From the NCBI RefSeq assembly GCF_900090315.1, contig NZ_FMHZ01000002.1:6046501-6110500 (forward strand): DNA of 64,000 nt, given 5' to 3'. This stretch comes from Micromonospora citrea. Its GTDB lineage: Bacteria; Actinomycetota; Actinomycetes; Mycobacteriales; Micromonosporaceae. The notes under the pieces are model-generated. The model saw only the letters and a program-made list of their open reading frames with translations. It did no database searches and had not been told where the DNA came from. The position numbers and the translations under genes were made by a program. Within the stretch, counting starts at the first letter, position 1. The number at the start of each line of letters is the position of its first letter. Below are positions 1-64,000 of this stretch, one piece after another.

Positions 1-344
1 CCCAGCTCGGTCGCCGCCTGGAAGCGGTGCAGGTCCAGCTCCTCCGGGCCGACCCGCAGCTGGTAGCCGGCGGCGCTGGCGACCAGCCGGTCGTCGCCGG
101 CGGGGCCGTCGTCCAGTGTGCACAGCAGCCGGCGCAGCCCGCTGGCGTAGGTGCGCAGGTTCGCCACCGCCGAGCGCGGCGGCTGGTCCCACAGCTCGCC
201 GACGAGGCGGTCCAGCGAGACCCGCTCGTTGGCCGACAGCAACAGCACGGCCAGCATCGCCCGTTGCTTCTGCGGGCCGACCGGCACGGCCCGCCCGCCG
301 GCGGTGATCCGGAGCGGGCCGAGGAGCCGGAATCGCAGGCTCAA
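1..344 (-). CDS. SARP/BTAD-family transcriptional regulator, N-terminal part (cut by window edge)
   Basis: The first 114 residues of a SARP-type activator are visible; the rest lies beyond the window. The N-terminus reads LSLRFRLLGPLRI and continues through a winged-helix OmpR-like DNA-binding region (QKQRAMLAVLLL, ERVSLDRLVGELW, AVANLRTYASGLRR), the usual opening of SARP/AfsR proteins. The start is taken as TTG at 344: a stop codon lies 13 codons upstream in frame and no ATG or GTG occurs in between. The gene is divergent from the cysteine-rich peptide gene at 510. The spacer holds 11/12-bp spaced direct repeats of the kind SARPs bind, so it probably activates that gene. Whether it also has NB-ARC and TPR domains, like the paralogue at 6707-9628, cannot be seen. 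Confidence 0.8.
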   Translation of the reverse strand, partial: MSLRFRLLGPLRITAGGRAVPVGPQKQRAMLAVLLLSANERVSLDRLVGELWDQPPRSAVANLRTYASGLRRLLCTLDDGPAGDDRLVASAAGYQLRVGPEELDLHRFQAATEL

Positions 345-429
345 GGCGTCTCGGTTCTGATGTGGTCCACCACGGCCAGCACCCTAGGAACGAGGTACGA
401 CGATCCGCAACGCCTCGACGGGTAACAGT

Positions 430-472
430 TTGTATCGATCTTGTAGGTCGCCGTGTAGCAGGCCCGCATACC
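430..472 (+). promoter_or_regulatory. Candidate SARP box and -10 element for the first Cys-rich peptide
   Basis: Three heptads, TTGTATC (430-436), TTGTAGG (441-447) and GTGTAGC (453-459), start 11 and 12 bp apart. SARP activators typically bind direct heptamer repeats at 11-bp spacing placed about 8 bp before the -10 box. Here CATACC (467-472) follows at about that distance, with no obvious -35 hexamer. The transcript would lead into the peptide gene at 510. The spacing is seen directly; the assignment to a SARP is inference. Confidence 0.55.
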
Positions 473-509
473 GTCCGCGATCAGTCCAGATTCTGATTGG
501 AGGTACACG

Positions 510-695
510 ATGACCCGTCACGTCGGCGCCCTGGCGGACCGGTTCCTGGCGCTCATGCTGCCCAAGACCACCGCCTCGGCCGCTTGTGAGCCGTTGTGCG
601 ACAACCGCTCGATCTGCTGCCGCTACACCTACACCCGGTTCAAGTGGCGCACCTGCAACAGCTCGTGCCAGTGCTGGTGGGGCCCGGACTGCTGA
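510..695 (+). CDS. Cys-rich precursor-like peptide A (61 aa, eight Cys)
   Basis: A 61-residue peptide with a strong ribosome site (GGAGG six bases before ATG). Residues 1-24 form a short amphipathic leader that is too polar and too weakly hydrophobic for an ordinary Sec signal, ending in A22-S23-A24. The remaining 37 residues contain eight cysteines (26, 30, 36, 37, 49, 53, 55, 61), several aromatic residues and five basic ones. The leader matches peptide B (6402-6641) without gaps at M1, T2, D10, L13, A14, L17, A22 and A24. A perfect GC hairpin and a membrane thioredoxin-fold gene follow. Likely product: a secreted disulfide-rich peptide of about 37 aa, perhaps a bacteriocin or signal. I do not recognise a named family; activity is unknown. 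Confidence 0.75.
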   Translation: MTRHVGALADRFLALMLPKTTASAACEPLCDNRSICCRYTYTRFKWRTCNSSCQCWWGPDC

Positions 696-709
696 GCAAC
701 CCCGTGAGC

Positions 710-742
710 GCGTCGCGGCCGGGCCGAGCCCGGCCGCGACGC
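710..742 (+). terminator. Hairpin after peptide A (possible attenuator)
   Basis: A perfect 15-bp stem (710-724 with 728-742) and 3-nt loop CGA, starting 14 bp after the peptide stop codon and ending 31 bp before the next gene. There is no T-tract. It could protect a short abundant peptide transcript or partly stop read-through into the processing genes. Peptide B has the same arrangement. Confidence 0.6.
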
Positions 743-773
743 CCCGGTGCCCATTCCCGTCAGGAGCTGACCC

Positions 774-1361
774 ATGCCCGTAGTCGTAGCCGTCCTCGTC
801 GTACTCACCATCCTCACGCTGCTGAACCTGCTGCTGATCTTCGGCGTGATCCGCAAACTGCGCGAGCACACGGAGGAGCTGGCCCGCGCCCGCCCACCGG
901 TGACCCTCGCGGTCGGCGCCCAGGTGCCCGACTTCACCGCGTCGACCGCCGACGGGGACGCGGTGTCCCTCGCCTCGCTGCGCGCGTCGGGCGGCCTGGT
1001 GGCCTTCCTCGCCCCCGACTGTTCGGGGTGCCAGGAGCAGCTACCCGACGTGCGGTCGGCGCTCGCCGAGGCGCTCGACACCCCGGCGGCGGTGCTCGTC
1101 GTGCTCACCCGGCTGCGCCCGGCCCCGGAGCGCGAGGAGAGCGAGCGCGCCGAACTGGTCGCCGCGCTGGGCGTGGCGGACAGCCGGGCGACCATCGTCC
1201 ACGAGCCGCTCGACGGGACGCTCCAGTCGTCCTTCCAGGTCGCCGCCTTCCCCACATTCTATCTAATCGACGCCGACGGGCGGGTCAGCGCTGTCAGCAA
1301 CAGCGCGGCCCAGCTACCCGGCCTGTCCCCGGGGCGCGACGTCGTGACCGCCGGGCGATGA
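774..1361 (+). CDS. Membrane-anchored TlpA/MauD-like thiol-disulfide protein A
   Basis: A 195-aa protein with an N-terminal membrane anchor (residues 3-25, VVVAVLVVLTILTLLNLLLI) followed by a thioredoxin fold. It contains PDF-TASTADGDAVSLASL, a C83-S-G-C86 redox motif after AFLAPD, and a cis-proline segment AAFPTFYLID. This is the layout of TlpA/ResA/MauD-type oxidoreductases acting outside the membrane. The start has an AGGAG site eight bases upstream. It follows the eight-Cys peptide gene in the same direction and is paralogous to the protein at 5844-6332. Likely role: oxidation or isomerisation of peptide disulfides together with the MauE-type protein at 1869. The last 48 bp overlap the opposite-strand peptidase gene tail to tail. 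Confidence 0.85.
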   Translation: MPVVVAVLVVLTILTLLNLLLIFGVIRKLREHTEELARARPPVTLAVGAQVPDFTASTADGDAVSLASLRASGGLVAFLAPDCSGCQEQLPDVRSALAEALDTPAAVLVVLTRLRPAPEREESERAELVAALGVADSRATIVHEPLDGTLQSSFQVAAFPTFYLIDADGRVSAVSNSAAQLPGLSPGRDVVTAGR

Positions 1362-1793
1362 CGCCAGGCCGGGCTGCCGGCCCGGATGCCGCGAGGCGGC
1401 CCGCAGCCGGCGGATGACGACACCGCGGACCAGCTCCGCCGGGAGCGCGCCGAAGGCCCGCGAGTCGAGGCTGTGCCGGGGCGCGTCCCCGAGGACGTAG
1501 ACCTCACCCGCCGGCAGCGCGGCCACCCGCTTGACCATCAACTGGGTGGCGGCGTCGGCGTCGCCGGCGGTGATCCTGATGCCGGGCGGCGGCAGGCAGA
1601 CGACGACGGCGCCGACCCGCAGCCGGTGCCGGAACCCTCGCCGGAGCACGAGGAGCTGGTCGCCCTCCTGGTACGTCGGGGTCATGCTGTCGCCGTTGAC
1701 CCCGACCACCTGGAGCAGGGCGCGGGCGACCAGCACGGCGGCCCCGAGTGTCACGACGGCGCCGACGGCGATCAGCAGAGTGGGTTCAGGCAC
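1314..1793 (-). CDS. S26-family signal peptidase A
   Basis: A 159-aa type I signal peptidase-like protein: one N-terminal transmembrane segment (about residues 5-27), the catalytic serine box GDSMTPT with S36, the lysine box MVKRV with K88, and box E-like GDAPRHSLDSRAFG. The start is inferred as GTG at 1793, which places the membrane anchor directly at the N-terminus; no strong ribosome site is visible. Unusually, it lies on the strand opposite to its neighbours: convergent with the TlpA-like gene (48-bp overlap) and divergent from the MauE gene (75-bp gap). In context it is a good candidate for removing the leader after A-x-A in the Cys-rich peptides. A general housekeeping role is unlikely given its location. 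Confidence 0.85.
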   Translation of the reverse strand: MPEPTLLIAVGAVVTLGAAVLVARALLQVVGVNGDSMTPTYQEGDQLLVLRRGFRHRLRVGAVVVCLPPPGIRITAGDADAATQLMVKRVAALPAGEVYVLGDAPRHSLDSRAFGALPAELVRGVVIRRLRAASRHPGRQPGLASSPGGHDVAPRGQAG

Positions 1794-1868
1794 CGCATCA
1801 CGGTAGCGGAGCGGCGGGGCAGAGGGCCTCCCTCTCGCCCGGGGGAGCGACAACAGGAGGCGGAGAGC

Positions 1869-2432
1869 ATGTCGTACGTGTCGGGGTTCAGCCAGTGCCT
1901 GCTCGCGCTGGTCTTCCTGGCGTCGGCCGCCGGCAAGCTGCGCGGGCGGCCCGCGTTCCGGGCGTTCGCCGACTCGCTGCGGACCATGGACCTGCTGCCG
2001 GCGCGGATGGTCGTCCCGGTGGCGGGTGCGGTGGTCGCCGCCGAGGCGGTCGTGCCCCTGCTGCTGGCGCCGCTGCCCGGAGCGGCGCTGACCACTGTCG
2101 GGTTCGCGCTGGCGGCGGCCCTGCTGGCGGCGTTCACCGTGGCGGTCGCGGTGGTGCTCCGTCGTGGCACGCAGGCGTCGTGCCGGTGCTTCGGGGAGGC
2201 GGCCGCCGCCCCGTTCGGCCGACACCATCTCGCCCGCAACGTCGTGCTGACCGTGGTCGCCGGGATCGGCGGGTACGCCGCATCGGGGGATCCCGGGACG
2301 ACGGTCGGGACCGCGGCGCTGTCCGTGCCGCTGGGCGTGGTGGGCGCGCTCGTCGTCGTGCGCCTCGACGACCTGGTCGCCCTGTTCTCGCCCGCCGCCC
2401 CGGCGGCGGCCGTGTCCCCTCGCGGCCGGTGA
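1869..2432 (+). CDS. MauE/DoxX-type redox-associated membrane protein A
   Basis: A 187-aa integral membrane protein with about four hydrophobic segments. The N-terminal SAAGKLRGRPAFRAFADSL stretch and the TQASC105RC107FGE motif are typical of the MauE/DoxX redox branch. In methylamine-utilisation operons MauE works with MauD to form the many disulfides of the dehydrogenase small subunit. Here a MauD-like TlpA protein lies 0.5 kb upstream and an eight-Cys peptide starts the set, so a role in peptide disulfide formation is the simplest inference. The start ATG has GGAGG about nine bases upstream. Paralogue: 3191-3691, which shares the CRCFG motif. Confidence 0.82.
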   Translation: MSYVSGFSQCLLALVFLASAAGKLRGRPAFRAFADSLRTMDLLPARMVVPVAGAVVAAEAVVPLLLAPLPGAALTTVGFALAAALLAAFTVAVAVVLRRGTQASCRCFGEAAAAPFGRHHLARNVVLTVVAGIGGYAASGDPGTTVGTAALSVPLGVVGALVVVRLDDLVALFSPAAPAAAVSPRGR

Positions 2433-2433
2433 C

Positions 2434-2501
2434 GACGCGGGTGGGCACGTCGGGGCCGCCGGACGGCCGCGCGGGCGGCCGGTCGGGGACCCACCCGCGT
2501 C
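2434..2501 (+). terminator. Long GC hairpin after MauE A
   Basis: Perfect 12-bp arms GACGCGGGTGGG (2434-2445) and CCCACCCGCGTC (2490-2501) enclose a further GC-rich structured loop. It begins just after the MauE stop codon and probably ends that transcript, leaving the secreted-protein gene at 2654 with its own promoter. Confidence 0.5.
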
Positions 2502-2653
2502 GCCGGCCTGACGGTGACGGCAGGTCACAGCGAAGCCCGGGGAGTCGCGGCGGGCCGGCCGGTCGAGCCGCCGGCCGGGGTGAGCCGCCCGTGAACCGAC
2601 GCCGGCCGACCAGCCGGCCCGCAGAACAGCACCCATCCAGAAAGGACGAAACC

Positions 2654-3058
2654 ATGAACATGCTGCGTCGGACCGCGTCCCTCACCGCGGCGACGGTGCT
2701 CGCCGTGGCCACCTCCGTCACGGTCGCCGCCGGGCCCGCCATGGCCGGTGAGAACGCCATGGCCTGGACGTACAGCGGCGGAACGGCGCGGGGGCAGGCC
2801 GTCTGGTACCACGACGGCGACAGCCTCAAGGTCTGCGACATGAGCGCCGACGGCCGGGGCATCCGGGGGGTCGTCTACTCGTACGACTCCGCGGGCGGAT
2901 TCTGGGTCAACGAGTTCTCGGTCGCCGACTCGAACTCCTCCGACGGCTGCAAGTACGGCTCGGAGAACGTGCCGGACGGGCGGCGGGTCGAGGTGGTGGT
3001 CTACCAGTACTGGTCCGACACGACGTGCTGCGCCGGCAGCTCGTACGGCGTGGCCTGA
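2654..3058 (+). CDS. Small Sec-secreted protein with four cysteines
   Basis: A 134-aa protein with a classical Sec signal peptide (MNMLRRTASL then a hydrophobic core, likely cleavage after AMA at about residue 32). The mature part is a small beta-rich domain with VCDMSADG, DGCKYG and a CC pair. The pattern, a short acidic and glycine-rich domain with a central V-C-D-x-x-A-D-G motif, is common in uncharacterised actinomycete secreted proteins. It lies at the edge of peptide set A, is followed by a bidirectional terminator, and faces set B. It could be a structural, immunity or unrelated secreted protein; no function can be assigned. Confidence 0.75.
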   Translation: MNMLRRTASLTAATVLAVATSVTVAAGPAMAGENAMAWTYSGGTARGQAVWYHDGDSLKVCDMSADGRGIRGVVYSYDSAGGFWVNEFSVADSNSSDGCKYGSENVPDGRRVEVVVYQYWSDTTCCAGSSYGVA

Positions 3059-3153
3059 GCTGACCGTGGGACGGCCGCCCGTTCGGGGGCCGGCGGGCCG
3101 TGACCGGTCCGTCGGTGGCGGCCACCCGCGAGCCGCGAGGCACACCGGCCGCG

Positions 3154-3187
3154 CCGAGGGGCCGCGGGTACGCCCGCGGCCCCTCGG
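3154..3187. terminator. Bidirectional terminator between the two peptide gene sets
   Basis: A perfect 15-bp stem (3154-3168 with 3173-3187) and a TACG tetraloop sit between convergent genes ending at 3058 and 3191. The symmetric arms suit both directions. Confidence 0.75.
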
Positions 3188-3190
3188 GGG

Positions 3191-3691
3191 TCACGTGCGG
3201 CTGGCCGCGCCGAACAGGTAGCGCAGCTCGTCCAGCATGACGACCAGCACACCGACGGCCAGCGCGGCGACGCCGGCCAGGACCGCCTCGCCCGGGCGTA
3301 CCGGCCCGGCCGGTGCGAGCGCGCCGGCGACGGCGCAGCCGACGAGGAACGCGTTGCGCCACACGTGGTGCCAGCCCAGGGGCGCGGCGGTGCGGCCGAA
3401 ACAGCGGCAGGTGCCGCCGCCGCGCCGCAGGTTCACGACGATGGCGGTGGTGAAGGCGACCAGCAGGGCGCCCGAGACCAGGAACCCGCCCAGCGGGAAC
3501 ACCGCCAGCAGTGCGACGGCGGCGAACTCGGCGGCGACCACCGCCGCGGCGAGCGGACCGGCCGGTCGCAGGCCCATGTCGCGCACCGAGCGCGTGAACT
3601 CGCGGTAGGCGTCGCGCCCGGAGACCTTGCCGACGGCCGCCGCCAGCAGGACCGTGCCGAGCAGCACCCGGCACCCGATCTCGACGTACAT
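3191..3691 (-). CDS. MauE/DoxX-type redox-associated membrane protein B
   Basis: A 166-aa polytopic membrane protein with AAAVGKVSGRDAYREF near the N-terminus and GGGTC95RC97FGRT after the third hydrophobic segment, the same layout and CRCFG motif as the copy at 1869-2432. It is the last gene of the leftward set B operon, three bases after the S26 peptidase gene. By analogy with MauE it should pass oxidising equivalents to, or work with, the TlpA-like protein encoded in the same operon (5844-6332) during folding of the eight-Cys peptide. Quinone coupling is possible but cannot be read from the sequence. Confidence 0.82.
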   Translation of the reverse strand: MYVEIGCRVLLGTVLLAAAVGKVSGRDAYREFTRSVRDMGLRPAGPLAAAVVAAEFAAVALLAVFPLGGFLVSGALLVAFTTAIVVNLRRGGGTCRCFGRTAAPLGWHHVWRNAFLVGCAVAGALAPAGPVRPGEAVLAGVAALAVGVLVVMLDELRYLFGAASRT

Positions 3692-3694
3692 GTG

Positions 3695-4006
3695 TCATCG
3701 CCTCCCTCTGGCCACCCCGAGGATCGCCTCGGGTGGCACCGCCCCGAAATGCCGCGAGTCCTGGCTGCGGGCGTTGTCCCCGCGCACCGTCACGGCGCCG
3801 TCCGGTTCGACCCGGTGCACCCGCTTGACCATCCAGGTCAGGTCCGCCTCCGGGACGACGTCGCGGGCCCGGAAGACGACGAGGTCGCCGACGACCGGCG
3901 CCCGCCCGACGCGGACGAGGAGCCGGTCGCCGTCGTGCAGCGTCGGCGCCATGCTCTGCCCGCGGACGACCACTAGGCGCCAGCGGCGGCGCAGCCAGCC
4001 GGTCAC
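3695..4006 (-). CDS. S26-family signal peptidase B (short form)
   Basis: A compact 103-aa peptidase: GQSMAPTLHDGD with catalytic S18, DLTWMVKRV with catalytic K61, and box E-like RGDNARSQDSRHFG. It lacks the clear N-terminal membrane anchor of the 159-aa copy at 1314-1793; only a short basic-hydrophobic stretch (WLRRRWRLVVV) precedes the serine. The GTG start overlaps a TGA stop as GTGA, created by a 59-bp tandem duplication at the junction with the ABC transporter gene. Likely leader peptidase for peptide B. How it holds to the membrane is unclear: it may dock onto the ABC exporter or MauE. Confidence 0.83.
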   Translation of the reverse strand: MTGWLRRRWRLVVVRGQSMAPTLHDGDRLLVRVGRAPVVGDLVVFRARDVVPEADLTWMVKRVHRVEPDGAVTVRGDNARSQDSRHFGAVPPEAILGVARGRR

Positions 4007-4096
4007 GTCGCCGCCAGATGGTAGCCGTCGGCCTGGAGCCAGCGGGGGCGCAGCCAGCCGGTCACGTCGCCGCCAGCTGGTAGCCGTCGGCCTGGA
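3979..4096. repeat. 59-bp tandem duplication at the ABC-transporter/peptidase junction
   Basis: Units 3979-4037 and 4038-4096 are identical except at two positions (3987 versus 4046 and 4018 versus 4077). The unit contains the last codons of the ABC transporter gene and the first codons of the peptidase gene. As a result a TGA/GTGA overlap occurs twice (4062-4065 and 4003-4006), with a 20-codon open frame between them that repeats the transporter's C-terminal LQADGY-LAAT. Confidence 0.9.
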
Positions 4097-5840
4097 GGCG
4101 GAACAGCCGGGCGTACTCGCCGTCGGCCGCCATCAGCTCGTCGTGCGTACCGGACTCGACGACGCGTCCGGCGCCCAGCACGACGATGCGGCGCGCGTCG
4201 CGCAGGGTGCCGAGCCGGTGGGAGATCAGCAGCCCGGTGCGGCCGTGGCGGATCCGCGTCAGCGAGGCGTGCACGCGGGTCTCGGCGTCGGCGTCGAGCC
4301 CGGAGCTGGGCTCGTCCAGGATGAGCAGGTCGGCGTCGGCGCGCATCAGGGACCGGGCCAGCGCGACCCGCTGCCACTGCCCGCCGGAGAGCGTCACGCC
4401 GGGCTCGCCGTCCTGGTCGGCGAAGGTACGGCTGAGCAACGTGTCGTAGCCGTGGGGCAGCGCGCGGAGGCGGTCGTGGATCTCGGCGCGCGTGGCGGCC
4501 TCCTCGACCTGTGCGGCCGTGTGCGGCAGCCGGCCGATGCCGACGTTCTCGGCGGCGGTGAGGTCGTAGCACATGAAGTCCTGGAACACCGCCCCGATCC
4601 GCTGGCGCACCGTCTCGATCCGCAGCTCGCGCAGGTCCACCCCGTCCCAGGTGATCCGGCCCCGGTCGGGGTCGTAGAACCGGCAGAGCAGCTTGACGAG
4701 GGTGCTCTTGCCGGCCCCGTTGAGCCCGACGAGTCCGACGGCCTCACCGGCGGTGATCGTGAGGTCGACGCCCCGGAGGATCCAGGGGCCGTCCTCGTCG
4801 TAGCGGAACCACACGTCCTCGAACCTGATCGCGGTGCGCAGCGGCGGCGCCGGCAGGGTCCCGTCGGTCAGATCGGTGGGAGTGTCGAGAACGGCGACGT
4901 AGTGGCGGAACAGCCGCATGGCGGCGCCGGCCTCGCCGAGCTGGGCGGCGATGCCGGCCAGGCCGCTGTGCGCCGCGGTGAACGCGGCCAGCAGGAGGGT
5001 GAGGTCGCCGAGGCTGAGCCGGCCACGGACCGTGGCGTTCACCGCGAACACCGTCGCGGTGAGGGTCACCGCGGCGCCGGCCAACGCCCAGCACGCCTGC
5101 ACCGTCGTGGTGTGCCGCGCGGCGGCCAGCTCGATGTGGGCGGCCGAGCGCACCGCGCCGGTGAGCCGGTCGTGGAAGAACCGGCCGAGGTGGTAGAGGC
5201 GCACCTCCCGGGCGGCGCGCAGGTCGGTCAGCACGGCCTGGAACAGGAACCGGGCCCGGAACAGGCCGGCGCTGTCCTCCACCGCCCGCGCGGTCCGCCG
5301 GGACAGCCGCAGTTGGATGAGGAACTCGGGCACCGCCACGGCGAGCAGGAGCAGACCGGCCGGCGGCCAGAGGGACGCCAGGATCACGGCGAAGCCGCCG
5401 ATGGTGACGACGTTCTGGGCCACGTCGACCGCGAACATGACGACCACGTACGGCGCCTGGGTGGCGGCCTGCTGGGCCAGCGCCAGCCGGTCGCGCAGGG
5501 CCGGCTGCTCGAAGGGGCCCAGGCCGAGGAAGCTGTTCAGTTTCTGGTACAGCCGCACGTCGGCGGCGATCGTGATGGCGTTCTGCAGCGCGGTGGTGAA
5601 GTAGCCGGAGACGCGGCTGGCGATCGCCGCCAGGGCTCCCAGGACGGCGATCGCCACCGCATACCAGGTCGCGGTCGACGGGTTGGCCGAGCCGCCCCTG
5701 CTGACCTCGTCGAACAGCAGCTTCGTGAACCACGCGATGCCGAGCGGTGGCGCCGCGCCGACGACGACGAGGGCCACCATGGCGGCGAGCGCCTTCCGGT
5801 CGGCGCAGCCCAGCCGCAGCGCGGCTCGCAGCGTGGCCAC
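4062..5840 (-). CDS. ABC transporter, fused membrane and ATPase domains (peptide exporter)
   Basis: A 592-aa half-transporter: a six-helix exporter-type membrane domain (about residues 15-310) and an ATPase domain with Walker A GLNGAGKST (about 372-380), signature LSGGQ, Walker B LLILDEPSS and H-loop SHR. There is no N-terminal C39 peptidase domain, so leader removal must be done by another protein; the S26 gene directly downstream fits. It lies in the leftward set B operon between the TlpA-like and peptidase genes, with a 3-bp gap upstream and an ancestral stop/start overlap downstream. Probably exports peptide B, and possibly peptide A since set A shows no exporter in the window. Acts as a homodimer by family analogy. 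Confidence 0.88.
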   Translation of the reverse strand: MATLRAALRLGCADRKALAAMVALVVVGAAPPLGIAWFTKLLFDEVSRGGSANPSTATWYAVAIAVLGALAAIASRVSGYFTTALQNAITIAADVRLYQKLNSFLGLGPFEQPALRDRLALAQQAATQAPYVVVMFAVDVAQNVVTIGGFAVILASLWPPAGLLLLAVAVPEFLIQLRLSRRTARAVEDSAGLFRARFLFQAVLTDLRAAREVRLYHLGRFFHDRLTGAVRSAAHIELAAARHTTTVQACWALAGAAVTLTATVFAVNATVRGRLSLGDLTLLLAAFTAAHSGLAGIAAQLGEAGAAMRLFRHYVAVLDTPTDLTDGTLPAPPLRTAIRFEDVWFRYDEDGPWILRGVDLTITAGEAVGLVGLNGAGKSTLVKLLCRFYDPDRGRITWDGVDLRELRIETVRQRIGAVFQDFMCYDLTAAENVGIGRLPHTAAQVEEAATRAEIHDRLRALPHGYDTLLSRTFADQDGEPGVTLSGGQWQRVALARSLMRADADLLILDEPSSGLDADAETRVHASLTRIRHGRTGLLISHRLGTLRDARRIVVLGAGRVVESGTHDELMAADGEYARLFRLQADGYQLAAT

Positions 5841-5843
5841 GGC

Positions 5844-6332
5844 TCAGGCCAGGACCGGAAGCTGGTGGCTGGCGCCGACGACGACGCCGTCGACGATCGA
5901 CAGCACGGCGGGGAACCCCTTGACCCGGAACTCCCTCTCGGCCTGCGCCTCGGAGATCGTCGCCGTGTCGAAGCCGGCGAGGCGGGGGGCCATCGCGGCC
6001 GTCTCCGCCGGCGTGCCGATCATGAACACGAGGGTGTCGTGGCGGTAGCGCGCGGCGTCGTCGGTGAGGGCGTCCAGGAGATCCTGGCAGGGCGGGCAGG
6101 TGGGGGTCAGCATGACCACCGTGCGCCGGCCGGTGGCCAGGTCGGCGTGCGGGGAGCCGCTGACGTCCAGGCCCGGGGCGGGCAGCACCTCGGGAACGGG
6201 TTCGCCGTCGTGGTCGTGGCCGTGGCCGGCCTGCACCTCGCGCAGCCGCCGGGCGAGGGCCAGAGTCAGGACGAGGTTGAGCGCGGCGACGGCGCCGACG
6301 ACGGCGATGGCGGCGTAGGCGAAACCCGACAT
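5844..6332 (-). CDS. Membrane-anchored TlpA/MauD-like thiol-disulfide protein B
   Basis: A 162-aa protein with an N-terminal anchor (residues 5-27), a His/Asp-rich linker (HGHDHDGE) and a thioredoxin-type domain with C79-P-P-C82 in LTPTCPPCQDLL and the cis-proline segment VKGFPAVLSI. The CPPC active site differs from the CSGC of the set A copy, which may mean a different redox potential. The start has GAGGAG upstream. It follows the peptide B gene and its hairpin and precedes the ABC exporter by three bases. Expected outside the membrane, oxidising or shuffling disulfides of the exported peptide together with MauE B. Confidence 0.85.
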   Translation of the reverse strand: MSGFAYAAIAVVGAVAALNLVLTLALARRLREVQAGHGHDHDGEPVPEVLPAPGLDVSGSPHADLATGRRTVVMLTPTCPPCQDLLDALTDDAARYRHDTLVFMIGTPAETAAMAPRLAGFDTATISEAQAEREFRVKGFPAVLSIVDGVVVGASHQLPVLA

Positions 6333-6359
6333 GGAAACTCCTCGGCGAGTCGGAGGGGT

Positions 6360-6387
6360 GGGGGCCGCGCCGGACGGCGCGGCCCCC
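6360..6387 (-). terminator. Hairpin after peptide B (possible attenuator)
   Basis: A perfect 12-bp GC stem (6360-6371 with 6376-6387) and tetraloop lies 14 bp downstream of the peptide B stop codon and before the TlpA-like gene. The same arrangement follows peptide A, suggesting a shared way of keeping precursor mRNA above processing-gene mRNA. Confidence 0.6.
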
Positions 6388-6401
6388 GAGGGGAAGTCAG
6401 G

Positions 6402-6641
6402 TCAGCAGACGCCGACCTTCTTGGTGTAGCAGATCGACCGCGACGTCGAGGTCACGCAGGAGCCGTAGCAGTTGTAGTAGCCCTGCCGGTAGTAGCGGAA
6501 GTAGTAGCCGCCCGAGCAGTAGCCGTTGGACGCGACGCACCCGCACGCCTGGCCGTTCTCCGGCACGCAGGCACCGGCCTCCTCGCGGCCGAGCACCTTG
6601 GCGAGGACGGCGTCGCCGACGCGGGTCATCATCTTGGTCAT
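6402..6641 (-). CDS. Cys-rich precursor-like peptide B (79 aa, eight Cys)
   Basis: A 79-aa peptide with a near-perfect ribosome site (AAGGAGGT) before ATG 6641. Residues 1-24 are a short amphipathic leader (D10, L13-A14, L17, R19) ending A22-G23-A24. The remaining 55 residues hold eight cysteines (25, 33, 35, 42, 58, 62, 71, 79) and a tyrosine-rich centre (GYYFRYYRQGYYNCYG). Like peptide A it ends exactly on a cysteine and has one CxC and one CxxxC pair. It is the second gene of a leftward set: SARP regulator, peptide, TlpA-like, ABC exporter, S26 peptidase, MauE. Probably exported and cleaved after A24, then folded with up to four disulfides. Function unknown; antimicrobial or signalling roles are both possible. 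Confidence 0.75.
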   Translation of the reverse strand: MTKMMTRVGDAVLAKVLGREEAGACVPENGQACGCVASNGYCSGGYYFRYYRQGYYNCYGSCVTSTSRSICYTKKVGVC

Positions 6642-6706
6642 GGCAGACCTCCTTAGTGGGTGGTTGCCATCACTGTGCTGACCGCCGCTGCGCGCGCCCT
6701 GCGCTT

Positions 6707-9628
6707 CTACTGCGCGTCGGCTGCGCTCCGCCAGCGCGGCAGCGATTCGCGCAGGTCGTCGGCGTACGGGGAGTCGAAGTGCGCGAAGATGCCCAGCGCC
6801 TCCTCGCCCAGCACGACCGCCCGGTCGTACCTGCCGAGGGTGGCCTGCGCCCGCGCCAGCAGGTGCAGCGAGTTCGCCAGCGGGAACGGCTGCCCGACGT
6901 CGCGCAGCATCGCCACCGAGCCCTCCAACTCCACCACCGCCCGGTCCGCGTCGCCCCCCTCCAGGTGCGCCTTGCCGAGCAGCCGCCGGGAGATCGCCTC
7001 GCCCCACTCGTGACGCATCTCGTGGAACGCCAGCACCGTACGCCGCAGCAGCCGTCGGGCCGACTCGCCGTTCCCGGCCGCGAGGTGCGTCGCGGCCAGC
7101 GCCTGCTCGGCCGTGGTCACGCTCATCCGGTCGCCGAGCCGGCGCGCGGCGGCCACCGCCTGCCGGAGCTGCTCCACGGCCGGCGGCCACCGCTCGGCGT
7201 GCCGGTGCAGCAGCCCGATGGTCTCCCGCGCGAGCGCCTCGCCCCACAGGTCGCCCTCGTCGACGAAGACCCGCAGGGCGGCGGCGCAGGCGGCCTCGGC
7301 GAACGGGGAGGTGAGGTGGTACTGCCCGTACCGCATGCCGAGGGCCAACAGCACGTGCCCGCCGACGGGGCCGACCGGCCAGTGCGCGGCGCACAGCCGC
7401 ACCATCACCAGCAGCGCGGCGTCCGCCTCCCGCAACCGACCGAGGTGGCGGCAGCACAGCGAGTAGTTCTGCAGCGCGGCGAGGCGGTGCGCCACCCACG
7501 GCCCGCGGCTGTCCCGCTGTGCCGCGCGCAGCAGCGGAACCGCCTCGGCGTGCCGGTTCAACCACCCGTACGCCGTGCCCAGGTGCAGCCGCAGCGACAT
7601 CCGGGTCGGCGCCGACAGTTCGGCGTGGCGGTCGAGCACGCCGCGCAGGCAGTCGACGAACTCGGGCAGGTGCTGACTGCGCATCGTCGCGAAGTTGCCC
7701 ATCGTGCAGGCCAGGCGTCCGGCCAGGTCGACCGCGCCGAGCCGCAGCAGGTCCCGCACCGCCGCGACCAGGTTCTCCCGCTCCGCCTCGAACCATTCGA
7801 CCGCCTCCCAGGCGTCGATCGTGGGCCCCGCGTCAGCCACCGGCAGGGCCCCGCAGGGCAGCGACGCCCCGGCCCGCCCGGCGTACGCGTGCAGCCGTTC
7901 GTACCAGGCGATCACCTCCTCGACGGGAACCTCGGTGCGTTCCCGGGCGACGAGCCTGACCAGGTCGTGCATGCGTACCCGGCCGCTGGGATCGTCGGTC
8001 AGCAGGTGGGCCCGGCACAGCTGTTCCAGCAGCGGCTCGGAGGTCTCGTCCCACATGCCGAAGCTGCGCAGCGACGTACGGCTGAGCACCGCGAGCAACC
8101 GCGCGGCGGGCGGTGGCAACCGCTCGAACCCGACGGTGAAGCTGCTGCGCACGTCGAGCCCGTCGAGTGACAGCTCGTCGAGGCGGCGTCGCTCGTCGCG
8201 CAGCCGCTCGCGCAGCCGCGCCACGGTCATCGCCTCCCGCTCGGCCAGCCGCACGCCGGCGATGCGCAACGCGAGCGGCAGGCGACCGCACAGCTCCACG
8301 ACGTCGACGGCGGCCCCGGCCTCCCGGTTGATCCGCTCGGCGCCGGCGAGCCCGGCCAGCAGGTCCACGCCGTCGTCGACCGGCAGCAAGTCGAGCGGAA
8401 CGACCTCGGTGCCCGGCAGGCCGGGCAGCGCCCCCGTGCTGGTGACCAGGGCGGTGCTGCCGCCGGGCGGCAGCAGCGGGCGCACCTGCGCCGCGTCCGC
8501 CGCGCTGTCCAGCATCACCAACATGGTCTGGTCGGCGAGCACGGAGCGGTACAGCGCCGCGCGTTCCTCGGCCGCGACCGGAATGGCCTCGCCGGCTATC
8601 CCGAGGGCGCGGAGGAACGCGCCGAGCACCGCGCCGGGCCGGGCCGGGTCCGGGGTGTTGCCGCGCAGGTCGGCGTAGAGGCACCCCGCGGGGAAGCGGT
8701 GGCGGCTCTCGTGCGCCGCCCGTAACGCCAGCGTGGTCTTGCCCGTTCCCGCCAGCCCGGTCACGACGATCACCTGGGCCACGCCGGCGGCCGGTGGGGT
8801 ACGCCCCAGCAACGACAGCAGCAGCCCCAGCTCCTTGTCGCGCCCGACGAAGTCACCGGTGACCCCGGGCAGCTGATGGGGACGCACCCACGCGCGCGGG
8901 GACGTCTCCCGCTCGCTGCCCAGGATCTCCCGGTGCAGTTGCCGCAGCTCGGGGCCCGGATCGATGCCGTGCTCCTCGGCGAGCAGCCGGGCCCCGGCCC
9001 GGTACACGGCGAGCGCCTCCGCCTGCCGGCCGCTGCGGTGCAGGGCCACCATGAGGTGGCCGCGCAGTCGCTCCCGCAGCGGCCGGTCCCGCACCAGTGT
9101 GGTCAGCTCGGGCACGACCTCCTGATGCAGGCCGAGCGAGAGCAGTGCCTCGAAGCGCAGCTCGACCGCGTTCTCGCGCAGCTCGTGGAGCCGGTCCCGT
9201 TCGAAGTCGACGAGCCTCGCCCCGACGTCGACGAACGCCTCGTCGCGCCATCGGGCGAGCGCCCGGTCGAGCAGCTCGACCGTGCAGCGGGGGTCGGTGG
9301 CGGCTGCGGCGGCCTGCACGTCGGCGGCGAACTCCGCCGCGTCCACGACCACGACGGGGTTCAACTGGTAGCCGGGCGAGCGGGTGAGGATCAGCTCCGG
9401 CGTCGCACCGCGCCGGACGGAGGCGACGACCGCCTGGACCCGGTTGCGCGCCCCCGCGGGCGGATCGTTCGGCCAGAGCCCGTCGATCAGGCGGTCGACG
9501 GAGACGATGCGTCCATGGTGGGCCGCCAGGCTCGCGACGAGTGCCCGCTCCAACGGGGCGAGCGACACCACCACCCCGTCGACGCTCAACTCGGTCCGCC
9601 CGAGGATGCCGATCCGATAGCCACGCAC
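6707..9628 (-). CDS. AfsR-like SARP regulator with NB-ARC and TPR domains
   Basis: A 973-aa regulator starting at GTG 9628. The order is: winged-helix DNA-binding region (residues 1-90, YRIGILGRTELSVDG, RIVSVDRLIDGLWP), BTAD helical domain (about 95-240, ending DPGPELRQLHREIL), an NB-ARC nucleotide switch (GLAGTGKTT at about 290, MLVMLDSAAD, GRLPLALRIAG), then a long TPR-like helical region to the end. This is the classical AfsR/SARP layout for pathway-specific activators of secreted or secondary products. It is the first gene of the leftward set, 65 bp before peptide B. It may control both peptide sets or only its own. No clear ribosome site precedes the GTG. Confidence 0.88.
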   Translation of the reverse strand: MRGYRIGILGRTELSVDGVVVSLAPLERALVASLAAHHGRIVSVDRLIDGLWPNDPPAGARNRVQAVVASVRRGATPELILTRSPGYQLNPVVVVDAAEFAADVQAAAAATDPRCTVELLDRALARWRDEAFVDVGARLVDFERDRLHELRENAVELRFEALLSLGLHQEVVPELTTLVRDRPLRERLRGHLMVALHRSGRQAEALAVYRAGARLLAEEHGIDPGPELRQLHREILGSERETSPRAWVRPHQLPGVTGDFVGRDKELGLLLSLLGRTPPAAGVAQVIVVTGLAGTGKTTLALRAAHESRHRFPAGCLYADLRGNTPDPARPGAVLGAFLRALGIAGEAIPVAAEERAALYRSVLADQTMLVMLDSAADAAQVRPLLPPGGSTALVTSTGALPGLPGTEVVPLDLLPVDDGVDLLAGLAGAERINREAGAAVDVVELCGRLPLALRIAGVRLAEREAMTVARLRERLRDERRRLDELSLDGLDVRSSFTVGFERLPPPAARLLAVLSRTSLRSFGMWDETSEPLLEQLCRAHLLTDDPSGRVRMHDLVRLVARERTEVPVEEVIAWYERLHAYAGRAGASLPCGALPVADAGPTIDAWEAVEWFEAERENLVAAVRDLLRLGAVDLAGRLACTMGNFATMRSQHLPEFVDCLRGVLDRHAELSAPTRMSLRLHLGTAYGWLNRHAEAVPLLRAAQRDSRGPWVAHRLAALQNYSLCCRHLGRLREADAALLVMVRLCAAHWPVGPVGGHVLLALGMRYGQYHLTSPFAEAACAAALRVFVDEGDLWGEALARETIGLLHRHAERWPPAVEQLRQAVAAARRLGDRMSVTTAEQALAATHLAAGNGESARRLLRRTVLAFHEMRHEWGEAISRRLLGKAHLEGGDADRAVVELEGSVAMLRDVGQPFPLANSLHLLARAQATLGRYDRAVVLGEEALGIFAHFDSPYADDLRESLPRWRSAADAQ

Positions 9629-9976
9629 GGCGCAAAGCTAGCGCGGTCTGCGCCCTTTGTGCCCGGACGTCCACGACGGCCGCGGCGCAGGAGCGCTGGT
9701 CACGGCGTCCCGGCCCGACGATCGTGACCAGAGCCACTGCCGGTCACGGCGTCCCGGCCCGACGATCGTGACCGGAGCCACTGCCGGCCGGGTCCGGGCG
9801 GCCGGTCGGGCGCGAACGCCCCGACGGGATCCGACAGCCCGCGACGGCCGGTGTGATGCCCGGCCGGCATCCCGCGTGGCGAACCGGCGGAGTCGGCGAT
9901 CTTGGGCGCGTCCACTGTGGGATCATGGCCGCCCGTGCGCGCGGTCTCCGCGCGCCAGAATCATGTGGAGGTACGG
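9629..9976. other. Divergent spacer between SARP B and the secreted-protein gene
   Basis: This 348-bp spacer has no credible gene. An inverted repeat GGCGCAAAG (9629-9637) / CTTTGTGCC (9655-9663, one mismatch) abuts the SARP start codon, and a 44-bp tandem duplication lies at 9698-9785. Promoters for both directions are expected here but no convincing -35/-10 pair was found. Confidence 0.6.
9698..9785. repeat. 44-bp tandem repeat, each unit with an inverted GGTCACG/CGTGACC pair
   Basis: Units 9698-9741 and 9742-9785 differ at one base (9730 versus 9774). Each contains GGTCACG and CGTGACC as 7-bp inverted arms 17 bp apart, so four half-sites lie in line about 70 bp upstream of the SARP start. 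It could be a duplicated operator for a dimeric regulator, or paired hairpins in a leader transcript. Confidence 0.85.
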
Positions 9977-10435
9977 GTGCGCGGATCAGCGCGACGACTG
10001 GCCGTCTCGATTCTCGCCGCGACCGTCGCGGCGATGGGGCTCGCCTCGCCCGCCCAGGCGGCGACGAATCCGTTCACCGCGGCGCAGGCGTGCAACAACG
10101 ACTTCGGCGGCTCGTGGGCCTACGCCAGCGACGGTCACCGGTCGATCTACCACTCCGACGGCACCAAGGTCGGCGACGTCTACCTGATGTACAACGGTGC
10201 GACCGGCTACAACTGCGTCGCCACCCTCAAGCGGGTGGCCGTCGGCTCGACGACCGGGGTGTCGGCGGGGATCCGGGTGGAGGGCGGCTCCTGGGTCGAG
10301 GACCCCGGAAACTACAAGTACTACGCCGCCATCCAGCGCTCCGCCGTCGACAAGTGCGTCATGTACCGCGGCGAGGTCATGTACTTCACGAGTTGGGTGA
10401 GCGCGGGTCGGTCCAGTTGGGGCAACTGCGGCTGA
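9977..10435 (+). CDS. Small secreted protein resembling spore-associated protein A
   Basis: A 152-aa protein starting at GTG 9977, with GGAGG five bases upstream. The Sec signal peptide (VRGSARRLAVSILAATVAAMGLASPAQA) is cut at about residue 32. The mature domain has four cysteines (QACNNDF, GYNCVATLK, DKCVMYRGE and the terminal NCG) and the YLMYNGATGYNC-V pattern I associate with the streptomycete spore-associated protein family. Function of that family is not established. It is divergent from the SARP B gene and ends before a strong terminator, so it is a single-gene transcript. Its link to the Cys-rich peptide sets is only positional. Confidence 0.7.
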   Translation: MRGSARRLAVSILAATVAAMGLASPAQAATNPFTAAQACNNDFGGSWAYASDGHRSIYHSDGTKVGDVYLMYNGATGYNCVATLKRVAVGSTTGVSAGIRVEGGSWVEDPGNYKYYAAIQRSAVDKCVMYRGEVMYFTSWVSAGRSSWGNCG

Positions 10436-10450
10436 GTTCCCGCGCGTCGG

Positions 10451-10495
10451 GGGCGGCCCCGGGCGCGTCGCATCGGCGACGGCCCGGGGCCGCCC
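10451..10495 (+). terminator. Terminator after the secreted-protein gene
   Basis: A perfect 14-bp stem (GGGCGGCCCCGGGC at 10451-10464 with its complement at 10482-10495), with further pairing inside the loop and followed by CCTTTG. Confidence 0.8.
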
Positions 10496-10624
10496 CCTTT
10501 GTCGTTCCGGGGTCGCAGACGGCGTCCCGACGGCGGCGAGCCGCGCCTCGTCCGGCGCCGATCCTGGCGGAGTCGAGGGCCCGGGGGGCACCGATGATCG
10601 AAAATGCAATAAACACGCGGGATA

Positions 10625-10665
10625 TTTACATGATATTGCGATGTCTGGCAGGCTCTAGCTATATC
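10625..10665 (+). promoter_or_regulatory. Promoter/operator region of the beta-galactosidase gene
   Basis: An island of low G+C in an otherwise GC-rich spacer. TTGCGA (10636-10641) and TATATC (10660-10665), 18 bp apart, form a plausible promoter. Overlapping it is ACATGATATTGCGATGTC (10628-10645), with ACAT/ATGT inverted arms. A similar ACAT-GATATTG-GATGTC arrangement lies at the transporter promoter (15540-15569), suggesting a shared operator, perhaps for the DeoR regulator at 13278. Confidence 0.45.
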
Positions 10666-10756
10666 GACAATCGTCACCGCGCTCGCGATCCGGCCTCGTC
10701 CCCCGGGCCCGGCCGCCGCCGGCGTGCCGACGACGCCTGCCTGCGAAGGAGAGACC

Positions 10757-13105
10757 ATGCGACGGCGTCAACTCCTCACTGTGAGTGTGCTCAGCCCGTT
10801 CGCGGCGATGCTGGCGTCGGGCGGCCCCGCCCGCGCCGCCGCCGCGGCACAGACCTTCGGCTTCTCCGCCGACGGCAGCAACTTCCTGCTCGACGGCCGG
10901 CCCTTCCAGATCCGCAGCGGGGAGATGCACCCCGCCCGGATCCCCGTGCAGTACTGGCGGCACCGGATCCAGATGGCCAGGGCGATGGGCCTGAACACGA
11001 TCGCCATCTACGTCATGTGGAACCACGTCGAGGAACGCCCCGGCGTCTTCGACTTCACCACCGACCGGCGCGACATCGCCGGCTTCGTCCGGCTGTGCCA
11101 GGCCGAGGGCATGTACGTGCTGCTGCGCCCCGGTCCGTACGTCTGCGCCGAGTGGGACCTCGGCGGTCTGCCGCCGTACCTGCTGCGCAACCCGAACATC
11201 AGGCTGCGGGTGCGCACCGCGGCCGACCCGCACTACATGGCGGCCGTCGCCCGCTACGTCAACGCGCTCGCCGCGCAGGTCAGGCCCCTCATGGTCGCCG
11301 ACGGCGGGCCGATCCTGATGGTCCAGGTCGAGAACGAGTACGGGTCGTACGGCACCGACGTCACCTACCTGGAGGAGCTGCGGCGGCTCTGGCTCGACGC
11401 CGGAATCGCCGGTCCCTTCTACACGGAGGACGGCCTCGGCTACGTGCAGGCCAACCGCACCGTCGTCGCCGGCGGGGCGATCGCGCTCAGCGGGGGCGAC
11501 GCCGCGGCGATCGCGGCGGCGCGCCGCTCCTTCCCGGCCGTGCCGGCCATGTCGGGCGAGCTCTACTCGGGCTGGCTGACCCACTGGGGCGACGGCGGCT
11601 TCGCCGGATCGAACACCGACATCTCCAGCCAGTTGCAGGGCCTGATGGCCGGCAACCTGTCGTTCAACATCTACATGGTCCACGGCGGCACGAACTTCGG
11701 GTACTCGGCGGGCGCGAACGCCGCCGACAACGGGTCCGGCTACCAGCCGGACATCACCAGCTACGACTACGGCGCGCCGATCACCGAACAGGGCCGACCG
11801 GCCCGCCTGTACCCCACCTACCGCGAGATCATCGGTACGGCGCTCGGCGCGCCGCTGCCGGCCGTGCCGGCACCGATCCCCACCATCGTGCGCACCGGCG
11901 GCCAGGCGGTGCTGCCGGCGCCGTACGCCTCGCTCTGGGACAACCTGCCCGCCGCGCTGCCGCCCGCGCAGACGGTGAACCCGCAGCCGATGGAGATGTA
12001 CGGCCAGAACTCCGGCTTCATACTCTACCGCCGGGTGCTGCCGGGCTACACGGGCGGCAGGCTGGAGGTCAGGTCGGTGCGCGACTACGCGACCGTCTTC
12101 CTCGACGGCGTCTACCAGGGGGGCATGTCCCGCAGCAACCTCGCGCCGTCCTACACCGGCCCGCTGGGGGTGACCGTGCAGGACGCGCCGCTGCCGCTGA
12201 AGACCTCGGCGAGCGGCAGCCCCACCCTCGACATCCTGGTCGAGGGCATGGGCCGGACGAACTACGGCCAGGCCCTGGTCGACCGCAAGGGCATCCTGGA
12301 ACGGGTGTCGTTGCTCGACGCGGGCGCCCTGACCGGCACCCTGACCGGGTGGCAGACCCACCTGCTCCCCGTCGACGAGGCGTTCGTGGCCGGGCTCAGG
12401 CCGGTCGTCGGCGACAGCTCGCGGCCGGGCATCTTCTTCAAGGCCACGGTCAACCTCACCCAGACCGGCGACACGTACCTCGACATGTCCCGCTGGACCA
12501 AGGGCGTGGTCTGGGTCAACGGGCGCAACCTGGGCCGCTACTGGAAGGTGGGGCCGCAGCAGCGGCTCTACTGCCCGGCGCCCTGGCTGCGGGTCGGGGC
12601 CAACGAGATCGTCGTCTTCGACCTGCACCAGGTGCAGGCGCAGCCGATCCCATTCGAGGCCACCCTGAGCGGGCAGGCGGGCGCCACCCGCCACAGCGTG
12701 GTCAACCGGGCCAGCGGCAAGGCCCTGGACGTGCCGGGCTGGTCCCGGGACACCGGCGTCCAGCTGATCCAGTGGAGCCCCAACGGCGGGGCCAACCAGG
12801 TGTGGCTGATGGCGGGCGCCGCGGGCGGCGTCACCACGATGACCAGCGTCCACTCGCAGCTGCTCGCCGACGTGGAGGGCGCCTCCACCGCCGACGGCGC
12901 CCGGGTCATCCAGTGGACCGCGCACGGCGGCGGCAACCAGCAGTGGCGGGTCGTCGCCGTCTCCACCGACTTCGTCAAGCTCGTCAACGTGCGCAGCGGC
13001 AGGGTCCTCGGCGTGGCGGACCGGGCGACCACCGACGGGGCGGCCGTCGTGCAGCAGAGCGACACCGGCGACCCGAGCCAGCACTGGCGGCTCACTCCGG
13101 CCTGA
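10757..13105 (+). CDS. Secreted GH35 beta-galactosidase with ricin-type lectin domain
   Basis: A 782-aa exported glycosidase with a GAAGGAGAG ribosome site. The N-terminus MRRRQLLTVSVLSPFAAML has a twin-arginine-like motif, cut near ARA. The GH35 barrel follows: GEMHPARIPVQYWRHRI, RPGPYVCAEWDLGGLP, the acid/base glutamate in GGPILMVQVENEYGSYG, and the nucleophile glutamate in MSGELYSGWLTHWGD. Beta-sandwich domains lie in the middle (YLDMSRWTKGVVWVNGRNLGRYW). The last about 130 residues are a three-repeat ricin B-type beta-trefoil (ASGKALDV, QLLADVEGASTADG, GRVLGVADRATTDG with Q-x-W repeats). It removes terminal beta-galactose from external glycans. It starts the sugar island and is followed by a terminator and the DeoR gene. 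Confidence 0.92.
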   Translation: MRRRQLLTVSVLSPFAAMLASGGPARAAAAAQTFGFSADGSNFLLDGRPFQIRSGEMHPARIPVQYWRHRIQMARAMGLNTIAIYVMWNHVEERPGVFDFTTDRRDIAGFVRLCQAEGMYVLLRPGPYVCAEWDLGGLPPYLLRNPNIRLRVRTAADPHYMAAVARYVNALAAQVRPLMVADGGPILMVQVENEYGSYGTDVTYLEELRRLWLDAGIAGPFYTEDGLGYVQANRTVVAGGAIALSGGDAAAIAAARRSFPAVPAMSGELYSGWLTHWGDGGFAGSNTDISSQLQGLMAGNLSFNIYMVHGGTNFGYSAGANAADNGSGYQPDITSYDYGAPITEQGRPARLYPTYREIIGTALGAPLPAVPAPIPTIVRTGGQAVLPAPYASLWDNLPAALPPAQTVNPQPMEMYGQNSGFILYRRVLPGYTGGRLEVRSVRDYATVFLDGVYQGGMSRSNLAPSYTGPLGVTVQDAPLPLKTSASGSPTLDILVEGMGRTNYGQALVDRKGILERVSLLDAGALTGTLTGWQTHLLPVDEAFVAGLRPVVGDSSRPGIFFKATVNLTQTGDTYLDMSRWTKGVVWVNGRNLGRYWKVGPQQRLYCPAPWLRVGANEIVVFDLHQVQAQPIPFEATLSGQAGATRHSVVNRASGKALDVPGWSRDTGVQLIQWSPNGGANQVWLMAGAAGGVTTMTSVHSQLLADVEGASTADGARVIQWTAHGGGNQQWRVVAVSTDFVKLVNVRSGRVLGVADRATTDGAAVVQQSDTGDPSQHWRLTPA

Positions 13106-13140
13106 CGCACCGGGGGCGACGTGGCGTCGCCCCCGGTGCG
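13106..13140 (+). terminator. Terminator after beta-galactosidase
   Basis: A perfect 15-bp stem (13106-13120 with 13126-13140) and 5-nt loop directly after the stop codon. Confidence 0.75.
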
Positions 13141-13277
13141 GTGGGGGAGCGGGCGGGCGACCACCCTGCGGCGCGCGGCCGCCGGGGGTCGCCCGCCGGC
13201 GCCCCCGTGGCGTACGGACGGCCGCTTCAGGGATGCGAGGATGGCCGCATGGGCAGGCCAGACGACCGGGGTGAGAC

Positions 13278-14057
13278 GTGAACCAGCACGAGCGGTGGCA
13301 CCGGCTCCTGGAGATGGTGGCGGCCGAGGGGCAGCTCGACATCGAGTCCACCGCCCGCGAGCTGGGCGTGAGCACGGCGACCATCCGGCGTGACTTCGAC
13401 GAGCTCGCCACGCAGCAGTTGGTGTCGCGCACCCGCGGCGGCGTGGTGGCCACCAGCGTCTCCTACGACCTGCCGCTGCGCTACAAGGCGGTGCGCCAGG
13501 CCTCGGAGAAGCAGCGGATCGCCGCGGCCGCGGTCGCGGCGATCCCGCCGGGGGCCACGGTGGGGCTCAACGGAGGCACCACGACGACCGAGGTGGCGCG
13601 GGCGCTGGCGCTGCGCGCCGACCCGGACGGGCATCTGCCGCCGGTCACGGTGGTGACCAACGCGCTGAACATCGCCAACGAACTCATCGTGCGTCCGCAC
13701 ATCCGGGTGGTGCTCACCGGAGGGACCGCCCGTCCGCAGTCCTACGAGCTGGTGGGCCGCATCGCCGAGACGATGCTGGCGTCCGTGGCGCTGGACGTGG
13801 TCGTGCTCGGGGTGGACGCGATCGACCACCAGCACGGCGCCAGCGCGCACAACGACGGCGAGGCGGCCATCAACCACGTCATGGTGACCAGCGCCGCGCG
13901 GACGATCGTGGTGGCGGACGCCTCGAAGCTGGGCCGCCGCAGGTTCAACCGGATCTGCCCGCTGGGCAACATCGACACCCTGATCACCGACAAGGCGGCG
14001 GACCCGGAGCAGGTCGGCCTCATCGAGCAGGCCGGGGTGAAGGTGGTGCAGGTCTGA
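13278..14057 (+). CDS. DeoR/GlpR-family sugar-phosphate-responsive repressor
   Basis: A 259-aa regulator starting at GTG 13278. The N-terminal DeoR helix-turn-helix (ERWHRLLEMVAAEGQLDIESTARELGVSTATIRRDFDEL, residues 5-45) is followed by the DeoR-C sugar-phosphate sensor fold (GLNGGTTTTEVARAL, VTNALNIANEL, VLTGGTARPQSYELVG, VVVADASKLGRR). It lies among a beta-galactosidase, a hexosaminidase and the galactose/amino-sugar operon, matching the place of AgaR-type repressors, so a tagatose- or galactosamine-phosphate inducer is plausible. Shared promoter elements at 10628 and 15540 are candidate binding sites. Confidence 0.88.
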   Translation: MNQHERWHRLLEMVAAEGQLDIESTARELGVSTATIRRDFDELATQQLVSRTRGGVVATSVSYDLPLRYKAVRQASEKQRIAAAAVAAIPPGATVGLNGGTTTTEVARALALRADPDGHLPPVTVVTNALNIANELIVRPHIRVVLTGGTARPQSYELVGRIAETMLASVALDVVVLGVDAIDHQHGASAHNDGEAAINHVMVTSAARTIVVADASKLGRRRFNRICPLGNIDTLITDKAADPEQVGLIEQAGVKVVQV

Positions 14058-14090
14058 CGGGCGCGTCGCCGCCCCGGGGCGCCGGTCGTG

Positions 14091-14129
14091 GGCCGGCCCG
14101 GCCCGATCGGCGATCGGACCGGGCCGGCC
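14091..14129. terminator. Bidirectional hairpin between DeoR and hexosaminidase genes
   Basis: 11-bp arms GGCCGGCCCGG (14091-14101) and CCGGGCCGGCC (14119-14129), with a second CCGATC/GATCGG pairing inside, between convergent genes. Confidence 0.65.
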
Positions 14130-14137
14130 GGGGCCGG

Positions 14138-15373
14138 CTAGGACAGGGCCCACTGCTGGGTGGCCGCGCCGTTGCCGGTGCGCTGGACGACGTCCGTTCC
14201 GTCGTCGGCGACCGGCCCGGTGAGGTCGAGGGGCTTGCCGCTGTTCCGGTTGGTGACGGTGACGTACGTGCCGACCCGCGTGACGCGCCACTGCTGGTTG
14301 GCCGCACCGGTGGGGGTCCACTGGATCACGTCGGCGCCGTCGGCGGTGGAGCTGCCGGTCACGTCGAGCGGGACCAGCTCCGGGCAGCTGTCCTTGGCGG
14401 CGTCGTTCTGGTACTCGTCGCCGCCGATGTGGAAGTAGGGGCCATCGAAGAGGGGCACGAACTCCGACAGCAGGTTCATCGCGAACGTGCGGGCGTGTTC
14501 CCTGGTCAGGTTGAGGGTCCAGCCGCCGTTCGACCCGCCCGGCCAGGGGGCGTAGTCCATCGACGGGCACTCGAACCGCATCGTCGGGTCGTACGTCGTC
14601 ATCGCGGTGGCGTGCCCGGGCAGGTCGATCTCGGGCACGACGGTGACGTGGTACCTCCGGGCGACGTCCTGCAGCCGGCGCAGGTCGGCCTCGCTGTAGG
14701 ACTGGGCGGAGGCCAGGCCGGGGTACCGGTCGCTGCGCAGCCGGAAGCCGTTCCACTCGGTGAAGTGCAGGTGCAGCGTGTTCAGCCGCGGCCACGCCAT
14801 GCGGCGGAGCAGGTTCTCCAGGTAGTCCATCTCGTAGAAGTGCCGGCCGACGTCGAGCATGAGCCCCCGCTGCCGGTACCGCGGGTGGTCCCGGACGGAG
14901 CCCGCCAGCGCGGTGGTCCGCGTCGCGCTCTGCGTGACGACCTGTAGCAGGGTCTGGGTTCCGTAGTACACGCCGGCGGCCGCGTTCCCGCGGACCGCGA
15001 CGTGTGCGCCGACGGTCAGCAGGTACCCCTCGTCGCCGATGCCGGCGTCGGCGCCGGCCAGGGTGGGCAGGATGTCGCCGGTCCTCGCCGTTGCCGACGG
15101 AACGACCGGCAGGTCGACGCCGCTGATCGCGCCGAGGTCGACGCGGAGCGACGTCGCCACCGACGACAGCTCCGTGGTGTGGGCGGGGTCCACCAGGATC
15201 CGGGAGGCCGGGGTCAGCGTGTGGGTGCCCGTCCCCCCGGTCCACTCCCGCACGCTCGGTGCGACCAGGGGCGCCGGGTTGGCCGCCCGCGCCGGCGACG
15301 GGACCTGGACCCCGGCGCCGGCCAGCAGGGCGGCCAGCACCAGGGAAAGACGTCGTTCGCGGAAGAAGAGCAT
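14138..15373 (-). CDS. GH20 beta-N-acetylhexosaminidase, internally shortened, fused to partial ricin lectin
   Basis: A 411-aa secreted protein: signal peptide (residues 1-30, ending ARA), GH20 N-terminal domain (about 35-155), then the first half of the catalytic barrel (YRQRGLMLDVGRHFYEMDYL, LHLHFTEWNGFRL, VVPEIDLPGHATAM, and the catalytic D-E pair in FHIGGDEY at about residue 320). Only about 12 residues later, at CPELVPLDVTG, the sequence switches to ricin-type repeats, of which two (ADGADVIQW, ADDGTDVVQR) instead of three remain. A GH20 barrel normally needs about 130-150 further residues after GGDE, including substrate-binding Trp and Tyr. The reading frame is intact, so an in-frame deletion of the barrel's second half plus one lectin repeat is likely, and activity is doubtful. 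Confidence 0.82.
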   Translation of the reverse strand: MLFFRERRLSLVLAALLAGAGVQVPSPARAANPAPLVAPSVREWTGGTGTHTLTPASRILVDPAHTTELSSVATSLRVDLGAISGVDLPVVPSATARTGDILPTLAGADAGIGDEGYLLTVGAHVAVRGNAAAGVYYGTQTLLQVVTQSATRTTALAGSVRDHPRYRQRGLMLDVGRHFYEMDYLENLLRRMAWPRLNTLHLHFTEWNGFRLRSDRYPGLASAQSYSEADLRRLQDVARRYHVTVVPEIDLPGHATAMTTYDPTMRFECPSMDYAPWPGGSNGGWTLNLTREHARTFAMNLLSEFVPLFDGPYFHIGGDEYQNDAAKDSCPELVPLDVTGSSTADGADVIQWTPTGAANQQWRVTRVGTYVTVTNRNSGKPLDLTGPVADDGTDVVQRTGNGAATQQWALS

Positions 15374-15436
15374 TGCCGCGTGCCTCCGGTGGGTTTCACG
15401 GGACTGCGCCTTGGCTCAGCGACAGGGATGTCGTAC

Positions 15437-15450
15437 GTCAGATGTCTGAC
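15437..15450. promoter_or_regulatory. Candidate operator upstream of the hexosaminidase gene
   Basis: GTCAGATGTCTGAC: 6-bp inverted arms around a TG centre, 64 bp upstream of the hexosaminidase start. It shares GATGTCTG with the galactosidase promoter (10640-10647). Confidence 0.4.
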
Positions 15451-15504
15451 AACGGTACGAGGCGGATCGATGGCCGTCAAGAGGTGCTCGCCTGTGGACG
15501 GACC

Positions 15505-15569
15505 TTGACGGCGCCCGAGCCAGATCCTAGGGTCTGCAACATCCTGCTAGATATTGGCGCTCCGATGTC
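15505..15569 (+). promoter_or_regulatory. Promoter and candidate operator of the sugar transporter operon
   Basis: TTGACG (15505-15510) and TAGGGT (15528-15533) are separated by 17 bp, a good housekeeping-type promoter. Just downstream, ACATC (15540-15544), GATATTG and GATGTC (15564-15569) repeat the elements seen at the galactosidase promoter, positioned where a repressor would block transcription. Confidence 0.5.
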
Positions 15570-15618
15570 ACAAAAGGTCATGCATTCGCGCCATCGGCAT
15601 CTCCCGGAAGAGGCGGAC

Positions 15619-16866
15619 ATGAAACGACGTCTGGGCGCGGCGCTCGCCCTCGCCACCGCCGCAGCGCTCGCGATCACCGGCTGCGGCTCCTCCGACGACT
15701 CGTCGGACGGATCGATCACCCTGAAGTTCGTCGGCGCGGACTACGGCACCGGCCCCGCGGACACGACCCAGAAGTACTGGCAGAAGATCGCCGACGAGTT
15801 CCACACCCGGAACCCCTCGATCACGGTCGAGGTCACGACCATCAACTGGACGGACTACGACACCAAGGTCAAGACCCAGCTGCAGAACAAGGACTACCCC
15901 GACATCCTGCAGGGCGTGTTCTATCCGCAGTACGCGACGAACGGGCTGGTCGCGCCGCTCGGCGACGTCCTGTCCAACCCGGCCGCCGGCACTGCGGTGT
16001 TCAAGGAGGCCTTCAGCGTCGACGGCGTCCAGTACGCCGCCCCGTTCGTCACCTCCGCCCGGGCGATGTTCTACAACAAGAAGGCGTTCGCCGAGGCCGG
16101 GATCGACAAGCCGCCGGCCACGTGGGCCGAGCTGGAGAACGCCGCGCGGGCCCTGAAGGCCAAGGGGTACATCGGCTACGCCCTGCCGCTGGGCCCGGAG
16201 GAGGCGCAGGCCGAGTCGACCCTCTGGATGCTGGGCAACGGCGGTGGCTGGCAGTCCGACGGCAAGTACACCATCGACAGCCGGCAGAACGTCGAGACGT
16301 TCACGTTCCTCAAGAACCTCGTCGCGGCGGGCCTCACCCAGCCCAACCCGGCCACCTACGACCGCACGGCCAACGCGGCGGCCGACTTCGCCGCCGGCAA
16401 GGTCGGCATGGAGTTCAACGGGCCGTTCCTCACCGCCACCATCGCCTCGGCCGGCAAGCTCTCCGCCACCGACTACGCCACCGCTCCGGTGCCCGGGCGC
16501 ACCGGCCCCGTCCAGCAGACGCTCGGCGTGGCGGACGCGATCCAGGCGTTCAAGACCAGGGACGCGGCCAGGGCGGCGGCCATCAAGCAGTTCCTGGACT
16601 TCGCGCTCACCGACGAGCGCCAGCTCGCCTTCGCCAGGCAGTACGCGCTGCTGCCCGGCACCCAGTCCGCGCTGGACAGCCTGAAGAGCGACCCGGTGCT
16701 CGGCACCTTCGCCAGCCTGCTGCCGCAGACCGTGCAGTTCCCCAGCGACGAGAAGTGGACCGCCACGGTGCTCCCCGCCGTCAAGAAGAACATCGGCCTG
16801 GCCGTCACCGGCGACCCGGCGCGCGTCCTCGGCGACCTGCAGGCCAAGGCGACCGCGGGGCGGTAG
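15619..16866 (+). CDS. Sugar ABC transporter substrate-binding lipoprotein
   Basis: A 415-aa extracytoplasmic solute-binding protein (SBP1/MalE-like). The N-terminal MKRRLGAALALATAAALAITGC gives a lipobox (ITG-C at residue 22), followed by an acidic Ser/Asp linker. The remainder has the family pattern: ADEFHTRNPSITVEVTTINW, YPDILQGVFYPQYATNGLVAPLGDVL, ARAMFYNKKAFAEAGI, PPATWAELENAARALKAKGY. The start is the ATG after GGAAGAGG; a longer open frame upstream has no ribosome site. It begins the operon with two permeases, kinase, isomerase and aldolase. The ligand is inferred to be a galactose- or amino-sugar-containing oligosaccharide or monosaccharide. No MsiK-like ATPase is encoded nearby, so a shared ATPase encoded elsewhere is expected. 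Confidence 0.9.
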   Translation: MKRRLGAALALATAAALAITGCGSSDDSSDGSITLKFVGADYGTGPADTTQKYWQKIADEFHTRNPSITVEVTTINWTDYDTKVKTQLQNKDYPDILQGVFYPQYATNGLVAPLGDVLSNPAAGTAVFKEAFSVDGVQYAAPFVTSARAMFYNKKAFAEAGIDKPPATWAELENAARALKAKGYIGYALPLGPEEAQAESTLWMLGNGGGWQSDGKYTIDSRQNVETFTFLKNLVAAGLTQPNPATYDRTANAAADFAAGKVGMEFNGPFLTATIASAGKLSATDYATAPVPGRTGPVQQTLGVADAIQAFKTRDAARAAAIKQFLDFALTDERQLAFARQYALLPGTQSALDSLKSDPVLGTFASLLPQTVQFPSDEKWTATVLPAVKKNIGLAVTGDPARVLGDLQAKATAGR

Positions 16867-16885
16867 CCCGCCTCCGTACCTCTCC

Positions 16886-16917
16886 GGTGGCGCGCGGGTC
16901 CCCACCCGCGCGCCACC
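16886..16917 (+). terminator. Intra-operon hairpin after the binding-protein gene
   Basis: A perfect 14-bp stem (16886-16899 with 16904-16917) and CCCC loop. Such hairpins between a binding protein and its permeases usually raise the binding-protein level by mRNA protection or partial termination. Confidence 0.6.
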
Positions 16918-16943
16918 GCCCACCGGCGCCCGATAGGACTCAG

Positions 16944-17909
16944 ATGGCAAGAACCGTGACGCTGACGCCGCTCCCCGAGGCGGCTCGTGCCGCGCGCTCC
17001 AGCGAGCCCGCCCGCCGCCGGCGCTCCGCGTGGGCGGCGCTCGAACCGCTGGTCTGGATCGGGCCGGCGATCCTGCTGATCATCGGCGTGGTGCTGGTGC
17101 CCGTCGTGCTGATGTTCCGCACCGCCTTCCACCGGATCGACGCGATCGGCTTCGACCACGGCTGGGCGGGCTGGGAGAACTTCGAGGCGCTGCTGCGCGA
17201 GCCCGCACTGGGCGCCGTCGTGGTGCGTACCCTCGTGTGGGTCGTGGCCGTGGTGGCCGTCACGATGGCGTGCTCGCTGGTCCTCGCGCAGCTGTTCAAC
17301 CAGGAGTTCCCCGGGCGGCGGGTGGCCCGGTGGGCCCTCGTCGCGCCCTGGGCGGCATCGGTCTTCATGACCGCCGTGGTGTTCCGCTGGATGCTCGACT
17401 CGCGGTCGGGCCTGATCAACCTCTTCCTGCACGACATCGGGGTGCTGCCGGAACTCGGCACCGCACAGGCCGACTGGCTCGGCCGGCCCTCCGTCGCGCT
17501 GTGGTGGATGATCGGCGTGGCGGTCTTCGTCTCCATTCCGTTCACCACCTACGCGATCCTCGCCGGCCTGCAGGGCATCCCCGCCGACGTCTACGAGGCC
17601 GCGCTGCTCGACGGGGCGTCGCCGTGGCGCACCTACCGGTCGGTCACCCTGCCGCTGCTGCGCCCGGCGCTGCTCGTGGCCGTCCTGATCAACATCATGA
17701 ACGTCTTCAACAGCTTTCCGATCATCTGGGCCATGACCGCCGGTGGGCCGGGCGACCAGACGGCCACCACGACGATCTTCATGTACCAGCTGAAGTCGTC
17801 CTCGATCGCCGAGTCCGCCGCCATGTCCGTCGTCAACTTCGGCATCGTCATCGTGCTCGTCGCCCTCTTCGTCCGGGCCAGCAGAGGAAAGTCGCAGGTG
17901 CAGTCGTGA
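16944..17909 (+). CDS. Sugar ABC transporter permease (MalF-type)
   Basis: A 321-aa inner-membrane protein with a polar N-terminus, six hydrophobic segments and the binding-protein-dependent transport loop Y-EAALLDGASPWRTYRSVTLPLLRPAL (EAA motif) that contacts the ATPase. The start ATG 16944 has an AGGA site. The gene ends in a GTGA overlap with the second permease, so the pair is translationally coupled. With 17906-18751 it forms the import channel for the ligand of the lipoprotein at 15619. Confidence 0.92.
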   Translation: MARTVTLTPLPEAARAARSSEPARRRRSAWAALEPLVWIGPAILLIIGVVLVPVVLMFRTAFHRIDAIGFDHGWAGWENFEALLREPALGAVVVRTLVWVVAVVAVTMACSLVLAQLFNQEFPGRRVARWALVAPWAASVFMTAVVFRWMLDSRSGLINLFLHDIGVLPELGTAQADWLGRPSVALWWMIGVAVFVSIPFTTYAILAGLQGIPADVYEAALLDGASPWRTYRSVTLPLLRPALLVAVLINIMNVFNSFPIIWAMTAGGPGDQTATTTIFMYQLKSSSIAESAAMSVVNFGIVIVLVALFVRASRGKSQVQS

Positions 17910-18751
17910 CCGCAGCCGTCGCGTCGGGGCGGGCGCGCCGCCCCTCCGGGCGCAAGATCATTCTTGCCTGCGTCGCGTACGCGGTCGCCGCGCTCTTCCT
18001 GCTCCCGTACCTGGAGATGGTGGTCGCGGCGGCGCGTCCGAGCGACGAGCTGAAGGACCCCACCTACCTGCCGTCGCGGTTCGAGTGGTCCAACTTCGTC
18101 ACCCTCTGGTCCAGCGGGCTCGGCACCAACCTCGGGGTGAGCCTCCGCGTGGCGGCCGGCGCGACCCTGCTGGTCCTGCTCGTGGCGCTGCCCGCCGCGT
18201 ACTACACCGCGCGGCACCGGTTCCGGGGCCGCACCGTGTTCCTCCTGCTCGTGCTCGTCACGCAGATGTTCCAGCCCACGGCGATGCTGGTCGGCATCTA
18301 CCGGGAGTTCGTGGCCCTCGGCCTGAACAACTCGATCTGGGGCCTGACGCTTGTCAACGCCGGCTTCAACCTCGCGTTCGCGACCTGGATCCTCAACGCC
18401 TACATCAGCTCCATCCCGGTCGAGCTGGAGGAGGCGGCGACCGTGGACGGGACGGGCCGGCTCGGCGCGCTGCTGCGGATCACCCTGCCGCTGGCCTGGC
18501 CCGGCGTCGTCACGGCACTGATCTTCACCTTCATCGCCGCCTGGAACGAGTTCGTCGTCGCGTTGATCCTGACCTCCGACCCCGAGAAGCAGCCGCTCAC
18601 CGTGGTGCTCGACAGCTACCTCGGCGGCTACCAGATCGACTGGGGGCACCTGTTCGCGGCGTCCGCCGTGGCCACCGTGCCGGTGATCATCCTGTTCGCC
18701 CTCATCGAGCGCAAGGTCGTGGGCGGCCTGACCGCCGGATCGGTCAAGTGA
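17906..18751 (+). CDS. Sugar ABC transporter permease (MalG-type)
   Basis: A 281-aa permease starting at GTG 17906 inside the stop codon of the previous gene. It has six predicted membrane segments, the MalG-like start (AYAVAALFLLPYLEMVVAAARP), and the EAA loop ELEEAATVDGTGRLGALLRITLPLAWPG. The GTGA overlap at its end couples it to the sugar kinase gene, tying transport to phosphorylation in one transcript. Confidence 0.92.
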   Translation: MTAAVASGRARRPSGRKIILACVAYAVAALFLLPYLEMVVAAARPSDELKDPTYLPSRFEWSNFVTLWSSGLGTNLGVSLRVAAGATLLVLLVALPAAYYTARHRFRGRTVFLLLVLVTQMFQPTAMLVGIYREFVALGLNNSIWGLTLVNAGFNLAFATWILNAYISSIPVELEEAATVDGTGRLGALLRITLPLAWPGVVTALIFTFIAAWNEFVVALILTSDPEKQPLTVVLDSYLGGYQIDWGHLFAASAVATVPVIILFALIERKVVGGLTAGSVK

Positions 18752-19755
18752 GCGCCACCGGCCCGGACCGGAACGGGCTGATCATCTCGGTCGCGCTCAA
18801 CCCCGCACTGGACGTCACCTACTCCGTGCCGGAACTGGTGCCCGGCACGTCCCACCGGGTCACGGACGTGGTCTGCCGGGCCGGGGGCAAGGGGGTGAAC
18901 GTCGCCCGGGTGCTGCGTCAGCTGGGCGCCGAGACCCTGGTCCTGGGCCTGCTCGGCGGCGCCGCCGGCGACCGGATCGAGGCCGAGCTGGCAGCCGTCG
19001 GCGTGCCGGCGCACTTCACCCGCCTCGACGCGGAGACCCGCCGGACGGTGACCGTCCTCGCGGAGGGCGGGGCGACGGTCCTCAACGAACCGGGCCCGCC
19101 CGTCACCGCCGCGCGCTGGTCGGCGTTCCGGGAGGCGTACGCGGAGCGGGTCGGGGCGGCGCGGGTGGTGGTGCTGTCCGGCAGCCGGCCACCGGGCGTA
19201 CCCGAGACCGCCTACGCCGACCTCGTCGCCATCGCCCGGGCCAACGGCGTCGACGCCGTCGTGGACGCCGAAGGTCCCGCGCTGCGGCACGCGCTGGCCG
19301 CCGCGCCGGCGTTGGCGAAACCGAACGCCCACGAGGCGGCGGATCTGCTCGGCCGTCCGGTACGCACCCGCGACGACGCCGTGGTGGTGGCGCGGCGACT
19401 CGTCCGGCTCGGCGCCGGCGCCGGCGTCGTCTCCCGGGGCGAGGACGGATTCGTGGCGGTCGCCGACGGAGCCACCTACGACGTCCGAGCGCCCGAACGG
19501 GTGCCCGGCAACCCGACCGGCGCCGGCGACGCCCTCGCGGCCGTGCTCGCGTACGGGCTCGTCACCCGGACGCCGTGGCGGGACGTCCTCGCCCGGGGCG
19601 CGGCCGTCTCCGCCGCCGCCGTCGCCTGCCCGTGGGCGGGCGGATACGACGCCGACGTGGCCTCCCGGCTGCTGCCCGGAACCACCGTGGAAACCCTGGA
19701 AACACCACGCACCGACAGAAAGCAGGAACCGTGTCGTACGTCGCTTCCGAGATAG
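18748..19755 (+). CDS. PfkB-family hexose(phosphate) kinase (tagatose-6-P/1-phosphofructokinase-like)
   Basis: A 335-aa ribokinase-fold kinase. Diagnostic segments are SVALNPALDVTY at the N-terminus, CRAGGKGVNVARVLRQLGAE (first PfkB signature), VVLSGSRPPGVP, LAKPNAHEAADLLGR, and NPTGAGDALAAVLAYGL with the catalytic aspartate (second signature). This subgroup covers 1-phosphofructokinase, tagatose-6-phosphate kinase and LacC. With the SIS protein and class II aldolase downstream, tagatose-6-phosphate phosphorylation to the 1,6-bisphosphate is the most consistent role. It overlaps the permease (GTGA) and the following gene by 25 bp. Confidence 0.85.
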   Translation: MSATGPDRNGLIISVALNPALDVTYSVPELVPGTSHRVTDVVCRAGGKGVNVARVLRQLGAETLVLGLLGGAAGDRIEAELAAVGVPAHFTRLDAETRRTVTVLAEGGATVLNEPGPPVTAARWSAFREAYAERVGAARVVVLSGSRPPGVPETAYADLVAIARANGVDAVVDAEGPALRHALAAAPALAKPNAHEAADLLGRPVRTRDDAVVVARRLVRLGAGAGVVSRGEDGFVAVADGATYDVRAPERVPGNPTGAGDALAAVLAYGLVTRTPWRDVLARGAAVSAAAVACPWAGGYDADVASRLLPGTTVETLETPRTDRKQEPCRTSLPR

Positions 19756-20627
19756 CCTCCCAACCCGAGACCTGGCGGCACGCCGCGGCGCTGGTCGCGC
19801 AGCCGGAGGTGGCGCGGGCCCTGCCCCGGCCCGGCGAACGCGTCGCCGTCGTGGGCTGTGGCACGTCGTACTTCATGGCGCAGAGCTTCGCGGCGCTGCG
19901 GGAGTCGGCGGGGCAGGGGGAGACCGACGCGTTCGCCGCCTCGGAGTTCCCCACCGGGCGGCGGTACGACCGCGTCGTCGCCATCACTCGCTCCGGCACC
20001 ACCACCGAGGTGGTCCGGCTCCTGGAAGGGCTGCCGGCCGGCACCCGCTCGACGGTCGTCACCACCGACGCCGCCCTGCCGGCGGCCCGGCTCGCGACCG
20101 ACCGCGTCGTCCTCGGCCTCGCCGACGAGCGGTCGGTGGTGCAGACCCGCTTCGCCACGACCGCGCTGGCCGCCTGGCGCGTCGGCCTCGGGCGGGACCT
20201 GACGGACGCGATCGCCCAGGCGCGGGCCCGGCTGGCCGAACCGCTCGACCCGGCCGTGGTCGGCCGGGAGCAGTTCACCTTCCTCGGCACCGGCTGGACG
20301 GTGGGACTGGCGCACGAGGCGGCCCTGAAGCTGCGCGAGGCGGCGCAGGTCTGGGCGGAGTCGTACCCGGCGATGGAGTTCCGGCACGGCCCGATCAGCG
20401 TGATCGACCACCGGTCCGTGGTCTGGATCTTCGGTCCGCCGGTGCCCGGGCTGCGCGACGACCTGGCCGGCACCGGCGCGATCGTGGTGCACGAGCACGG
20501 TGACCCCATGGCGTCCCTCACCACCGCGCAGCGGCTCGCGGTCGAGCTCGCGACCCGGCGCGGCCTGGACCCGGACCGCCCCCGGCTGCTCACCCGGTCC
20601 GTCGTCCTGCCCGTGCCCGCCGCCTGA
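19731..20627 (+). CDS. SIS-domain sugar isomerase/deaminase (AgaS- or GlmS-C-like)
   Basis: A 298-aa protein with two SIS folds: VVGCGTSYFMAQSFAALRE (residues 40-60) with the following ITRSGTTTEVVRLLE phosphate-binding loop, and FLGTGWTVGLAHEAALKLREAAQVWAESYPAMEFRHGPIS, typical of GlmS isomerase and AgaS domains. The start GTG 19731 has AGCAGGAA upstream and lies within the end of the kinase gene. AgaS-type proteins convert galactosamine-6-phosphate to tagatose-6-phosphate with loss of ammonia, exactly the substrate expected for the neighbouring kinase and aldolase; glucosamine-6-phosphate is the alternative. Confidence 0.82.
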   Translation: MSYVASEIASQPETWRHAAALVAQPEVARALPRPGERVAVVGCGTSYFMAQSFAALRESAGQGETDAFAASEFPTGRRYDRVVAITRSGTTTEVVRLLEGLPAGTRSTVVTTDAALPAARLATDRVVLGLADERSVVQTRFATTALAAWRVGLGRDLTDAIAQARARLAEPLDPAVVGREQFTFLGTGWTVGLAHEAALKLREAAQVWAESYPAMEFRHGPISVIDHRSVVWIFGPPVPGLRDDLAGTGAIVVHEHGDPMASLTTAQRLAVELATRRGLDPDRPRLLTRSVVLPVPAA

Positions 20628-20636
20628 GGAGCGCCG

Positions 20637-21479
20637 ATGACCCTCGTCCCCACCGCCGACCTGGTGGCCGCCGCCCGCGCCGCCGGCACCGGCGTGCTGG
20701 CGTTCAACGTGATCACCATCGAGCACGCCCAGGCGATCGCCGCCGCGGCGCGGCGGGCGCACCGGCCCGCGATCCTGCAGATCAGCCAGAACGCGGCGCG
20801 CTACCACGGCGGCGTCTCGGCCATCGCCGCGGCGACCGCCGAGATCGCCCGCGCTGCCGGCGCGGAGCTGTCGCTGCACCTGGACCACGTCGACGACGTC
20901 GGCCTGCTGGAGCAGGCCCCCGCCGCCGGCTTCAGCTCCGTGATGGTCGACGCGTCCGCGCTGTCGTACGCGGCGAACGTGGCCGCCACCCGTAAGGCGA
21001 CCGACTGGGCGCACGAGCGCGGGCTGTGGGTCGAGGCGGAGCTCGGCCACGTCGGCGGCAAGCCGGACGCCCCGGCGAGCGCCCACGCGGCCGGCGTCCG
21101 CACCGACCCGGCCGAGGCCGCCCGCTACGTGGCCGAGACCGGCGTCGACGCGCTGGCCGTCGCGGTGGGCAGCACCCACGCGATGGCCGACCGCACGGCG
21201 TCGCTGGATCTCGACCTCGTGGCCGCGATCCGCGACGCGGTGCCCGTGCCCCTGGTGCTGCACGGTTCCTCGGGGGTGCCGCTGGAGCAGATCCGCGCGG
21301 CGGTCGGGCGCGGCATGGTGAAGATCAACGTCGGGACGGCCCTCAACGTGGCCTTCACCGACGCGGTCCGGGCCGCCCTGCCCGAGTCCCGCGACCCGCG
21401 CCGCTACCTCGCGGCGGGGCGGGACGCGATGGCCGGGGTGGTGGAGCGGCTGCTCACCCTGCTGCCCGAGGTGCCGTAG
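20637..21479 (+). CDS. Class II fructose/tagatose-bisphosphate aldolase
   Basis: A 280-aa zinc-dependent aldolase: FNVITIEHAQAI, LHLDHVDDVG (zinc His and catalytic Asp region), EAELGHVGGK (catalytic Glu), VGSTHAMAD, LVLHGSSGVP (zinc His) and KINVGTALNVAFT (phosphate site). Both KbaY/GatY (tagatose-1,6-bisphosphate) and Fba enzymes share these motifs. Operon context with an AgaS-like and a PfkB protein favours tagatose bisphosphate, giving glyceraldehyde-3-P and dihydroxyacetone-P. It starts nine bases after the isomerase, with GAGGAG before ATG, and is the last gene before a strong terminator. Confidence 0.88.
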   Translation: MTLVPTADLVAAARAAGTGVLAFNVITIEHAQAIAAAARRAHRPAILQISQNAARYHGGVSAIAAATAEIARAAGAELSLHLDHVDDVGLLEQAPAAGFSSVMVDASALSYAANVAATRKATDWAHERGLWVEAELGHVGGKPDAPASAHAAGVRTDPAEAARYVAETGVDALAVAVGSTHAMADRTASLDLDLVAAIRDAVPVPLVLHGSSGVPLEQIRAAVGRGMVKINVGTALNVAFTDAVRAALPESRDPRRYLAAGRDAMAGVVERLLTLLPEVP

Positions 21480-21508
21480 CCCGACGCCGGCAGTCGGCCG
21501 GACACCGG

Positions 21509-21543
21509 GGCCGGTGCGGGCGTGGTCACCGCCCGCACCGGCC
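21509..21543. terminator. Terminator at the end of the sugar operon
   Basis: A perfect 14-bp stem (21509-21522 with 21530-21543) and 7-nt loop between the aldolase gene and the convergent ROK remnant. Confidence 0.8.
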
Positions 21544-22109
21544 TATGCCGGGGGACGGGCGGGCAGGGGCTCGGGCACGTTGAGCCGCAGGGCGGCCGCG
21601 ACGGCGCCCAGGGCGCCGCCCTCGTCGCCGAACCGGGCCGTCACGACGTCCAGGTGGCGCGGGTGACGGGGGATCGCCAACCGGCCGATCGTCGCCCGCA
21701 CCGGCTCCAGCACCACCTCGCCGGCCTGGGCCAGGGTGCCGCCGATGGCCACCTTGCCCGGATCCAACTGCACCACCATGCCCGAGAGGACCCGGCCGAG
21801 CAGCGTCGCGGCGTGCCGCACCACCTCCTCGACGGTCGGCTCGCCGGCACGTGCCAGCGCCGCCAGGTCGGCCGGGTCCGCGACGGTCACGCCGCGGTCG
21901 GCGCACCGCTCGATGAGGGCCGACGGGCGGATCAGCAGCTCCAGGCAGCCACGGCCGCCGCACGGACAGGCCTCGCCGTCGGGGTCGACGCTGACGTGGC
22001 CGATCTCGCCGGCGGCGCCGTGCGCGCCGCGGGCGAGCCGGCCGTCGACGATGAGCCCGCCGCCCACGCCGTCACTCCACCGGACGTAGGTTGACGTAGC
22101 GCTGCTGCG
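21543..22109 (-). pseudogene. ROK-family kinase/repressor, C-terminal remnant
   Basis: This frame encodes the last about 185 residues of a ROK protein: YVRWSDGVGGGLIVDGRL, RGAHGAAGEIGHVSVDPDG, the zinc motif C-P-C-GGRGC-LE, LLGRVLSGMVVQLDPGKVAIGG, and a normal C-terminus. The N-terminal half (DNA-binding and/or ATP-binding lobe) is absent. Upstream of about 22109 the sequence becomes a piece of an oppositely oriented GntR gene, and the open frame then runs into unrelated antisense sequence with no plausible start. It may once have been an amino-sugar kinase or NagC-like repressor for the adjacent operon. Confidence 0.8.
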
Positions 22110-22595
22110 GGCACCTATGTCACGAGCCTCGCCCCGCAGTTGCTGCTCGACACCCTCAGCTTCGTCGTGGACTTCCACCGCGACGACACGGTGCTGGACT
22201 TCCTCGAGGTTCGGCGCATCCTCGAGCCGGCCGCCACGGCACTGGCCGCGCGACGGATGAGCGCCGAGGACGTCGCCGGCCTCCAGGCGGTGCTCGACAG
22301 CCTGGGTGACACCTCGGACGTCGAGGCACTGGTCGCCAACGACCTGGAGTTCCATCGTCTGATCGCCGTCGGCTCCGGAAACACGGTGCTGTGCTCGCTG
22401 CTCGAAGGTCTCTCCGGGCCCACCACCCGGGCCCGCATCTGGCGCGGCGTCACGCAGGAGGGCGCCGTCACCCGCACCCGGGAGCAGCACCAGGCCATCG
22501 TCGACGCGATCACGGCCGGGCAGGCCGATCTCGCGCGTTCCTGGGCCACCGTGCACGTCGCCGGCGTCGAGGAGTGGCTCCGTCGGGCGCTGTGA
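22110..22595 (+). pseudogene. GntR/FadR-family regulator, C-terminal FCD remnant
   Basis: From 22110 the frame reads GTYVTSLAPQLLLDTLSFVVDF, the end of a GntR winged helix (normally preceded by a G-R-G segment), followed by a complete FCD ligand domain (FLEVRRILEPAATALAARRM, NDLEFHRLIAVGSGN, RTREQHQAIVDAITAGQADLARSWATVHV). The DNA-binding helices are missing. An ATG at 22140 could start a 151-aa FCD-only protein, but no ribosome site is visible. It abuts the ROK remnant head to head, so one deletion appears to have removed both 5' ends and the shared promoter. Confidence 0.8.
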
Positions 22596-22862
22596 CCGGA
22601 TCGCCCGGTCGCGAGCGCGCCGGTGGCGAGCGCCGGGCCGGCCCGGCGGCACCCACGCTCCGGCGGCGTGCCCACGCCCCGGCGGACTCGTGGATTGCGC
22701 CAATGCCCCGATCTTTTCGCTTGATGAACGCCTTTCGTCGCGAGCTTGCGTCCGGCCAATCGAGCGATCGATTCTTGCGGTGCCCAACCGTCGATAGGGA
22801 TGCGGTCGGGCGTACCATTCCACGAATCGACCATGCACGACGAATGCGCGGGAGTTGCCGTC

Positions 22863-23201
22863 ATGGCCCGGAAAGTGATCACCATCCTGACTGACGACCT
22901 CGACGGCGGATCCGCGGATCGGACCATCGACTTCAGCCTCGACGGCGTCGCCTATGCCATCGACCTGTCCGACCAGAATGCCGGCGCCCTGCGCAAGGCC
23001 CTCGACGTGTACATCGACGCCGCCCGGCGGATCGGCCGAAGTGGCATTGACCCGGATCGGTCGACGACTCCGGTGGCGCCCGCGGGTCGCAGCCGCGCGC
23101 AGACCCGCGCGATCCGCGAATGGGCCGTCGAGAACGGCTACCAGATTTCCGAGCGCGGCCGCATCCCGAACTCGGTGGTGAAGGCGTACGACAACCGCTG
23201 A
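22863..23201 (+). CDS. lsr2: Lsr2-family nucleoid-associated protein
   Basis: A 112-aa protein with the Lsr2 layout: N-terminal dimerisation domain (MARKVITILTDDLDGGSADRTIDFSLDGVAYAIDLSDQNAGALRKAL), a variable linker rich in Pro and Ser, and the C-terminal AT-hook-like DNA-binding domain with AGRSRAQTRAIREWAVENGYQISERGRIPNSVVKAY. Lsr2 binds AT-richer DNA and silences horizontally acquired genes. The linker motif is AGRSRAQT rather than the R-G-R core of many Lsr2 proteins. Actinomycetes often carry two copies; this one may be the second. The gene has its own spacer of about 260 bp and ends at a terminator. Confidence 0.93.
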   Translation: MARKVITILTDDLDGGSADRTIDFSLDGVAYAIDLSDQNAGALRKALDVYIDAARRIGRSGIDPDRSTTPVAPAGRSRAQTRAIREWAVENGYQISERGRIPNSVVKAYDNR

Positions 23202-23225
23202 CTCCTCGGCGGCGCGGCGACGTCC

Positions 23226-23259
23226 GGGTGAGGGGGTTGGTCAGAGAACCCCCTCACCC
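23226..23259. terminator. Bidirectional terminator between lsr2 and the sulfur island
   Basis: A perfect 13-bp stem GGGTGAGGGGGTT (23226-23238) / AACCCCCTCACCC (23247-23259) between convergent genes. Confidence 0.8.
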
Positions 23260-23275
23260 CGGCCACCGCCGGATC

Positions 23276-24166
23276 TCAGCGACGTCCGGCCGCCACGGCC
23301 GTACGGGTGGGCTGCCGTTCCCGCCGTCGGCTCCGCCGGACGGCGACGCCGATCGCCAGCGCGGCGGCCAGACCCAGCGCCACCCACAGCAGCGGGTTCG
23401 TCCGCACCTCGTCCGGCACCTGTTGGACGAGCACGAACACGCCCATCGCCACGACGAACCAGCCGAACGCCTTGCGCAGCACCTCCTCGGGGATCCGGCC
23501 GGCGAGACGACCGCCGAGCAGGCTCCCGACCACGGCGGCAGCCGTCACCGCGGCAGCCAGGCCCCAGTCGATGCCGACGCTGGAGAGATAGCCGGCCAGC
23601 CCGGCGAACGACTTCATCGCGATGACCACCAGCGAGGTCCCGACGGCGACCGGCATCGGCAGACCGCCGAGCAGCGCCAGCGCCGGCACCACCAGGAAGC
23701 CGCCGCCGGCACCGACCAGGCCCGTCACCAGACCGACCACGACGCCGTCGAGGACGACGCGCAGGACCGGGAGCTCGTGCGGTGCCGGCCGTCCCGCCGC
23801 GGCCCGCCGACCCCGGATCATCGCCACGGCGGTGGCCAGCATCATCAGGGCGAACCCGGTGAGCAGCACGCCGGCCGGAACGAACTCGGCCAGGCGGCCT
23901 CCTGCGTACGCGCCGGCCATGCCGGCCACGCCGAAGACCAGGCCGGTGCGCCACCGGATGCGGCCGGCCCGCGCGTGCGGCAGCACGCCCACGGCGCTGG
24001 TGACGCCGACGACCAGCAGCGAGGTGGCGATGGCCTCCTTGGCCGGCAGGTCGGCGACGTACACCAGCAGCGGCACGGCGAGGATCGATCCGCCGCCGCC
24101 GAGCAGGCCGAGGCTGATCCCGATCAGCACGGCCAGCCCGACGGTAAGCGCCAGGCCGCCGCTCAT
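23276..24166 (-). CDS. TauE/SafE-family sulfite/sulfonate exporter
   Basis: A 296-aa membrane protein with about eight hydrophobic segments and the two family repeats: [45 protein letters not shown] near the N-terminus and [45 protein letters not shown] in the middle. The ATG start overlaps the stop of the rhodanese gene (ATGA). As the last gene of the persulfide dioxygenase-rhodanese operon, under a CstR-type operator, it probably exports sulfite or thiosulfate made during persulfide oxidation, as in staphylococcal cst-type operons. Confidence 0.88.
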
Positions 24167-24762
24167 GACCGCCGCCCGGCGGCCGGCCCTCCGCGCAGCT
24201 GGCCGACGATCGTGTCCAGGTCGCAGCTGGCGCCCCGGTTGTAGGGGAGCTTGCCGAGCAGCATGCCCATCGCGCAGGTGTTGGTGAGGGCGGCGAAGGT
24301 CAGCCCGGCGCCGATGAACGCGGCGACCCACTTCAGCCCGGGGACGAACACCGAGGCGAGGATGCTGACCAGGACGATGGAGCCGGCGACCAGGCGGACC
24401 TGGCGCTCCAGGTCCCACCGGGGCCTGCCCTGGGAGATCGGGGCGTGGGCGGCCTGCCAGGCCATGATTCCGCCCTTGAGGACCTTGAGGTTGGGCAGGC
24501 CGGCACCGGCGAGGGTCTGCTCGGCCTGGGTGGCGCGGGCGCCGGAGCGGCAGATCAGCACGACGTCCTCGTCGAGGTGACGGAGCAGTTCCTCGCGGTG
24601 CTCCTTGAGCAGGTCCAGCGGCACGTTGTAGGAGCCGGGGATGTGGGACGTCTCGAACTCCCCGGGCGTGCGCACGTCGAGCAGTCGGGGCGCCCGCCCG
24701 GTGTCGATCAGCTCGCGCAGGGTCGCGGCGTCGAGGGTGGCGGGGCTGGTCGGGGTGGTCAT
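24163..24762 (-). CDS. Rhodanese fused to a DUF2892-type membrane domain
   Basis: A 199-aa protein: an N-terminal rhodanese domain ([35 protein letters not shown]) with active-site cysteine in [15 protein letters not shown], then two hydrophobic helices ([18 protein letters not shown] and [31 protein letters not shown]) matching the YgaP-like inner-membrane rhodaneses. The start chosen has AAGGAGAG upstream; a longer frame has no ribosome site. It carries sulfane sulfur at the membrane, and sits between a persulfide dioxygenase and a TauE exporter in one operon. Confidence 0.9.
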
Positions 24763-24836
24763 GCTCTCTCCTTGAGTCGCTTCGGATGTGCGGGGCGCGG
24801 GCCGCTGGTGTGGCCCGCGTGGTCGTGCGGCCGCCA

Positions 24837-24866
24837 CGCCGGGCCGGCAGTCGCTCCGGCCCGGCG
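24837..24866 (-). terminator. Intra-operon hairpin in the sulfur operon
   Basis: A perfect 11-bp stem CGCCGGGCCGG (24837-24847) / CCGGCCCGGCG (24856-24866), between the persulfide dioxygenase gene and the rhodanese gene. It probably adjusts expression within the operon. Confidence 0.5.
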
Positions 24867-24876
24867 CGGGCGACGT

Positions 24877-26277
24877 TCAGGCGGCGGCGGCCATCCGGAC
24901 GCCGACCTGCTCGGCGCGGCCGAACGAGTCGTCGATCAGGACGACCTCGCGGCCGGCGTTGGCCAGCAGGGACGCCGCTGCGGTGGCGCGGTAGCCGGAG
25001 CCGCAGTGCACCCAGACCACGCCCTCGGGCACGTCGGCGAGCCGCTTCGGCAGGTCGGGCAGCGGCACGTGCACCGCGCCGTCGATGTGGCCGGCCCTCC
25101 ACTCGTTGGTCATCCGGACGTCGAGGACGACCTGTGGCGCGGGCAGGCCCTCGGGGGCGTCGCCGGCCTGTGCGGCCGCGAGGGCCGGGAAGTCCGCGAC
25201 GGTCAGCTCGCGCAGGTCGGCCGGGTCGGTCGCCCACCGCTCGGGGTCTCCCGTGGCCTGAGCGGCGGGCCGGTCGATGCCGATGCGGGCCAGTTCGCGT
25301 TGGGCGTCGGCGACCTGCTCGGGCGTCTGTGCGAGCAGGGTGATCGGCACGCCCCAGTCGATGAGCCAGCCGAGCCAGGTCGACATCGGCCCGTCGAGGC
25401 CGAGGCCGACGGTGCCGGCGAGGTGCGAGGTGGCGTACGCCTTGCGGTGTCGCAGGTCGACGACCCACTCGCCGGCGGCGATCCGCTCGCGCAGCTGGGC
25501 GGCGTCGGCGCGGGTGGCCGGGGTGAGGTCGACCGGGGCGGGGCCGGCGGTGTTGGCCACGCCCATGTGGGCGTAGTAGGCGGGGTAGGCGTCGAGGCCG
25601 GCGAGGGTCTCGGTGACGAACCGGTCGGCGGCCAGCCGCAGCACGGGGTTGGCCTGCTTCTCCCGGCCGATGGTGGACTCGGGGGCGTCGGACTGGCTGG
25701 CGGAGCAGAAGCTGCCGAAGCCGTGGGTGGGCCAGACCTGGGCGCCGTCGGGGAGCAGGTCGGCCAGCTTCCGCGCCGAGTCGTGCTGGTGGTGGGCGAG
25801 GGTGTGGGCGTGCTGCTGGCCGAGCAGGTCGGTGCGGCCGGTGGTGCCGAACAGCAGCGAGCCGCCGGTGAACACCCCGGCCGGCTGCCAGCCGCCGTCG
25901 GTGGCCTCGTCGAGGACGTACGACAGGTGGTGGAAGGTGTGGCCCGGTGTGGCGACGACCCGCAGCCGCAGCCGGTCGGAGACGGTCACCTCGTCGCCCT
26001 CGGTGACGGGCGTCCGGTCGAAGCCCACCTCGTCGCGGCCGGAGACGAGGTACTGCGAGCCGGTGAGCCGGGCCAGCTCCAGGCCGCCGGAGACGTAGTC
26101 GTTGTGGATGTGGGTCTCCACCACGTGGGTGATCCGCACGCCCTTCTCGCCCGCGAGATACATGATCCGGTCGACGTCCCGCTGCGGATCCACCACCACG
26201 GCCACCCGGCCGTCCGTCGCGAGGTAGCTGCGGTCTCCCAGGGACGAGGTCGCGATGACCGACACCTGCACCGACAT
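24877..26277 (-). CDS. Persulfide dioxygenase-like MBL-fold protein with two rhodanese domains (copy 1)
   Basis: A 466-aa protein: an N-terminal metallo-beta-lactamase fold (residues 1-240) with VVETHIHNDYVSGG, ATPGHTFHHLSYVL and WPTHGFGSF, followed by a degenerate rhodanese domain without active cysteine (VVDLRHRKAYATSHLAG) and an active one with C in VVWVHCGSGYRAT. The layout matches CstB/ETHE1-rhodanese fusions that oxidise low-molecular-weight persulfides to sulfite and use the rhodanese to make or consume thiosulfate. The ATG at 26277 has GGGAGA upstream; an in-frame GTG six codons earlier is less likely. A CstR-type operator lies 28 bp before the start. First gene of the operon with rhodanese and TauE. 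Confidence 0.88.
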   Translation of the reverse strand: MSVQVSVIATSSLGDRSYLATDGRVAVVVDPQRDVDRIMYLAGEKGVRITHVVETHIHNDYVSGGLELARLTGSQYLVSGRDEVGFDRTPVTEGDEVTVSDRLRLRVVATPGHTFHHLSYVLDEATDGGWQPAGVFTGGSLLFGTTGRTDLLGQQHAHTLAHHQHDSARKLADLLPDGAQVWPTHGFGSFCSASQSDAPESTIGREKQANPVLRLAADRFVTETLAGLDAYPAYYAHMGVANTAGPAPVDLTPATRADAAQLRERIAAGEWVVDLRHRKAYATSHLAGTVGLGLDGPMSTWLGWLIDWGVPITLLAQTPEQVADAQRELARIGIDRPAAQATGDPERWATDPADLRELTVADFPALAAAQAGDAPEGLPAPQVVLDVRMTNEWRAGHIDGAVHVPLPDLPKRLADVPEGVVWVHCGSGYRATAAASLLANAGREVVLIDDSFGRAEQVGVRMAAAA

Positions 26278-26304
26278 TTCGTCTTCTCCCTTCACCCCTC
26301 CCTA

Positions 26305-26322
26305 CATACCCGGGGGGGTATG
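26305..26322. promoter_or_regulatory. CstR/CsoR-type operator before persulfide dioxygenase 1
   Basis: CATACCCGGGGGGGTATG, a near-perfect palindrome, 28 bp upstream of the start codon. Confidence 0.75.
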
Positions 26323-26376
26323 CAGGGAATAGTCTGCACCCTTTGTCGAATTTGACAACGCGTCACCCGCCCCGGC

Positions 26377-26424
26377 GGACACGCCGCCGGGGCTCCGGCG
26401 GGACACGCCGCCGGGGCTCCGGCG
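26377..26424. repeat. Perfect 24-bp tandem duplication
   Basis: Units 26377-26400 and 26401-26424 are identical and contain a CGCCG-GGGCT-CCGGCG hairpin. They lie just downstream of the CstR-like gene (stop at 26440), so a terminator stem has been doubled. Confidence 0.9.
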
Positions 26425-26439
26425 TTCAGGCCCGGCGGA

Positions 26440-26709
26440 TCACGCCAGGGCCAGGAACAGCTTCTCCAGTTCCTCTTCGGTCATCTCCGGCTGCTCGCCG
26501 CGATCGCGGGCCGCGGAGCAGTGCCGCATGCCGGAGGCGATGATCTTGTAGCCCGCGCGGTCGATCGCCTTCGACACCGCGGCCAGCTGGGTCAGTGCCT
26601 CGCGGCAGTCCTGGCCGTTCTCCATCATCTCGATGACCGCGTTGAGCTGCCCTCGGGCGCGCTTCAGGCGGGTCAGTGCCTCGCCGGTCATCTCGGGGCG
26701 CAACTTCAT
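26440..26709 (-). CDS. CstR-like (CsoR/DUF156 family) persulfide-sensing repressor
   Basis: An 89-aa all-helical repressor with RLKRARGQLNAVIEMMENGQDC and YKIIASGMRHC. The family's sensing cysteines are present at C35 and C64. The position where copper-sensing CsoR proteins have a histidine (four residues before the second Cys) is glycine here, as expected for CstR-type sensors that use a di- or trisulfide link between the two cysteines rather than Cu(I). The neighbours (two persulfide dioxygenases, rhodanese, sulfide:quinone reductase) support that reading. GGAGGT precedes the ATG by eight bases. Two palindromic operators lie upstream, implying self-regulation. Confidence 0.87.
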   Translation of the reverse strand: MKLRPEMTGEALTRLKRARGQLNAVIEMMENGQDCREALTQLAAVSKAIDRAGYKIIASGMRHCSAARDRGEQPEMTEEELEKLFLALA

Positions 26710-26739
26710 CTCGTCTACCTCCGTTCACACCGTAACACC

Positions 26740-26753
26740 TACCCCCGGGGGTA
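26740..26753. promoter_or_regulatory. CstR/CsoR-type operator 1 of the repressor gene
   Basis: TACCCCCGGGGGTA, a perfect palindrome 31 bp upstream of the repressor start. Confidence 0.75.
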
Positions 26754-26839
26754 TCTCCGGGCGCGGGTGTTTCCGATGGACGGGGCCGCGCCGGCAGCGC
26801 CGCCCGCCTGTCACGATTGCCGTACCCGACAGTCACAAC

Positions 26840-26855
26840 ATACCCCCCAGGGTAT
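26840..26855. promoter_or_regulatory. CstR/CsoR-type operator 2 of the repressor gene
   Basis: ATACCCCCCAGGGTAT, 131 bp upstream of the repressor start and 100 bp centre to centre from the first site. No rightward gene begins here, so it belongs to the repressor promoter region or to the 3' side of persulfide dioxygenase 2. Confidence 0.65.
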
Positions 26856-26933
26856 TAATTCCGTCCGGCGGGGCCACCCTCGCCCGGGAGCGAACCCGCG
26901 CCGCCGGCCGCGCGCCTTCGCGCCCGCCGCCGC

Positions 26934-28319
26934 TCAGGCGGGGGCGGAGTCGCGCATGGTCTGCCAGGCGCCGTAGCCGCCGAGCAGGTCGGAGACGTCC
27001 GAGCGGCCGTCGGCGCGCAGCAGGCTGGCCGCGACCGAGGAGCGGTATCCGCCGGCGCAGTGCACGACCACGGGCCGGTCGGCCGGGACCTCGTGCAGGC
27101 GTTCAGTCAGCTCGGCGAGGGGGATGTGCCGCGATCCCTCGACGGCGCCCTGCTCGCGCTCGCCGGCGTTGCGGACGTCGAGGACCACCGGCGGCCCGGG
27201 CCGCTCCAGCGCCGCGCGCAGTTCGGGGGCGGTGACCCGGCTGGCCCGGGTCAGGTCGGCGGCCATCCCGGGCAACGCCTCGTCGGGCTCGCGCAGGTAG
27301 CCGACGACGTGGTCGAAGCCGATCCGGGCGAGGCGTACGACGATCTCCTCCTCCCGGCCCTGCGGGGCCACGACGAGGACGTCGCGGTCCGGCGCGACCA
27401 CGCTGCCGGCGGTCTCGGCGAAGCGGCCGTCGGCGGGGATGTTGAGCGCGTCGCGCAGGTGGCCGGCGGCGTACTCGTGCGGGTCGCGGGCGTCGACCAC
27501 GACGGCCCCGTCGGCCCGCGCGGCGCGGAAGGCGGCGGCGTCGAGCGCCCGGGCGGAGCGGGTGTGGTCGAACAGTTCGCGGGCCTTGCGGTTGAGCGCG
27601 GCGTCGAAGGCGAAGTAGCCGGGCGCCGCCGGCTGCCCGCCGGTGACCAGGGCGAGGAACTGCTGCTCGCTCATCGGGGCGCAGGCGTAGTTGGTGCGGC
27701 GCTGCTCGCCGATCGTGGACTGCCGCTCGGTGGACAGGTTCTTGCCGCAGGCCGAGCCGGCGCCGTGGGCGGGGAAGACCCGCACCTCGTCGGGCAGGCC
27801 CATCAGTTTGCGCTGCACGCTGTCGTAGAGCATCCGGCCCAGCTCGTCGGCGGTGACGCCGAGCGAGGCGAGCAGGTCGGGCCGGCCGACGTCGCCGATG
27901 AACAGCGCGTCGCCGGTCATGACCCCGTACGGCACCGTGTCGGCGGCGTGCTCGTGGACCAGGATGCTGATCGACTCGGGGGTGTGCCCGGGGGTCTCCA
28001 TGATCTCCAGGGTCACGTCGCCGAGGCTGATGCGCTCCCCGTCGGCGAGCTTGCGGATCGGGTACTCGGTCTCGGCCCGTCGGCCGTAGCCGATCCACGC
28101 GCCGGTGGCCGCGGCGACCTCCAGGTGGCCGGCGAGGAAGTCCGCGTGGAAGTGGGTGTTGATCACCCCTTCGATGGTCAGGCCGCGCCGGCGCGCGTCG
28201 GCCAGGTATTCGTCGATGTCGCGGCGCGGGTCGACGAGCACCGCCCGCCCGCTCGTCTCGTCCGCGACGAGGTACGACGCCTGGGACAGGCAGTCCAGGT
28301 AGTACTGGGTGAACAACAT
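26934..28319 (-). CDS. Persulfide dioxygenase-like MBL-fold protein with two rhodanese domains (copy 2)
   Basis: A 461-aa paralogue of the protein at 24877: MBL fold with INTHFHADFLAGHLEVAAATGAWIGYGRRAETEYPI, METPGHTPESISIL, DALFIGDVGRPDLL and VFPAHGAGSACGKNL; then a rhodanese domain lacking cysteine (VVVDARDPHEYAAGHLRDALNIP, VLVVAPQGRE) and an active one (PVVVHCAGGYRSSVAAS). Here the metal motif is THFHADF-AGH, whereas copy 1 has THIHNDY-SGG, so the two copies may differ in substrate or metal. The start ATG 28319 has AAGGAG upstream, and an operator lies 51 bp further. Transcribed alone. Confidence 0.88.
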   Translation of the reverse strand: MLFTQYYLDCLSQASYLVADETSGRAVLVDPRRDIDEYLADARRRGLTIEGVINTHFHADFLAGHLEVAAATGAWIGYGRRAETEYPIRKLADGERISLGDVTLEIMETPGHTPESISILVHEHAADTVPYGVMTGDALFIGDVGRPDLLASLGVTADELGRMLYDSVQRKLMGLPDEVRVFPAHGAGSACGKNLSTERQSTIGEQRRTNYACAPMSEQQFLALVTGGQPAAPGYFAFDAALNRKARELFDHTRSARALDAAAFRAARADGAVVVDARDPHEYAAGHLRDALNIPADGRFAETAGSVVAPDRDVLVVAPQGREEEIVVRLARIGFDHVVGYLREPDEALPGMAADLTRASRVTAPELRAALERPGPPVVLDVRNAGEREQGAVEGSRHIPLAELTERLHEVPADRPVVVHCAGGYRSSVAASLLRADGRSDVSDLLGGYGAWQTMRDSAPA

Positions 28320-28369
28320 GGTGCTGAACTCCTTCGCGCTGGCGGTCGACGACGCACCTACGGTAGCGC

Positions 28370-28385
28370 ATACCCCGGGGGGTAT
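28370..28385. promoter_or_regulatory. CstR/CsoR-type operator before persulfide dioxygenase 2
   Basis: ATACCCCGGGGGGTAT, 51 bp upstream of the start codon. Confidence 0.75.
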
Positions 28386-28392
28386 ATTCCGG

Positions 28393-28424
28393 GTCGAAGG
28401 TCCCTGATCCTCGGGACCTTCGAC
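28393..28424 (-). terminator. Terminator after the sulfide:quinone reductase gene
   Basis: A perfect 12-bp stem GTCGAAGGTCCC (28393-28404) / GGGACCTTCGAC (28413-28424), just downstream of the reductase stop codon and upstream of the next operator. Confidence 0.7.
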
Positions 28425-28438
28425 ACCCGGCGGATCGG

Positions 28439-29641
<1,203 letters not shown>

Positions 29642-29725
29642 GGAACCTCCCGGGTAGGAGAAGGGCGGTCGCCGGGCGCACCCGCGCCGGGGCCGGGAAT
29701 GCGTCAGCGGCCTTCGATGCCCCAG

Positions 29726-29743
29726 CATACCTGGGGGGGTATG
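29726..29743. promoter_or_regulatory. CstR/CsoR-type operator before sulfide:quinone reductase
   Basis: CATACCTGGGGGGGTATG, 85 bp upstream of the reductase start; the fifth such site in 3.4 kb. Confidence 0.72.
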
Positions 29744-29874
29744 GTGTGGCGAGGTGGTCGCCGCGTCGGGCGCGCCGGCGGCCCCGCCTCGGCGTCGAGA
29801 CGTGGGCCGCCGCCGGCCTGGCCCTGCTCGCGCACGGCGCCGATGCCGGCACCGCCCGCCGGCCCGAAGGTCCC

Positions 29875-31404
29875 TCAGCCGTTCCGGTCGGCGTCGCGGT
29901 AGTGCTCGACCTCCGACCAGACCGAGGACATCCCGGCGAGGCAGCGGTCGAACACCCGGGAGTGCTCGACGTAGGCGGCCCGGTCGGGACCCGGATGCAC
30001 GCACAGGTCGTCCTCGTCGTTGACGGTCCACGGCGGCACGTCGTGGGCGAGCGCGCCGGGGAGCAGGGAGGCGACCCCACGGGCGCCGAGTTCGCTGGTG
30101 AGCTGGCGCCGGACGGGCCGCCCCAGCACGTCGGCGAAGATCTGCGCCCAGACCGTGGACCGGGCACCCCCGCCGGCCAACCGCCAGGGCCGGTCCCCGA
30201 CGTCCGCACCACTGGCCAGCACCCGGTCGACCTGGACCCGGTGGTACTGCGCCACCCCCTCGATGACCGCCCGCGTGAGGTGTCCACGGCGGTGGTTGCT
30301 GGAGATGCCGAGGAAGGTGCCGGAAGCCGACGGGTGCTCGGGCGACCCGTTGACGAACGGCAGGAACAACAGCCCGTCGGCCCCGGGCGGCACGGCGGCC
30401 GCCTCCCTGAGCAGTTCCGCGGCGGCGACACCGCCGACCTGGTCGTGCGCGACCCCGGCGCAGGCCAGCCACTCCAGGTTCGCCGCCGAGGTCGGAGCGA
30501 CCTCCATCGCCAGCATCGTGGCCGGGTCGGGCATGAACGCGCTGAGGGTGACCTCGGGTGCGGGGGCGCGCGCGGGGACCACGACACCGTTGATCGCCCA
30601 GGTGCCGACGATGATCGTTCCGTCGCCGGCCTCCCGACCCCCGGCGCCCAGGGTGGCCGCCACGCAGTCCATGCAGCCCGCGATGACCGGCAGGCCCTCG
30701 GGGAGTCCGGTACGGGCCGCCGCGGCGGCGCTCAGCCCGGCGACCACCTCGTCGGAGCGCCGCAGCGGCGGGAACCGGTCGAGGTCGGTGGCCGGCAGCC
30801 CGACCAGTTCGAGCGCCGTGGCGGTGTAGGCGCGGGTGTCGAGTCCGACCATCCCGAAGGCGCTGGCGTCGCTGTAGTCGGCGCCGGCGACGCCGGTGAG
30901 CTGCGAGGTGACCCAGTCCTTGCAGGACAGGGCCCACCGGGTGGCCGCGTAGGCGTCCGGTTCGGCGTCGCGCAGCCAGCGGAGCAGGACGGCCGGCTGG
31001 GCGGCCCAGGGAATGGAGCCGGTCTCCCGGGCCAGCCGGCGGGCACCCTCCGGCGGGATCGCCTGGACGATCCGCTGGGCGCGGCTGTCCGACGAGGCGA
31101 TGGCCGGCCCGACCGGGCGCAGCGCCTCGTCGACCGGGTAGAGGCCGTTGCCGTGGGCGGCCACCCCGATGCCGGCCGGGGCGTACCCGTCGGCGTCGAG
31201 CTTGCCGGTGATCTCGGCGAGCAGTGACATCACCGTGTCGGCCAGCGCGCGCATGTCCACGTCGTGGCGGTGCGCGTTCACGCTGGTGCGGGGCGTGCGG
31301 GCGTGCACGACGGCCAACTCGCCTCCCTCGACGTCGAACGCGGCCGCCTTGGTCGCGGTGAGGCCGACGTCGACCCCGAGGTAGCAGGTCTGCGGTGCCG
31401 TCAC
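29875..31404 (-). CDS. FGGY-family carbohydrate kinase
   Basis: A 509-aa kinase with the two-lobe FGGY layout: YLGVDVGLTATKAAAFDVEG (phosphate loop), GVAAHGNGLYPVD, WALSCKDWVTSQLTG, SDASAFGMVGLD (catalytic Asp region), and the second-lobe RLAGGGARSTVWAQIFADVLGRPV. The sequence looks closer to xylulose/erythritol-type kinases than to LsrK. It starts at GTG 31404 within the stop of the GlpD-like gene, with AGGAGG upstream. It probably phosphorylates the polyol or sugar brought in by the ABC importer in this operon. Last gene of the operon. Confidence 0.86.
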   Translation of the reverse strand: MTAPQTCYLGVDVGLTATKAAAFDVEGGELAVVHARTPRTSVNAHRHDVDMRALADTVMSLLAEITGKLDADGYAPAGIGVAAHGNGLYPVDEALRPVGPAIASSDSRAQRIVQAIPPEGARRLARETGSIPWAAQPAVLLRWLRDAEPDAYAATRWALSCKDWVTSQLTGVAGADYSDASAFGMVGLDTRAYTATALELVGLPATDLDRFPPLRRSDEVVAGLSAAAAARTGLPEGLPVIAGCMDCVAATLGAGGREAGDGTIIVGTWAINGVVVPARAPAPEVTLSAFMPDPATMLAMEVAPTSAANLEWLACAGVAHDQVGGVAAAELLREAAAVPPGADGLLFLPFVNGSPEHPSASGTFLGISSNHRRGHLTRAVIEGVAQYHRVQVDRVLASGADVGDRPWRLAGGGARSTVWAQIFADVLGRPVRRQLTSELGARGVASLLPGALAHDVPPWTVNDEDDLCVHPGPDRAAYVEHSRVFDRCLAGMSSVWSEVEHYRDADRNG

Positions 31405-33062
31405 GACGTCCTCCTGTCGCTGTTCGGGGTCGCCGGTGAGAGCTGCAGCGCGCGCGGGCGGAAGCGCCGCAGTTCGGCGTGGTAGGCGGCCACCTCGGTC
31501 CGGGCCCGTGCGGCATCCCAGCCGAGGTGCCGGACGGCGACGTCCGCGCAGGTCACGGCCGTCGACACCGCCATGTCCGGGCCGAGGCCGATCAGGGTAC
31601 GGCGCAACAGGGCGTCTGCCAACGTCACGGCCCGTTCCTCGCGGAACGCCATGACGATCTCGGCGGCCACCGCTCCGCTCTGCTCGTCGACGACCTCGGC
31701 GAGTGATTGGTCGGTCGTGGCGAGTTCGAGCACCCGGCGTGCCCGCACCCCGTACAGGTCGAGCAACCGGGTCCGCTGGTCGGCGGTGAACGGCGCCGCC
31801 GAGTGCTGGAACTCCGCGCGGAAGGCACGCCAGTCGGCGGTGTCGGCCCCCGGCAGCGGCCGGGTGCGGGTGTTGCACCGCCGCCGGGGCCGGCCGAGCA
31901 CCTTCAACGCCGCGTCGGTGGCGTCCTCGGCGAGCGCCCGGTGGGTGGTCAGCTTGCCGCCGATGATCGACAGCAGTCCCGCGTACGCCGGCGCGTGGTC
32001 GAGCACGGTGTGCCCGCGACTGATCTTGGCATTGTCCGACACGCCCGTGGTGTACGGCAGCGGGCGGATCCCGGCGACGCTGTAGAGAACGTCGGCCGGA
32101 GTGAGCCTGGCCTGCGGGATGATCCGGTTGGTCTCGTTGAGCAGGTACTCGATCTCGGCGTCGCTGGCGACGACCTCGTCGATGTCGCCGTCGTAGGTGA
32201 GGTCGGTGCTGCCCAGGATGTAACGGCCCTGCCACGGGAAGATGAAGATCGGACGCCGGTCGGCCGCGGCCTCGAAGAAGATGCAGGTGTCCGGGGCGCC
32301 GGGGAACGGGTCGAGCATGACGTGGCTGCCCTTGGTGCCGCCGTTGAGCCGCCGGCACTCGATCTGCCCCCGCAGGACGTGGTCGATCCACGGCCCGGCG
32401 GCGTTCACCGTGAGCCGGGCCCGGATCCGCCCCTGCCGCCCGGACTGGTTGTCCGTGGTTCGCACGCCGAGCACCCGGCCGTTCTCGACGATCAGCCCGG
32501 TCACCGTGGTGTGGGTCAGCACCCGCGCGCCCAGCCGCTCGGCGTCGAGCAGCAGCTCGACGCAGAGCCGCTCGGCCCACGGCACCTGCGCGTCGTGGAA
32601 GAGCACTCCGCCGCGCAACCCGTCGCGCGACAGCTGCGGCCAGCGCTGCCCGATCCGCCGGGCGGACAGGCCCCGGCTGACCCCGCGTCCCCGGCGGGCG
32701 GCGAGCACGTCGAAGGCCGCCAGGCCGAGCCGGACCAGGGGGCCCGGTCGGCTGTCGCTGGCGTAGGACGGGATGAGCATCGGGTAGTCGTGCACCAGGT
32801 GGGGGGCGGTGCGGAACAGCAGGTGGCGTTCGCGGATGGACTCGTTGACCAGGGTGAAGTCGTAGCGCTCGAGGTACTTCAGGCCGCCGTGGATGAGCCG
32901 GCTCGACGTGCTCGTCGTACCGGCGCCGATGTCGCCCCGGTCGACGACGACGACACTCAGGCCGCGGTCGGCGGCGTCTCTGGCGATGGCGAGGCCGTTG
33001 ATGCCGGCGCCGACGATGACGAGGTCTATGACGTCACCGGGTCCGGTGTGTGGATACGACAT
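31401..33062 (-). CDS. glpD: FAD-dependent glycerol-3-phosphate dehydrogenase family protein
   Basis: A 553-aa flavoenzyme: [53 protein letters not shown] at the N-terminus (FAD site and GlpD signature), [38 protein letters not shown] and the GIRPLP segment, followed by the C-terminal helical cap. GlpD itself oxidises sn-glycerol-3-phosphate to dihydroxyacetone phosphate with quinone. In this operon, next to an FGGY kinase that is not clearly GlpK and an LsrF-like enzyme, the substrate may be another phosphorylated polyol, as EryB is in erythritol catabolism. Confidence 0.86.
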
Positions 33063-33081
33063 GGAGGGCTCCCGGGGGTGT

Positions 33082-33113
33082 GGGGTGCGGGCCCGCGCCG
33101 GGTCCCGCACCCC
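33082..33113 (-). terminator. Intra-operon hairpin before the GlpD-like gene
   Basis: 10-bp arms GGGGTGCGGG (33082-33091) and CCCGCACCCC (33104-33113) between the LsrF-like and GlpD-like genes. Confidence 0.45.
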
Positions 33114-33122
33114 TGGGGTTGG

Positions 33123-34010
33123 TCAGGAGGCGGCGGAACCGGCCGACAGCTCGCGGAAGAGCTCGTGGGCGTCCTCGGGCCGCGCGTCGTCGTGCACCAC
33201 GGCGCGGACCGCGGCGAGCATCGCCGCGGGGTGCTCGCTCTGGAAGATGTTGCGGCCCATGTCCACGCCCGCGGCACCCTCCTGCATCGACCGGTACGCC
33301 ATCGTCAGCGCGTCGATCTCGGGGAGCTTCTTGCCGCCGGCGACGATGATCGGCACCGGGCAGCTGGCGGTCACGGTCTCGAAGCCCTCGTTGACGTAGT
33401 ACGTCTTGACGATGTGCGCGCCCATCTCGGCGCTGATCCGGGTGGCCAGCCGGAAGTAGCGGGCGTCGCGGACCATGTCCTTGCCGACCGCGGTCACGCC
33501 CAGGACGGCGATGCCGTGCCGCTGGCCGGCGTCGACCAGCTTGGCCAGGTTCGCCACCGACCGCGACTCGTGCTCGCCGCCGATGAACACCTGGATCGCC
33601 AGGGCCGCCGCGTTGAGCCGTACCGCGTCCTCGATGTCGAGCGCGATGTGCTCGTCGGAGAGGTCCCGCAGCACGCTCGGGCCGCCGCTGGCGCGCAGCA
33701 CCACGCCGGCCGTGCTCCGCGACGGGATGCTGGTGCGCAGCGCGCCCCGGGTCATCATGATCGCGTCGGCCTGCGGCACGAGCGGGGCGATGTTGGTGTC
33801 GATCCGCTCCAGGCCGGCCATCGGGCCGAGGAAGTAGCCGTGGTCGAAGGCCAGCATCACGGTGCGGCCGTTGTCGGGTCGGAAGATGCGGGCGAGCCGG
33901 TTCTGCAGCCCCCAGTCCTGCGCATGGGCGCCCTTGACGTGGAAGTGGGTGGCCGCGCGCTCGCCGCCGGTGAAGGTGCGGGCGTCGAGCAGACCGTCGG
34001 TGTCAGCCAT
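33123..34010 (-). CDS. lsrF: LsrF-like 3-hydroxy-5-phosphonooxypentane-2,4-dione thiolase / DhnA-type aldolase
   Basis: A 295-aa TIM-barrel enzyme very close to E. coli LsrF in remembered sequence: [122 protein letters not shown]. LsrF moves an acetyl group from phosphorylated autoinducer-2 to CoA. The operon has RbsABC-type transporter genes like lsr operons, but no recognisable LsrK, LsrG or LsrR, so an AI-2 role is uncertain and a related aldol/thiolytic cleavage of another sugar phosphate is possible. AGGAGA precedes the ATG. Confidence 0.85.
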
Positions 34011-35019
34011 GGGTGTTCTCTCCTGTGGTTGTTGCGGCGGTGACGGCGGTCGCGGGACGCGGCCGCCGCCGGGGTCGGGGGCTGGTGGCGTCGCGGAGCG
34101 TTCCGCCACCGGCGAGGAAGAGGACGAACAGCACCAGCGCGCCCTTGAGGAGGTTCTGCGCGGCGGTGCTCCAGCCCACGAGGTTCACCAGGCCGTCGAG
34201 CAGGATGAAGAAGAGCGCGCTGCCCCAGATGCCCACCGGTACGGCGCGACCGCCCGAGATGAGCGTCCCGCCGATGACGACGACGGCCACCGAGTCGAGC
34301 AGGTACCGGGTGCCCAGGTCGGGCGAGGGGGCGATGTACGCCGCCAGCAGGGCGCCGGCCAGGCCGGCGAGGGCGCCGCTGGCCAGGTAGGTGGCGGCGA
34401 GGATCCGGGCGACCGGAATGCCGGCCCGTTCCGCGGCCGGCCGGCTCTGGCCGAGGGCGAGCAGCGACCGCCCGTACGTGGTGCGGCTGAGCAGGGCGAC
34501 GACCACGGCGGTGAGCACGGCCACGGCGACCGCGAGCACCGGTACACCGGCGGGGCGCAGGTTGAGCAGTCGGCGCAGCCCGTCGTCGGGCACGGCGGTG
34601 AAGCCGTCGGCCAGCGAGAGGGTCAGCGACGAGGCGATCAGCCCGGCCGCCAGGGTGGCGATGATCGGGGGGACGGAGAGGCCGAGGATGGCCAGCACGC
34701 TGATCACGGCGACGGCCAGACCGGCACCGATTCCCGCCAGGACGCCCACCGCCACCGACCCGGTCGACGCGGTCGTCCCGACGGCGACGAATCCGGCGAG
34801 CGAGACGATCGGGGCCACCGAGACGTCGATGTTGCCCGGCCCGGCGGTGATCACGAGCATCTGGCCCAGGCCGACGATGACCAGGTACGGCGCCAGCGAC
34901 AGCGCCAGGGAGACCGTCTGCCCGCCGCCCTGGCTGGACATCGCCAGGATGGTGGCCCAGACGAGCGCGGCGGCCACGAAGCCCCAGATCCAGGGGCGGG
35001 CGAGGGTACGGAGGATCAT
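34003..35019 (-). CDS. ABC transporter permease (RbsC/LsrC-type)
   Basis: A 338-aa polytopic protein of the BPD_transp_2 group, with [48 protein letters not shown] and [39 protein letters not shown], the signature regions of ribose/autoinducer permeases. The ATG overlaps the stop of the other permease (ATGA), and its own end overlaps the LsrF-like gene start by 8 bp. Forms the membrane channel with 35016-35975. Confidence 0.9.
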
Positions 35020-35975
35020 CGGAGCACCTTTCCGACCACGACCCGGCCGGCGAGCACGGCCAGCACGATCGCGCCCTGGACGGCCGACTGGAGGTTGGAC
35101 GGCACGTCGAGCAGGCTGAGGACGACACTGACCAGACCGAGCGTCACGCCACCGATGGCGACGCCCCACGGCACGGCGTTGCCGCCCCGGAAGGAGCCCC
35201 CGCCGAGGATTACCGCGGCGACAGTGATCAGCGTGTAGCTGGAGGCGGACGAGACGTCGCCCCCGCCGGTCTGCGAGGCCAGCAGGAGACCGGAGAGCAC
35301 ACCGAGCGTGCCGGCCGCCGCGTACGCGACGACCCGGGCGGCCAACGGGCTCAGGCCGGCCCGTCGCAGCGCGACGGGGTTGCTGCCGAAGGCGCGGACC
35401 CGTACCCCGACGGAGCCGCGGGAGGCGAGCAGCCAGACCAGCACCGACACAACCAGGATCGGCAGCAGCGGCGCCGGAAAGCCGGCCGGCGCCCAGGACC
35501 CGAAGGTGGCCAGCCACCGCGGCGTGCTCCCGCCCGGGGTGGGCAGGGCGAACAGCCCGAGCCCCAGCCACACGAAGGAGGCGCCGAGGGTGGCGATCAG
35601 CGACGGCACCCGGCGCAGGTGGATCAGCGCTCCCAGCAGCGCGTACGCGGCCACGAGACCGATCAGGAGCAGCACGCCGGTGCCGGGCTCGGTTACCAGC
35701 CTGGTCGCGGTGACCACGGTGACCAGACCGACGAAGTTGCCGATGCCGAGGTCGATGTCGCCGACCGACATCAGCATCATCTGGGCCTGGGCGGCGATGA
35801 CCAGCGGGACGGTGGCCGAGAGGATCAGGGTGAGGCCGGTCACGGTCAGCACGTCCGACTGCAGCGACGCGCAGACGACGACCATCGCGAACATGGCGAC
35901 GGTGCTGACCATGGCCGGCGCGAGACGGCGCAGTTGGGCCCGTGGCGGCACGGCCGCCACGACGAGGTTGGTCAT
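35016..35975 (-). CDS. ABC transporter permease (RbsC/LsrD-type)
   Basis: A 319-aa permease with eight to ten hydrophobic segments. It has AAQAQMMLMSVGDIDLGIGNFVGLVTVVTATRL, RRVPSLIATLGASFVWLGLGL, and a C-terminal YTLITVAAVILGGGSFRGGNAVPWGVAIGGVTLGLVSVVLSLLDVPSNLQSAVQGAIVL block typical of this group. Stop/start overlaps on both sides (ATGA with the ATPase and with the second permease) show tight translational coupling. Confidence 0.9.
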   Translation of the reverse strand: MTNLVVAAVPPRAQLRRLAPAMVSTVAMFAMVVVCASLQSDVLTVTGLTLILSATVPLVIAAQAQMMLMSVGDIDLGIGNFVGLVTVVTATRLVTEPGTGVLLLIGLVAAYALLGALIHLRRVPSLIATLGASFVWLGLGLFALPTPGGSTPRWLATFGSWAPAGFPAPLLPILVVSVLVWLLASRGSVGVRVRAFGSNPVALRRAGLSPLAARVVAYAAAGTLGVLSGLLLASQTGGGDVSSASSYTLITVAAVILGGGSFRGGNAVPWGVAIGGVTLGLVSVVLSLLDVPSNLQSAVQGAIVLAVLAGRVVVGKVLR

Positions 35976-37504
35976 CGTCGTTCTCCCGTGGACTCGGCGA
36001 AGGAGACGGCGATGATCCGTTCCTCCGAGATCTCTTCGCCGGCCAACTCGGCGACGACCCGGCCGGCGCGGAGCACGTAGACCCGGTCGCAGTGGGCCAT
36101 CTCGGCGTTCTCGCTGGAGTACCAGACGACGCTGCGGCCGTTGGCGGCCTCCTCGCGGATGAGCGCGTAGAGGTCGGTCTTGGTGTGCACGTCGACCCCG
36201 CGGAACGGGTCGTCGAGCAGGACGAGGTCGGCCGCGGAGGCGAACGCCCGGGCGACGATGACCTTCTGCTGGTTGCCGCCGCTGAGCTCGGTCATTCCCG
36301 CGTCGGCGCCCCCGCGGATGACCAGCCGCTCCACCCAGCTCCGCACCGCCGCGCTCTCCTCGGCCCGGCGGCGGAGGCCGTACCGGGCGAGGTCGCGCAT
36401 CGCGGTGACGACGAGGTTCTCCGCCACCGACCACAGCGGGAGCACGCCGGAGCGCTGCCGGTCGCCCGGCACGTACGCGCGGCTGCCACGCACCGTGGTG
36501 TCCCTGCGGACCGGGCGCCACAGCCGTTCGAGCACCTCCTGCTGGCCCTGCCCGGCGAGTCCGGCGAGGCCGACGACCTCGCCCGCGCCGACCCGGACCG
36601 ACACGTCGTTCAGGCCCTGGCCGTTGGCGCTGCGCAGCTCGGCGACCATCGGACGGTCGCCGGTCGGTGACGCCGTGGTGGGCGCGGGGTCCGCCGGGGC
36701 GGCCACCTCGGCCCCCATCAGGGCGAGCACGTCGTTCTCGCTGAGCCCGACCGCGGGCCGGTCCGCCACGACCGCTCCGTCGCGCATCACAGCGACCCGG
36801 TCGGCCACCGACAGCACCTCGCGGATGCGGTGCGAGATGAGCAGCACGGCCGAGCCCCGCGCGGTGAGGGTGCGGACGTGGTCGTAGAGGGAGCGGGCGG
36901 CGTCCGGGCCGAGAGACTCGGTCGGCTCGTCCAGGATCAGCAGGTCGAGTCGATCGACCAGGCTCGCCCGGGCGATCTCCACCATCTGGCGGCGGGCCAG
37001 GGTGAGGTCCGCCACCCGGTCGCGTGGCGCCACCCCGTGGCCGGGGAACATCTCGTCGAGCCGACGCCGCACCGCGGTGCTGGCCGCCCGCCGCCACCGC
37101 AGCCGGGGCAGGCTGTGCCGGGACGAGATCCAGATGTTCTCCGCGACGGTGAGGTCGGGGCAGAGCGACGTCTCCTGGTAGGCCATCCGTACCGCGCGGA
37201 ACTCAGCGGCACCCGGTCTGACGTCGCGCGGTGCCTCCTGTCCGCCAACGGTGACCACGCCCTCGTCGCACGCTTCGAGGCCGGCGAGGACGCGCATCAG
37301 CGTGCTCTTGCCGGCGCCGTTGTGGCCGACGAGGCCGAGCACCTCGCCGGCGCGAACCTCCAGGTCCACGCCCGTGAGTGCCCGGGTACGTCCGTACGTC
37401 CTGGTCACCTGCCGTGCGGTGACGACCGGTGGCGCCTTCGACGGCTCCCGGCCGCCCGCCGGTGGAGTCGCGAGCGACCCCACCGGCAGGTTGTCGACGT
37501 GCAT
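35972..37504 (-). CDS. Sugar ABC transporter ATPase, two tandem ATP-binding domains (RbsA/LsrA-type)
   Basis: A 510-aa protein. Domain 1 has Walker A GHNGAGKST (residues about 62-70), Walker B LLILDEPTESL and SHR. Its signature is degenerate (VADLTLARRQMVEIARA in place of LSxGxxQ). Domain 2 has a degenerate Walker A (GLAGQGQQE) but an intact signature TELSGGNQQKVIVARAFASAADLVLLDDPFRGVDV. The complementary degeneration is normal for RbsA-type proteins, where only one composite site turns over. A 35-residue Pro/Ala-rich N-terminus is extra. GAAGGAG precedes ATG 37504. Confidence 0.9.
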   Translation of the reverse strand: MHVDNLPVGSLATPPAGGREPSKAPPVVTARQVTRTYGRTRALTGVDLEVRAGEVLGLVGHNGAGKSTLMRVLAGLEACDEGVVTVGGQEAPRDVRPGAAEFRAVRMAYQETSLCPDLTVAENIWISSRHSLPRLRWRRAASTAVRRRLDEMFPGHGVAPRDRVADLTLARRQMVEIARASLVDRLDLLILDEPTESLGPDAARSLYDHVRTLTARGSAVLLISHRIREVLSVADRVAVMRDGAVVADRPAVGLSENDVLALMGAEVAAPADPAPTTASPTGDRPMVAELRSANGQGLNDVSVRVGAGEVVGLAGLAGQGQQEVLERLWRPVRRDTTVRGSRAYVPGDRQRSGVLPLWSVAENLVVTAMRDLARYGLRRRAEESAAVRSWVERLVIRGGADAGMTELSGGNQQKVIVARAFASAADLVLLDDPFRGVDVHTKTDLYALIREEAANGRSVVWYSSENAEMAHCDRVYVLRAGRVVAELAGEEISEERIIAVSFAESTGERR

Positions 37505-37530
37505 GATCCGCTCCTTCGGGGGTGTCCCGG

Positions 37531-38634
37531 TCAGCCGGCGGCCGACGGGATCGGCGGCTGGACCGGGGCGCTGCCGGTCTTGACGGCCTCTACCTGCTTG
37601 CGGAAGAGCTCCTGCGTCCACGGCCAGGCGGCGTACTCGTCGGGCTTGAGCGCGCTGGCCCAGGCGGCGACGTCCTTCTGCTCCACGAGCACGATCGGGA
37701 AGGTCAGCTCCTTGGGGATGTCCTTGCCGTCGAGCAGGTCGATCGCCTCCCAGAGGGCGGCCACCGACTGGCCCGGGTCGGACATGACGGCGACCGAGCC
37801 GTTGTCGAGCTTGCTGTCCTTCCAGTAGCTCAGTGCGCGGCCGTTGGTCTCGAAGGTGAGCGCCGGAATCGGCTTGCCGGCGGTGGTGAACGCCTGGGCG
37901 ATGCCGTAGCCGTCGCCGCAGCCGATGACCCCGTCCACCTTCGGAACGCTGGACAGCACGCCGAGCACGGCCTTCTGCGCCTTGGCGCCGTCGCACATTC
38001 CGTTGACGGTCGCGGCGACCTTGACGTCCGGGTTGCGGGCCAGGATCTCCTGCGTCGTCTTGTACATCTCCTCCTCCGGCTGGGAGCCGACGACGCCCCG
38101 GCTGACGATGACGGTGCCCTTGCCGCCGATGCCCTTGACCAGTGGTTCGGCCGCGGCGGTAGCCCAGTCCTTGAAGCTGTTGAGCAGCACGTGGGCGCAG
38201 GGCGCGTCGATTGCCGAGTCGAAGACCACGACCTTGATGCCGGCGTCGCAGGCCTGCTGGACGACCGGCTTGAGCGCGGTGGGCGAGGCCGGGTCGATCA
38301 GCAGGGCGTCGGGCTTCTGCAGCAGCAGGCTCTTGATCTGGGCCACCTGCTCGGTGGCCGAGTTCTCGCCGGGCGCGTTGACGACCTTGAACTTCCCGAT
38401 CAGCCCGTCCTTCTGGGCCTGGCTGGCGGCGGCCTCGAACTTGGCGATCATCGTCTGCCGCCAGCCGTTGCCGATGAAGCCGTTGCTGAGCGCGATGAAC
38501 GGCTTGTCGCCGCCGGCGCTTCCGCCGCCGTCGTTCGAGCCGGAGCCGCAGCCGGTGGCCGTGACCGCGATTGCGGCCACGAGCGAGGCTGCGGCTGCGG
38601 CGTGCCAGCGCCGGGGTGTGTGGTGGGTGCGCAT
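37531..38634 (-). CDS. Sugar ABC transporter substrate-binding lipoprotein (RbsB/LsrB-type)
   Basis: A 367-aa periplasmic-binding-protein-fold lipoprotein: signal peptide with lipobox TATGC (cysteine near residue 29), a Ser/Gly linker, then FIALSNGFIGNGWRQTMIAKFEAAA, SLLLQKPDALLIDPASPTALKPVVQQACDAGIKVVVFDSAI, GIGGKGTVIVSRGVVGSQPEEEMYKTTQEILARNPDVKV, VDGVIGCGDGYGIAQAF. This is the ribose/AI-2 binding-protein family. The ATG at 38634 has GGAGG upstream. First gene of the leftward polyol/sugar operon, divergent from the GntR regulator; two candidate operators lie in the shared spacer. Ligand unknown. Confidence 0.9.
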   Translation of the reverse strand: MRTHHTPRRWHAAAAASLVAAIAVTATGCGSGSNDGGGSAGGDKPFIALSNGFIGNGWRQTMIAKFEAAASQAQKDGLIGKFKVVNAPGENSATEQVAQIKSLLLQKPDALLIDPASPTALKPVVQQACDAGIKVVVFDSAIDAPCAHVLLNSFKDWATAAAEPLVKGIGGKGTVIVSRGVVGSQPEEEMYKTTQEILARNPDVKVAATVNGMCDGAKAQKAVLGVLSSVPKVDGVIGCGDGYGIAQAFTTAGKPIPALTFETNGRALSYWKDSKLDNGSVAVMSDPGQSVAALWEAIDLLDGKDIPKELTFPIVLVEQKDVAAWASALKPDEYAAWPWTQELFRKQVEAVKTGSAPVQPPIPSAAG

Positions 38635-38733
38635 GGTGGGGGCCTCCAGGAAGAGCGGGCCCGCCGGAGCGGGACGCGGTGTGCGCAGGTCGCCTGCCGC
38701 CACGGGGGTGGAGCAAGGTGCAGTTATTACAGA

Positions 38734-38886
38734 CCTGTAGTGACAGCCGCGCTAGGCCTGGATTAAAAGCGTGTTACACGTCACAGTGTTGTTGGTAACA
38801 GAGGCATCACGGCCTGGTGTTTTGCCGGTGGTCGCCTGACGCGCTCTGCTTGCGCCCGTCGAATGGACGACTCTCCTGTAATGACA
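38734..38886. promoter_or_regulatory. Divergent control region with two CCTGTARTGACA sites
   Basis: The spacer between the transporter operon (38634) and the GntR gene (38934) contains CCTGTAGTGACA (38734-38745) and CCTGTAATGACA (38875-38886), identical but for one base and 141 bp apart: one about 100 bp before the operon start, the other 48 bp before the regulator start. The first is part of an inverted TACAG-AC-CTGTA. They are good candidates for the HutC-type repressor's binding sites. The surrounding sequence is locally A+T-richer (GATTAAAAGCGTGTTACACG). Confidence 0.6.
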
Positions 38887-38933
38887 AGACCGTCGGCATG
38901 GCATGCTGTAGCCGATCGATGAGAAGGGGATCC

Positions 38934-39677
38934 ATGACGATGACCTACCGGCGGTTGACCCGTGACGGGGGAGAACCGCTGTGGATGCAGCTGATGCGAG
39001 CGCTGCGCAGCCAGATCGAGTCGGGCGAGGTCGGGCCGGACCAGCCGCTGCCCTCCGAGGCGGAGTTGAGCGACATCTTCGGCGTCTCTCGGACCGTCGT
39101 CCGGGAAGCGCTGCGTGAGCTCGTCCAGCAGCGGATGATCTACAAGGTCAAGGGACGGGGCGCCTTCGTCGCTCCCCGCAAGACCGAGCTGCACTTCGTC
39201 GGCTCGGTATCCGGATCCGCCCACGATCTTCGGGAGGCCGGCCGTCGGGTGGCCACCCACACCATCAGCCAGAGCCTCGGCGAGGCGGACCAGCGCGAAG
39301 CCGAACTGCTGCAGATCCCCTACGGCGAGCAGGTCGTACGGATGCGCAGACTGCGGCGGGTCGACGGGCAGCCGTGGCTGCTCGTCGACACCGCCCTGCC
39401 AGCTCGCCTGGTGCCCGGGTTGGAGCGTGCCGTGCTGGAGAACCAGTCGCTCTACGACGTCCTGCGCCGTCGGTACGGGTTGGAGGCCGCTGCGGCCGAC
39501 CGCTGGATCGAAGCGGTCTTTCCCAGCCCGGAGGACGCCGTGTTGCTCGAGGTCACCAGCTCAACGCCCCTGCTCGGCATCGAGTCGGTGGCCTGGCTGC
39601 CCGACGGCACCCGCTTCGAGGCCTACTACGCGCTGCACCGCAGTGACCAGACCCGGTTCTTCGTGGGCATCCGCTGA
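38934..39677 (+). CDS. GntR-family regulator, HutC subgroup
   Basis: A 247-aa regulator: GntR winged helix (residues 17-78, PLWMQLMRALRSQIESGEVGPDQPLPSEAELSDIFGVSRTVVREALRELVQQRMIYKVKGRGAFVA) and a UbiC-transcription-associated/UTRA ligand domain (RREAELLQIPYGEQVVRMRRLRRVDGQPWLLVDTALPARLVPGLE, EAVFPSPEDAVLLEV, FEAYYALHRSDQTRFFV). The start ATG 38934 follows AGAAGGGG; a second ATG two codons on is possible. Divergent from the ABC/kinase/GlpD-like/LsrF operon and probably its substrate-responsive repressor. Confidence 0.9.
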   Translation: MTMTYRRLTRDGGEPLWMQLMRALRSQIESGEVGPDQPLPSEAELSDIFGVSRTVVREALRELVQQRMIYKVKGRGAFVAPRKTELHFVGSVSGSAHDLREAGRRVATHTISQSLGEADQREAELLQIPYGEQVVRMRRLRRVDGQPWLLVDTALPARLVPGLERAVLENQSLYDVLRRRYGLEAAAADRWIEAVFPSPEDAVLLEVTSSTPLLGIESVAWLPDGTRFEAYYALHRSDQTRFFVGIR

Positions 39678-39712
39678 CCTCGGCGCGCTCCTGACCGTTC
39701 CCGAGCGTCGGA

Positions 39713-39740
39713 GCCTGCGCCGGCGAGCGTCGGCGCAGGC
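39713..39740. terminator. Terminator between GntR and HelR-like genes
   Basis: 10-bp arms GCCTGCGCCG (39713-39722) and CGGCGCAGGC (39731-39740) with an 8-nt loop between convergent genes. Confidence 0.65.
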
Positions 39741-39771
39741 GTGGTGAGGGCGCCCCGTGGCGTCGCCCCCG

Positions 39772-41952
39772 TCAGGAACTGGTGAGGACGACGAGCTGCT
39801 GGGTCGCCCGCGTCATCGCGACGTAGCGGTCGACAGCTCCCTCGATGCCCTCGCCGAAGTCCTGCGGGTCGACGAGGACGACCAGGTCGAACTCGAGTCC
39901 CTTCGCCAGCTCCGGGGTCAGCGACCGCACGCGGGGCATCGCCTGGAAGGCGGGAGCGCCGATGACGCAGGCGGTCCCCTCGGCACGGGCCGCGAGCCAC
40001 GCGTCGAGGACCGACCCGAGTTCGGCGGCGGCTCCGTGCGCGACGGGGATGTCGCTGCTGCGTACGGAGGTCGGCACGTTGGCGTCCGGGAGCACGGCCC
40101 GGATGACCGGCTCGGCCTCCGCCATGACCTCCTTCGGCGTCCGGTAGTTGATGCTCAGGGACGCCACTTCGATCCGGTCGAGCCCGATCCGTTCGAGCCG
40201 CTGCCGCCACGACTCCGTGAACCCGTGCCGGGCCTGGGCGCGGTCCCCGACGATGGTGAAGCTCCGGGACGGACAACGCAGCAGCAGCATCTGCCACTCG
40301 GCGTCGGTCAGTTCCTGGGCCTCGTCCACGACGATGTGCGCGAAGGGGCCGGCGAGCAGGTCCGGCTCGGTGTCGGGCAGGACGCTCCCGTCGACCAGGG
40401 CGTCCTGGAGGTCCAGTTGGCGCAGGCTCGACAGCACACCCTCGCCGTCGTCGTAGGCGTGGGCCTCGATCAACTCGTCGACGACCGTGGCCATGCGCTC
40501 CCGTTCGACGGCGACGATGGCCTCGTGCCGCCGGTTGCGCCCGGACGCCTCCGGGTCGCCCAGCCGCTGCCGTGCCGCGTCCAGCAGCGGCAGGTCCGAC
40601 ACCGTCCAGGCCCGGGCGTCCGCGCGCTGCAGCTTGCGGATCTCGTCCCGGCTGAGCCAGGGGGCGCACCTGCGCAGGTAGGCGGGCACCGACCACAGGT
40701 CCGACACGATGTCGGCCGCGTCGAGCACCGGCCAGGCGCGGTTGAATGCCGCGCGCAGCTCCCGGTTGCGCAGCAGCGACCTGCGGACCAGGTCGTCCGG
40801 CTCGTCGCCGTCGTACCTCTCCGTCAGGATCGTGAGCAGTTCCTCCCAGATCTCGTCACGCGCCTCGTTGTGCGGGGTGCCCGGATCCGGTGCCTCGAAC
40901 GCCTCCGCCCAGTCGTCGGCGCGCAGCCGGATGTCGGAGTCGTCGGTCGTCACCGTCATCCCCGTGGTGGGCGGCTCCTCGTAGAACCTGACGGCCGCCT
41001 CGACCGCCTTCACCAGGTCGGCGGACGACTTCAGCAGGGCCACGTCCGGATCGGTTTCCGTGGTGGCGTTGGCATCCTCGGGGACCAGGTCGCGCAGGGT
41101 GCAGATCTGCACGTCCTCCTCGCCGAGGCTGGGGAGCACGTCGGCGACGTAGGCCAGGTAGGGCCGGTGCGGGCCGACGAACAGCACACCGCCCCGGCGC
41201 TGCCGCAGGCGTGGGTCGGAGTAGAGGAGGTAGGCGGTGCGGTGCAGGGCGACGACCGTCTTCCCCGTGCCGGGACCGCCGTCGACGACGAGCGCGCCGC
41301 TCGATCCCGCGCGGATGATGGCGTCCTGATCGGCCTGGATCGTGCCGAGCACGTCGCGCATCCGGTCGGAGCGGCTGCCGCCCAGGCTGGCGATGAAGGC
41401 GGACTGGTCGTCGAGCACGGCGGCGTGGCCCTCGAACCCGTCCGGCGTGAACACCTCGTCCCAGTAGTCGGTGATCCGGCCGCGGGTCCAGCGGTACCTG
41501 CGGCGGCTCGCCAGACCCATCGGGTTGGCATGGGTGGCGCCGAAGAACGGCTCGGCCGCGGGTGAGCGCCAGTCGAGCAGCAGTTGGCGGCCCGCGCTGT
41601 CGGTCAGACCACGTCGTCCGATGTACACGGTCTCGGAGTCGTCCGCCCTGACCATGTGCCCGAGACACAGGTCCAGACCGAAGCGATCCAGTGCGCGCAG
41701 GCGGGCGGTCAGCCGGCGGATCTCCTGGTCCCGGTCCACCGCCTGCCGGCCCTTGCCCCCGGGAGCCCTGCGTGCGGCGTCGAGGCGATCGGTCAGATCG
41801 GTGGACAACTGCTCGAGGCTCTCCGCGAGGGCCGCGAAGTGCTGTTCGTCGCGGGCGATCAGCGCCGGATCGGCCTTCTGGGCGTGGCGGTCGGAAAGGT
41901 CGAACACGGCGGAGGTCAGGAAACGCAATTCACAATTCCGATCTGAGGTCAT
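39772..41952 (-). CDS. helR: HelR/HelD-like RNA polymerase recycling motor ATPase
   Basis: A 726-aa superfamily-1 helicase-like ATPase. Its N-terminus (residues 20-110, HAQKADPALIARDEQHFAALAESLEQLSTDLTDRLDAARRAPGGKG, LRALDRFGLDLCLGHMV) is a helical arm of the kind that enters RNA polymerase channels. It is followed by LLLDWRSPAAEPFF, Walker A DGGPGTGKTVVALHRTAYLLY, Walker B HIVVDEAQELTDAEW, FTIVGDRAQARHGF, LSINYRTPKEVM and the C-terminal VAMTRATQQLVVLTS. HelR proteins displace rifamycins from, and recycle, RNA polymerase in actinomycetes. A palindrome resembling the rifamycin-associated element lies about 440 bp upstream. The start ATG has only a weak ribosome site. Confidence 0.85.
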   Translation of the reverse strand: MTSDRNCELRFLTSAVFDLSDRHAQKADPALIARDEQHFAALAESLEQLSTDLTDRLDAARRAPGGKGRQAVDRDQEIRRLTARLRALDRFGLDLCLGHMVRADDSETVYIGRRGLTDSAGRQLLLDWRSPAAEPFFGATHANPMGLASRRRYRWTRGRITDYWDEVFTPDGFEGHAAVLDDQSAFIASLGGSRSDRMRDVLGTIQADQDAIIRAGSSGALVVDGGPGTGKTVVALHRTAYLLYSDPRLRQRRGGVLFVGPHRPYLAYVADVLPSLGEEDVQICTLRDLVPEDANATTETDPDVALLKSSADLVKAVEAAVRFYEEPPTTGMTVTTDDSDIRLRADDWAEAFEAPDPGTPHNEARDEIWEELLTILTERYDGDEPDDLVRRSLLRNRELRAAFNRAWPVLDAADIVSDLWSVPAYLRRCAPWLSRDEIRKLQRADARAWTVSDLPLLDAARQRLGDPEASGRNRRHEAIVAVERERMATVVDELIEAHAYDDGEGVLSSLRQLDLQDALVDGSVLPDTEPDLLAGPFAHIVVDEAQELTDAEWQMLLLRCPSRSFTIVGDRAQARHGFTESWRQRLERIGLDRIEVASLSINYRTPKEVMAEAEPVIRAVLPDANVPTSVRSSDIPVAHGAAAELGSVLDAWLAARAEGTACVIGAPAFQAMPRVRSLTPELAKGLEFDLVVLVDPQDFGEGIEGAVDRYVAMTRATQQLVVLTSS

Positions 41953-42208
41953 TTCTGTTTCCCGGGTGGGTGGGCGAGGAACCGCATTCGCGGCGTGACG
42001 AATCTGGCGGCGGCGAAGGCGGCACGGGCCCGTCGCCGTCGCCCGTTCAGGTGGCCAGGGTCCGCCGGATCCGCGTCACGGGCCCCGGCCCGGCGCCTCG
42101 GCCGCTGGCCAGGCCGGGTCCACCGACGACGGCGGCGCGCTCGTCAGCGCGTGGACCGGCCGGGGCGGGCCACCGGCACGCGCCCGGCGAACTCGGCGCG
42201 CACACCCA

Positions 42209-42257
42209 CGCCCCGGCACCGGGCGCGCGAGCGCACCGCGCGCCCGGTGCCGGGGCG
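42209..42257. repeat. Perfect 21-bp inverted repeat (very strong hairpin)
   Basis: Arms 42209-42229 and 42237-42257 are fully complementary with a 7-nt loop (AGCGCAC). It is 257 bp upstream of helR. If the helR transcript starts to its right, the hairpin would lie in a long leader and could act as an attenuator; there is no T-tract on either side. Confidence 0.85.
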
Positions 42258-42393
42258 CCCCGCACGCGCACCTCGCCGTCCGAGCCGCGGTCGGACGTCC
42301 TCCTGTGACCCAGGGGTCGATAACAACACACGCATTTCGCGACGTCCATTCCTGTGGGTTCCGGCTCAGGCGGACGATTCTGCGGCACGACCC

Positions 42394-42427
42394 GGGTCTT
42401 GCCGCAAGCCCCCGGGTGCGCTATACA
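42394..42427 (+). promoter_or_regulatory. RAE-like palindrome overlapping a promoter
   Basis: GGGTCTTGCCGCAAGCCCC (42394-42412) contains a perfect CTTGC-C-GCAAG palindrome with G/C flanks, resembling the 19-bp rifamycin-associated element as I remember it. TTGCCG (42400-42405) and TATACA (42422-42427), 16 bp apart, read as a rightward promoter overlapping the palindrome. Which flanking gene it controls is not settled by position alone. Confidence 0.45.
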
Positions 42428-42705
42428 TTACGAGTGGGAGGGATTGTGCTTCCTCCAAAGGTCGGCACATTCAGCCGCGAGAGAGTCCTCAATTTCCCCG
42501 GGCGAGGCCGGCCCGGCGTCGGCGAAGAGCGCTCCGATCCTCACCAGGTTCGCCGACGCGCCGGCCGCGCGCCGGACGGAGGCCCGCAGCGCCCGCCCGT
42601 GCGAAGGTCGAACTCTGGTGGGCCTGGTCGCCGACGGCTGCCACGGGCGGACGTGCTCGACGGTTCCGGGCTGCCGGCGACCAGCCCCGCACGAGCGGAG
42701 TGGAC

Positions 42706-43578
42706 ATGCCCGACGGATGGCAGTGGGACCCGACGTTGTTCCAGGGCAGCGCGGCCTACTACGAACGGGGCCGCCTGCCGTACGCGCCGCGGTTCGCCGA
42801 GCGGCTCGCCGAGGAGTTGGCGCTGGACGGTTCCGGCCGGCTCCTCGACGTCGGCTGCGGGCCTGGCACCGCGACGCTGGCGCTGGCGCCGTACTTCGTG
42901 GCGGTCGTCGGCGTCGATCCCGACCCGGACATGCTGGTCGAGGCCGGTCGCCGCGCGCGGCGGCTCGACGTCGGCAACGCCCGCTGGGTGGCGGCGCGGG
43001 CCGAGGAGCTGCCGGCCGGCCTGGGGGAGTTCCGGGCGGTGATGTTCGCGCAGTCGTTCCACTGGACCGACCGGGACGAGGTCGCCGCGGTGGTGCGCGG
43101 GATGCTCCCGCCCGGCGGGGCCTTCCTGCACATGAGCGACCGCAAGGGGCCGCCGACCGAACCGGCCGGGCTGCCGCACCCGGCCCCGCCGTCGGGGCCC
43201 GTCGCCGCGCTGGTGCGCAGCTATCTGGGCGAGGTGCGCCGGGCCGGGCGGGGCGTGCTGGTGGACGGCACGCCGGGCGGGGAGGAGCACGTGCTGGCGC
43301 GGGCGGGGTTCGAGGGGTTCCGGCGGCTCATCGTGCCGGCCGGCGCGGTGGTGGAGCGCTCCGCCGACGACGTCGTCGCGAACGTGTTCTCCCGCTCGGA
43401 CTCGGCGCCGCACCTCTTCGGAGACCGGCTGGGCGCGTTCGAGCGGGACCTGCGCCTCCTGCTTCGCGAGACGTCGCCGGGCGGCGTCTTCGCGGAGCGG
43501 GTGCCGGACACCGAGATCAAGATATGGCGGCGGCCGGTCGCCGCACGCCGGCGCCGGGGCCGGCGACCCTCGTCGTGA
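42706..43578 (+). CDS. Class I SAM-dependent methyltransferase
   Basis: A 290-aa protein with a UbiE/Methyltransf_11-like fold: LLDVGCGPGTATLALAPYFVAVVGVDPDPDMLVEAGRRA (SAM motif I and acidic loop), ARWVAARAEELPAGLGEFRAVMFAQSFHWTDRDEVAAVVRGMLPPGGAFLHMSDRK (motifs II-III with the FHW segment common in small-molecule methyltransferases). The ATG start has GCGGAG upstream. The substrate cannot be deduced. It is convergent with the FAD monooxygenase at its 3' end with only a 6-bp gap. Confidence 0.85.
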   Translation: MPDGWQWDPTLFQGSAAYYERGRLPYAPRFAERLAEELALDGSGRLLDVGCGPGTATLALAPYFVAVVGVDPDPDMLVEAGRRARRLDVGNARWVAARAEELPAGLGEFRAVMFAQSFHWTDRDEVAAVVRGMLPPGGAFLHMSDRKGPPTEPAGLPHPAPPSGPVAALVRSYLGEVRRAGRGVLVDGTPGGEEHVLARAGFEGFRRLIVPAGAVVERSADDVVANVFSRSDSAPHLFGDRLGAFERDLRLLLRETSPGGVFAERVPDTEIKIWRRPVAARRRRGRRPSS

Positions 43579-43584
43579 GCGTCC

Positions 43585-44736
43585 CTACTGCGCACGCCAC
43601 GTGGCGGCCAGCAGGCGGGTGGCGAGCTGAGGCGGCACGGCCCGCAGCAGGGCGTCACGCAGCCACGCGGCGCCGCCGGTCCGCGAGGTCATCCGCGACT
43701 GCCGGGACGCCGCCGCCATGAGGCGGCTGGTGCGGGGCCGGCGTTCGGCGTCGTAGCGACGAAGTCGATCAGGAACGTCGACCGGGCGGGCGTCGGCGAG
43801 GTGCCGGGTCAACGCGGCCGCGTCCTCGAACGCCTGGCTGGCGCCCTGGCCGAGGTCGGGGGTCATCGCGTGGGCGGCGTCGCCGAGCAGCGCCACCCGG
43901 CCGACCGCGAACGACGGCAGCGGCTCGGCCAGGCGGGCGATCGCGTCGACGTGGACGTCCGTGGGCGGAGTGGCCTCGATCAGCGCCGGGACGGCCGGGT
44001 GCCAGTCCGCCATGAGGGAGAGGACCTGTCGGCGCGCCTCCTGCGCCGCAGGCGGGGGCCCGGCCAGCGCCGAGTCGGTGAACCAGTACAGGTCGCTCTC
44101 GCCGAGCGGGAACAGGCCGAACACGGCTCCGGTGCGACGGTCGACCATGATGCTGGCCAGCAGCTCGGAGACGTCCAGGCCGGCCGGCGTGGGCAGCACG
44201 CCCCGCAGGTCCAGCCGGCCGACCTGCCGCAGCCCCGGATGGTCGGGAAACAGCTGGCCGCGCAGGCCGCTGCCGATCCCGTCGGCCACGATCACGGCGT
44301 CGGCCCTGGTCACCCGGTGTCCCTCGGTGACGACGGCCACCTCGTTCCCGTGGGGCTCCAGCCGCCGCACCGGCGTGCCGGTCCGCAGCAGCGCGGTGGG
44401 CAACGGCGCGCGCAACGCCCGGTGCAGCCCCGCGCGGGACACCACGTGCGCCGCGCCGACCGACCGCTGTGCCTGAACGGCGTCCGCGACCAGCAGCGCC
44501 CTGCCGCGCCAGTCCCGTAACCCGCCGCTGGTCGCGCGTACCGCCTGGCCGCGCAGGTCGTCGCCCAACCCGAGCGCGTCCAGGGCGCGGGCGCCGTTGG
44601 GCATGATCACCACGCCGGTGCCCGCCTCGCGTAACTCGGCGCCGCGCTCGTACAGCGTCACCTCGTGACCGGCCCGGTGCAGCCCGACCGCCACCGAGAC
44701 CCCACCCAGACCGGCACCGACCACCGCGACCCGCAT
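43585..44736 (-). CDS. FAD-dependent aromatic-type monooxygenase
   Basis: A 383-aa flavoprotein of the PHBH/salicylate-hydroxylase class: VAVVGAGLGGVSVAVGLHRAGHEVTLYERG at the N-terminus (GxGxxG), GTGVVIMPNGARALDALGLGDDL, VIVADGIGSGLRGQLF (DG motif) and RVALLGDAAHAMTPDLGQGASQAFEDAAAL (GD motif binding FAD ribityl). GGGAGGGT precedes the ATG. Divergent from a TetR-family gene 59 bp away, so it is likely that regulator's target: a detoxification or catabolic hydroxylase. Confidence 0.88.
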   Translation of the reverse strand: MRVAVVGAGLGGVSVAVGLHRAGHEVTLYERGAELREAGTGVVIMPNGARALDALGLGDDLRGQAVRATSGGLRDWRGRALLVADAVQAQRSVGAAHVVSRAGLHRALRAPLPTALLRTGTPVRRLEPHGNEVAVVTEGHRVTRADAVIVADGIGSGLRGQLFPDHPGLRQVGRLDLRGVLPTPAGLDVSELLASIMVDRRTGAVFGLFPLGESDLYWFTDSALAGPPPAAQEARRQVLSLMADWHPAVPALIEATPPTDVHVDAIARLAEPLPSFAVGRVALLGDAAHAMTPDLGQGASQAFEDAAALTRHLADARPVDVPDRLRRYDAERRPRTSRLMAAASRQSRMTSRTGGAAWLRDALLRAVPPQLATRLLAATWRAQ

Positions 44737-44795
44737 GACACCCTCCCCTGAACCACTACGATCGTTCTACTACGGATATTGGATACCATGGAGCG
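44737..44795. promoter_or_regulatory. Divergent control region of the monooxygenase and TetR genes
   Basis: This 59-bp spacer is locally A+T-rich and carries CTACGATCGTTCTACTACGG with repeated CTACG half-sites, a probable TetR operator overlapping both promoters. Confidence 0.4.
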
Positions 44796-45419
44796 ATGCC
44801 GCCGACCAACCCCGGCCGTCGCCGAGCCCTGACCGACGCCGCCATCGACCTGCTCGCGACGTCCGGCGTCCACGGCGTGACGCACCGCGCGGTCGAGCAG
44901 GCCGCCGGGCTGCCCCCGGGCACCGCCTCCAACTACTTCCGCAGCCGCGAGGCGCTCCTGGTCGCCGCGGCGCGACGCATCGTTGACCTGCACCACGCCG
45001 ACACGGACGGGTTCGCCCCCCGCGCGGGGACCGCCGAGGCACCCGCCGCGAGCGCGCCCGCCGGCACGAGCGCACAGTTGGCCGAGCTGCTGGCCGAGTC
45101 GCTGTTCGCGGCGGCGACCACACTGCGCAACCGCTACCTGGCGGTGTTCGAACTGCAGATGGAGGCGACACGGCGACCGGCGCTGGCCGCCGTACTGACC
45201 GCGTTGCAGGACAGCTCGTTCCGGCTCACCGCCGACCAGCACGCCGCACTCGGCCTGGCCATCCCCGCCGAGCGGATCCCCATCCTGGTCGCCCTCTACG
45301 GCGGGACGCTGTTCGCACTGGTGGCGGCACCGCCCGGGCACGTCAGCAGGGAACTCGTCGACGATCTCGCTTGGGCCATCGTGCGCGGCGCGCTGCCCGA
45401 TCTCGACGTGGGTGCCTGA
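44796..45419 (+). CDS. TetR/AcrR-family regulator
   Basis: A 207-aa regulator. Residues 8-55 form the TetR helix-turn-helix (RRRALTDAAIDLLATSGVHGVTHRAVEQAAGLPPGTASNYFRSREALLVAAARRIV); the remainder is an all-helical ligand domain with an Ala/Pro-rich insertion (about residues 72-92). It is divergent from the FAD monooxygenase and probably represses it and itself. The ATG start follows a weak GGAG-like site; no alternative start fits better. Confidence 0.88.
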   Translation: MPPTNPGRRRALTDAAIDLLATSGVHGVTHRAVEQAAGLPPGTASNYFRSREALLVAAARRIVDLHHADTDGFAPRAGTAEAPAASAPAGTSAQLAELLAESLFAAATTLRNRYLAVFELQMEATRRPALAAVLTALQDSSFRLTADQHAALGLAIPAERIPILVALYGGTLFALVAAPPGHVSRELVDDLAWAIVRGALPDLDVGA

Positions 45420-45754
45420 CCGTTCTGGGGCACCCCCGGCCGATTCACCGTCGCTCACACAGGGGCGTCCACCTGCGCCGCCCGACGACGTGCGCGCACC
45501 GAGCGGCGCAGGTGGACGCGGCCGTCCAGCGTCACGGCCGCGGGCGCTGCCGGCCGCCGAGCGGCGGAGGTGGACACGGCGGTCGAGCGGCACGGCCGGG
45601 CGCCACGGCCGGGCGGCCGAGGTGGACACGGCGGCCGAGCGTCACGGCCGGTCGGTCGAGCGACACGGCGGCCGAGCGCCACGACCGGCCGGCCGCGCCG
45701 TCGGCGCTGGTCCGGCCGCTGCGGGTCAGGCGCCGGTGGTCCGGCCGCGGCGGG
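45420..45754. repeat. Repeat-rich spacer: three 36-bp dispersed copies and a 29-bp tandem pair
   Basis: No gene is credible in this spacer. About 36-bp copies at 45505-45540, 45563-45598 and 45615-45650 share GGTGGACxCGGC, CCAGCG/CGAGCG and CACGGCCG; a degenerate fourth follows near 45657-45687. Then two 29-bp tandem units (45708-45736 and 45737-45765, one mismatch) run into the last codons of the next gene. Spacing of the 36-bp copies is irregular (58 and 52 bp), unlike CRISPR. Confidence 0.75.
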
Positions 45755-46648
45755 TCAGGCGCCGGTGGCCCGGCCGGCGCCGTAGCCGTGCCGCATCCGG
45801 AACCTCATCGGGTCCGTGCCCGTCGCCGTGACGTGGTCGATCAGCACGGTCCGCAACGGCTCGGGAAGCTCGGCGCGCGGCGGACGGGTCCACTCCAGGG
45901 ACGTGAACAACTCCGCCGCGCCGTCGAGCTGTGCCGGAGTCGGTGACACCGACGCCAGGGCCTCGAAGATCAGCTCGGTCGGCTCGGCCAGCAGGAGGCG
46001 CTGGGGCGCCAGCTCGTGCCAGGGCGTGCCGTCCGGCTGACGGGGTGGGAAGCCGGCCCAGGCGAGAAGGGCCAGGACGCGCTCGACGGCGTCAGGGTGT
46101 CGGCGGGCCACCAGATCGACGAGTCGCTCCTCCGCGCCGGCCTCCCGGCGCGACGTGGCCGCCGCGACGGCGGTGAGGCCCCGCGGCGCGGCCGCCACCC
46201 ACCGGGCCCGCCGGTCCTCCCGCTCGACGGCCGCACGGGCCAGGGACTGCTGGACGTCACGCGAGCCGGTCAGGCCCCGGCCGGCCAGCCACCGGGTGAG
46301 GGCGGACCCGTCACGAAGAGCCGCGTCGCAGTTTCCCAGGCCGCCCAGCGCGGCCTGGTGATGCAGCGTCCACAGGGCGAGCCGCCGGCCACCGGCTGCC
46401 GACACGAGGACCGTCGGCCAACCCGGGCACCGACAACGGTCCCCGGTGCCGCCGTCCACGACAGACAAAAGTCGGGCCAGCTCCGCGATGTCCTCGCCGG
46501 TCACCACGGTCCGTGCCGCGTCGGCGCGATCCAGCTCGTCTGGCGACGCCTCGACGATCACCACCTCGGCCGCCTGGGCGAGGACGCTCTCCAGCAGCGC
46601 CGTGGTCGGCGCGCCGTCCACATCGTCGGGCACCGTGGGGTCCGTCAC
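45755..46648 (-). CDS. Hypothetical protein (297 aa)
   Basis: No family recognised. The likely start is GTG 46648 (VTDPTVPDDVDGAPTTALLESVL); the longer open frame upstream is Arg-rich and unlike coding sequence. The protein has an N-terminal helical region, a possible zinc-binding CRCPGW segment, a region WLAGRGLTGSRDVQQSLARAAVEREDRRARWVAAAPRGLTAVAAATSRREAGAEERLVDLVARRHPDAVERVLALLAWAGFPP that looks like repeated helices, and a polar C-terminus. Its end lies inside a 29-bp tandem repeat. It is divergent from the DUF4132/MoxR/vWA operon and separated by 400 bp; a link with that operon is possible but unproven. Confidence 0.6.
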   Translation of the reverse strand: MTDPTVPDDVDGAPTTALLESVLAQAAEVVIVEASPDELDRADAARTVVTGEDIAELARLLSVVDGGTGDRCRCPGWPTVLVSAAGGRRLALWTLHHQAALGGLGNCDAALRDGSALTRWLAGRGLTGSRDVQQSLARAAVEREDRRARWVAAAPRGLTAVAAATSRREAGAEERLVDLVARRHPDAVERVLALLAWAGFPPRQPDGTPWHELAPQRLLLAEPTELIFEALASVSPTPAQLDGAAELFTSLEWTRPPRAELPEPLRTVLIDHVTATGTDPMRFRMRHGYGAGRATGA

Positions 46649-47052
46649 GGCGGAGAGCGTACCCACCGGTCCCGCTCGCCGGTCGAGCCGGATCCGCGTG
46701 GTGGTCCGGTGTCGCCACGGCAGGGCGACCAGGAGCAGCCGGCCATCGCGTCGCCCGGTCGGGGCGACGCGCCGTCGTGGGGCGGGACACCGGCAAGCCG
46801 AGGACTTCGCTGTGACCCCCGTCACTTAACGCTGGTGGCGGGGGTGGCCGGCGTTTGCCCGCGGTCGGATCGGACGGGCCGGACCTGCGGCTCCGACAGA
46901 TCCTCGGGCCGCTCGTCCCGCCGTACGCGCACCGCCGCCCCGCCGGCGGGGCGCTGTCGTGTCGGTCACTACTGTTAGCGTGCCCTGCGGCGTCGATCGT
47001 GGCTGATTCCTCATGAAATATGCCTAGTTTGCCACTGCGGAGGGTGTTCCTG
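46649..47052. other. Divergent spacer upstream of the DUF4132/MoxR/vWA operon
   Basis: About 400 bp without a credible gene. The right end is A+T-richer (GATTCCTCATGAAATATGCC at 47004-47023) and likely contains the operon promoter; CACTACTGTTAGCG at 46967-46980 is another promoter-like patch. No clear repeat or operator was seen. Confidence 0.5.
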
Positions 47053-47910
47053 ATGGCCTGGCTACCGATGGGAGACTCGTACGAGATCTCCCTCGTGGAC
47101 GGAAAGGTGGCGGCCCGGTCCAGCGGCCCGCGTGCCACCGGCCGTCCGTTGAAGATCCTGCCGAAGGCGTTGCGCGACGACCCCGAGGTGGACCGGTTGC
47201 GCCAGCTCGCCCAGTGGCTGGACCGGCACGCCGCCGAATGCCTGGCCCGGGTCGACGCGTGGGTGGTGTCCTCGCTGCCGGTGCCGACCGGGCTGCTGGC
47301 CCGGGTCTGGCCGGATCCGGCCTGGCGGGACGCGCTGCGTGACCTCGTGGTGCTCGGCGACGACCCGGCCGAGCCGGGCTTCCTGCGGGACGTCACCGAC
47401 ACCGGCGACCTGCGCGTGGTCAACCTCGACGGGGAGACCGTCCGGTCTTCGCCGGCCACCGCGACCCTGCCCCACCCGGTGCGCCTGCCCGACCTGGCCG
47501 ACCTGCGTGGCTTCGCCGAGGAGCTGGAGATCACCCAGCGGATCGAGCAACTGTACCGGGGCACCTGGGGCAGACCCGACAACGTCCGGGAGCGCGACAC
47601 CACGATCACCGACTTCCAGGGCGCCACGGTCCCCAACCGGCTGGCCGCCCGGGCCGCCACCCTCGGCTACCGGGTCTCCGGCTCGCAGGTCACCTGCCGG
47701 GTCTGGGAGGACGGCCGGACGGTCGAGGCCGCCATGTGGTTCGACGAGGACTACTGGGACTCCGAGGCGACCCTGGGCACCCTCTCCTGGTCGGTGGTGG
47801 ACGGGCCGACGCTGCGGTTGACCGAGGTCGGGCCGGTGGCCTGGTCGGAAGGAATGCGGATGGCGACGGCCCTGTCCGGCGCCGCGACGCGAGCGGGGGA
47901 GAAGGCGTGA
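47053..47910 (+). CDS. DUF4132 protein (MolR C-terminal-like)
   Basis: A 285-aa protein matching the C-terminal DUF4132 region of the E. coli MolR/YehI type as I remember it: YEISLVDGKVAARSSG, RPLKILPKALRDDPEVDRLRQLAQWLDRHAAECLARVDAWVVSSLPVPTGLLARVWPDPAWRDALRDLVV, LPHPVRLPDLADLRGFAEELEITQRIEQLYRGTW, RAATLGYRVSGSQVTCRVWEDGR. In other bacteria this domain ends a protein of over 1000 aa; here it stands alone. The start ATG 47053 has GGAGGG eight bases upstream. The GTGA overlap couples it to the 1695-aa gene. First gene of the MoxR/vWA module; molecular function unknown. Confidence 0.8.
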   Translation: MAWLPMGDSYEISLVDGKVAARSSGPRATGRPLKILPKALRDDPEVDRLRQLAQWLDRHAAECLARVDAWVVSSLPVPTGLLARVWPDPAWRDALRDLVVLGDDPAEPGFLRDVTDTGDLRVVNLDGETVRSSPATATLPHPVRLPDLADLRGFAEELEITQRIEQLYRGTWGRPDNVRERDTTITDFQGATVPNRLAARAATLGYRVSGSQVTCRVWEDGRTVEAAMWFDEDYWDSEATLGTLSWSVVDGPTLRLTEVGPVAWSEGMRMATALSGAATRAGEKA

Positions 47911-50900
47911 GCGGTAAGAAGACGACGGCGGACGAGGAGTCGACCGAGAGCCTGCTGGCCGCCGGCGCGGTGCTGCCCGCCGACACCGCCGGGGCCGGCG
48001 ACCGGGCCGTGCCCCTCACCGCCCGCACCTACCGGCACCCGGCCCTCGACGATCGGCCGGTGGTCCGGCTGGTCGACGCCGCGCTGGGCGAGGGCGAGGA
48101 CGTCGCCGTCAGCTTCCTCGGCCTGGCCCCGGCCGCCGAGCCGGTCGTCGTCGGGCTCGGCCCCCGCCGTCCGCTGGCCTTCCCGGAGTGGGTGCTGGTG
48201 CACCACCCGGCGGACGGCCGGCACGCGCTGGCCGTGGTGCCGGAGCTGCAGAAGCTGGCCAAGCAGGCACGGTCCCGGCCGAAGGCCGCCCTGGACGGGC
48301 ACCAGGCCATCGCCGACCGGTTCGCCCGTACGCTGCCGCACTTCCTGCCGACGTTCTTCGAGCAGGCGGCGCGGGTGTTCCTGGCCGCCGGGCAGGACAC
48401 CTACGCGCTCCAGCTGTTCAACAAGGCACGCAAGGCGGAGGCACAGCACGGCCTGCCGGTCGACCCGAGCCGGCTCGACGAGGTCTACGTGGAGTTCGTG
48501 TCCGCCAAGGTGGTGTCCGCGACCGCGCTGGCCGCGTACGCGAAGGAGCTGGCCGCCCTGCTGCCGGCGGACGAGGCGTTGGAGCGGTTCTGCCGGCTGG
48601 CGCTGCGGGCGGCGACCGCCGGCGTGGTGCCGTCCGCGCAGTCGGCCAACGCCGTCAACCGGCTGGTCCGCGCCGCCACGAAGGCCGCCAAGGCGGGTGC
48701 CGGCGCGAAGTCCGCGAAGGCGGGCACCGGCGCGAAGGCCGTCAGGACCGTCGCCGACAGGGAGGCGGCCTACCTGACCGAGCTGCTGCGGCTGCCGGTG
48801 GTCGCCCAGGCGCCGGCCGGCTGGTGGAAGGCGCATCTGCCCGCGGTGACGGCGCTGGCCGGCCGGGATCCGGCGATCCGCGGCAGACTGCTCGACCTGA
48901 TGCCCGCCGACCGGGACGACCTGGTGGCGTGGCTGGCACTGTTGACCGACACCGGCGCGCTCGCCGGGCTGACCGACCCGGACGTGCCGGACGCGGCCCG
49001 GCCGCGGGACGGCGTCGTCGGCTGGCTGCGCCGCTTCGTGAACCGGGTGCACTCCGGCTACCACCGTCGCCCGCTGCCGCAGCTGTACCCGCTCGTCGAG
49101 CGGATGGCCGACCGGCTGCGCGCCGAACTGGCCGACAGCGGCGAGACCCTCACCGTCCACGAGGACCTCGACCTGCTCGACCTGCTGCTCGCCCTCGACG
49201 TGCCGGTGACCCCGCCGAAGGAGCGCGAAACCCTCGACCTGGCGCGGTGGGCCGGGGCCGGGGGAGAGCGGGACCTGCTCGCCGTCGCCGGCGACGACCG
49301 GTTCACCGCGGCCCTGCGCCGGGGCCTCGACCAGCTCGACGACAACCAAGCCGCCCTGCGCCGGACGGCCGGGACGCCGGGCATCCGGCCGCTGCTCACC
49401 GACTGGCTGCGGGCGCGGCTCCGCGACCGCTTCGCCGCCGGGCTGCCCCACCTGCCCGAGGCGGTGGACTGGCTGGGCAGGCTCCCGATCGAGGCGCTGC
49501 GCCTGGTGTCCGACGAACTCCGCCGGCCAGGCGACGCCGGGACGGGCGGCGACCTCGGGCAGGGCCTCGGCGTCGACCTCGCCGAGCGCGTCACCCGCAG
49601 CCTGCGCGGCGGTCTCCTCGACGAACTGGGCTGGCCGGACTGGGAGCTGGCCTGGCAGGAGGTGACCGGCGGAGACCGCCGGGTCGAGGTCGTCCAGGCG
49701 GAGGCCTGGCCGTACGTGATCCTGGGCGGGCCGACCACGGTGCGCGTGATCGGCACCGAGGGCATCGTGCTCCGCCACGACCTGCGCATCCCGGCCGGCG
49801 ACATGTACGGCAAGCCCGGCTACCACTACGTCGACGGCCACCTGCTGGTCTACTGGCGTTCCCAGGCGCTCGGCTACGACCTGCGCGGCTACTGGCACTC
49901 GTCGCCGGGCGAGCCGCAGCCCATGCAGGGCCGGCACCACGGCAGCGAGCGCGGCAACGAGGTCACCCTGCCGCTCGCCGGCGGCGGGCGGACGACCGGT
50001 GGCGGCGTGCTGCACGTCGGTGACACCGTCGTCCCGTCCGAGCTGCCGGTCATCACCGACGGCACCTGTCACTGGGTCTACCGGAGCGGCGAGGACGACG
50101 GCGCCTTCGGCTGGCGCGAGTACGACCCGGCCGGCAACGCCCACGGCCGGCGCAGCCTGCCCCGGTTCCTGGCCGACGCCCCGGTCGACGGTGGCCGCCT
50201 CCGGGAGTCGGCCAGCTGGCTGCGGCCGGCCCTGTCCGACCGGGCCACCCCGGCCGCCGTGCCGGTGGACGGTCTGCTCGGCTGGCGGGTGGTCGGCCTG
50301 CCGGACGGCTCGGTGCGTGGCGAGGACCTGGCCGGCCGCAGCGTCACCGTGGCCGCCGGGCAGGAGCCGATCGCGGCGCTGGTGCTCCCCGGCGACGACC
50401 GGCCCCGGGCCGTCCTCAAGGGCCTCGCCCTGGTCGACCCGGACGGGATGGTGTCGGCCGTCGCCGGGCCGCCCGACAGCCGGGACTTCCACCGCCGCCG
50501 GCACCCGCTGCCGGGGCCGAGGTTCCTCGGCCACCTGGTGCCCCGCGATCCGGCCGGCTCCGCCGCCCTGCGCCGGATCGACCGGGACACCGTCGCGGCG
50601 CTGCTCAAGTTCGCCGTCGACCAGCGCCGCGCCGCCCTGGCCGAGCAGGCCGCACGGGCCGCGGCCCGATCCGGGCTGACCGCGGCCACGCAGGCCGTCA
50701 CGGGCCTGCCCGTCGCAGTCCCGGCGTCCCTGGTCGGCGCCCCGGCCGGCGCCTCCGGCCCCGCCACCTCCGACGAGGACGACCGGAACACGCTGTTCGA
50801 GCTGGTCCGTTCGACGCTGCCGACGGTCAGCCACGAGGCGGTGCTGGCCGCGGTGACCGGGGCGCTGCGGCTGGCCGCCCGGGTACGCACCGACCTGGAC

Positions 50901-52994
50901 GCGGTCACCAAGCGGATCACCAGGTCCCTGTCCACCCCGAAGCCGGTGGCGGCGGCGGCCGTCGTGACCGGGCCCAGCGACGCGCAACTCGCCACGGCGC
51001 TGGACGGCCTGCGCGGATCGGTCCGTGGGGGAAGCGGCTCGCACCAGGTCTTCACCCAGTTCCAGGCGTTCACCGCCCAGCGCTCGATCGCCGGCGACAG
51101 CGGCTCCGGGGTGCGGCTGCACCTCGACGGGCCGTCGCTGCCGGCGGCGCCGGACTGGTGGTCCCTGCTCGGCGGTGTGGCGGCCGTCGCCTACCGCGCC
51201 GTCGCGGCGACCACCCCCGACGAGGACCGGGAGACGCTGCGCGCCCTGCTCACGGAGCTGGACCGGCTCCACCTTGGTGCGGCGGCCGAGCCGGCCCGGT
51301 GGCGCCGCTTCAGGCTGCACCTGCTGCACGACGACCTCAAGAGCCATGACGGCACGCGCCGGCCTCCCCGGCCGGGTCTCCTGCCGTTGCCGGACGGTGC
51401 CTTCATCGCCGTCCTCAACTACAGCGGCTCGCGCACCGGATACCTCTTCGAGGCGCTGTACCACGACCCGGCCGGCGTGTTCGCCGTGCCGGAGCCGTAC
51501 ACCGTGGAGTCGTCGACCCCGGTCGGTGACGATCGTCCCGCCGGCTGGCTGGCCCGGTTCCGCGCCGAGTGGGCCGCGCGCGGCCCGCTGCCCTGGCGGC
51601 CGGAGGCGGCCGAGCGGTTCGCCGAGCTGACGGGTGTCACCCCCACCGCCGGGAAGCTGGTGCTGGCCGGTCTGCCGTACGCCGACTCGGCGAACACCGT
51701 GCCGGCCGAGCTGCGCAAGGCCCTCGGGATCAAGCAGGTCGGCGAGGTGCGGCTGGCCTTCGGGATGCTCGACGAGGCCCGCCCGAAGGCGCGGCGGGCC
51801 GTGCTCTCGGCGCTGCTGCCCGACGACCCGGCCCGGCTGTGGACCGACGGTCCGGACGTGTCGGCCGCCGCGGCGGTCTGGAACGCGGAGCTGGGGCGGC
51901 GCGTGGCGGTGCCCGAACAGCTGCTCGCCGAAGCGGTGCGCGCGGTACGCACCGACTGGGAGCCGGCGAAGGCGTTGCCGGCGCTGCTCGCCCCGGCCCG
52001 TTCGGCCGAGCTGAGCGCCGACCTGGCCTTCGCCATCAGCGGCGACCGGGCCCGGCCGGTCGACGACCGCACCCGGGGCTTCACCGGCGTGGTGCTGCGC
52101 TCCACGGTCGCCCTGGCGGCCTGGGTCGCCCACCACACGCCGGCCGGCGATCCGTGCCGGGCCGCGCTGCCGGCCGCGCTGGCCGCGGTCCGGGACCGGC
52201 TGGCCAACCCGGACCTGCTGCTGGACCTCAACCGGTACGTCTCGCTGCCCGAGTTCCGCCAGGTGGCCGGCAGCCCGTCGGAGACCGGTCCGGGGTGGGA
52301 GCGGTACGGCGCGATCGTCCTGTCCACCTACGACAACCAGCCCTCGCCCGCGCTGCGGCCGCATCTGCTCGACGCCGACGGGACGGACCCGTACCTGCCG
52401 GCGCTGCGACAGGACGCCGCCAAGCCGTACGCGACGGAGGTGGCGCTGCGCCTGGCCCGCGACCCGCGCTTCGCGGCGCTGCTCGGCGATCCGGGGCAGC
52501 CGCTCGGCGAACCCCCGGCCGCGGACGGGACCTGGTGGCCGCAGGACCCGACCCGGTCGGTACCCGGCCTGGTCGCCGAAATCGCCGGCGAACTCGGCCT
52601 GCACGCCGACGCGGCGGCGGTGTACCTGATGCTGCTGGCCATGCCGGATCCGACCGACCGCAACACGGCGAGGTGGACCGGCTGGCGGCCGGCCCGGCTG
52701 AAGGCGGCCCGCGCCGAACTGGCCGGCACCGATCTGGTCGTCGAGGCCAGCCGGTCCCGGGCCGGGCGGTCGCTGTTCCTGCCCGGCCCGTGGCTGGAGC
52801 GCGGCGGCGGGCAGGCGCCGATCGAGGGCTGGAAGGTGCCTCTGTTCGACCTCGCGCCCGACGGCACGGCCGGGCTCGGCGTGACCGTGCCGTTCGAGCC
52901 GGTCGCCGACCTCTACCGGCGGGCCCGGCAGCGCCTGCGCGACGGCGACCGGCCCCGGCTGAACAGCATGCCCACCCGCGGCGCCCGCCGCTGA
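47907..52994 (+). CDS. Very large protein of unknown function (1695 aa) in the MoxR/vWA operon
   Basis: I recognise no catalytic domain. The start is GTG 47907 within the stop of the DUF4132 gene. There is no signal peptide and no membrane segment, so it is cytoplasmic. Visible features: an N-terminal alpha-helical region with LPHFLPTFFEQAARVFLAAGQDTYALQLFNKARKAEAQHGLPVD (TPR-like, about residues 135-190); a Lys/Ala low-complexity stretch (AAKAGAGAKSAKAGTGAKAV, about 255-275); a central beta-rich region with VIGTEGIVLRHDLRIPAGDMYGKPGYHYVDGHLLVYWRSQALGYDLRGYWHSSPGEP (propeller-like, about 610-800); and helical C-terminal parts. It is followed by MoxR, so it may be the client or effector scaffold of the ATPase. 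Confidence 0.75.
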   Translation: MSGKKTTADEESTESLLAAGAVLPADTAGAGDRAVPLTARTYRHPALDDRPVVRLVDAALGEGEDVAVSFLGLAPAAEPVVVGLGPRRPLAFPEWVLVHHPADGRHALAVVPELQKLAKQARSRPKAALDGHQAIADRFARTLPHFLPTFFEQAARVFLAAGQDTYALQLFNKARKAEAQHGLPVDPSRLDEVYVEFVSAKVVSATALAAYAKELAALLPADEALERFCRLALRAATAGVVPSAQSANAVNRLVRAATKAAKAGAGAKSAKAGTGAKAVRTVADREAAYLTELLRLPVVAQAPAGWWKAHLPAVTALAGRDPAIRGRLLDLMPADRDDLVAWLALLTDTGALAGLTDPDVPDAARPRDGVVGWLRRFVNRVHSGYHRRPLPQLYPLVERMADRLRAELADSGETLTVHEDLDLLDLLLALDVPVTPPKERETLDLARWAGAGGERDLLAVAGDDRFTAALRRGLDQLDDNQAALRRTAGTPGIRPLLTDWLRARLRDRFAAGLPHLPEAVDWLGRLPIEALRLVSDELRRPGDAGTGGDLGQGLGVDLAERVTRSLRGGLLDELGWPDWELAWQEVTGGDRRVEVVQAEAWPYVILGGPTTVRVIGTEGIVLRHDLRIPAGDMYGKPGYHYVDGHLLVYWRSQALGYDLRGYWHSSPGEPQPMQGRHHGSERGNEVTLPLAGGGRTTGGGVLHVGDTVVPSELPVITDGTCHWVYRSGEDDGAFGWREYDPAGNAHGRRSLPRFLADAPVDGGRLRESASWLRPALSDRATPAAVPVDGLLGWRVVGLPDGSVRGEDLAGRSVTVAAGQEPIAALVLPGDDRPRAVLKGLALVDPDGMVSAVAGPPDSRDFHRRRHPLPGPRFLGHLVPRDPAGSAALRRIDRDTVAALLKFAVDQRRAALAEQAARAAARSGLTAATQAVTGLPVAVPASLVGAPAGASGPATSDEDDRNTLFELVRSTLPTVSHEAVLAAVTGALRLAARVRTDLDAVTKRITRSLSTPKPVAAAAVVTGPSDAQLATALDGLRGSVRGGSGSHQVFTQFQAFTAQRSIAGDSGSGVRLHLDGPSLPAAPDWWSLLGGVAAVAYRAVAATTPDEDRETLRALLTELDRLHLGAAAEPARWRRFRLHLLHDDLKSHDGTRRPPRPGLLPLPDGAFIAVLNYSGSRTGYLFEALYHDPAGVFAVPEPYTVESSTPVGDDRPAGWLARFRAEWAARGPLPWRPEAAERFAELTGVTPTAGKLVLAGLPYADSANTVPAELRKALGIKQVGEVRLAFGMLDEARPKARRAVLSALLPDDPARLWTDGPDVSAAAAVWNAELGRRVAVPEQLLAEAVRAVRTDWEPAKALPALLAPARSAELSADLAFAISGDRARPVDDRTRGFTGVVLRSTVALAAWVAHHTPAGDPCRAALPAALAAVRDRLANPDLLLDLNRYVSLPEFRQVAGSPSETGPGWERYGAIVLSTYDNQPSPALRPHLLDADGTDPYLPALRQDAAKPYATEVALRLARDPRFAALLGDPGQPLGEPPAADGTWWPQDPTRSVPGLVAEIAGELGLHADAAAVYLMLLAMPDPTDRNTARWTGWRPARLKAARAELAGTDLVVEASRSRAGRSLFLPGPWLERGGGQAPIEGWKVPLFDLAPDGTAGLGVTVPFEPVADLYRRARQRLRDGDRPRLNSMPTRGARR

Positions 52995-53110
52995 CCCCGA
53001 ACCCTGACCGGCGGCGGTGGCGCCGACCCGACCGTTTCGCCGTGCGGTGCCACCACGCCGCCGGCCCCTGTCCCGAACACCCCTTCGAACCAGAGAGATC
53101 GAGGAACCCC

Positions 53111-54301
53111 GTGACCGTGACGGAACACGTCCGCCCCACCGTGACGCCGGAGACCGCCGCCCAGGTTCTCTCCGCCGAGCAGCGGTACGCCGACGAGTTG
53201 GCCTTCCTGGCCGCGTACGACGACGGGGCCCGGCCGCCGGGCTGGGCGCTGACCCCGCGCGCCGTGGTCACCTTCATCCGGGGCAGCGACGGCGAGGCGC
53301 TGAAGCTGCCCGCCGGGCGGCGCACCGGCCCCGACGGCGCCGAGCTGCCGGCCAGCATGACCATCCCGGCGAAGTTCGTCGGCGAGCGGAGCCTGGTCGA
53401 GCGGTGCGTGGTCACCCTGGCCGGCGAGCGGGGGCTGCTGCTGGTCGGCGAGCCCGGTACCGCCAAGTCCATGCTCTCCGAACTGCTCGCCGCCGCGGTC
53501 TGCGGCACCAGCGCGCTGACCGTGCAGGGCACCGCCGGCACCACCGAGGACGCCTTCCGGTACGGCTGGAACTACGCCCTGCTGCTCGCCCAGGGCCCGA
53601 CCCCGCAGGCGCTCGTCGACTCGCCGGTGCTGACCGCGATGCGCACCGGCCGGGTGGTCCGGATCGAGGAGGTCACCCGCTGCCTGCCCGAGGTGCAGGA
53701 CGCGCTGGTGTCCATTCTGTCCGACCGGCGGATGAACGTGCCGGAGCTGTCCGGCAGCGAGGACGGTCTGATCCGCGCCGTGCCCGGGTTCACCGTGATC
53801 GCCACCGCCAACCTGCGCGACCGGGGTGTGTCGGAGATGTCCTCGGCCCTCAAGCGCCGGTTCAACTTCGAGACGATCCACCCGATCTCGGACGCGCAGA
53901 CCGAGACCGACCTGGTCCGCCGGCAGGCCACCGCCGCCGTGCAGCGCGCCGGCGCGGCGTACACGGTCGACGACGCGGTGCTGGACGCCCTCGTCACCGT
54001 GTTCCGTGACCTGCGCTCCGGCCGCTCCGGCGAGGGCTGGGACGTGGAACGGCCCGGCACCGTGATGTCCACCGCCGAGGCGGTGCAGGTGGCGGTGTCG
54101 CTCGGCCTGGCCGCCGCGTACCTGCCCGGCGGGGACGCGCTCGACCTGGTGCCCGGGCACCTGCTCGGTGTGGTCCGCAAGGACGACCAGAACGACCACG
54201 CCCGCCTGCTCGGCTACTGGGACGGCCCGGTCCGCCGTCGCGCCGAGGACGGCTCGGCGATGTGGCGGCGGCTCTGGGACCTGCGGGAGAGCCTGCGATG
54301 A
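53111..54301 (+). CDS. MoxR-type AAA+ ATPase
   Basis: A 396-aa AAA+ protein starting at GTG 53111 (GAGGAA upstream). It has Walker A LLVGEPGTAKSMLSELLAAAV, a Walker B-like VVRIEEVTRCLPEVQDALVSILSDRRMNVPELSG, sensor 1 FTVIATANLRDRGVSEMSSALKRRFNFETIHPI with the arginine finger, and a C-terminal lid (MSTAEAVQVAVSLGLAAAYL). MoxR proteins pair with vWA-domain proteins to remodel or load metal into target complexes; the vWA partner starts within its stop codon (ATGA). The Walker B has IEE instead of the usual DE, still with the catalytic glutamate. Confidence 0.9.
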   Translation: MTVTEHVRPTVTPETAAQVLSAEQRYADELAFLAAYDDGARPPGWALTPRAVVTFIRGSDGEALKLPAGRRTGPDGAELPASMTIPAKFVGERSLVERCVVTLAGERGLLLVGEPGTAKSMLSELLAAAVCGTSALTVQGTAGTTEDAFRYGWNYALLLAQGPTPQALVDSPVLTAMRTGRVVRIEEVTRCLPEVQDALVSILSDRRMNVPELSGSEDGLIRAVPGFTVIATANLRDRGVSEMSSALKRRFNFETIHPISDAQTETDLVRRQATAAVQRAGAAYTVDDAVLDALVTVFRDLRSGRSGEGWDVERPGTVMSTAEAVQVAVSLGLAAAYLPGGDALDLVPGHLLGVVRKDDQNDHARLLGYWDGPVRRRAEDGSAMWRRLWDLRESLR

Positions 54302-57300
54302 CGGCACCTGCCAGCACGTCGCCCGGCGCGGCCCCGCCGGTGGCCGCCCCCGCGGCGGTCGATGCGACGACGGCCGACCCGCGAGCGGTGGTCGACGCGC
54401 TCGCCGGATCGGCCCGGCCGTACCTGATCGGGGTGCGGCACCACAGTCCGGCGCTGGCGGCGGTCGTCCCGGCGCTGCTGGACGCCGCCGGGGCCGAGGT
54501 GGTCTGCGTCGAGCTGCCGGTGGACTTCCAGCGCTGGCTGCCGCACCTGTCCGACCCGGCCGCCCGGGCCCCGCTGGCCCTGGTCGGCAGCCACGGCACC
54601 GACGGGCCGATGGGCTTCTACCCGTTCGCCGACTTCTCGCCGGAACTGGCCGCGATCCGCTGGGCCCGGCAGCGCGGCGTCGAGGTGGTCTGCTGCGACC
54701 TGCCGCTGGCCGACCCCGGCTGGGCGGCAGACGCCGACCCGACCGCAGACGCCGATCCGGCGGCGGGTGCCGCGCCGGCCGCCGGGGGTGGTCCCGGCCC
54801 GGACGCCGGTGGATCGACGCCCGGCCCGCGCCGCTCCTACGCGGCCGCGCTGAGCGCCAGTGGCACCGGCCGCGACGGTGACGACCTGTGGGACCGGGTG
54901 GTCGAGGTGCGTGCCCCGGGCTGCGCGCCGGAGGCGATCCGCCGGGCCGCGCTCGGCGTCGGCTGGGCGATGCGTACCGACAGCGCGGGTGGCGACGGCG
55001 TGCCGGCCCGTGACCTGGCCCGCGAGCGGCACATGCGCCGGGTGCTGGCCGAGGCCGGCGCGGACGGCCGGCGGGTCGCCGCCGTCGTCGGCGCCTTCCA
55101 CGCCCCGGCCCTGCTGGCCGCCGGCCCGTCGGACGCCGCCGGCTCCACCGTGGCCGCCGGCTCCACCGTGGCCGCTGCGTCGACCGCCGCCGCGTCGACC
55201 GACGCCCCCGCGTCGACCGATGCCGCCGGGTCCATCGCCGCCGCGTCCACCCGGACCGTCGCCGCCCCGCCGGCGCGGGCCGTGCCGGGCCGTGCGGAGT
55301 CGGCCGACGGTGGCGGCACGGCGGTGACCTCGCTGGTGCCGTACGCGTTCGACCTGCTCGACTCCCGGTCCGGCTACCCGGCCGGGATCCGCGACCCGCG
55401 CTGGCAGCAGTCCGTCCTCGCCGCCGACGGCGACCCGGAACGGATCCGGGCCGCCGCCGCGCGGGCCGTCACCGACCTGTGCCGGGAACTGCGCGCCGCC
55501 GGGCACACCGCCGGCACCGGTGAGGCCGCCGAGACGGTACGACTGGCCGACGACCTGGCCCGGCTGCGCGACCTGCCCGCCCCCGGCCGGGGCGAGGTGC
55601 TGGAGGCGGTCACCACCGTGCTCGGCCAGGGCGAACTGCTCGGCCGTGGCCGGGCCCTGGCCAAGGCGCTGGAGACCGTGCTGGTCGGCACCGAGCGCGG
55701 CCGGATCGCCCCCGGCACGCCCCGGTCCGGGCTCGGCCCCGCCGTCGAGGCGGAGCTGGCCGCGCTGCGGCTGCCCGACCCGGACAGCCCGAAGCCCCGC
55801 GAGGTCCGCCTGGATCCGCTGCGCACCGAGCTGGACGGGCGGCGGGAGATCCTGCTGCAGCGCCTCCAGGTCTGTGGCGTCGGCTACGGCGAACCGATCG
55901 CGGTGTCCGGCACCGGCGACGGCGCCGCCCTGACGACCCGCTGGCAACTCGCCTGGACGCCGTCCGTGGCGGCCCGGCTGGACCTGGTCGGCGTACGCGG
56001 GGTGACCGCGGCGCTGGCCGCGGCGGGCACCCTGCGGGAGCGTTTCCGCCGGGAGGCCGCCGACGGCGGTCCCACCGCCGCGCAACTGCTCACCGGCCTC
56101 CACGACGCCGCGCGGTGCGACCTGCCCGAGCTGGTCACCGACCGGCTCGAACTGGCCGCCGCGGTGCTGCCGGGCACCGGCACGCTCCCCGAGCTGCTGG
56201 CCGCGCTGGACCTGCTGGAGGCGCTGCGCCGGGAGCACCTGCCCGGCACCACCGCCGACGGCCGGGCGCGGGCGGCGGAGCTGGCCGTGCTGCTGCTGGA
56301 CGCGGCGGTACGCGGGCTGCCCGGCCTGGCCGGCAGCGACGCCCCGGCCGACGCCGCCGCTCTGGTCGACCTCGCGGTGCGGGCCGGCGAGGACCGGATC
56401 GGCCTGCGCCTGGACGAGGCCCTCGACCACCTGGCCCGGGCCGGTTCGTCGCTGATCCAGGGCGCCGCCCTGGCCGCCCGGGTGCTGCTCGACCTGACCG
56501 ACGTGGGGACCCTCGGCGCGCGGGTGGCCGGCTGGATCGACGCGGCGACCGGACCGGACACGCGGCGACACCTGCACCGGCTGCTCGCCGGTCTGCTCAC
56601 CGCGGCCCACCCGCTGCTGCAGTCCGCGCCGGCCGCCCTGGACCCGCTGCTGGACCGGATCGAGCGGCTCCCCGACGCCGGCTTCCTGGACCGGCTGCCG
56701 GCGCTGCGCGGCGGGTTCGACGTGCTCACCCCGGCAGCCCGGGACCGGCTGCTGCACACCGTCACCGAACGGCTGGGCGACCGGCTCGACCTGAGCCTGT
56801 CCGCCCCGCCCGAGCTGCTGGCCCGCTGGGCGGCCGCCGACGCGGCCGGGCGGGCCGCCCTGGTGGCCCGCGACATCCCGATCCCGGGCACGTCGACCGA
56901 CACCGACGCCCCCGCCCCGACCCACGCCGCGCACGGACCGGACGACCCGGACGCCCGGCTCACCCCCACGGACCGGTGGCGGCTGCTGTTGGGCCGCCAG
57001 CCCGACAACCTGCCCGCCGACGCCCGCCGCTACGCCCGTGCCCTCGACGAGCTGTACGGGGCCGGCCAGGGGGAGGGCGCCACCGATCTCGGCCAGGGTG
57101 TCGGCGGCGGCCAGGAGGCGTCCTTCCCGACGGCCCGCGAGTGGGCCGACGAACTCGAGGCGCTGTTCGGCACCGCCGTACGCGAGGAGGTCATCGCCCG
57201 GGCCGCCGAGACCGGCCGCACCGACGTGCTCACCGAGCTCGACCCGGCCGCGGTACGCCCCTCGATGGACCTGCTGACCTCGGTGCTGTCGCTGGCCGGT

Positions 57301-58068
57301 GGCCTGCCCGAGGGGCACCTGGCCAAGCTGCGGCCACTGGTCCGGCGGCTGGTCGAGGAGCTGACCAGGCAGCTGGCCACCCAGGTGCGCCCGGCGCTGA
57401 CCGGGCTGACCAACCCGCGTCCGTCGTACCGCCCCGGCGGCCGGATCAACCTCGCCCGTACGCTGCGGGCGAACCTGGCGCACACCCAGCGGCTCGGCGA
57501 CGGCCGGACGGTGGTGGTGCCGCAACGCCCGGTCTTCAACAGCCGCACCCGCAGGGAGGCCGACTGGCGGCTGGTGCTGGTGGTCGACGTGTCCGGCTCG
57601 ATGGAGGCGTCGGTGGTGTGGTCGGCGTTGACCGCTGCCGTGCTGGCCGGGGTGCCCACCCTGTCCACCCACTTCCTCGCCTTCTCCACCGAGGTGGTCG
57701 ACCTGACCGACCGGGTCGACGACCCGCTGTCGCTGCTGCTGGAGGTGCGCGTCGGCGGCGGCACGCACATCGCCGCCGGGCTGGCCGCCGCCCGCTCGCT
57801 GGTGACCGTGCCGAGCCGCACCATCGTCGCGGTGGTCAGCGACTTCGAGGAGGGCTACCCGCTGGCCGGGCTGCTCGGCGAGGTCCGCACGCTGGCGGCC
57901 TCCGGCGTGCACCTGCTCGGCTGCGCCGCGCTGAACGACAGCGGCGTGCCCTGCTACTCGGTGCCGGTCGCCGAGCAGCTCGTCGCGGCCGGGATGCCGG
58001 TCGCCGCTCTCAGCCCGCTCGAACTCGCCCGCTGGGTGGGCGACCGCGTACGCGGAGGATCACGTTGA
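54298..58068 (+). CDS. DUF5682-like protein with C-terminal vWA domain (1256 aa)
   Basis: A large cytoplasmic protein. The N-terminus (PYLIGVRHHSPALAAVVPALLDAAGAEVVCVELPVDFQRWLPHL, MGFYPFADFSPELAAIRWARQRGVEVVCCDLPLAD) is DUF5682/TraB-like, with histidines and acidic residues that could bind metal. Two low-complexity stretches (about residues 145-178 and 280-325, Ala/Ser/Thr/Asp repeats) interrupt it. A long helical middle is followed by a vWA domain (about 1095-1256) with an intact MIDAS: DVSGSME, GGGTHIAAGLA, VVSDFEEGY. Its start overlaps moxR (ATGA) and its stop overlaps the SWIM gene (TTGA). Likely the adaptor that the MoxR ATPase acts with. Confidence 0.85.
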   Translation: MTAPASTSPGAAPPVAAPAAVDATTADPRAVVDALAGSARPYLIGVRHHSPALAAVVPALLDAAGAEVVCVELPVDFQRWLPHLSDPAARAPLALVGSHGTDGPMGFYPFADFSPELAAIRWARQRGVEVVCCDLPLADPGWAADADPTADADPAAGAAPAAGGGPGPDAGGSTPGPRRSYAAALSASGTGRDGDDLWDRVVEVRAPGCAPEAIRRAALGVGWAMRTDSAGGDGVPARDLARERHMRRVLAEAGADGRRVAAVVGAFHAPALLAAGPSDAAGSTVAAGSTVAAASTAAASTDAPASTDAAGSIAAASTRTVAAPPARAVPGRAESADGGGTAVTSLVPYAFDLLDSRSGYPAGIRDPRWQQSVLAADGDPERIRAAAARAVTDLCRELRAAGHTAGTGEAAETVRLADDLARLRDLPAPGRGEVLEAVTTVLGQGELLGRGRALAKALETVLVGTERGRIAPGTPRSGLGPAVEAELAALRLPDPDSPKPREVRLDPLRTELDGRREILLQRLQVCGVGYGEPIAVSGTGDGAALTTRWQLAWTPSVAARLDLVGVRGVTAALAAAGTLRERFRREAADGGPTAAQLLTGLHDAARCDLPELVTDRLELAAAVLPGTGTLPELLAALDLLEALRREHLPGTTADGRARAAELAVLLLDAAVRGLPGLAGSDAPADAAALVDLAVRAGEDRIGLRLDEALDHLARAGSSLIQGAALAARVLLDLTDVGTLGARVAGWIDAATGPDTRRHLHRLLAGLLTAAHPLLQSAPAALDPLLDRIERLPDAGFLDRLPALRGGFDVLTPAARDRLLHTVTERLGDRLDLSLSAPPELLARWAAADAAGRAALVARDIPIPGTSTDTDAPAPTHAAHGPDDPDARLTPTDRWRLLLGRQPDNLPADARRYARALDELYGAGQGEGATDLGQGVGGGQEASFPTAREWADELEALFGTAVREEVIARAAETGRTDVLTELDPAAVRPSMDLLTSVLSLAGGLPEGHLAKLRPLVRRLVEELTRQLATQVRPALTGLTNPRPSYRPGGRINLARTLRANLAHTQRLGDGRTVVVPQRPVFNSRTRREADWRLVLVVDVSGSMEASVVWSALTAAVLAGVPTLSTHFLAFSTEVVDLTDRVDDPLSLLLEVRVGGGTHIAAGLAAARSLVTVPSRTIVAVVSDFEEGYPLAGLLGEVRTLAASGVHLLGCAALNDSGVPCYSVPVAEQLVAAGMPVAALSPLELARWVGDRVRGGSR

Positions 58069-59981
58069 CGGACCGCACATCCACCGCCGTGGACACCGAC
58101 CGGTTGCCGCCGGTGCTGCCGGGGGTCACCGCCGCGGCGGTGGCGGCCCTGCCGCCCCGGCTGCACCGGCGGCTGGACGCCACCGTCGAACGGCTGGCCG
58201 CTGTGCCGGTCGGCCGGGCCGACGGTGGCGTGTCGGTCGACTGCGGCCCCGAGGCACTGGTCACCCTGACGCCCGGTCCGGCCGGCGCGGTCACCGGCCC
58301 GGAGCAGGCGCGGTGCAGCTGCCTGCTGGCGCCGCGCTGCCTGCACCGCACCGCGGTCCTGGTCGCCTGCCCGGTCGCGGATCCGGCCGCCCACCCCGAT
58401 CCGGCGTCCACCGCCGCGCCGCCCACCTCGGACGGCGCCGGCACGGTAGCCGGCCGGGTCGGGCGTGCCGGAAGGTCGGCCGCCACGGTCGGCCGGGCCG
58501 GCCGCGGCGCGGCGCCGACGAAGGCTCAGCGGGCCGCCGCCGGCGCGCTGTGGCGGGCGGCCGCCGCCGTGCTCGCGGCCGGCGTGCCGGCCGCCGGCGC
58601 GGTGCCGCAGGCCGAACTGCTGCGGGCCGCCCACGGCGCCCGGCTGGCCGGCCTGCCGCGGGCCGAGAGCGCCGCGCTGCGCACGGTACGTGGCCTGCGC
58701 GCGCACCGGGAACGGCAGAACGGCCACCGCCTCGCCGAACTGGTCGAGGTGCTGCACGACCTGCTGTACGTGACCGGCCGGCTGGCCGCCGGCGACGCCG
58801 ACCCGGCCCTGGTCGGCATCCTGCGGCGGGCCTACCAGCCCGACGGCACGCTGGAGGTGTACGGCGTCTGCCGGGAGCCGGTGATCAGCGCGACCGGGTA
58901 CGCCGGCGTGGTCACCCACCTGGTCGCCGCCGACGGGCGACAGCTCTCCTTCGGCGACGTGCGACCGGGCGGCCCGGACCGGGCGCGGGACTGCGCCCGG
59001 GCGGTCACCGAGATGGGCGCGGTCGCGGTCAACCACGCGGTGCTGGCCCGCGGCGGCCTGCGGATCACCGGCACCACCGTCTCCCCGGACGGCCGGCTCG
59101 GCGCCGGCAAGGGCGTCCGGGCCACCCCGCTGACGGCGACCGACTGGTCCACCGGGGCGCTGGCGGCGCTGTTCGCCCGCCCGCTCGCCGAGGTGGTGAC
59201 CGCCCAGCTCGCCACCGAGGATCCGGAGGACCCGGCCCGGGCGGGGACCGCGCTGCTCGGCTGCGACCTGGTGGTGGTGGGCGCCGCCGGCGACCAGGTG
59301 CTGGCCCGCGAGCTGGCCCCGCCCACCGCCCTCGGAGCGGACCGCGCGCCGGTGGCGGACGGGCCGGTGATCCGGCTGGCGCCGGTCGACTCCCACCCCA
59401 CGCTCGCGCACGTGGCCAACCTGCGGCGGCTCGCCTCCCGGCCGGGCCTGCGGATCCGGGTGGTGGGCCGGCTGGACCCCGACCGGGCCAGCACGCTGCG
59501 ACCGCTGGTGGTCGGCCCGGTGCCCGACGCCGCCGCGACGCTGCGGCTGCCGGCGGACTGGCACGGCCGGGCCGACCTCGGCTACGACGAGATCCAGGGC
59601 GGGCACCTGCCGCCGCGCGACCCGGCGGCGACCACCGAGTCGGTGGTGGGCGCCGACGCCGTCGCGGAGTCGCCGCTGTGGCGGGTTCGTCGGCTGGTGG
59701 AGTTGGCCGTCTCCGGCGGTCGTCGCGCGGTCGCCGAGGCGGCTCGCGGAGACGGCGCGGGGCTGACCGGTCCGCTGCGCCGCGCCGGCTTCACCACCGC
59801 CGCCGCGGTGGCCGCCGCCCTCGCCGACGAGTCCGATCGTGGTGGCCGTAACGCCTTCGGCCGGCGTACCGATCCCGACCAGGACCGGTACGCCTGGGCC
59901 TGGCTCGCCGCGACCGCCCATCTCGCCGCCGCCGAGCGGGAGCTGGTCCGGTCCTCCTGGACCGCCCCGCCCGTAGGCTGA
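58065..59981 (+). CDS. SWIM zinc-finger protein (638 aa)
   Basis: It starts at TTG 58065 inside the stop of the vWA gene, with GGAGGA eight bases upstream. The N-terminal third contains the SWIM motif RCSCLLAPRCLHRTAVLVAC (CxC...CxH, about residues 82-101), a zinc-binding module for DNA or protein contacts. Beyond it lies an Ala/Gly-rich linker (AGRSAATVGRAGRGAAPTKAQRAAAGALWRAAAAVLAAGVPAAGA), a helical region, and a beta-rich domain with YGVCREPVISATGYAGVVTHLVAADGRQLSFGDVRPGGPDRAR. Last gene of the operon. Probably a DNA- or complex-binding partner of the MoxR-vWA machine; precise role unknown. Confidence 0.82.
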   Translation: MTDRTSTAVDTDRLPPVLPGVTAAAVAALPPRLHRRLDATVERLAAVPVGRADGGVSVDCGPEALVTLTPGPAGAVTGPEQARCSCLLAPRCLHRTAVLVACPVADPAAHPDPASTAAPPTSDGAGTVAGRVGRAGRSAATVGRAGRGAAPTKAQRAAAGALWRAAAAVLAAGVPAAGAVPQAELLRAAHGARLAGLPRAESAALRTVRGLRAHRERQNGHRLAELVEVLHDLLYVTGRLAAGDADPALVGILRRAYQPDGTLEVYGVCREPVISATGYAGVVTHLVAADGRQLSFGDVRPGGPDRARDCARAVTEMGAVAVNHAVLARGGLRITGTTVSPDGRLGAGKGVRATPLTATDWSTGALAALFARPLAEVVTAQLATEDPEDPARAGTALLGCDLVVVGAAGDQVLARELAPPTALGADRAPVADGPVIRLAPVDSHPTLAHVANLRRLASRPGLRIRVVGRLDPDRASTLRPLVVGPVPDAAATLRLPADWHGRADLGYDEIQGGHLPPRDPAATTESVVGADAVAESPLWRVRRLVELAVSGGRRAVAEAARGDGAGLTGPLRRAGFTTAAAVAAALADESDRGGRNAFGRRTDPDQDRYAWAWLAATAHLAAAERELVRSSWTAPPVG

Positions 59982-60163
59982 CGGCGAGCAGGGTGGGCTC
60001 GCTGCGGCAGCGGTGAGCCGACCGCCGGCAGCGGGGGTGTTCGCGGCGCCCGACTGGCTTCGTGCCTTGCGGGAGCCGTTCACCCCCGCTGTCGGCACCG
60101 GTCCGACGGAAGACGTGTGGTCTCGGTCGCCATCTCGTCGAGCGGGGTGAGGGTGGCACGCGC

Positions 60164-60601
60164 TCAGTGCGGCGACCGGGCGTACCGCCTCCGTTCGGCT
60201 GCCGGCGTCGACGCGTCCCGGGCGGCGTCCCGACGGCGTGCCAGCAGGTCCTCGGCGATGAGCAGGCCGGCCGGGACGAGGCCCAGCAGGAAACCGCTGG
60301 GACCGATGAGCAGCGCGCAGCCGGCCGCCCAGCCGCCCAGCGCCCAGCCGGCGTAGGCCGGCGCGCGCTCGCCGCGCCGCCCCAGCCGCACCACCAGGAG
60401 GCCCAACAGGACCAGGGGGACGACGAAGCTGCCGGGCAGGGCCCAGAACACGGACAGGGACGCGTCGCCGCCCTCGCCCGAGCGCAGCCCGCCGGAGAGC
60501 CACTCGTCCCAGTGGGGGTGGGGCAGGAAGACGACGGCGTGCAGGACCCCGATGGTCGCCAGCGACCATCCGGCGGCGACGGTCAGTCTCTTCTTGATCA
60601 T
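60164..60601 (-). CDS. Small four-helix membrane protein
   Basis: A 145-aa protein with four hydrophobic segments: LTVAAGWSLATIGVLHAVVFL, FWALPGSFVVPLVLLGLLVV, YAGWALGGWAAGCALLIG, and SGFLLGLVPAGLLIAEDLL, ending in an Arg-rich tail. The N-terminal GxLHxxV pattern resembles DUF6463-type membrane proteins, which is only a weak recognition. The start ATG 60601 has no strong ribosome site. It stands alone, convergent with the SWIM gene; function unknown. Confidence 0.65.
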   Translation of the reverse strand: MIKKRLTVAAGWSLATIGVLHAVVFLPHPHWDEWLSGGLRSGEGGDASLSVFWALPGSFVVPLVLLGLLVVRLGRRGERAPAYAGWALGGWAAGCALLIGPSGFLLGLVPAGLLIAEDLLARRRDAARDASTPAAERRRYARSPH

Positions 60602-60788
60602 GCCCTCAGCCTGCGCCTTCCGCCGGGGCCACGCCTCCCCCGGGAGAGCGGCCCTCCTCCCTCTGCGGAGGGACCGCGCGCCGGGCGGGGCGGCGCTCGT
60701 ACGACCGAGGGACGCGCCCCGACGCGCACGAGCCGCCGGTGGCGCCGAACCACGGCGCCGACCTGGTCGGGGCCGGCGCCGCGGCGGT

Positions 60789-61943
60789 TCAGCGCAGCTT
60801 GCGGAAGAACTCCCGGATGTCGCCGACGAGCAGGTCGGGAGCCTCCATGGCGGCGAAGTGGCCGCCACGGTCGAACTCGGACCAGTGCACGACCGTGTGT
60901 TCCCGCTCGACGGCGCGTCGGATCGACACGTCCAGGGGAAACACCGCGACCCCGGTCGGCACCGTGGAACGCTCACTCGCGCTCCAGGCTCCGGCGTGCG
61001 CGGTCTCGTAGTAGCTGTTGGCCGACGACCCGGCGGTGCCGGTCAGCCAGTACAGCATCACGTTGGTGAGCAGCAGGTCCCGGTCCACCGCGTCCTCGGG
61101 GAGTTCGGCGGCCGGATCGGTCCACTCCTTGAACTTCTCGACGATCCAGGCCAGCTGCCCGACCGGCGAGTCGTGCAGCGCGTGTGCCAGGGTCTGCGGC
61201 CGACTGATCTGGATCATCACGTAGCCGCTCTGCTCGGTGTGCAGGTATTCCAGGTGCGCCAGCCGCGCCCGCTCGGCGTCGGTCAGCTCCGCCGCCTCAT
61301 CGGAGTCGATCTGGGTGAACGCGGAGAGCCCGTTCGCGTGCACGCCGACGACCCTGTCGGGGTTGAGCCGGCCGAGCCCGGGGGAGACGACCGCGCCGGT
61401 GTCCCCGCCCTGCGCGCCGTAGCGGTCGTAGCCGAGCCGGTCCATCAGCTCGGCGAACGCCCTGGTCACCCGGTTGGTGTCCCAGCCGGCCTCGACGGTC
61501 GGCCCGGAGAACCCGCTGCCGGGGATCGACGGGACGACCAGGTGGAACGCGTCCTCGGGGGCGCCGCCGTGCGCCCCGGGGTCGGTCAGCGGGCCGATGA
61601 CGTCCAGGAACTCGGCGATCGAACCGGGCCAGCCGTGGGTCAGGATCAGCGGCAGCGCGTCCGGCTCGGGCGAGCGTACGTGCAGGAAGTGGATGTTCTG
61701 CCCGTCGATCTCGGTGGTGAACTGCGGGTACGCGTTCAGCCTGCGCTCGTGGACGCGCCAGTCGTAGCCGTCGCGCCAGTATTCGGCCAACCCCTTGAGG
61801 TAGCTCGCCGGCACTCCGCGGCTCCAGCCGACGCCGGGCAGGTCCGTGGTCCAGCGGGTCCTGGCGAGCCGGTCCCGCAGATCGTCCAGGTCGGCCTGGG
61901 GGATGTCGATGGTGAAGGGCCGGATCTCGCTGTTGTTCTCCAT
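60789..61943 (-). CDS. Epoxide hydrolase (EHN domain plus alpha/beta hydrolase)
   Basis: A 384-aa enzyme: N-terminal EHN segment ([85 protein letters not shown], residues 7-92), the oxyanion motif [12 protein letters not shown], the nucleophile Asp in [13 protein letters not shown], the ring-opening Tyr region NSYYE, and the catalytic His in [11 protein letters not shown]. It matches the microsomal-type bacterial epoxide hydrolases. Divergent from a WYL regulator with a 16-bp inverted repeat between them, so it is probably controlled by that protein. Physiological substrate unknown. Confidence 0.9.
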
Positions 61944-61952
61944 GCCGGAACC

Positions 61953-61995
61953 CTGCCAGCCGGCTAGGTCAGGCTCGGTCCTAGCTGGCTGGCAG
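61953..61995. promoter_or_regulatory. Inverted repeat between epoxide hydrolase and WYL regulator
   Basis: CTGCCAGCCGGCTAGG (61953-61968) and CCTAGCTGGCTGGCAG (61980-61995) are complementary at 15 of 16 positions, separated by 11 bp. Lying in the 62-bp divergent spacer, it is the probable operator of the WYL protein. Confidence 0.65.
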
Positions 61996-62005
61996 ACTTC
62001 GGATC

Positions 62006-62956
62006 ATGTGGGAAACCTCCGCACGGCTGCTGCGACTGCTCTCGCTCCTGCAGACCCGACGCGACTGGTCCGGCGCCGAACTGGCCGAGCGACTGGAGGT
62101 CACGCCGCGTACCGTGCGCCGCGACGTCGACCGGCTGCGCGGGCTCGGCTACCCGGTGCTGGCCACCGCGGGCATCGCCGGCTACCGGCTGGGCGCCGGG
62201 GCGGACCTGCCGCCGCTGCTGCTCGACGATGACGAGGCCGTCGCGGTCGCGATGGGCCTGCGTACGGCCGCCGGCGGCTCGATCACCGGCATCGAGGAGA
62301 CCTCGGTGCGCGCCCTGGCCAAGCTCGAACAGGTGCTGCCGTCCCGGCTGCGTCACCGGATCAACGCCCTGCACACGGTGACGGTGCCGATGGCGAACAC
62401 CGGTCCCACCGTCGACCCGAGCACCCTCACCGCCATCGCCGCCGCCTGCCGCGACTCGCTGCGCCTGCGCTTCGACTACCGCACCCACGACGGAGCGAGC
62501 AGCATCCGCACGACGGAGCCGCACCGGCTGGTGCACTCGGGTCGCCGTTGGTACCTGGTCGGCTGGGACGTCGACCGCCGGGACTGGCGTACCTACCGCG
62601 TGGACCGCCTCGACCCGCGCACACCGACCGGCCCCCGGTTCACCCCGCGCACCCCGCCGGATCCCGATGTCGGCGGCTACACCTCGCGGGCGGTCTCCAC
62701 GTCGGCCTACCGCTACCAGGCCCGGTTCACCCTGCACGTCAGCGCCGAGACCGCGGCGGAGCGGATCGCCCCCACCACGGGCACGCTGGAGCCGATCGAC
62801 GAGCGCAGTTGCACCCTGCGGGCCGGGTCCAACTCACTGGACGAGTTGGGCATCTACGTGGCGACCATGGGGTTCGACTTCCAGGTGCACGAACCCCCGG
62901 AGTTGGTCGAGCACGTCAGGACGCTCGCGGCCCGGCTCGCCGGGGCGACGGGCTGA
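62006..62956 (+). CDS. WYL-domain transcriptional regulator
   Basis: A 316-aa regulator: N-terminal HTH_11 (ARLLRLLSLLQTRRDWSGAELAERLEVTPRTVRRDVDRLRGLGYPVLATAGIAGYRLG, residues 6-62), then the WYL domain (LRLRFDYRTHDGASSIRTTEPHRLVHSGRRWYLVGWDVDRRDWRTYRVDRLDP, with RRWYLVGWD as the name-giving motif) and a WCX-type C-terminal extension. WYL proteins sense ligands such as nucleotides or small effectors. Divergent from the epoxide hydrolase gene. Confidence 0.9.
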   Translation: MWETSARLLRLLSLLQTRRDWSGAELAERLEVTPRTVRRDVDRLRGLGYPVLATAGIAGYRLGAGADLPPLLLDDDEAVAVAMGLRTAAGGSITGIEETSVRALAKLEQVLPSRLRHRINALHTVTVPMANTGPTVDPSTLTAIAAACRDSLRLRFDYRTHDGASSIRTTEPHRLVHSGRRWYLVGWDVDRRDWRTYRVDRLDPRTPTGPRFTPRTPPDPDVGGYTSRAVSTSAYRYQARFTLHVSAETAAERIAPTTGTLEPIDERSCTLRAGSNSLDELGIYVATMGFDFQVHEPPELVEHVRTLAARLAGATG

Positions 62957-63255
62957 GGTTTGTCGCTCCGGGGGCGTGGGCCCATCCGGGGATGGGCGGC
63001 CCCGGCCGGTCTCAGCCGCGTACTCGGGAGTCGTCGACCCCGAGTACGCCCGCGAGCGCCGGGTGCGGACGGCCGGTAACGGAATCCGGCTCCGCGTCGC
63101 CTTGTCGTGGGGCCGGCGTCGCCGAGCCGGTTCCTGGCCGGGGTGGCCCTTCCCAACCGGGTCGTCCCAACTGACCCCGGCCGCCGTGCAGGGGCGTCGC
63201 GGCCTGCGCGTCAGCACGACGAGGCGGTGGGTGTCGTGGGGGACAGGGGACGCCG
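62957..63255. other. Convergent spacer with a hairpin
   Basis: About 300 bp without a gene. GCGTACTCGGG (63018-63028) and CCCGAGTACGC (63039-63049) form an 11-bp stem that may terminate the WYL transcript. Nothing else was recognised. Confidence 0.55.
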
Positions 63256-63948
63256 TCACGCCCTGCCGTCGGCGCGGCAGCCGTCGGCGCAGACCCCGAC
63301 GTGGTCGACGGCGGCGGGCGGGGGCGCGCAGTCGTCGCAGTGCTCACCGCGCCAGGCCGCCACGCCCTCCTTGACCGCGACACCGGCGATGACGAGCGCG
63401 GCGACCGGGTCGGCCCACGACCAGCCCCAGACGGCGTTGAGCACCAGACCCACGAGCAGCACCGCCGAGAGGTACGTGCACAGCATGGTCTGCGTCGAGT
63501 CGGCCAGGACCGTTGCCGAGCCCAGTTCCCGGCCGGTGCGGCGCTTGGCCCGTACGAGCAGCGGCATCACGATCAGCGACGCGACGGCGAGACCGATGCC
63601 GACCGGGCTGGCGTCGGCGTCTCCGCCGGCGGCCAGCAGGGACCGGACGGCGTCGACCGTCACCCAGGCAGCCAGGGCGAAGAACGACACGCCGATCAGC
63701 CGCAGTGCCAGTCGCTCCCGTTCCTCGGGCACCCGCGAGCGGAACTGCCAGATCAGCACGGCGGCGCTGGACACCTCGACGAACGAGTCCAGGCCGAATC
63801 CGACCAGCGCCGTCGACGAGGCTGCCGCGCCGGCCGCGACCGCGACCAGGCCCTCCAGGAGGTTGTAGCCGGCGGTGGCGTACGCCAGCCACAGGCTGCG
63901 GCGCGACAGCGCCGCCCGACGCTGCGGGGTCAGCGGTGTCGTGCTCAC
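63256..63948 (-). CDS. Cation transporter (CDF-like), Cys-rich C-terminus
   Basis: A 230-aa membrane protein starting at GTG 63948 (CGGAGG upstream), with about six hydrophobic helices and CDF-like order: AYATAGYNLLEGLVAVAAGAAASSTALVGFGLDSFVEVSSAAVLI, then VLADSTQTMLCTYLSAVLLVGLVLNAVWGWSWADPVAALVIAGVAVKEGVAAWRG. Classic CDF sites are HxxxD; here the helix-2 site is DSFVE and the helix-5 site DSTQT, so the His ligands are absent. The C-terminal tail HCDDCAPPPAAVDHVGVCADGC has four cysteines suited to soft-metal binding. It overlaps the upstream gene's stop (GTGA), so the two are translated together. Confidence 0.85.
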   Translation of the reverse strand: MSTTPLTPQRRAALSRRSLWLAYATAGYNLLEGLVAVAAGAAASSTALVGFGLDSFVEVSSAAVLIWQFRSRVPEERERLALRLIGVSFFALAAWVTVDAVRSLLAAGGDADASPVGIGLAVASLIVMPLLVRAKRRTGRELGSATVLADSTQTMLCTYLSAVLLVGLVLNAVWGWSWADPVAALVIAGVAVKEGVAAWRGEHCDDCAPPPAAVDHVGVCADGCRADGRA

Positions 63949-64000
63949 GAGCCGGCCTCCGGGCGGGAGCCGGCCGGCGTGCCGTAGACCGGGCACAGCG
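63945..64000 (-). CDS. C-terminal end of a gene cut by the window edge
   Basis: Only 17 residues and the stop are visible (LCPVYGTPAGSRPEAGS). The TGA overlaps the GTG of the cation transporter gene. Small metal-responsive regulators often precede such transporters, but the visible part does not identify the protein. Confidence 0.5.
   Translation of the reverse strand, partial: LCPVYGTPAGSRPEAGS

What the first reader, a model, noticed from the sequence alone, without database searches (positions are those of the whole stretch)
1..9628. Candidate new class of disulfide-rich secreted peptide system, present as two parallel gene sets
Seen: two short peptides with eight Cys each, and around them duplicated genes for a SARP regulator, a membrane TlpA-like protein, a MauE-type CRCFG membrane protein and an S26 peptidase, plus one ABC exporter without a C39 domain. 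Known: MauE and MauD act in disulfide formation in methylamine dehydrogenase. No lanthipeptide, lasso, thiopeptide or radical-SAM enzyme is present. Inference: a ribosomal peptide pathway whose only maturation is leader removal and oxidative folding, with dedicated redox proteins for each peptide.
Basis: partly seen in the sequence, partly recalled or inferred. Interest (0 to 1): 0.9.

Follow-up and report, generated by a model that had tools for sequence, protein, structure and literature searches.

The report
Family of disulfide-rich bacterial peptides
This soil bacterium carries two complete gene sets that each appear to make, export, trim and oxidise a small cysteine-packed peptide, and both belong to a large, almost uncharted family of such peptides in actinobacteria, with some genomes encoding dozens of them.

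Summary
The window carries two 8-Cys peptide genes, each with a TlpA-like protein, a MauE, an S26 peptidase and a SARP regulator. The peptides match no Pfam or NCBIfam model but define a large family: a shared leader ending in AxA and hypervariable Cys-rich cores. In 180 distinct members read, every core has an even number of Cys. Around 81 peptide loci picked by peptide similarity, S26, ABC, TlpA and MauE lie within 5 kb in 72, 72, 70 and 56; in 20 control regions 0, 2, 2 and 0. No modifying enzyme recurs. Some genomes have about one machine per peptide; others up to 51 peptide hits and one to three TlpAs. AlphaFold2 folds the peptide B core with confidence (pLDDT 94); its nearest, weak, PDB match is the bacteriocin laterosporulin. 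Best reading: ABC-exported, S26-trimmed, TlpA/MauE-oxidised bacteriocin-like peptides. A 2020 genome-mining paper listed MauE clusters with 8-Cys precursors as candidates, so the idea is partly in print. Disulfides and activity are untested.

The parts
1..344 (-). SARP regulator of set 1 (N-terminal end; the gene continues left of the window, L025:7348-10383)
   Evidence: ORF; BTAD and weak Trans_reg_C on the full gene
510..695 (+). Peptide A precursor, 61 aa, 8 Cys; leader to ...TTASA24, core A25-C61 (cut site inferred)
   Evidence: hits; family of 9
774..1361 (+). TlpA/MauD-like thioredoxin-fold protein with hydrophobic N-terminus, set 1
   Evidence: AhpC-TSA E 2.8e-10; CxxC invariant in family
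1314..1793 (-). S26 signal-peptidase-type protease, set 1 (opposite strand)
   Evidence: PF10502 E 1.6e-16; Ser and Lys columns invariant in family; GTG start
1869..2432 (+). MauE membrane protein with CRCFG, set 1
   Evidence: PF07291 E 1.2e-24
3191..3691 (-). MauE membrane protein with CRCFG, set 2
   Evidence: PF07291 E 1.7e-22
3695..4006 (-). S26 signal-peptidase-type protease, set 2
   Evidence: PF10502 E 1e-14
4062..5840 (-). ABC exporter (MsbA-like, no C39 peptidase domain), set 2
   Evidence: PF00005 E 6.7e-32, PF00664 E 2.7e-8
5844..6332 (-). TlpA-like thioredoxin-fold protein (CPPC), set 2
   Evidence: family model and CxxC; MauD E 0.0084, far below cut-off
6402..6641 (-). Peptide B precursor, 79 aa, 8 Cys; leader to ...EEAGA24, core C25-C79 (cut site inferred)
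   Evidence: 36 named relatives; AF2 core pLDDT 94.2
6707..9628 (-). SARP regulator with ATPase and TPR regions, set 2
   Evidence: BTAD E 8.1e-37

Best explanation
Two of three copies in this genome of an actinobacterial system that makes small secreted disulfide-rich peptides. Proposed order: a SARP regulator switches on the cluster (inferred). The precursor has a charged, weakly hydrophobic leader of about 24 residues (LGDRLL, then LVP, then AxA) that does not look like a Sec signal; the leader takes the precursor to the ABC exporter (inferred from linkage and leader conservation). Outside the membrane the S26 protease cuts after AxA, just before the first Cys (motif shown, cleavage inferred). 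The TlpA-like protein (CxxC) oxidises or reshuffles the Cys, and MauE (CRCFG) recharges it or passes electrons on, as MauD and MauE are thought to do for methylamine dehydrogenase (inferred). The product is a cationic peptide with every Cys paired in 2 to 5 disulfides, most likely an antibacterial or similar antagonistic peptide (least certain step). Leader and machine are the constant parts; the core is the variable part, and in some genomes a few machine genes seem to serve many unlinked peptide genes.
For: Linkage to peptides found by peptide similarity alone, within 5 kb: S26 72/81, ABC 72/81, TlpA 70/81, SARP 60/81, MauE 56/81, against 0, 2, 2, 1 and 0 of 20 control regions. In 36 named loci: TlpA 34, ABC 33, S26 33, MauE 24, SARP 14; 13 of the 36 are the same loci as before, and the other 23 give, from the rows, TlpA 22, ABC 21, S26 21, MauE 15, SARP 2. 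Parity: 131 distinct peptides, none with an odd Cys count, in 48 core clusters; 50 further ones have even cores, the one 7-Cys case having its extra Cys in the leader. One A-type relative (L126) has 6 Cys where the others have 8. AxA within four residues of the first Cys in 128/131 leaders, shuffled mean 13. Invariant S26 Ser and Lys (75 rows), TlpA CxxC (74), MauE CxC (58). Machine proteins track peptide type: 0.37-0.54 identity between the two window sets, 0.73-0.86 to same-type sets elsewhere, and label changes on ABC and TlpA trees far below shuffles. Confident fold for the B core; top two Foldseek hits are laterosporulins. Core net charge positive in 121/131, never negative.
Confidence: 0.74

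Rival explanations
1. The peptides are thioether or azole RiPPs (lanthipeptide-like, sactipeptide-like, thiopeptide-like) made by enzymes encoded elsewhere, and TlpA/MauE only keep Cys reduced before modification.
For: Cores contain Ser and Thr as well as Cys (9.1 and 8.0%); TlpA relatives can be reductants (general knowledge); the genome does have other RiPP genes, for example a thiomuracin-type precursor at L023.
Against: Even Cys in 131 of 131 distinct peptides: thioethers to Ser/Thr or azoles do not need even Cys numbers. No modifying enzyme recurs near 47 diverse peptides. TlpA and S26 proteins normally act outside the membrane, after export (general knowledge).
Confidence: 0.08
2. The peptides are secreted metal-binding or metal-delivering proteins (metallothionein or chaperone-like) and TlpA/MauE serve metal-site assembly.
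For: Cys-rich; MauE and TlpA relatives are also tied to enzyme and metal-site maturation (general knowledge).
Against: Hypervariable cores with changing Cys spacing, positive charge and up to 51 hits in a single genome do not look like a conserved metal site; even parity is not demanded by metal binding.
Confidence: 0.06
3. The same secreted disulfide-rich peptides act in the producer's own biology (development, signalling, protease inhibition) and not against other microbes.
Against: Patchy distribution (18 of 41 family genomes; 28 of 394 class genomes), core hypervariability and large repertoires fit antagonism better; the B core's nearest fold is a bacteriocin, weakly.
Confidence: 0.3

Closest known systems
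decRiPPter mauE/mauD candidate RiPP families in Streptomyces (PMC7794033, 2020)
   Same: mauE (one with mauD) in clusters with a precursor of at least 8 Cys; their filter asked for transporter, peptidase and regulator; authors propose a role in precursor modification (section 7 read in full).
   Different: A genome-mining candidate list; section 7 and the passages seen give no leader family, S26/AxA logic, even-Cys rule or dispersed repertoires. Whether their precursors are homologous could not be tested (supplement not available).
Laterosporulin (defensin-like class IId bacteriocin, Brevibacillus)
   Same: Small disulfide-rich antibacterial peptide; top two Foldseek hits of the B core (4ozk prob 0.89, 6lwy 0.72; next hit 0.13).
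   Different: E 0.24 and TM below 0.5; called leaderless in the PDB title; the family profile has no significant sequence match in the PDB.
Actifensin (Actinomyces defensin-like bacteriocin, PMC6989792)
   Same: Actinobacterial, leader plus 37-aa 6-Cys core, mass minus about 6 H, up to several precursors per genome (passages seen).
   Different: GA-type cleavage motif, different operon (several ABC genes, subtilisin-like protease, LuxR regulator); the words thioredoxin and signal peptidase do not occur in its main text.
MauD/MauE of methylamine dehydrogenase maturation
   Same: TlpA/MauD-like plus MauE pair proposed for disulfide formation (as told in PMC7794033); MauE PF07291 matches well.
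   Different: No other mau genes among the window genes scanned; substrate would be a short exported peptide; both TlpAs are far below the MauD cut-off.

Membership tests
decRiPPter mauE candidate RiPP clusters | mauE homologue in a cluster with a precursor of at least 8 Cys | tested here: met
   both window sets
decRiPPter mauE candidate RiPP clusters | transporter, peptidase and regulator in the cluster | tested here: met
   ABC, S26, SARP
decRiPPter mauE candidate RiPP clusters | precursor homologous to the published candidates | not testable with these tools
Defensin-like class IId bacteriocins (laterosporulin) | defensin-like fold with paired Cys | tested here: inconclusive
   top in Foldseek but weak
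Defensin-like class IId bacteriocins (laterosporulin) | antibacterial activity | not testable with these tools
   needs the purified peptide
Lanthipeptides, lasso peptides, thiopeptides, sactipeptides | class-defining modifying enzyme in the cluster | tested here: not met
   none among the genes scanned from ABC1 (about 4.6 kb left of the window) to window 13105; none recurs in 47 loci
MauD/MauE redox pair | MauE family membrane protein with CxC plus MauD/TlpA-like protein with CxxC | tested here: met
   PF07291, invariant CxC and CxxC
Class II bacteriocins with C39 ABC exporters | C39 peptidase domain on the ABC exporter and GG-type leader | tested here: not met
   no C39 match; AxA leader
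Sec-secreted Cys-rich proteins | hydrophobic Sec signal core | tested here: not met
   crude test: max 12-residue hydropathy median 1.06 (range 0-1.67, 131 leaders) against 2.13 and 2.33 in two Sec-like signals

The most novel reading that the evidence does not exclude
A leader-defined class of bacterial peptides whose chemistry is disulfide formation only, built like a venom system: one constant export, trimming and oxidation machine (ABC, S26, TlpA, often MauE) and a hypervariable set of cores, which in some actinobacteria has grown to dozens of unlinked peptide genes matured in trans by one or a few machines.
Probability: 0.6. Interest if true: 0.9.

Novelty: new variant of a known kind. 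Interest (0 to 1): 0.8.

Why it matters
Disulfide-rich miniproteins are prized as stable scaffolds and antimicrobials but are known mainly from animals, plants and a few bacteriocins. Here is a widespread bacterial source that carries its own folding machine, with a leader that seems to accept very different Cys-rich cores. That gives a searchable family, a testable oxidative-folding pathway for peptides, a likely role for many MauE/TlpA pairs in actinobacteria, and a possible production platform. Genomes with up to 51 hits make the question of what such repertoires do directly testable.

Tried and rejected
MauE as bait was useless for finding the system: 350 of 354 family genomes have a MauE match, so peptide profiles were used. 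An IMG/VR scan with peptide B found no relative, and tblastn of a Lentzea relative against phages found none. The family profile found no PDB relative (two chance hits, E 0.45 and 0.52). Conserved neighbours beyond the cassette (blastp clustering at E 1e-6, so divergent genes could be missed): apart from the cassette and the peptides, one group in 6 loci is antisense to ABC, and the others, in 3 to 6 of 47 loci at scattered distances, read like LysR regulators, MFS and FtsX-type permeases, DinB-like, AMP-binding and MarR-like proteins, with one more that looks like a wrong-frame ORF (sequences seen, names given by eye). dN/dS did not support constraint for family B (0.96) though it did for the A and third families. 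A Sec or Tat route was set aside because leaders lack a hydrophobic core. TGA or TAG inside some hits was looked at as possible recoding: in L189 the peptide ends before it, and one G074 row was not an ORF and was dropped. Rows dropped: L210-L214 (E above 0.005) were not read, L198 could not be read; two of the first 82 non-own hits were skipped because they lie in regions already taken; many further hits were not fetched. The published Streptomyces candidates could not be compared by sequence.
Full report
What is in the window. Set 2 is a compact run on the minus strand: SARP2, peptide B, TlpA2, ABC exporter, S26-2, MauE2. Set 1 is peptide A, TlpA1 and MauE1 on the plus strand with S26-1 opposite and SARP1 divergent. 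Its ABC exporter lies about 2.6-4.6 kb left of the window (L025:5429-7384), so each set is complete. A third set with a 10-Cys peptide lies elsewhere in the genome (L019). With 150 of 275 candidates scored there are three peptides of this family in the genome; the six other MauE loci looked at show no such peptide. The two window sets are old: ABC, TlpA, MauE and S26 are 46, 37, 52 and 54% identical between sets, but on average 73-86% identical to the same-type set in other genomes.

The peptides form a family. Neither peptide matches Pfam or NCBIfam at E 1. A first tblastn on plasmids found tandem 6-Cys peptides in two Embleya plasmids with the same leader; in the one read further, a TlpA-like gene, an ABC and an S26 lie beside them. 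A profile of seven peptides (A1) hit 99 of 354 genomes of the window's own family at E 0.01 or better (17 candidates scored per genome). A wider profile (A2, 38 peptides) hit 28 of 394 genomes drawn from the class at E 0.01 (15 scored), 18 of 41 family genomes at E 0.001 with up to 150 scored, and 2 of 149 genomes spread over the phylum at E 0.001, the window's own being one (up to 41 scored). The last figure also serves as a specificity control. One named scan gave 36 loci in Micromonospora, Paractinoplanes, Hamadaea, Catellatospora, Longispora, Phytomonospora, Actinorhabdospora, Streptomyces, Embleya, Streptoalloteichus, Nonomuraea, Actinomadura, Amycolatopsis, Actinosynnema, Kibdelosporangium, Lentzea and one unclassified actinobacterial assembly.

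Linkage. I took 80 of the first 82 non-own hits (two lay in regions already taken) plus the own third peptide (81 loci) and 20 control regions at round coordinates in genomes of the same set. Within 5 kb at E 1e-8: S26 72/81, ABC 72/81, TlpA 70/81, SARP 60/81, MauE 56/81; controls 0, 2, 2, 1 and 0 of 20. A few loci were cut by contig or stretch ends (for example L094, L097, L113). Gene order varies between peptide types but the content mostly stays. The 36 named loci gave TlpA 34, ABC 33, S26 33, MauE 24, SARP 14; 13 of them are loci already counted, and the other 23 give TlpA 22, ABC 21, S26 21, MauE 15, SARP 2. Among 47 diverse loci no further gene recurred that looked like part of the system: other shared groups were antisense ORFs or common regulators, permeases and enzymes in at most 6 loci. 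On trees of ABC and TlpA, sets with A-type and third-type peptides are single groups and B-type needs two changes, far below shuffles. The neighbour models were trained on the pooled ORFs, which favours the test loci somewhat, but the contrast is large.

Cysteine parity. Of 145 peptide rows, 131 are distinct; they have 4 (1), 6 (48), 8 (58) or 10 (24) Cys and never an odd number, in 48 clusters of core sequence, all even. Small Cys-containing ORFs in the control regions split 92 even to 170 odd (same call; a minimum of three Cys favours odd). Reading 51 more hits from two genomes gave 49 with even counts, one with 7 of which one Cys lies in the leader (core 6), and one that is no ORF; all 50 cores are even. 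One A-type relative has 6 Cys where its kin have 8 (L126). This is what full pairing in disulfides predicts; thioethers, azoles or metal sites do not demand it.

Leader and cleavage. The leader has a weakly hydrophobic, charged stretch (commonest letters LGDRLL, then LVP) and ends in AxA: 177 of 180 distinct leaders hold an AxA before the core, and 128 of 131 hold it within four residues of the first Cys against a shuffled mean of 13. Its hydropathy is well below two Sec-type signals in the same window. An S26 protease with invariant Ser and Lys next to an AxA site, and an ABC exporter without a C39 domain, suggest that trimming is uncoupled from the exporter. This step is inferred.

Redox pair. 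TlpA-like proteins have a hydrophobic N-terminal stretch, an invariant CxxC and an invariant Pro; MauE has an invariant CxC within CRCFG. The CxxC dipeptide varies widely (PP, EH, SG, AP and others), which may mean tuning to different cores. MauE is missing nearby in about a third of loci, so TlpA, ABC and S26 are the core and MauE is a frequent partner.

Few machines, many peptides. With deeper scoring, single genomes gave 51 (G074), 28 (G344), 28 (G325), 22 (G350), 16 (G345), 11 (G346), 9 (G331) and 9 (G142) peptide hits at E 0.001, a few of them with stop codons. Strong TlpA hits (E 1e-25 or better) in the same genomes numbered 2, 2, 3, 17, 1, 1, 7 and 5. Two arrangements therefore exist: near one to one in G350, G331 and G142, and peptides far outnumbering TlpAs in G074, G344, G325, G345 and G346. 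Of 50 peptides read from G074 and G344 (41 of 51 and 10 of 28 hits fetched, one row not an ORF), 46 have none of TlpA, ABC, S26 or MauE within about 4.6 kb. G345 and G346 have one complete S26-ABC-TlpA-MauE block each and G344 one complete block with a peptide. Against this, the TlpA stretches fetched from G074 and G325 were incomplete: no ABC in either, and no S26 or MauE in G074's, while single ABC and S26 genes lie near other G074 peptides. Processing in trans is therefore well suggested for G344-G346 and less clear for G074. G074 shares contig length and peptide position with Actinorhabdospora filicis record L250 (identity inferred).

Prior work. Ten paper searches of an open-access library showed one close precedent: PMC7794033 (section 7 read in full, other passages seen), which lists three Streptomyces candidate families with mauE, one with mauD, each with a precursor of at least 8 Cys. 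I saw no description of the leader family, the S26/AxA logic, the even-Cys rule or the large repertoires in those listings and passages; most subscription papers are outside the library. Actifensin (PMC6989792, passages seen) and laterosporulin are the nearest characterised peptides by kind.

Verdict. It is best filed as a new variant of a known kind (ribosomal disulfide-rich bacteriocin-like peptides), with a dedicated oxidative-folding module as its new feature. Shown: gene content, linkage, leader, parity, family breadth and a confident predicted fold. Inferred: export route, cleavage, disulfide formation and antagonistic function.

Noticed in passing
L023:12562-12762 (-), with 8136-12419 (-); own genome C2 near 470,900: A separate cluster: 66-aa peptide with six Cys in knottin-like spacing (Pfam Conotoxin E 0.0017, below cut-off), beside a lasso-B2-like protein (E 0.015, below cut-off), a 484-aa protein without a significant family hit, a MauE with a CxxC-bearing C-terminal extension and an S9 peptidase. 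Its leader differs from the family described here; it may be a second disulfide-rich peptide system.
   Followed up: partly
L023:4127-4312 (-): Thiomuracin/GE37468-type thiopeptide precursor (NCBIfam NF033399 E 6e-27).
   Followed up: partly
L021:10001-11425 (+): Protein with a twin-arginine-type signal and 8 Cys directly after a MauE and a thioredoxin-like gene: another MauE-linked Cys-rich protein, probably by a different export route.
   Followed up: partly
window 2654-3058 (+) and 9902-10435 (+): Two small proteins with Sec-like signals and a few Cys, no Pfam hit; the first lies between the two sets.
   Followed up: partly
window 10724-13105 (+): Glycosyl hydrolase family 35 protein with a ricin-type lectin domain (Pfam E 1.6e-90).
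   Followed up: no
L010:8790-8960 and 9001-9171; L011:8793-8963 and 9001-9171: Two tandem 6-Cys peptides per cluster on large plasmids of two Embleya strains, unannotated in the gene table available here.
   Followed up: yes
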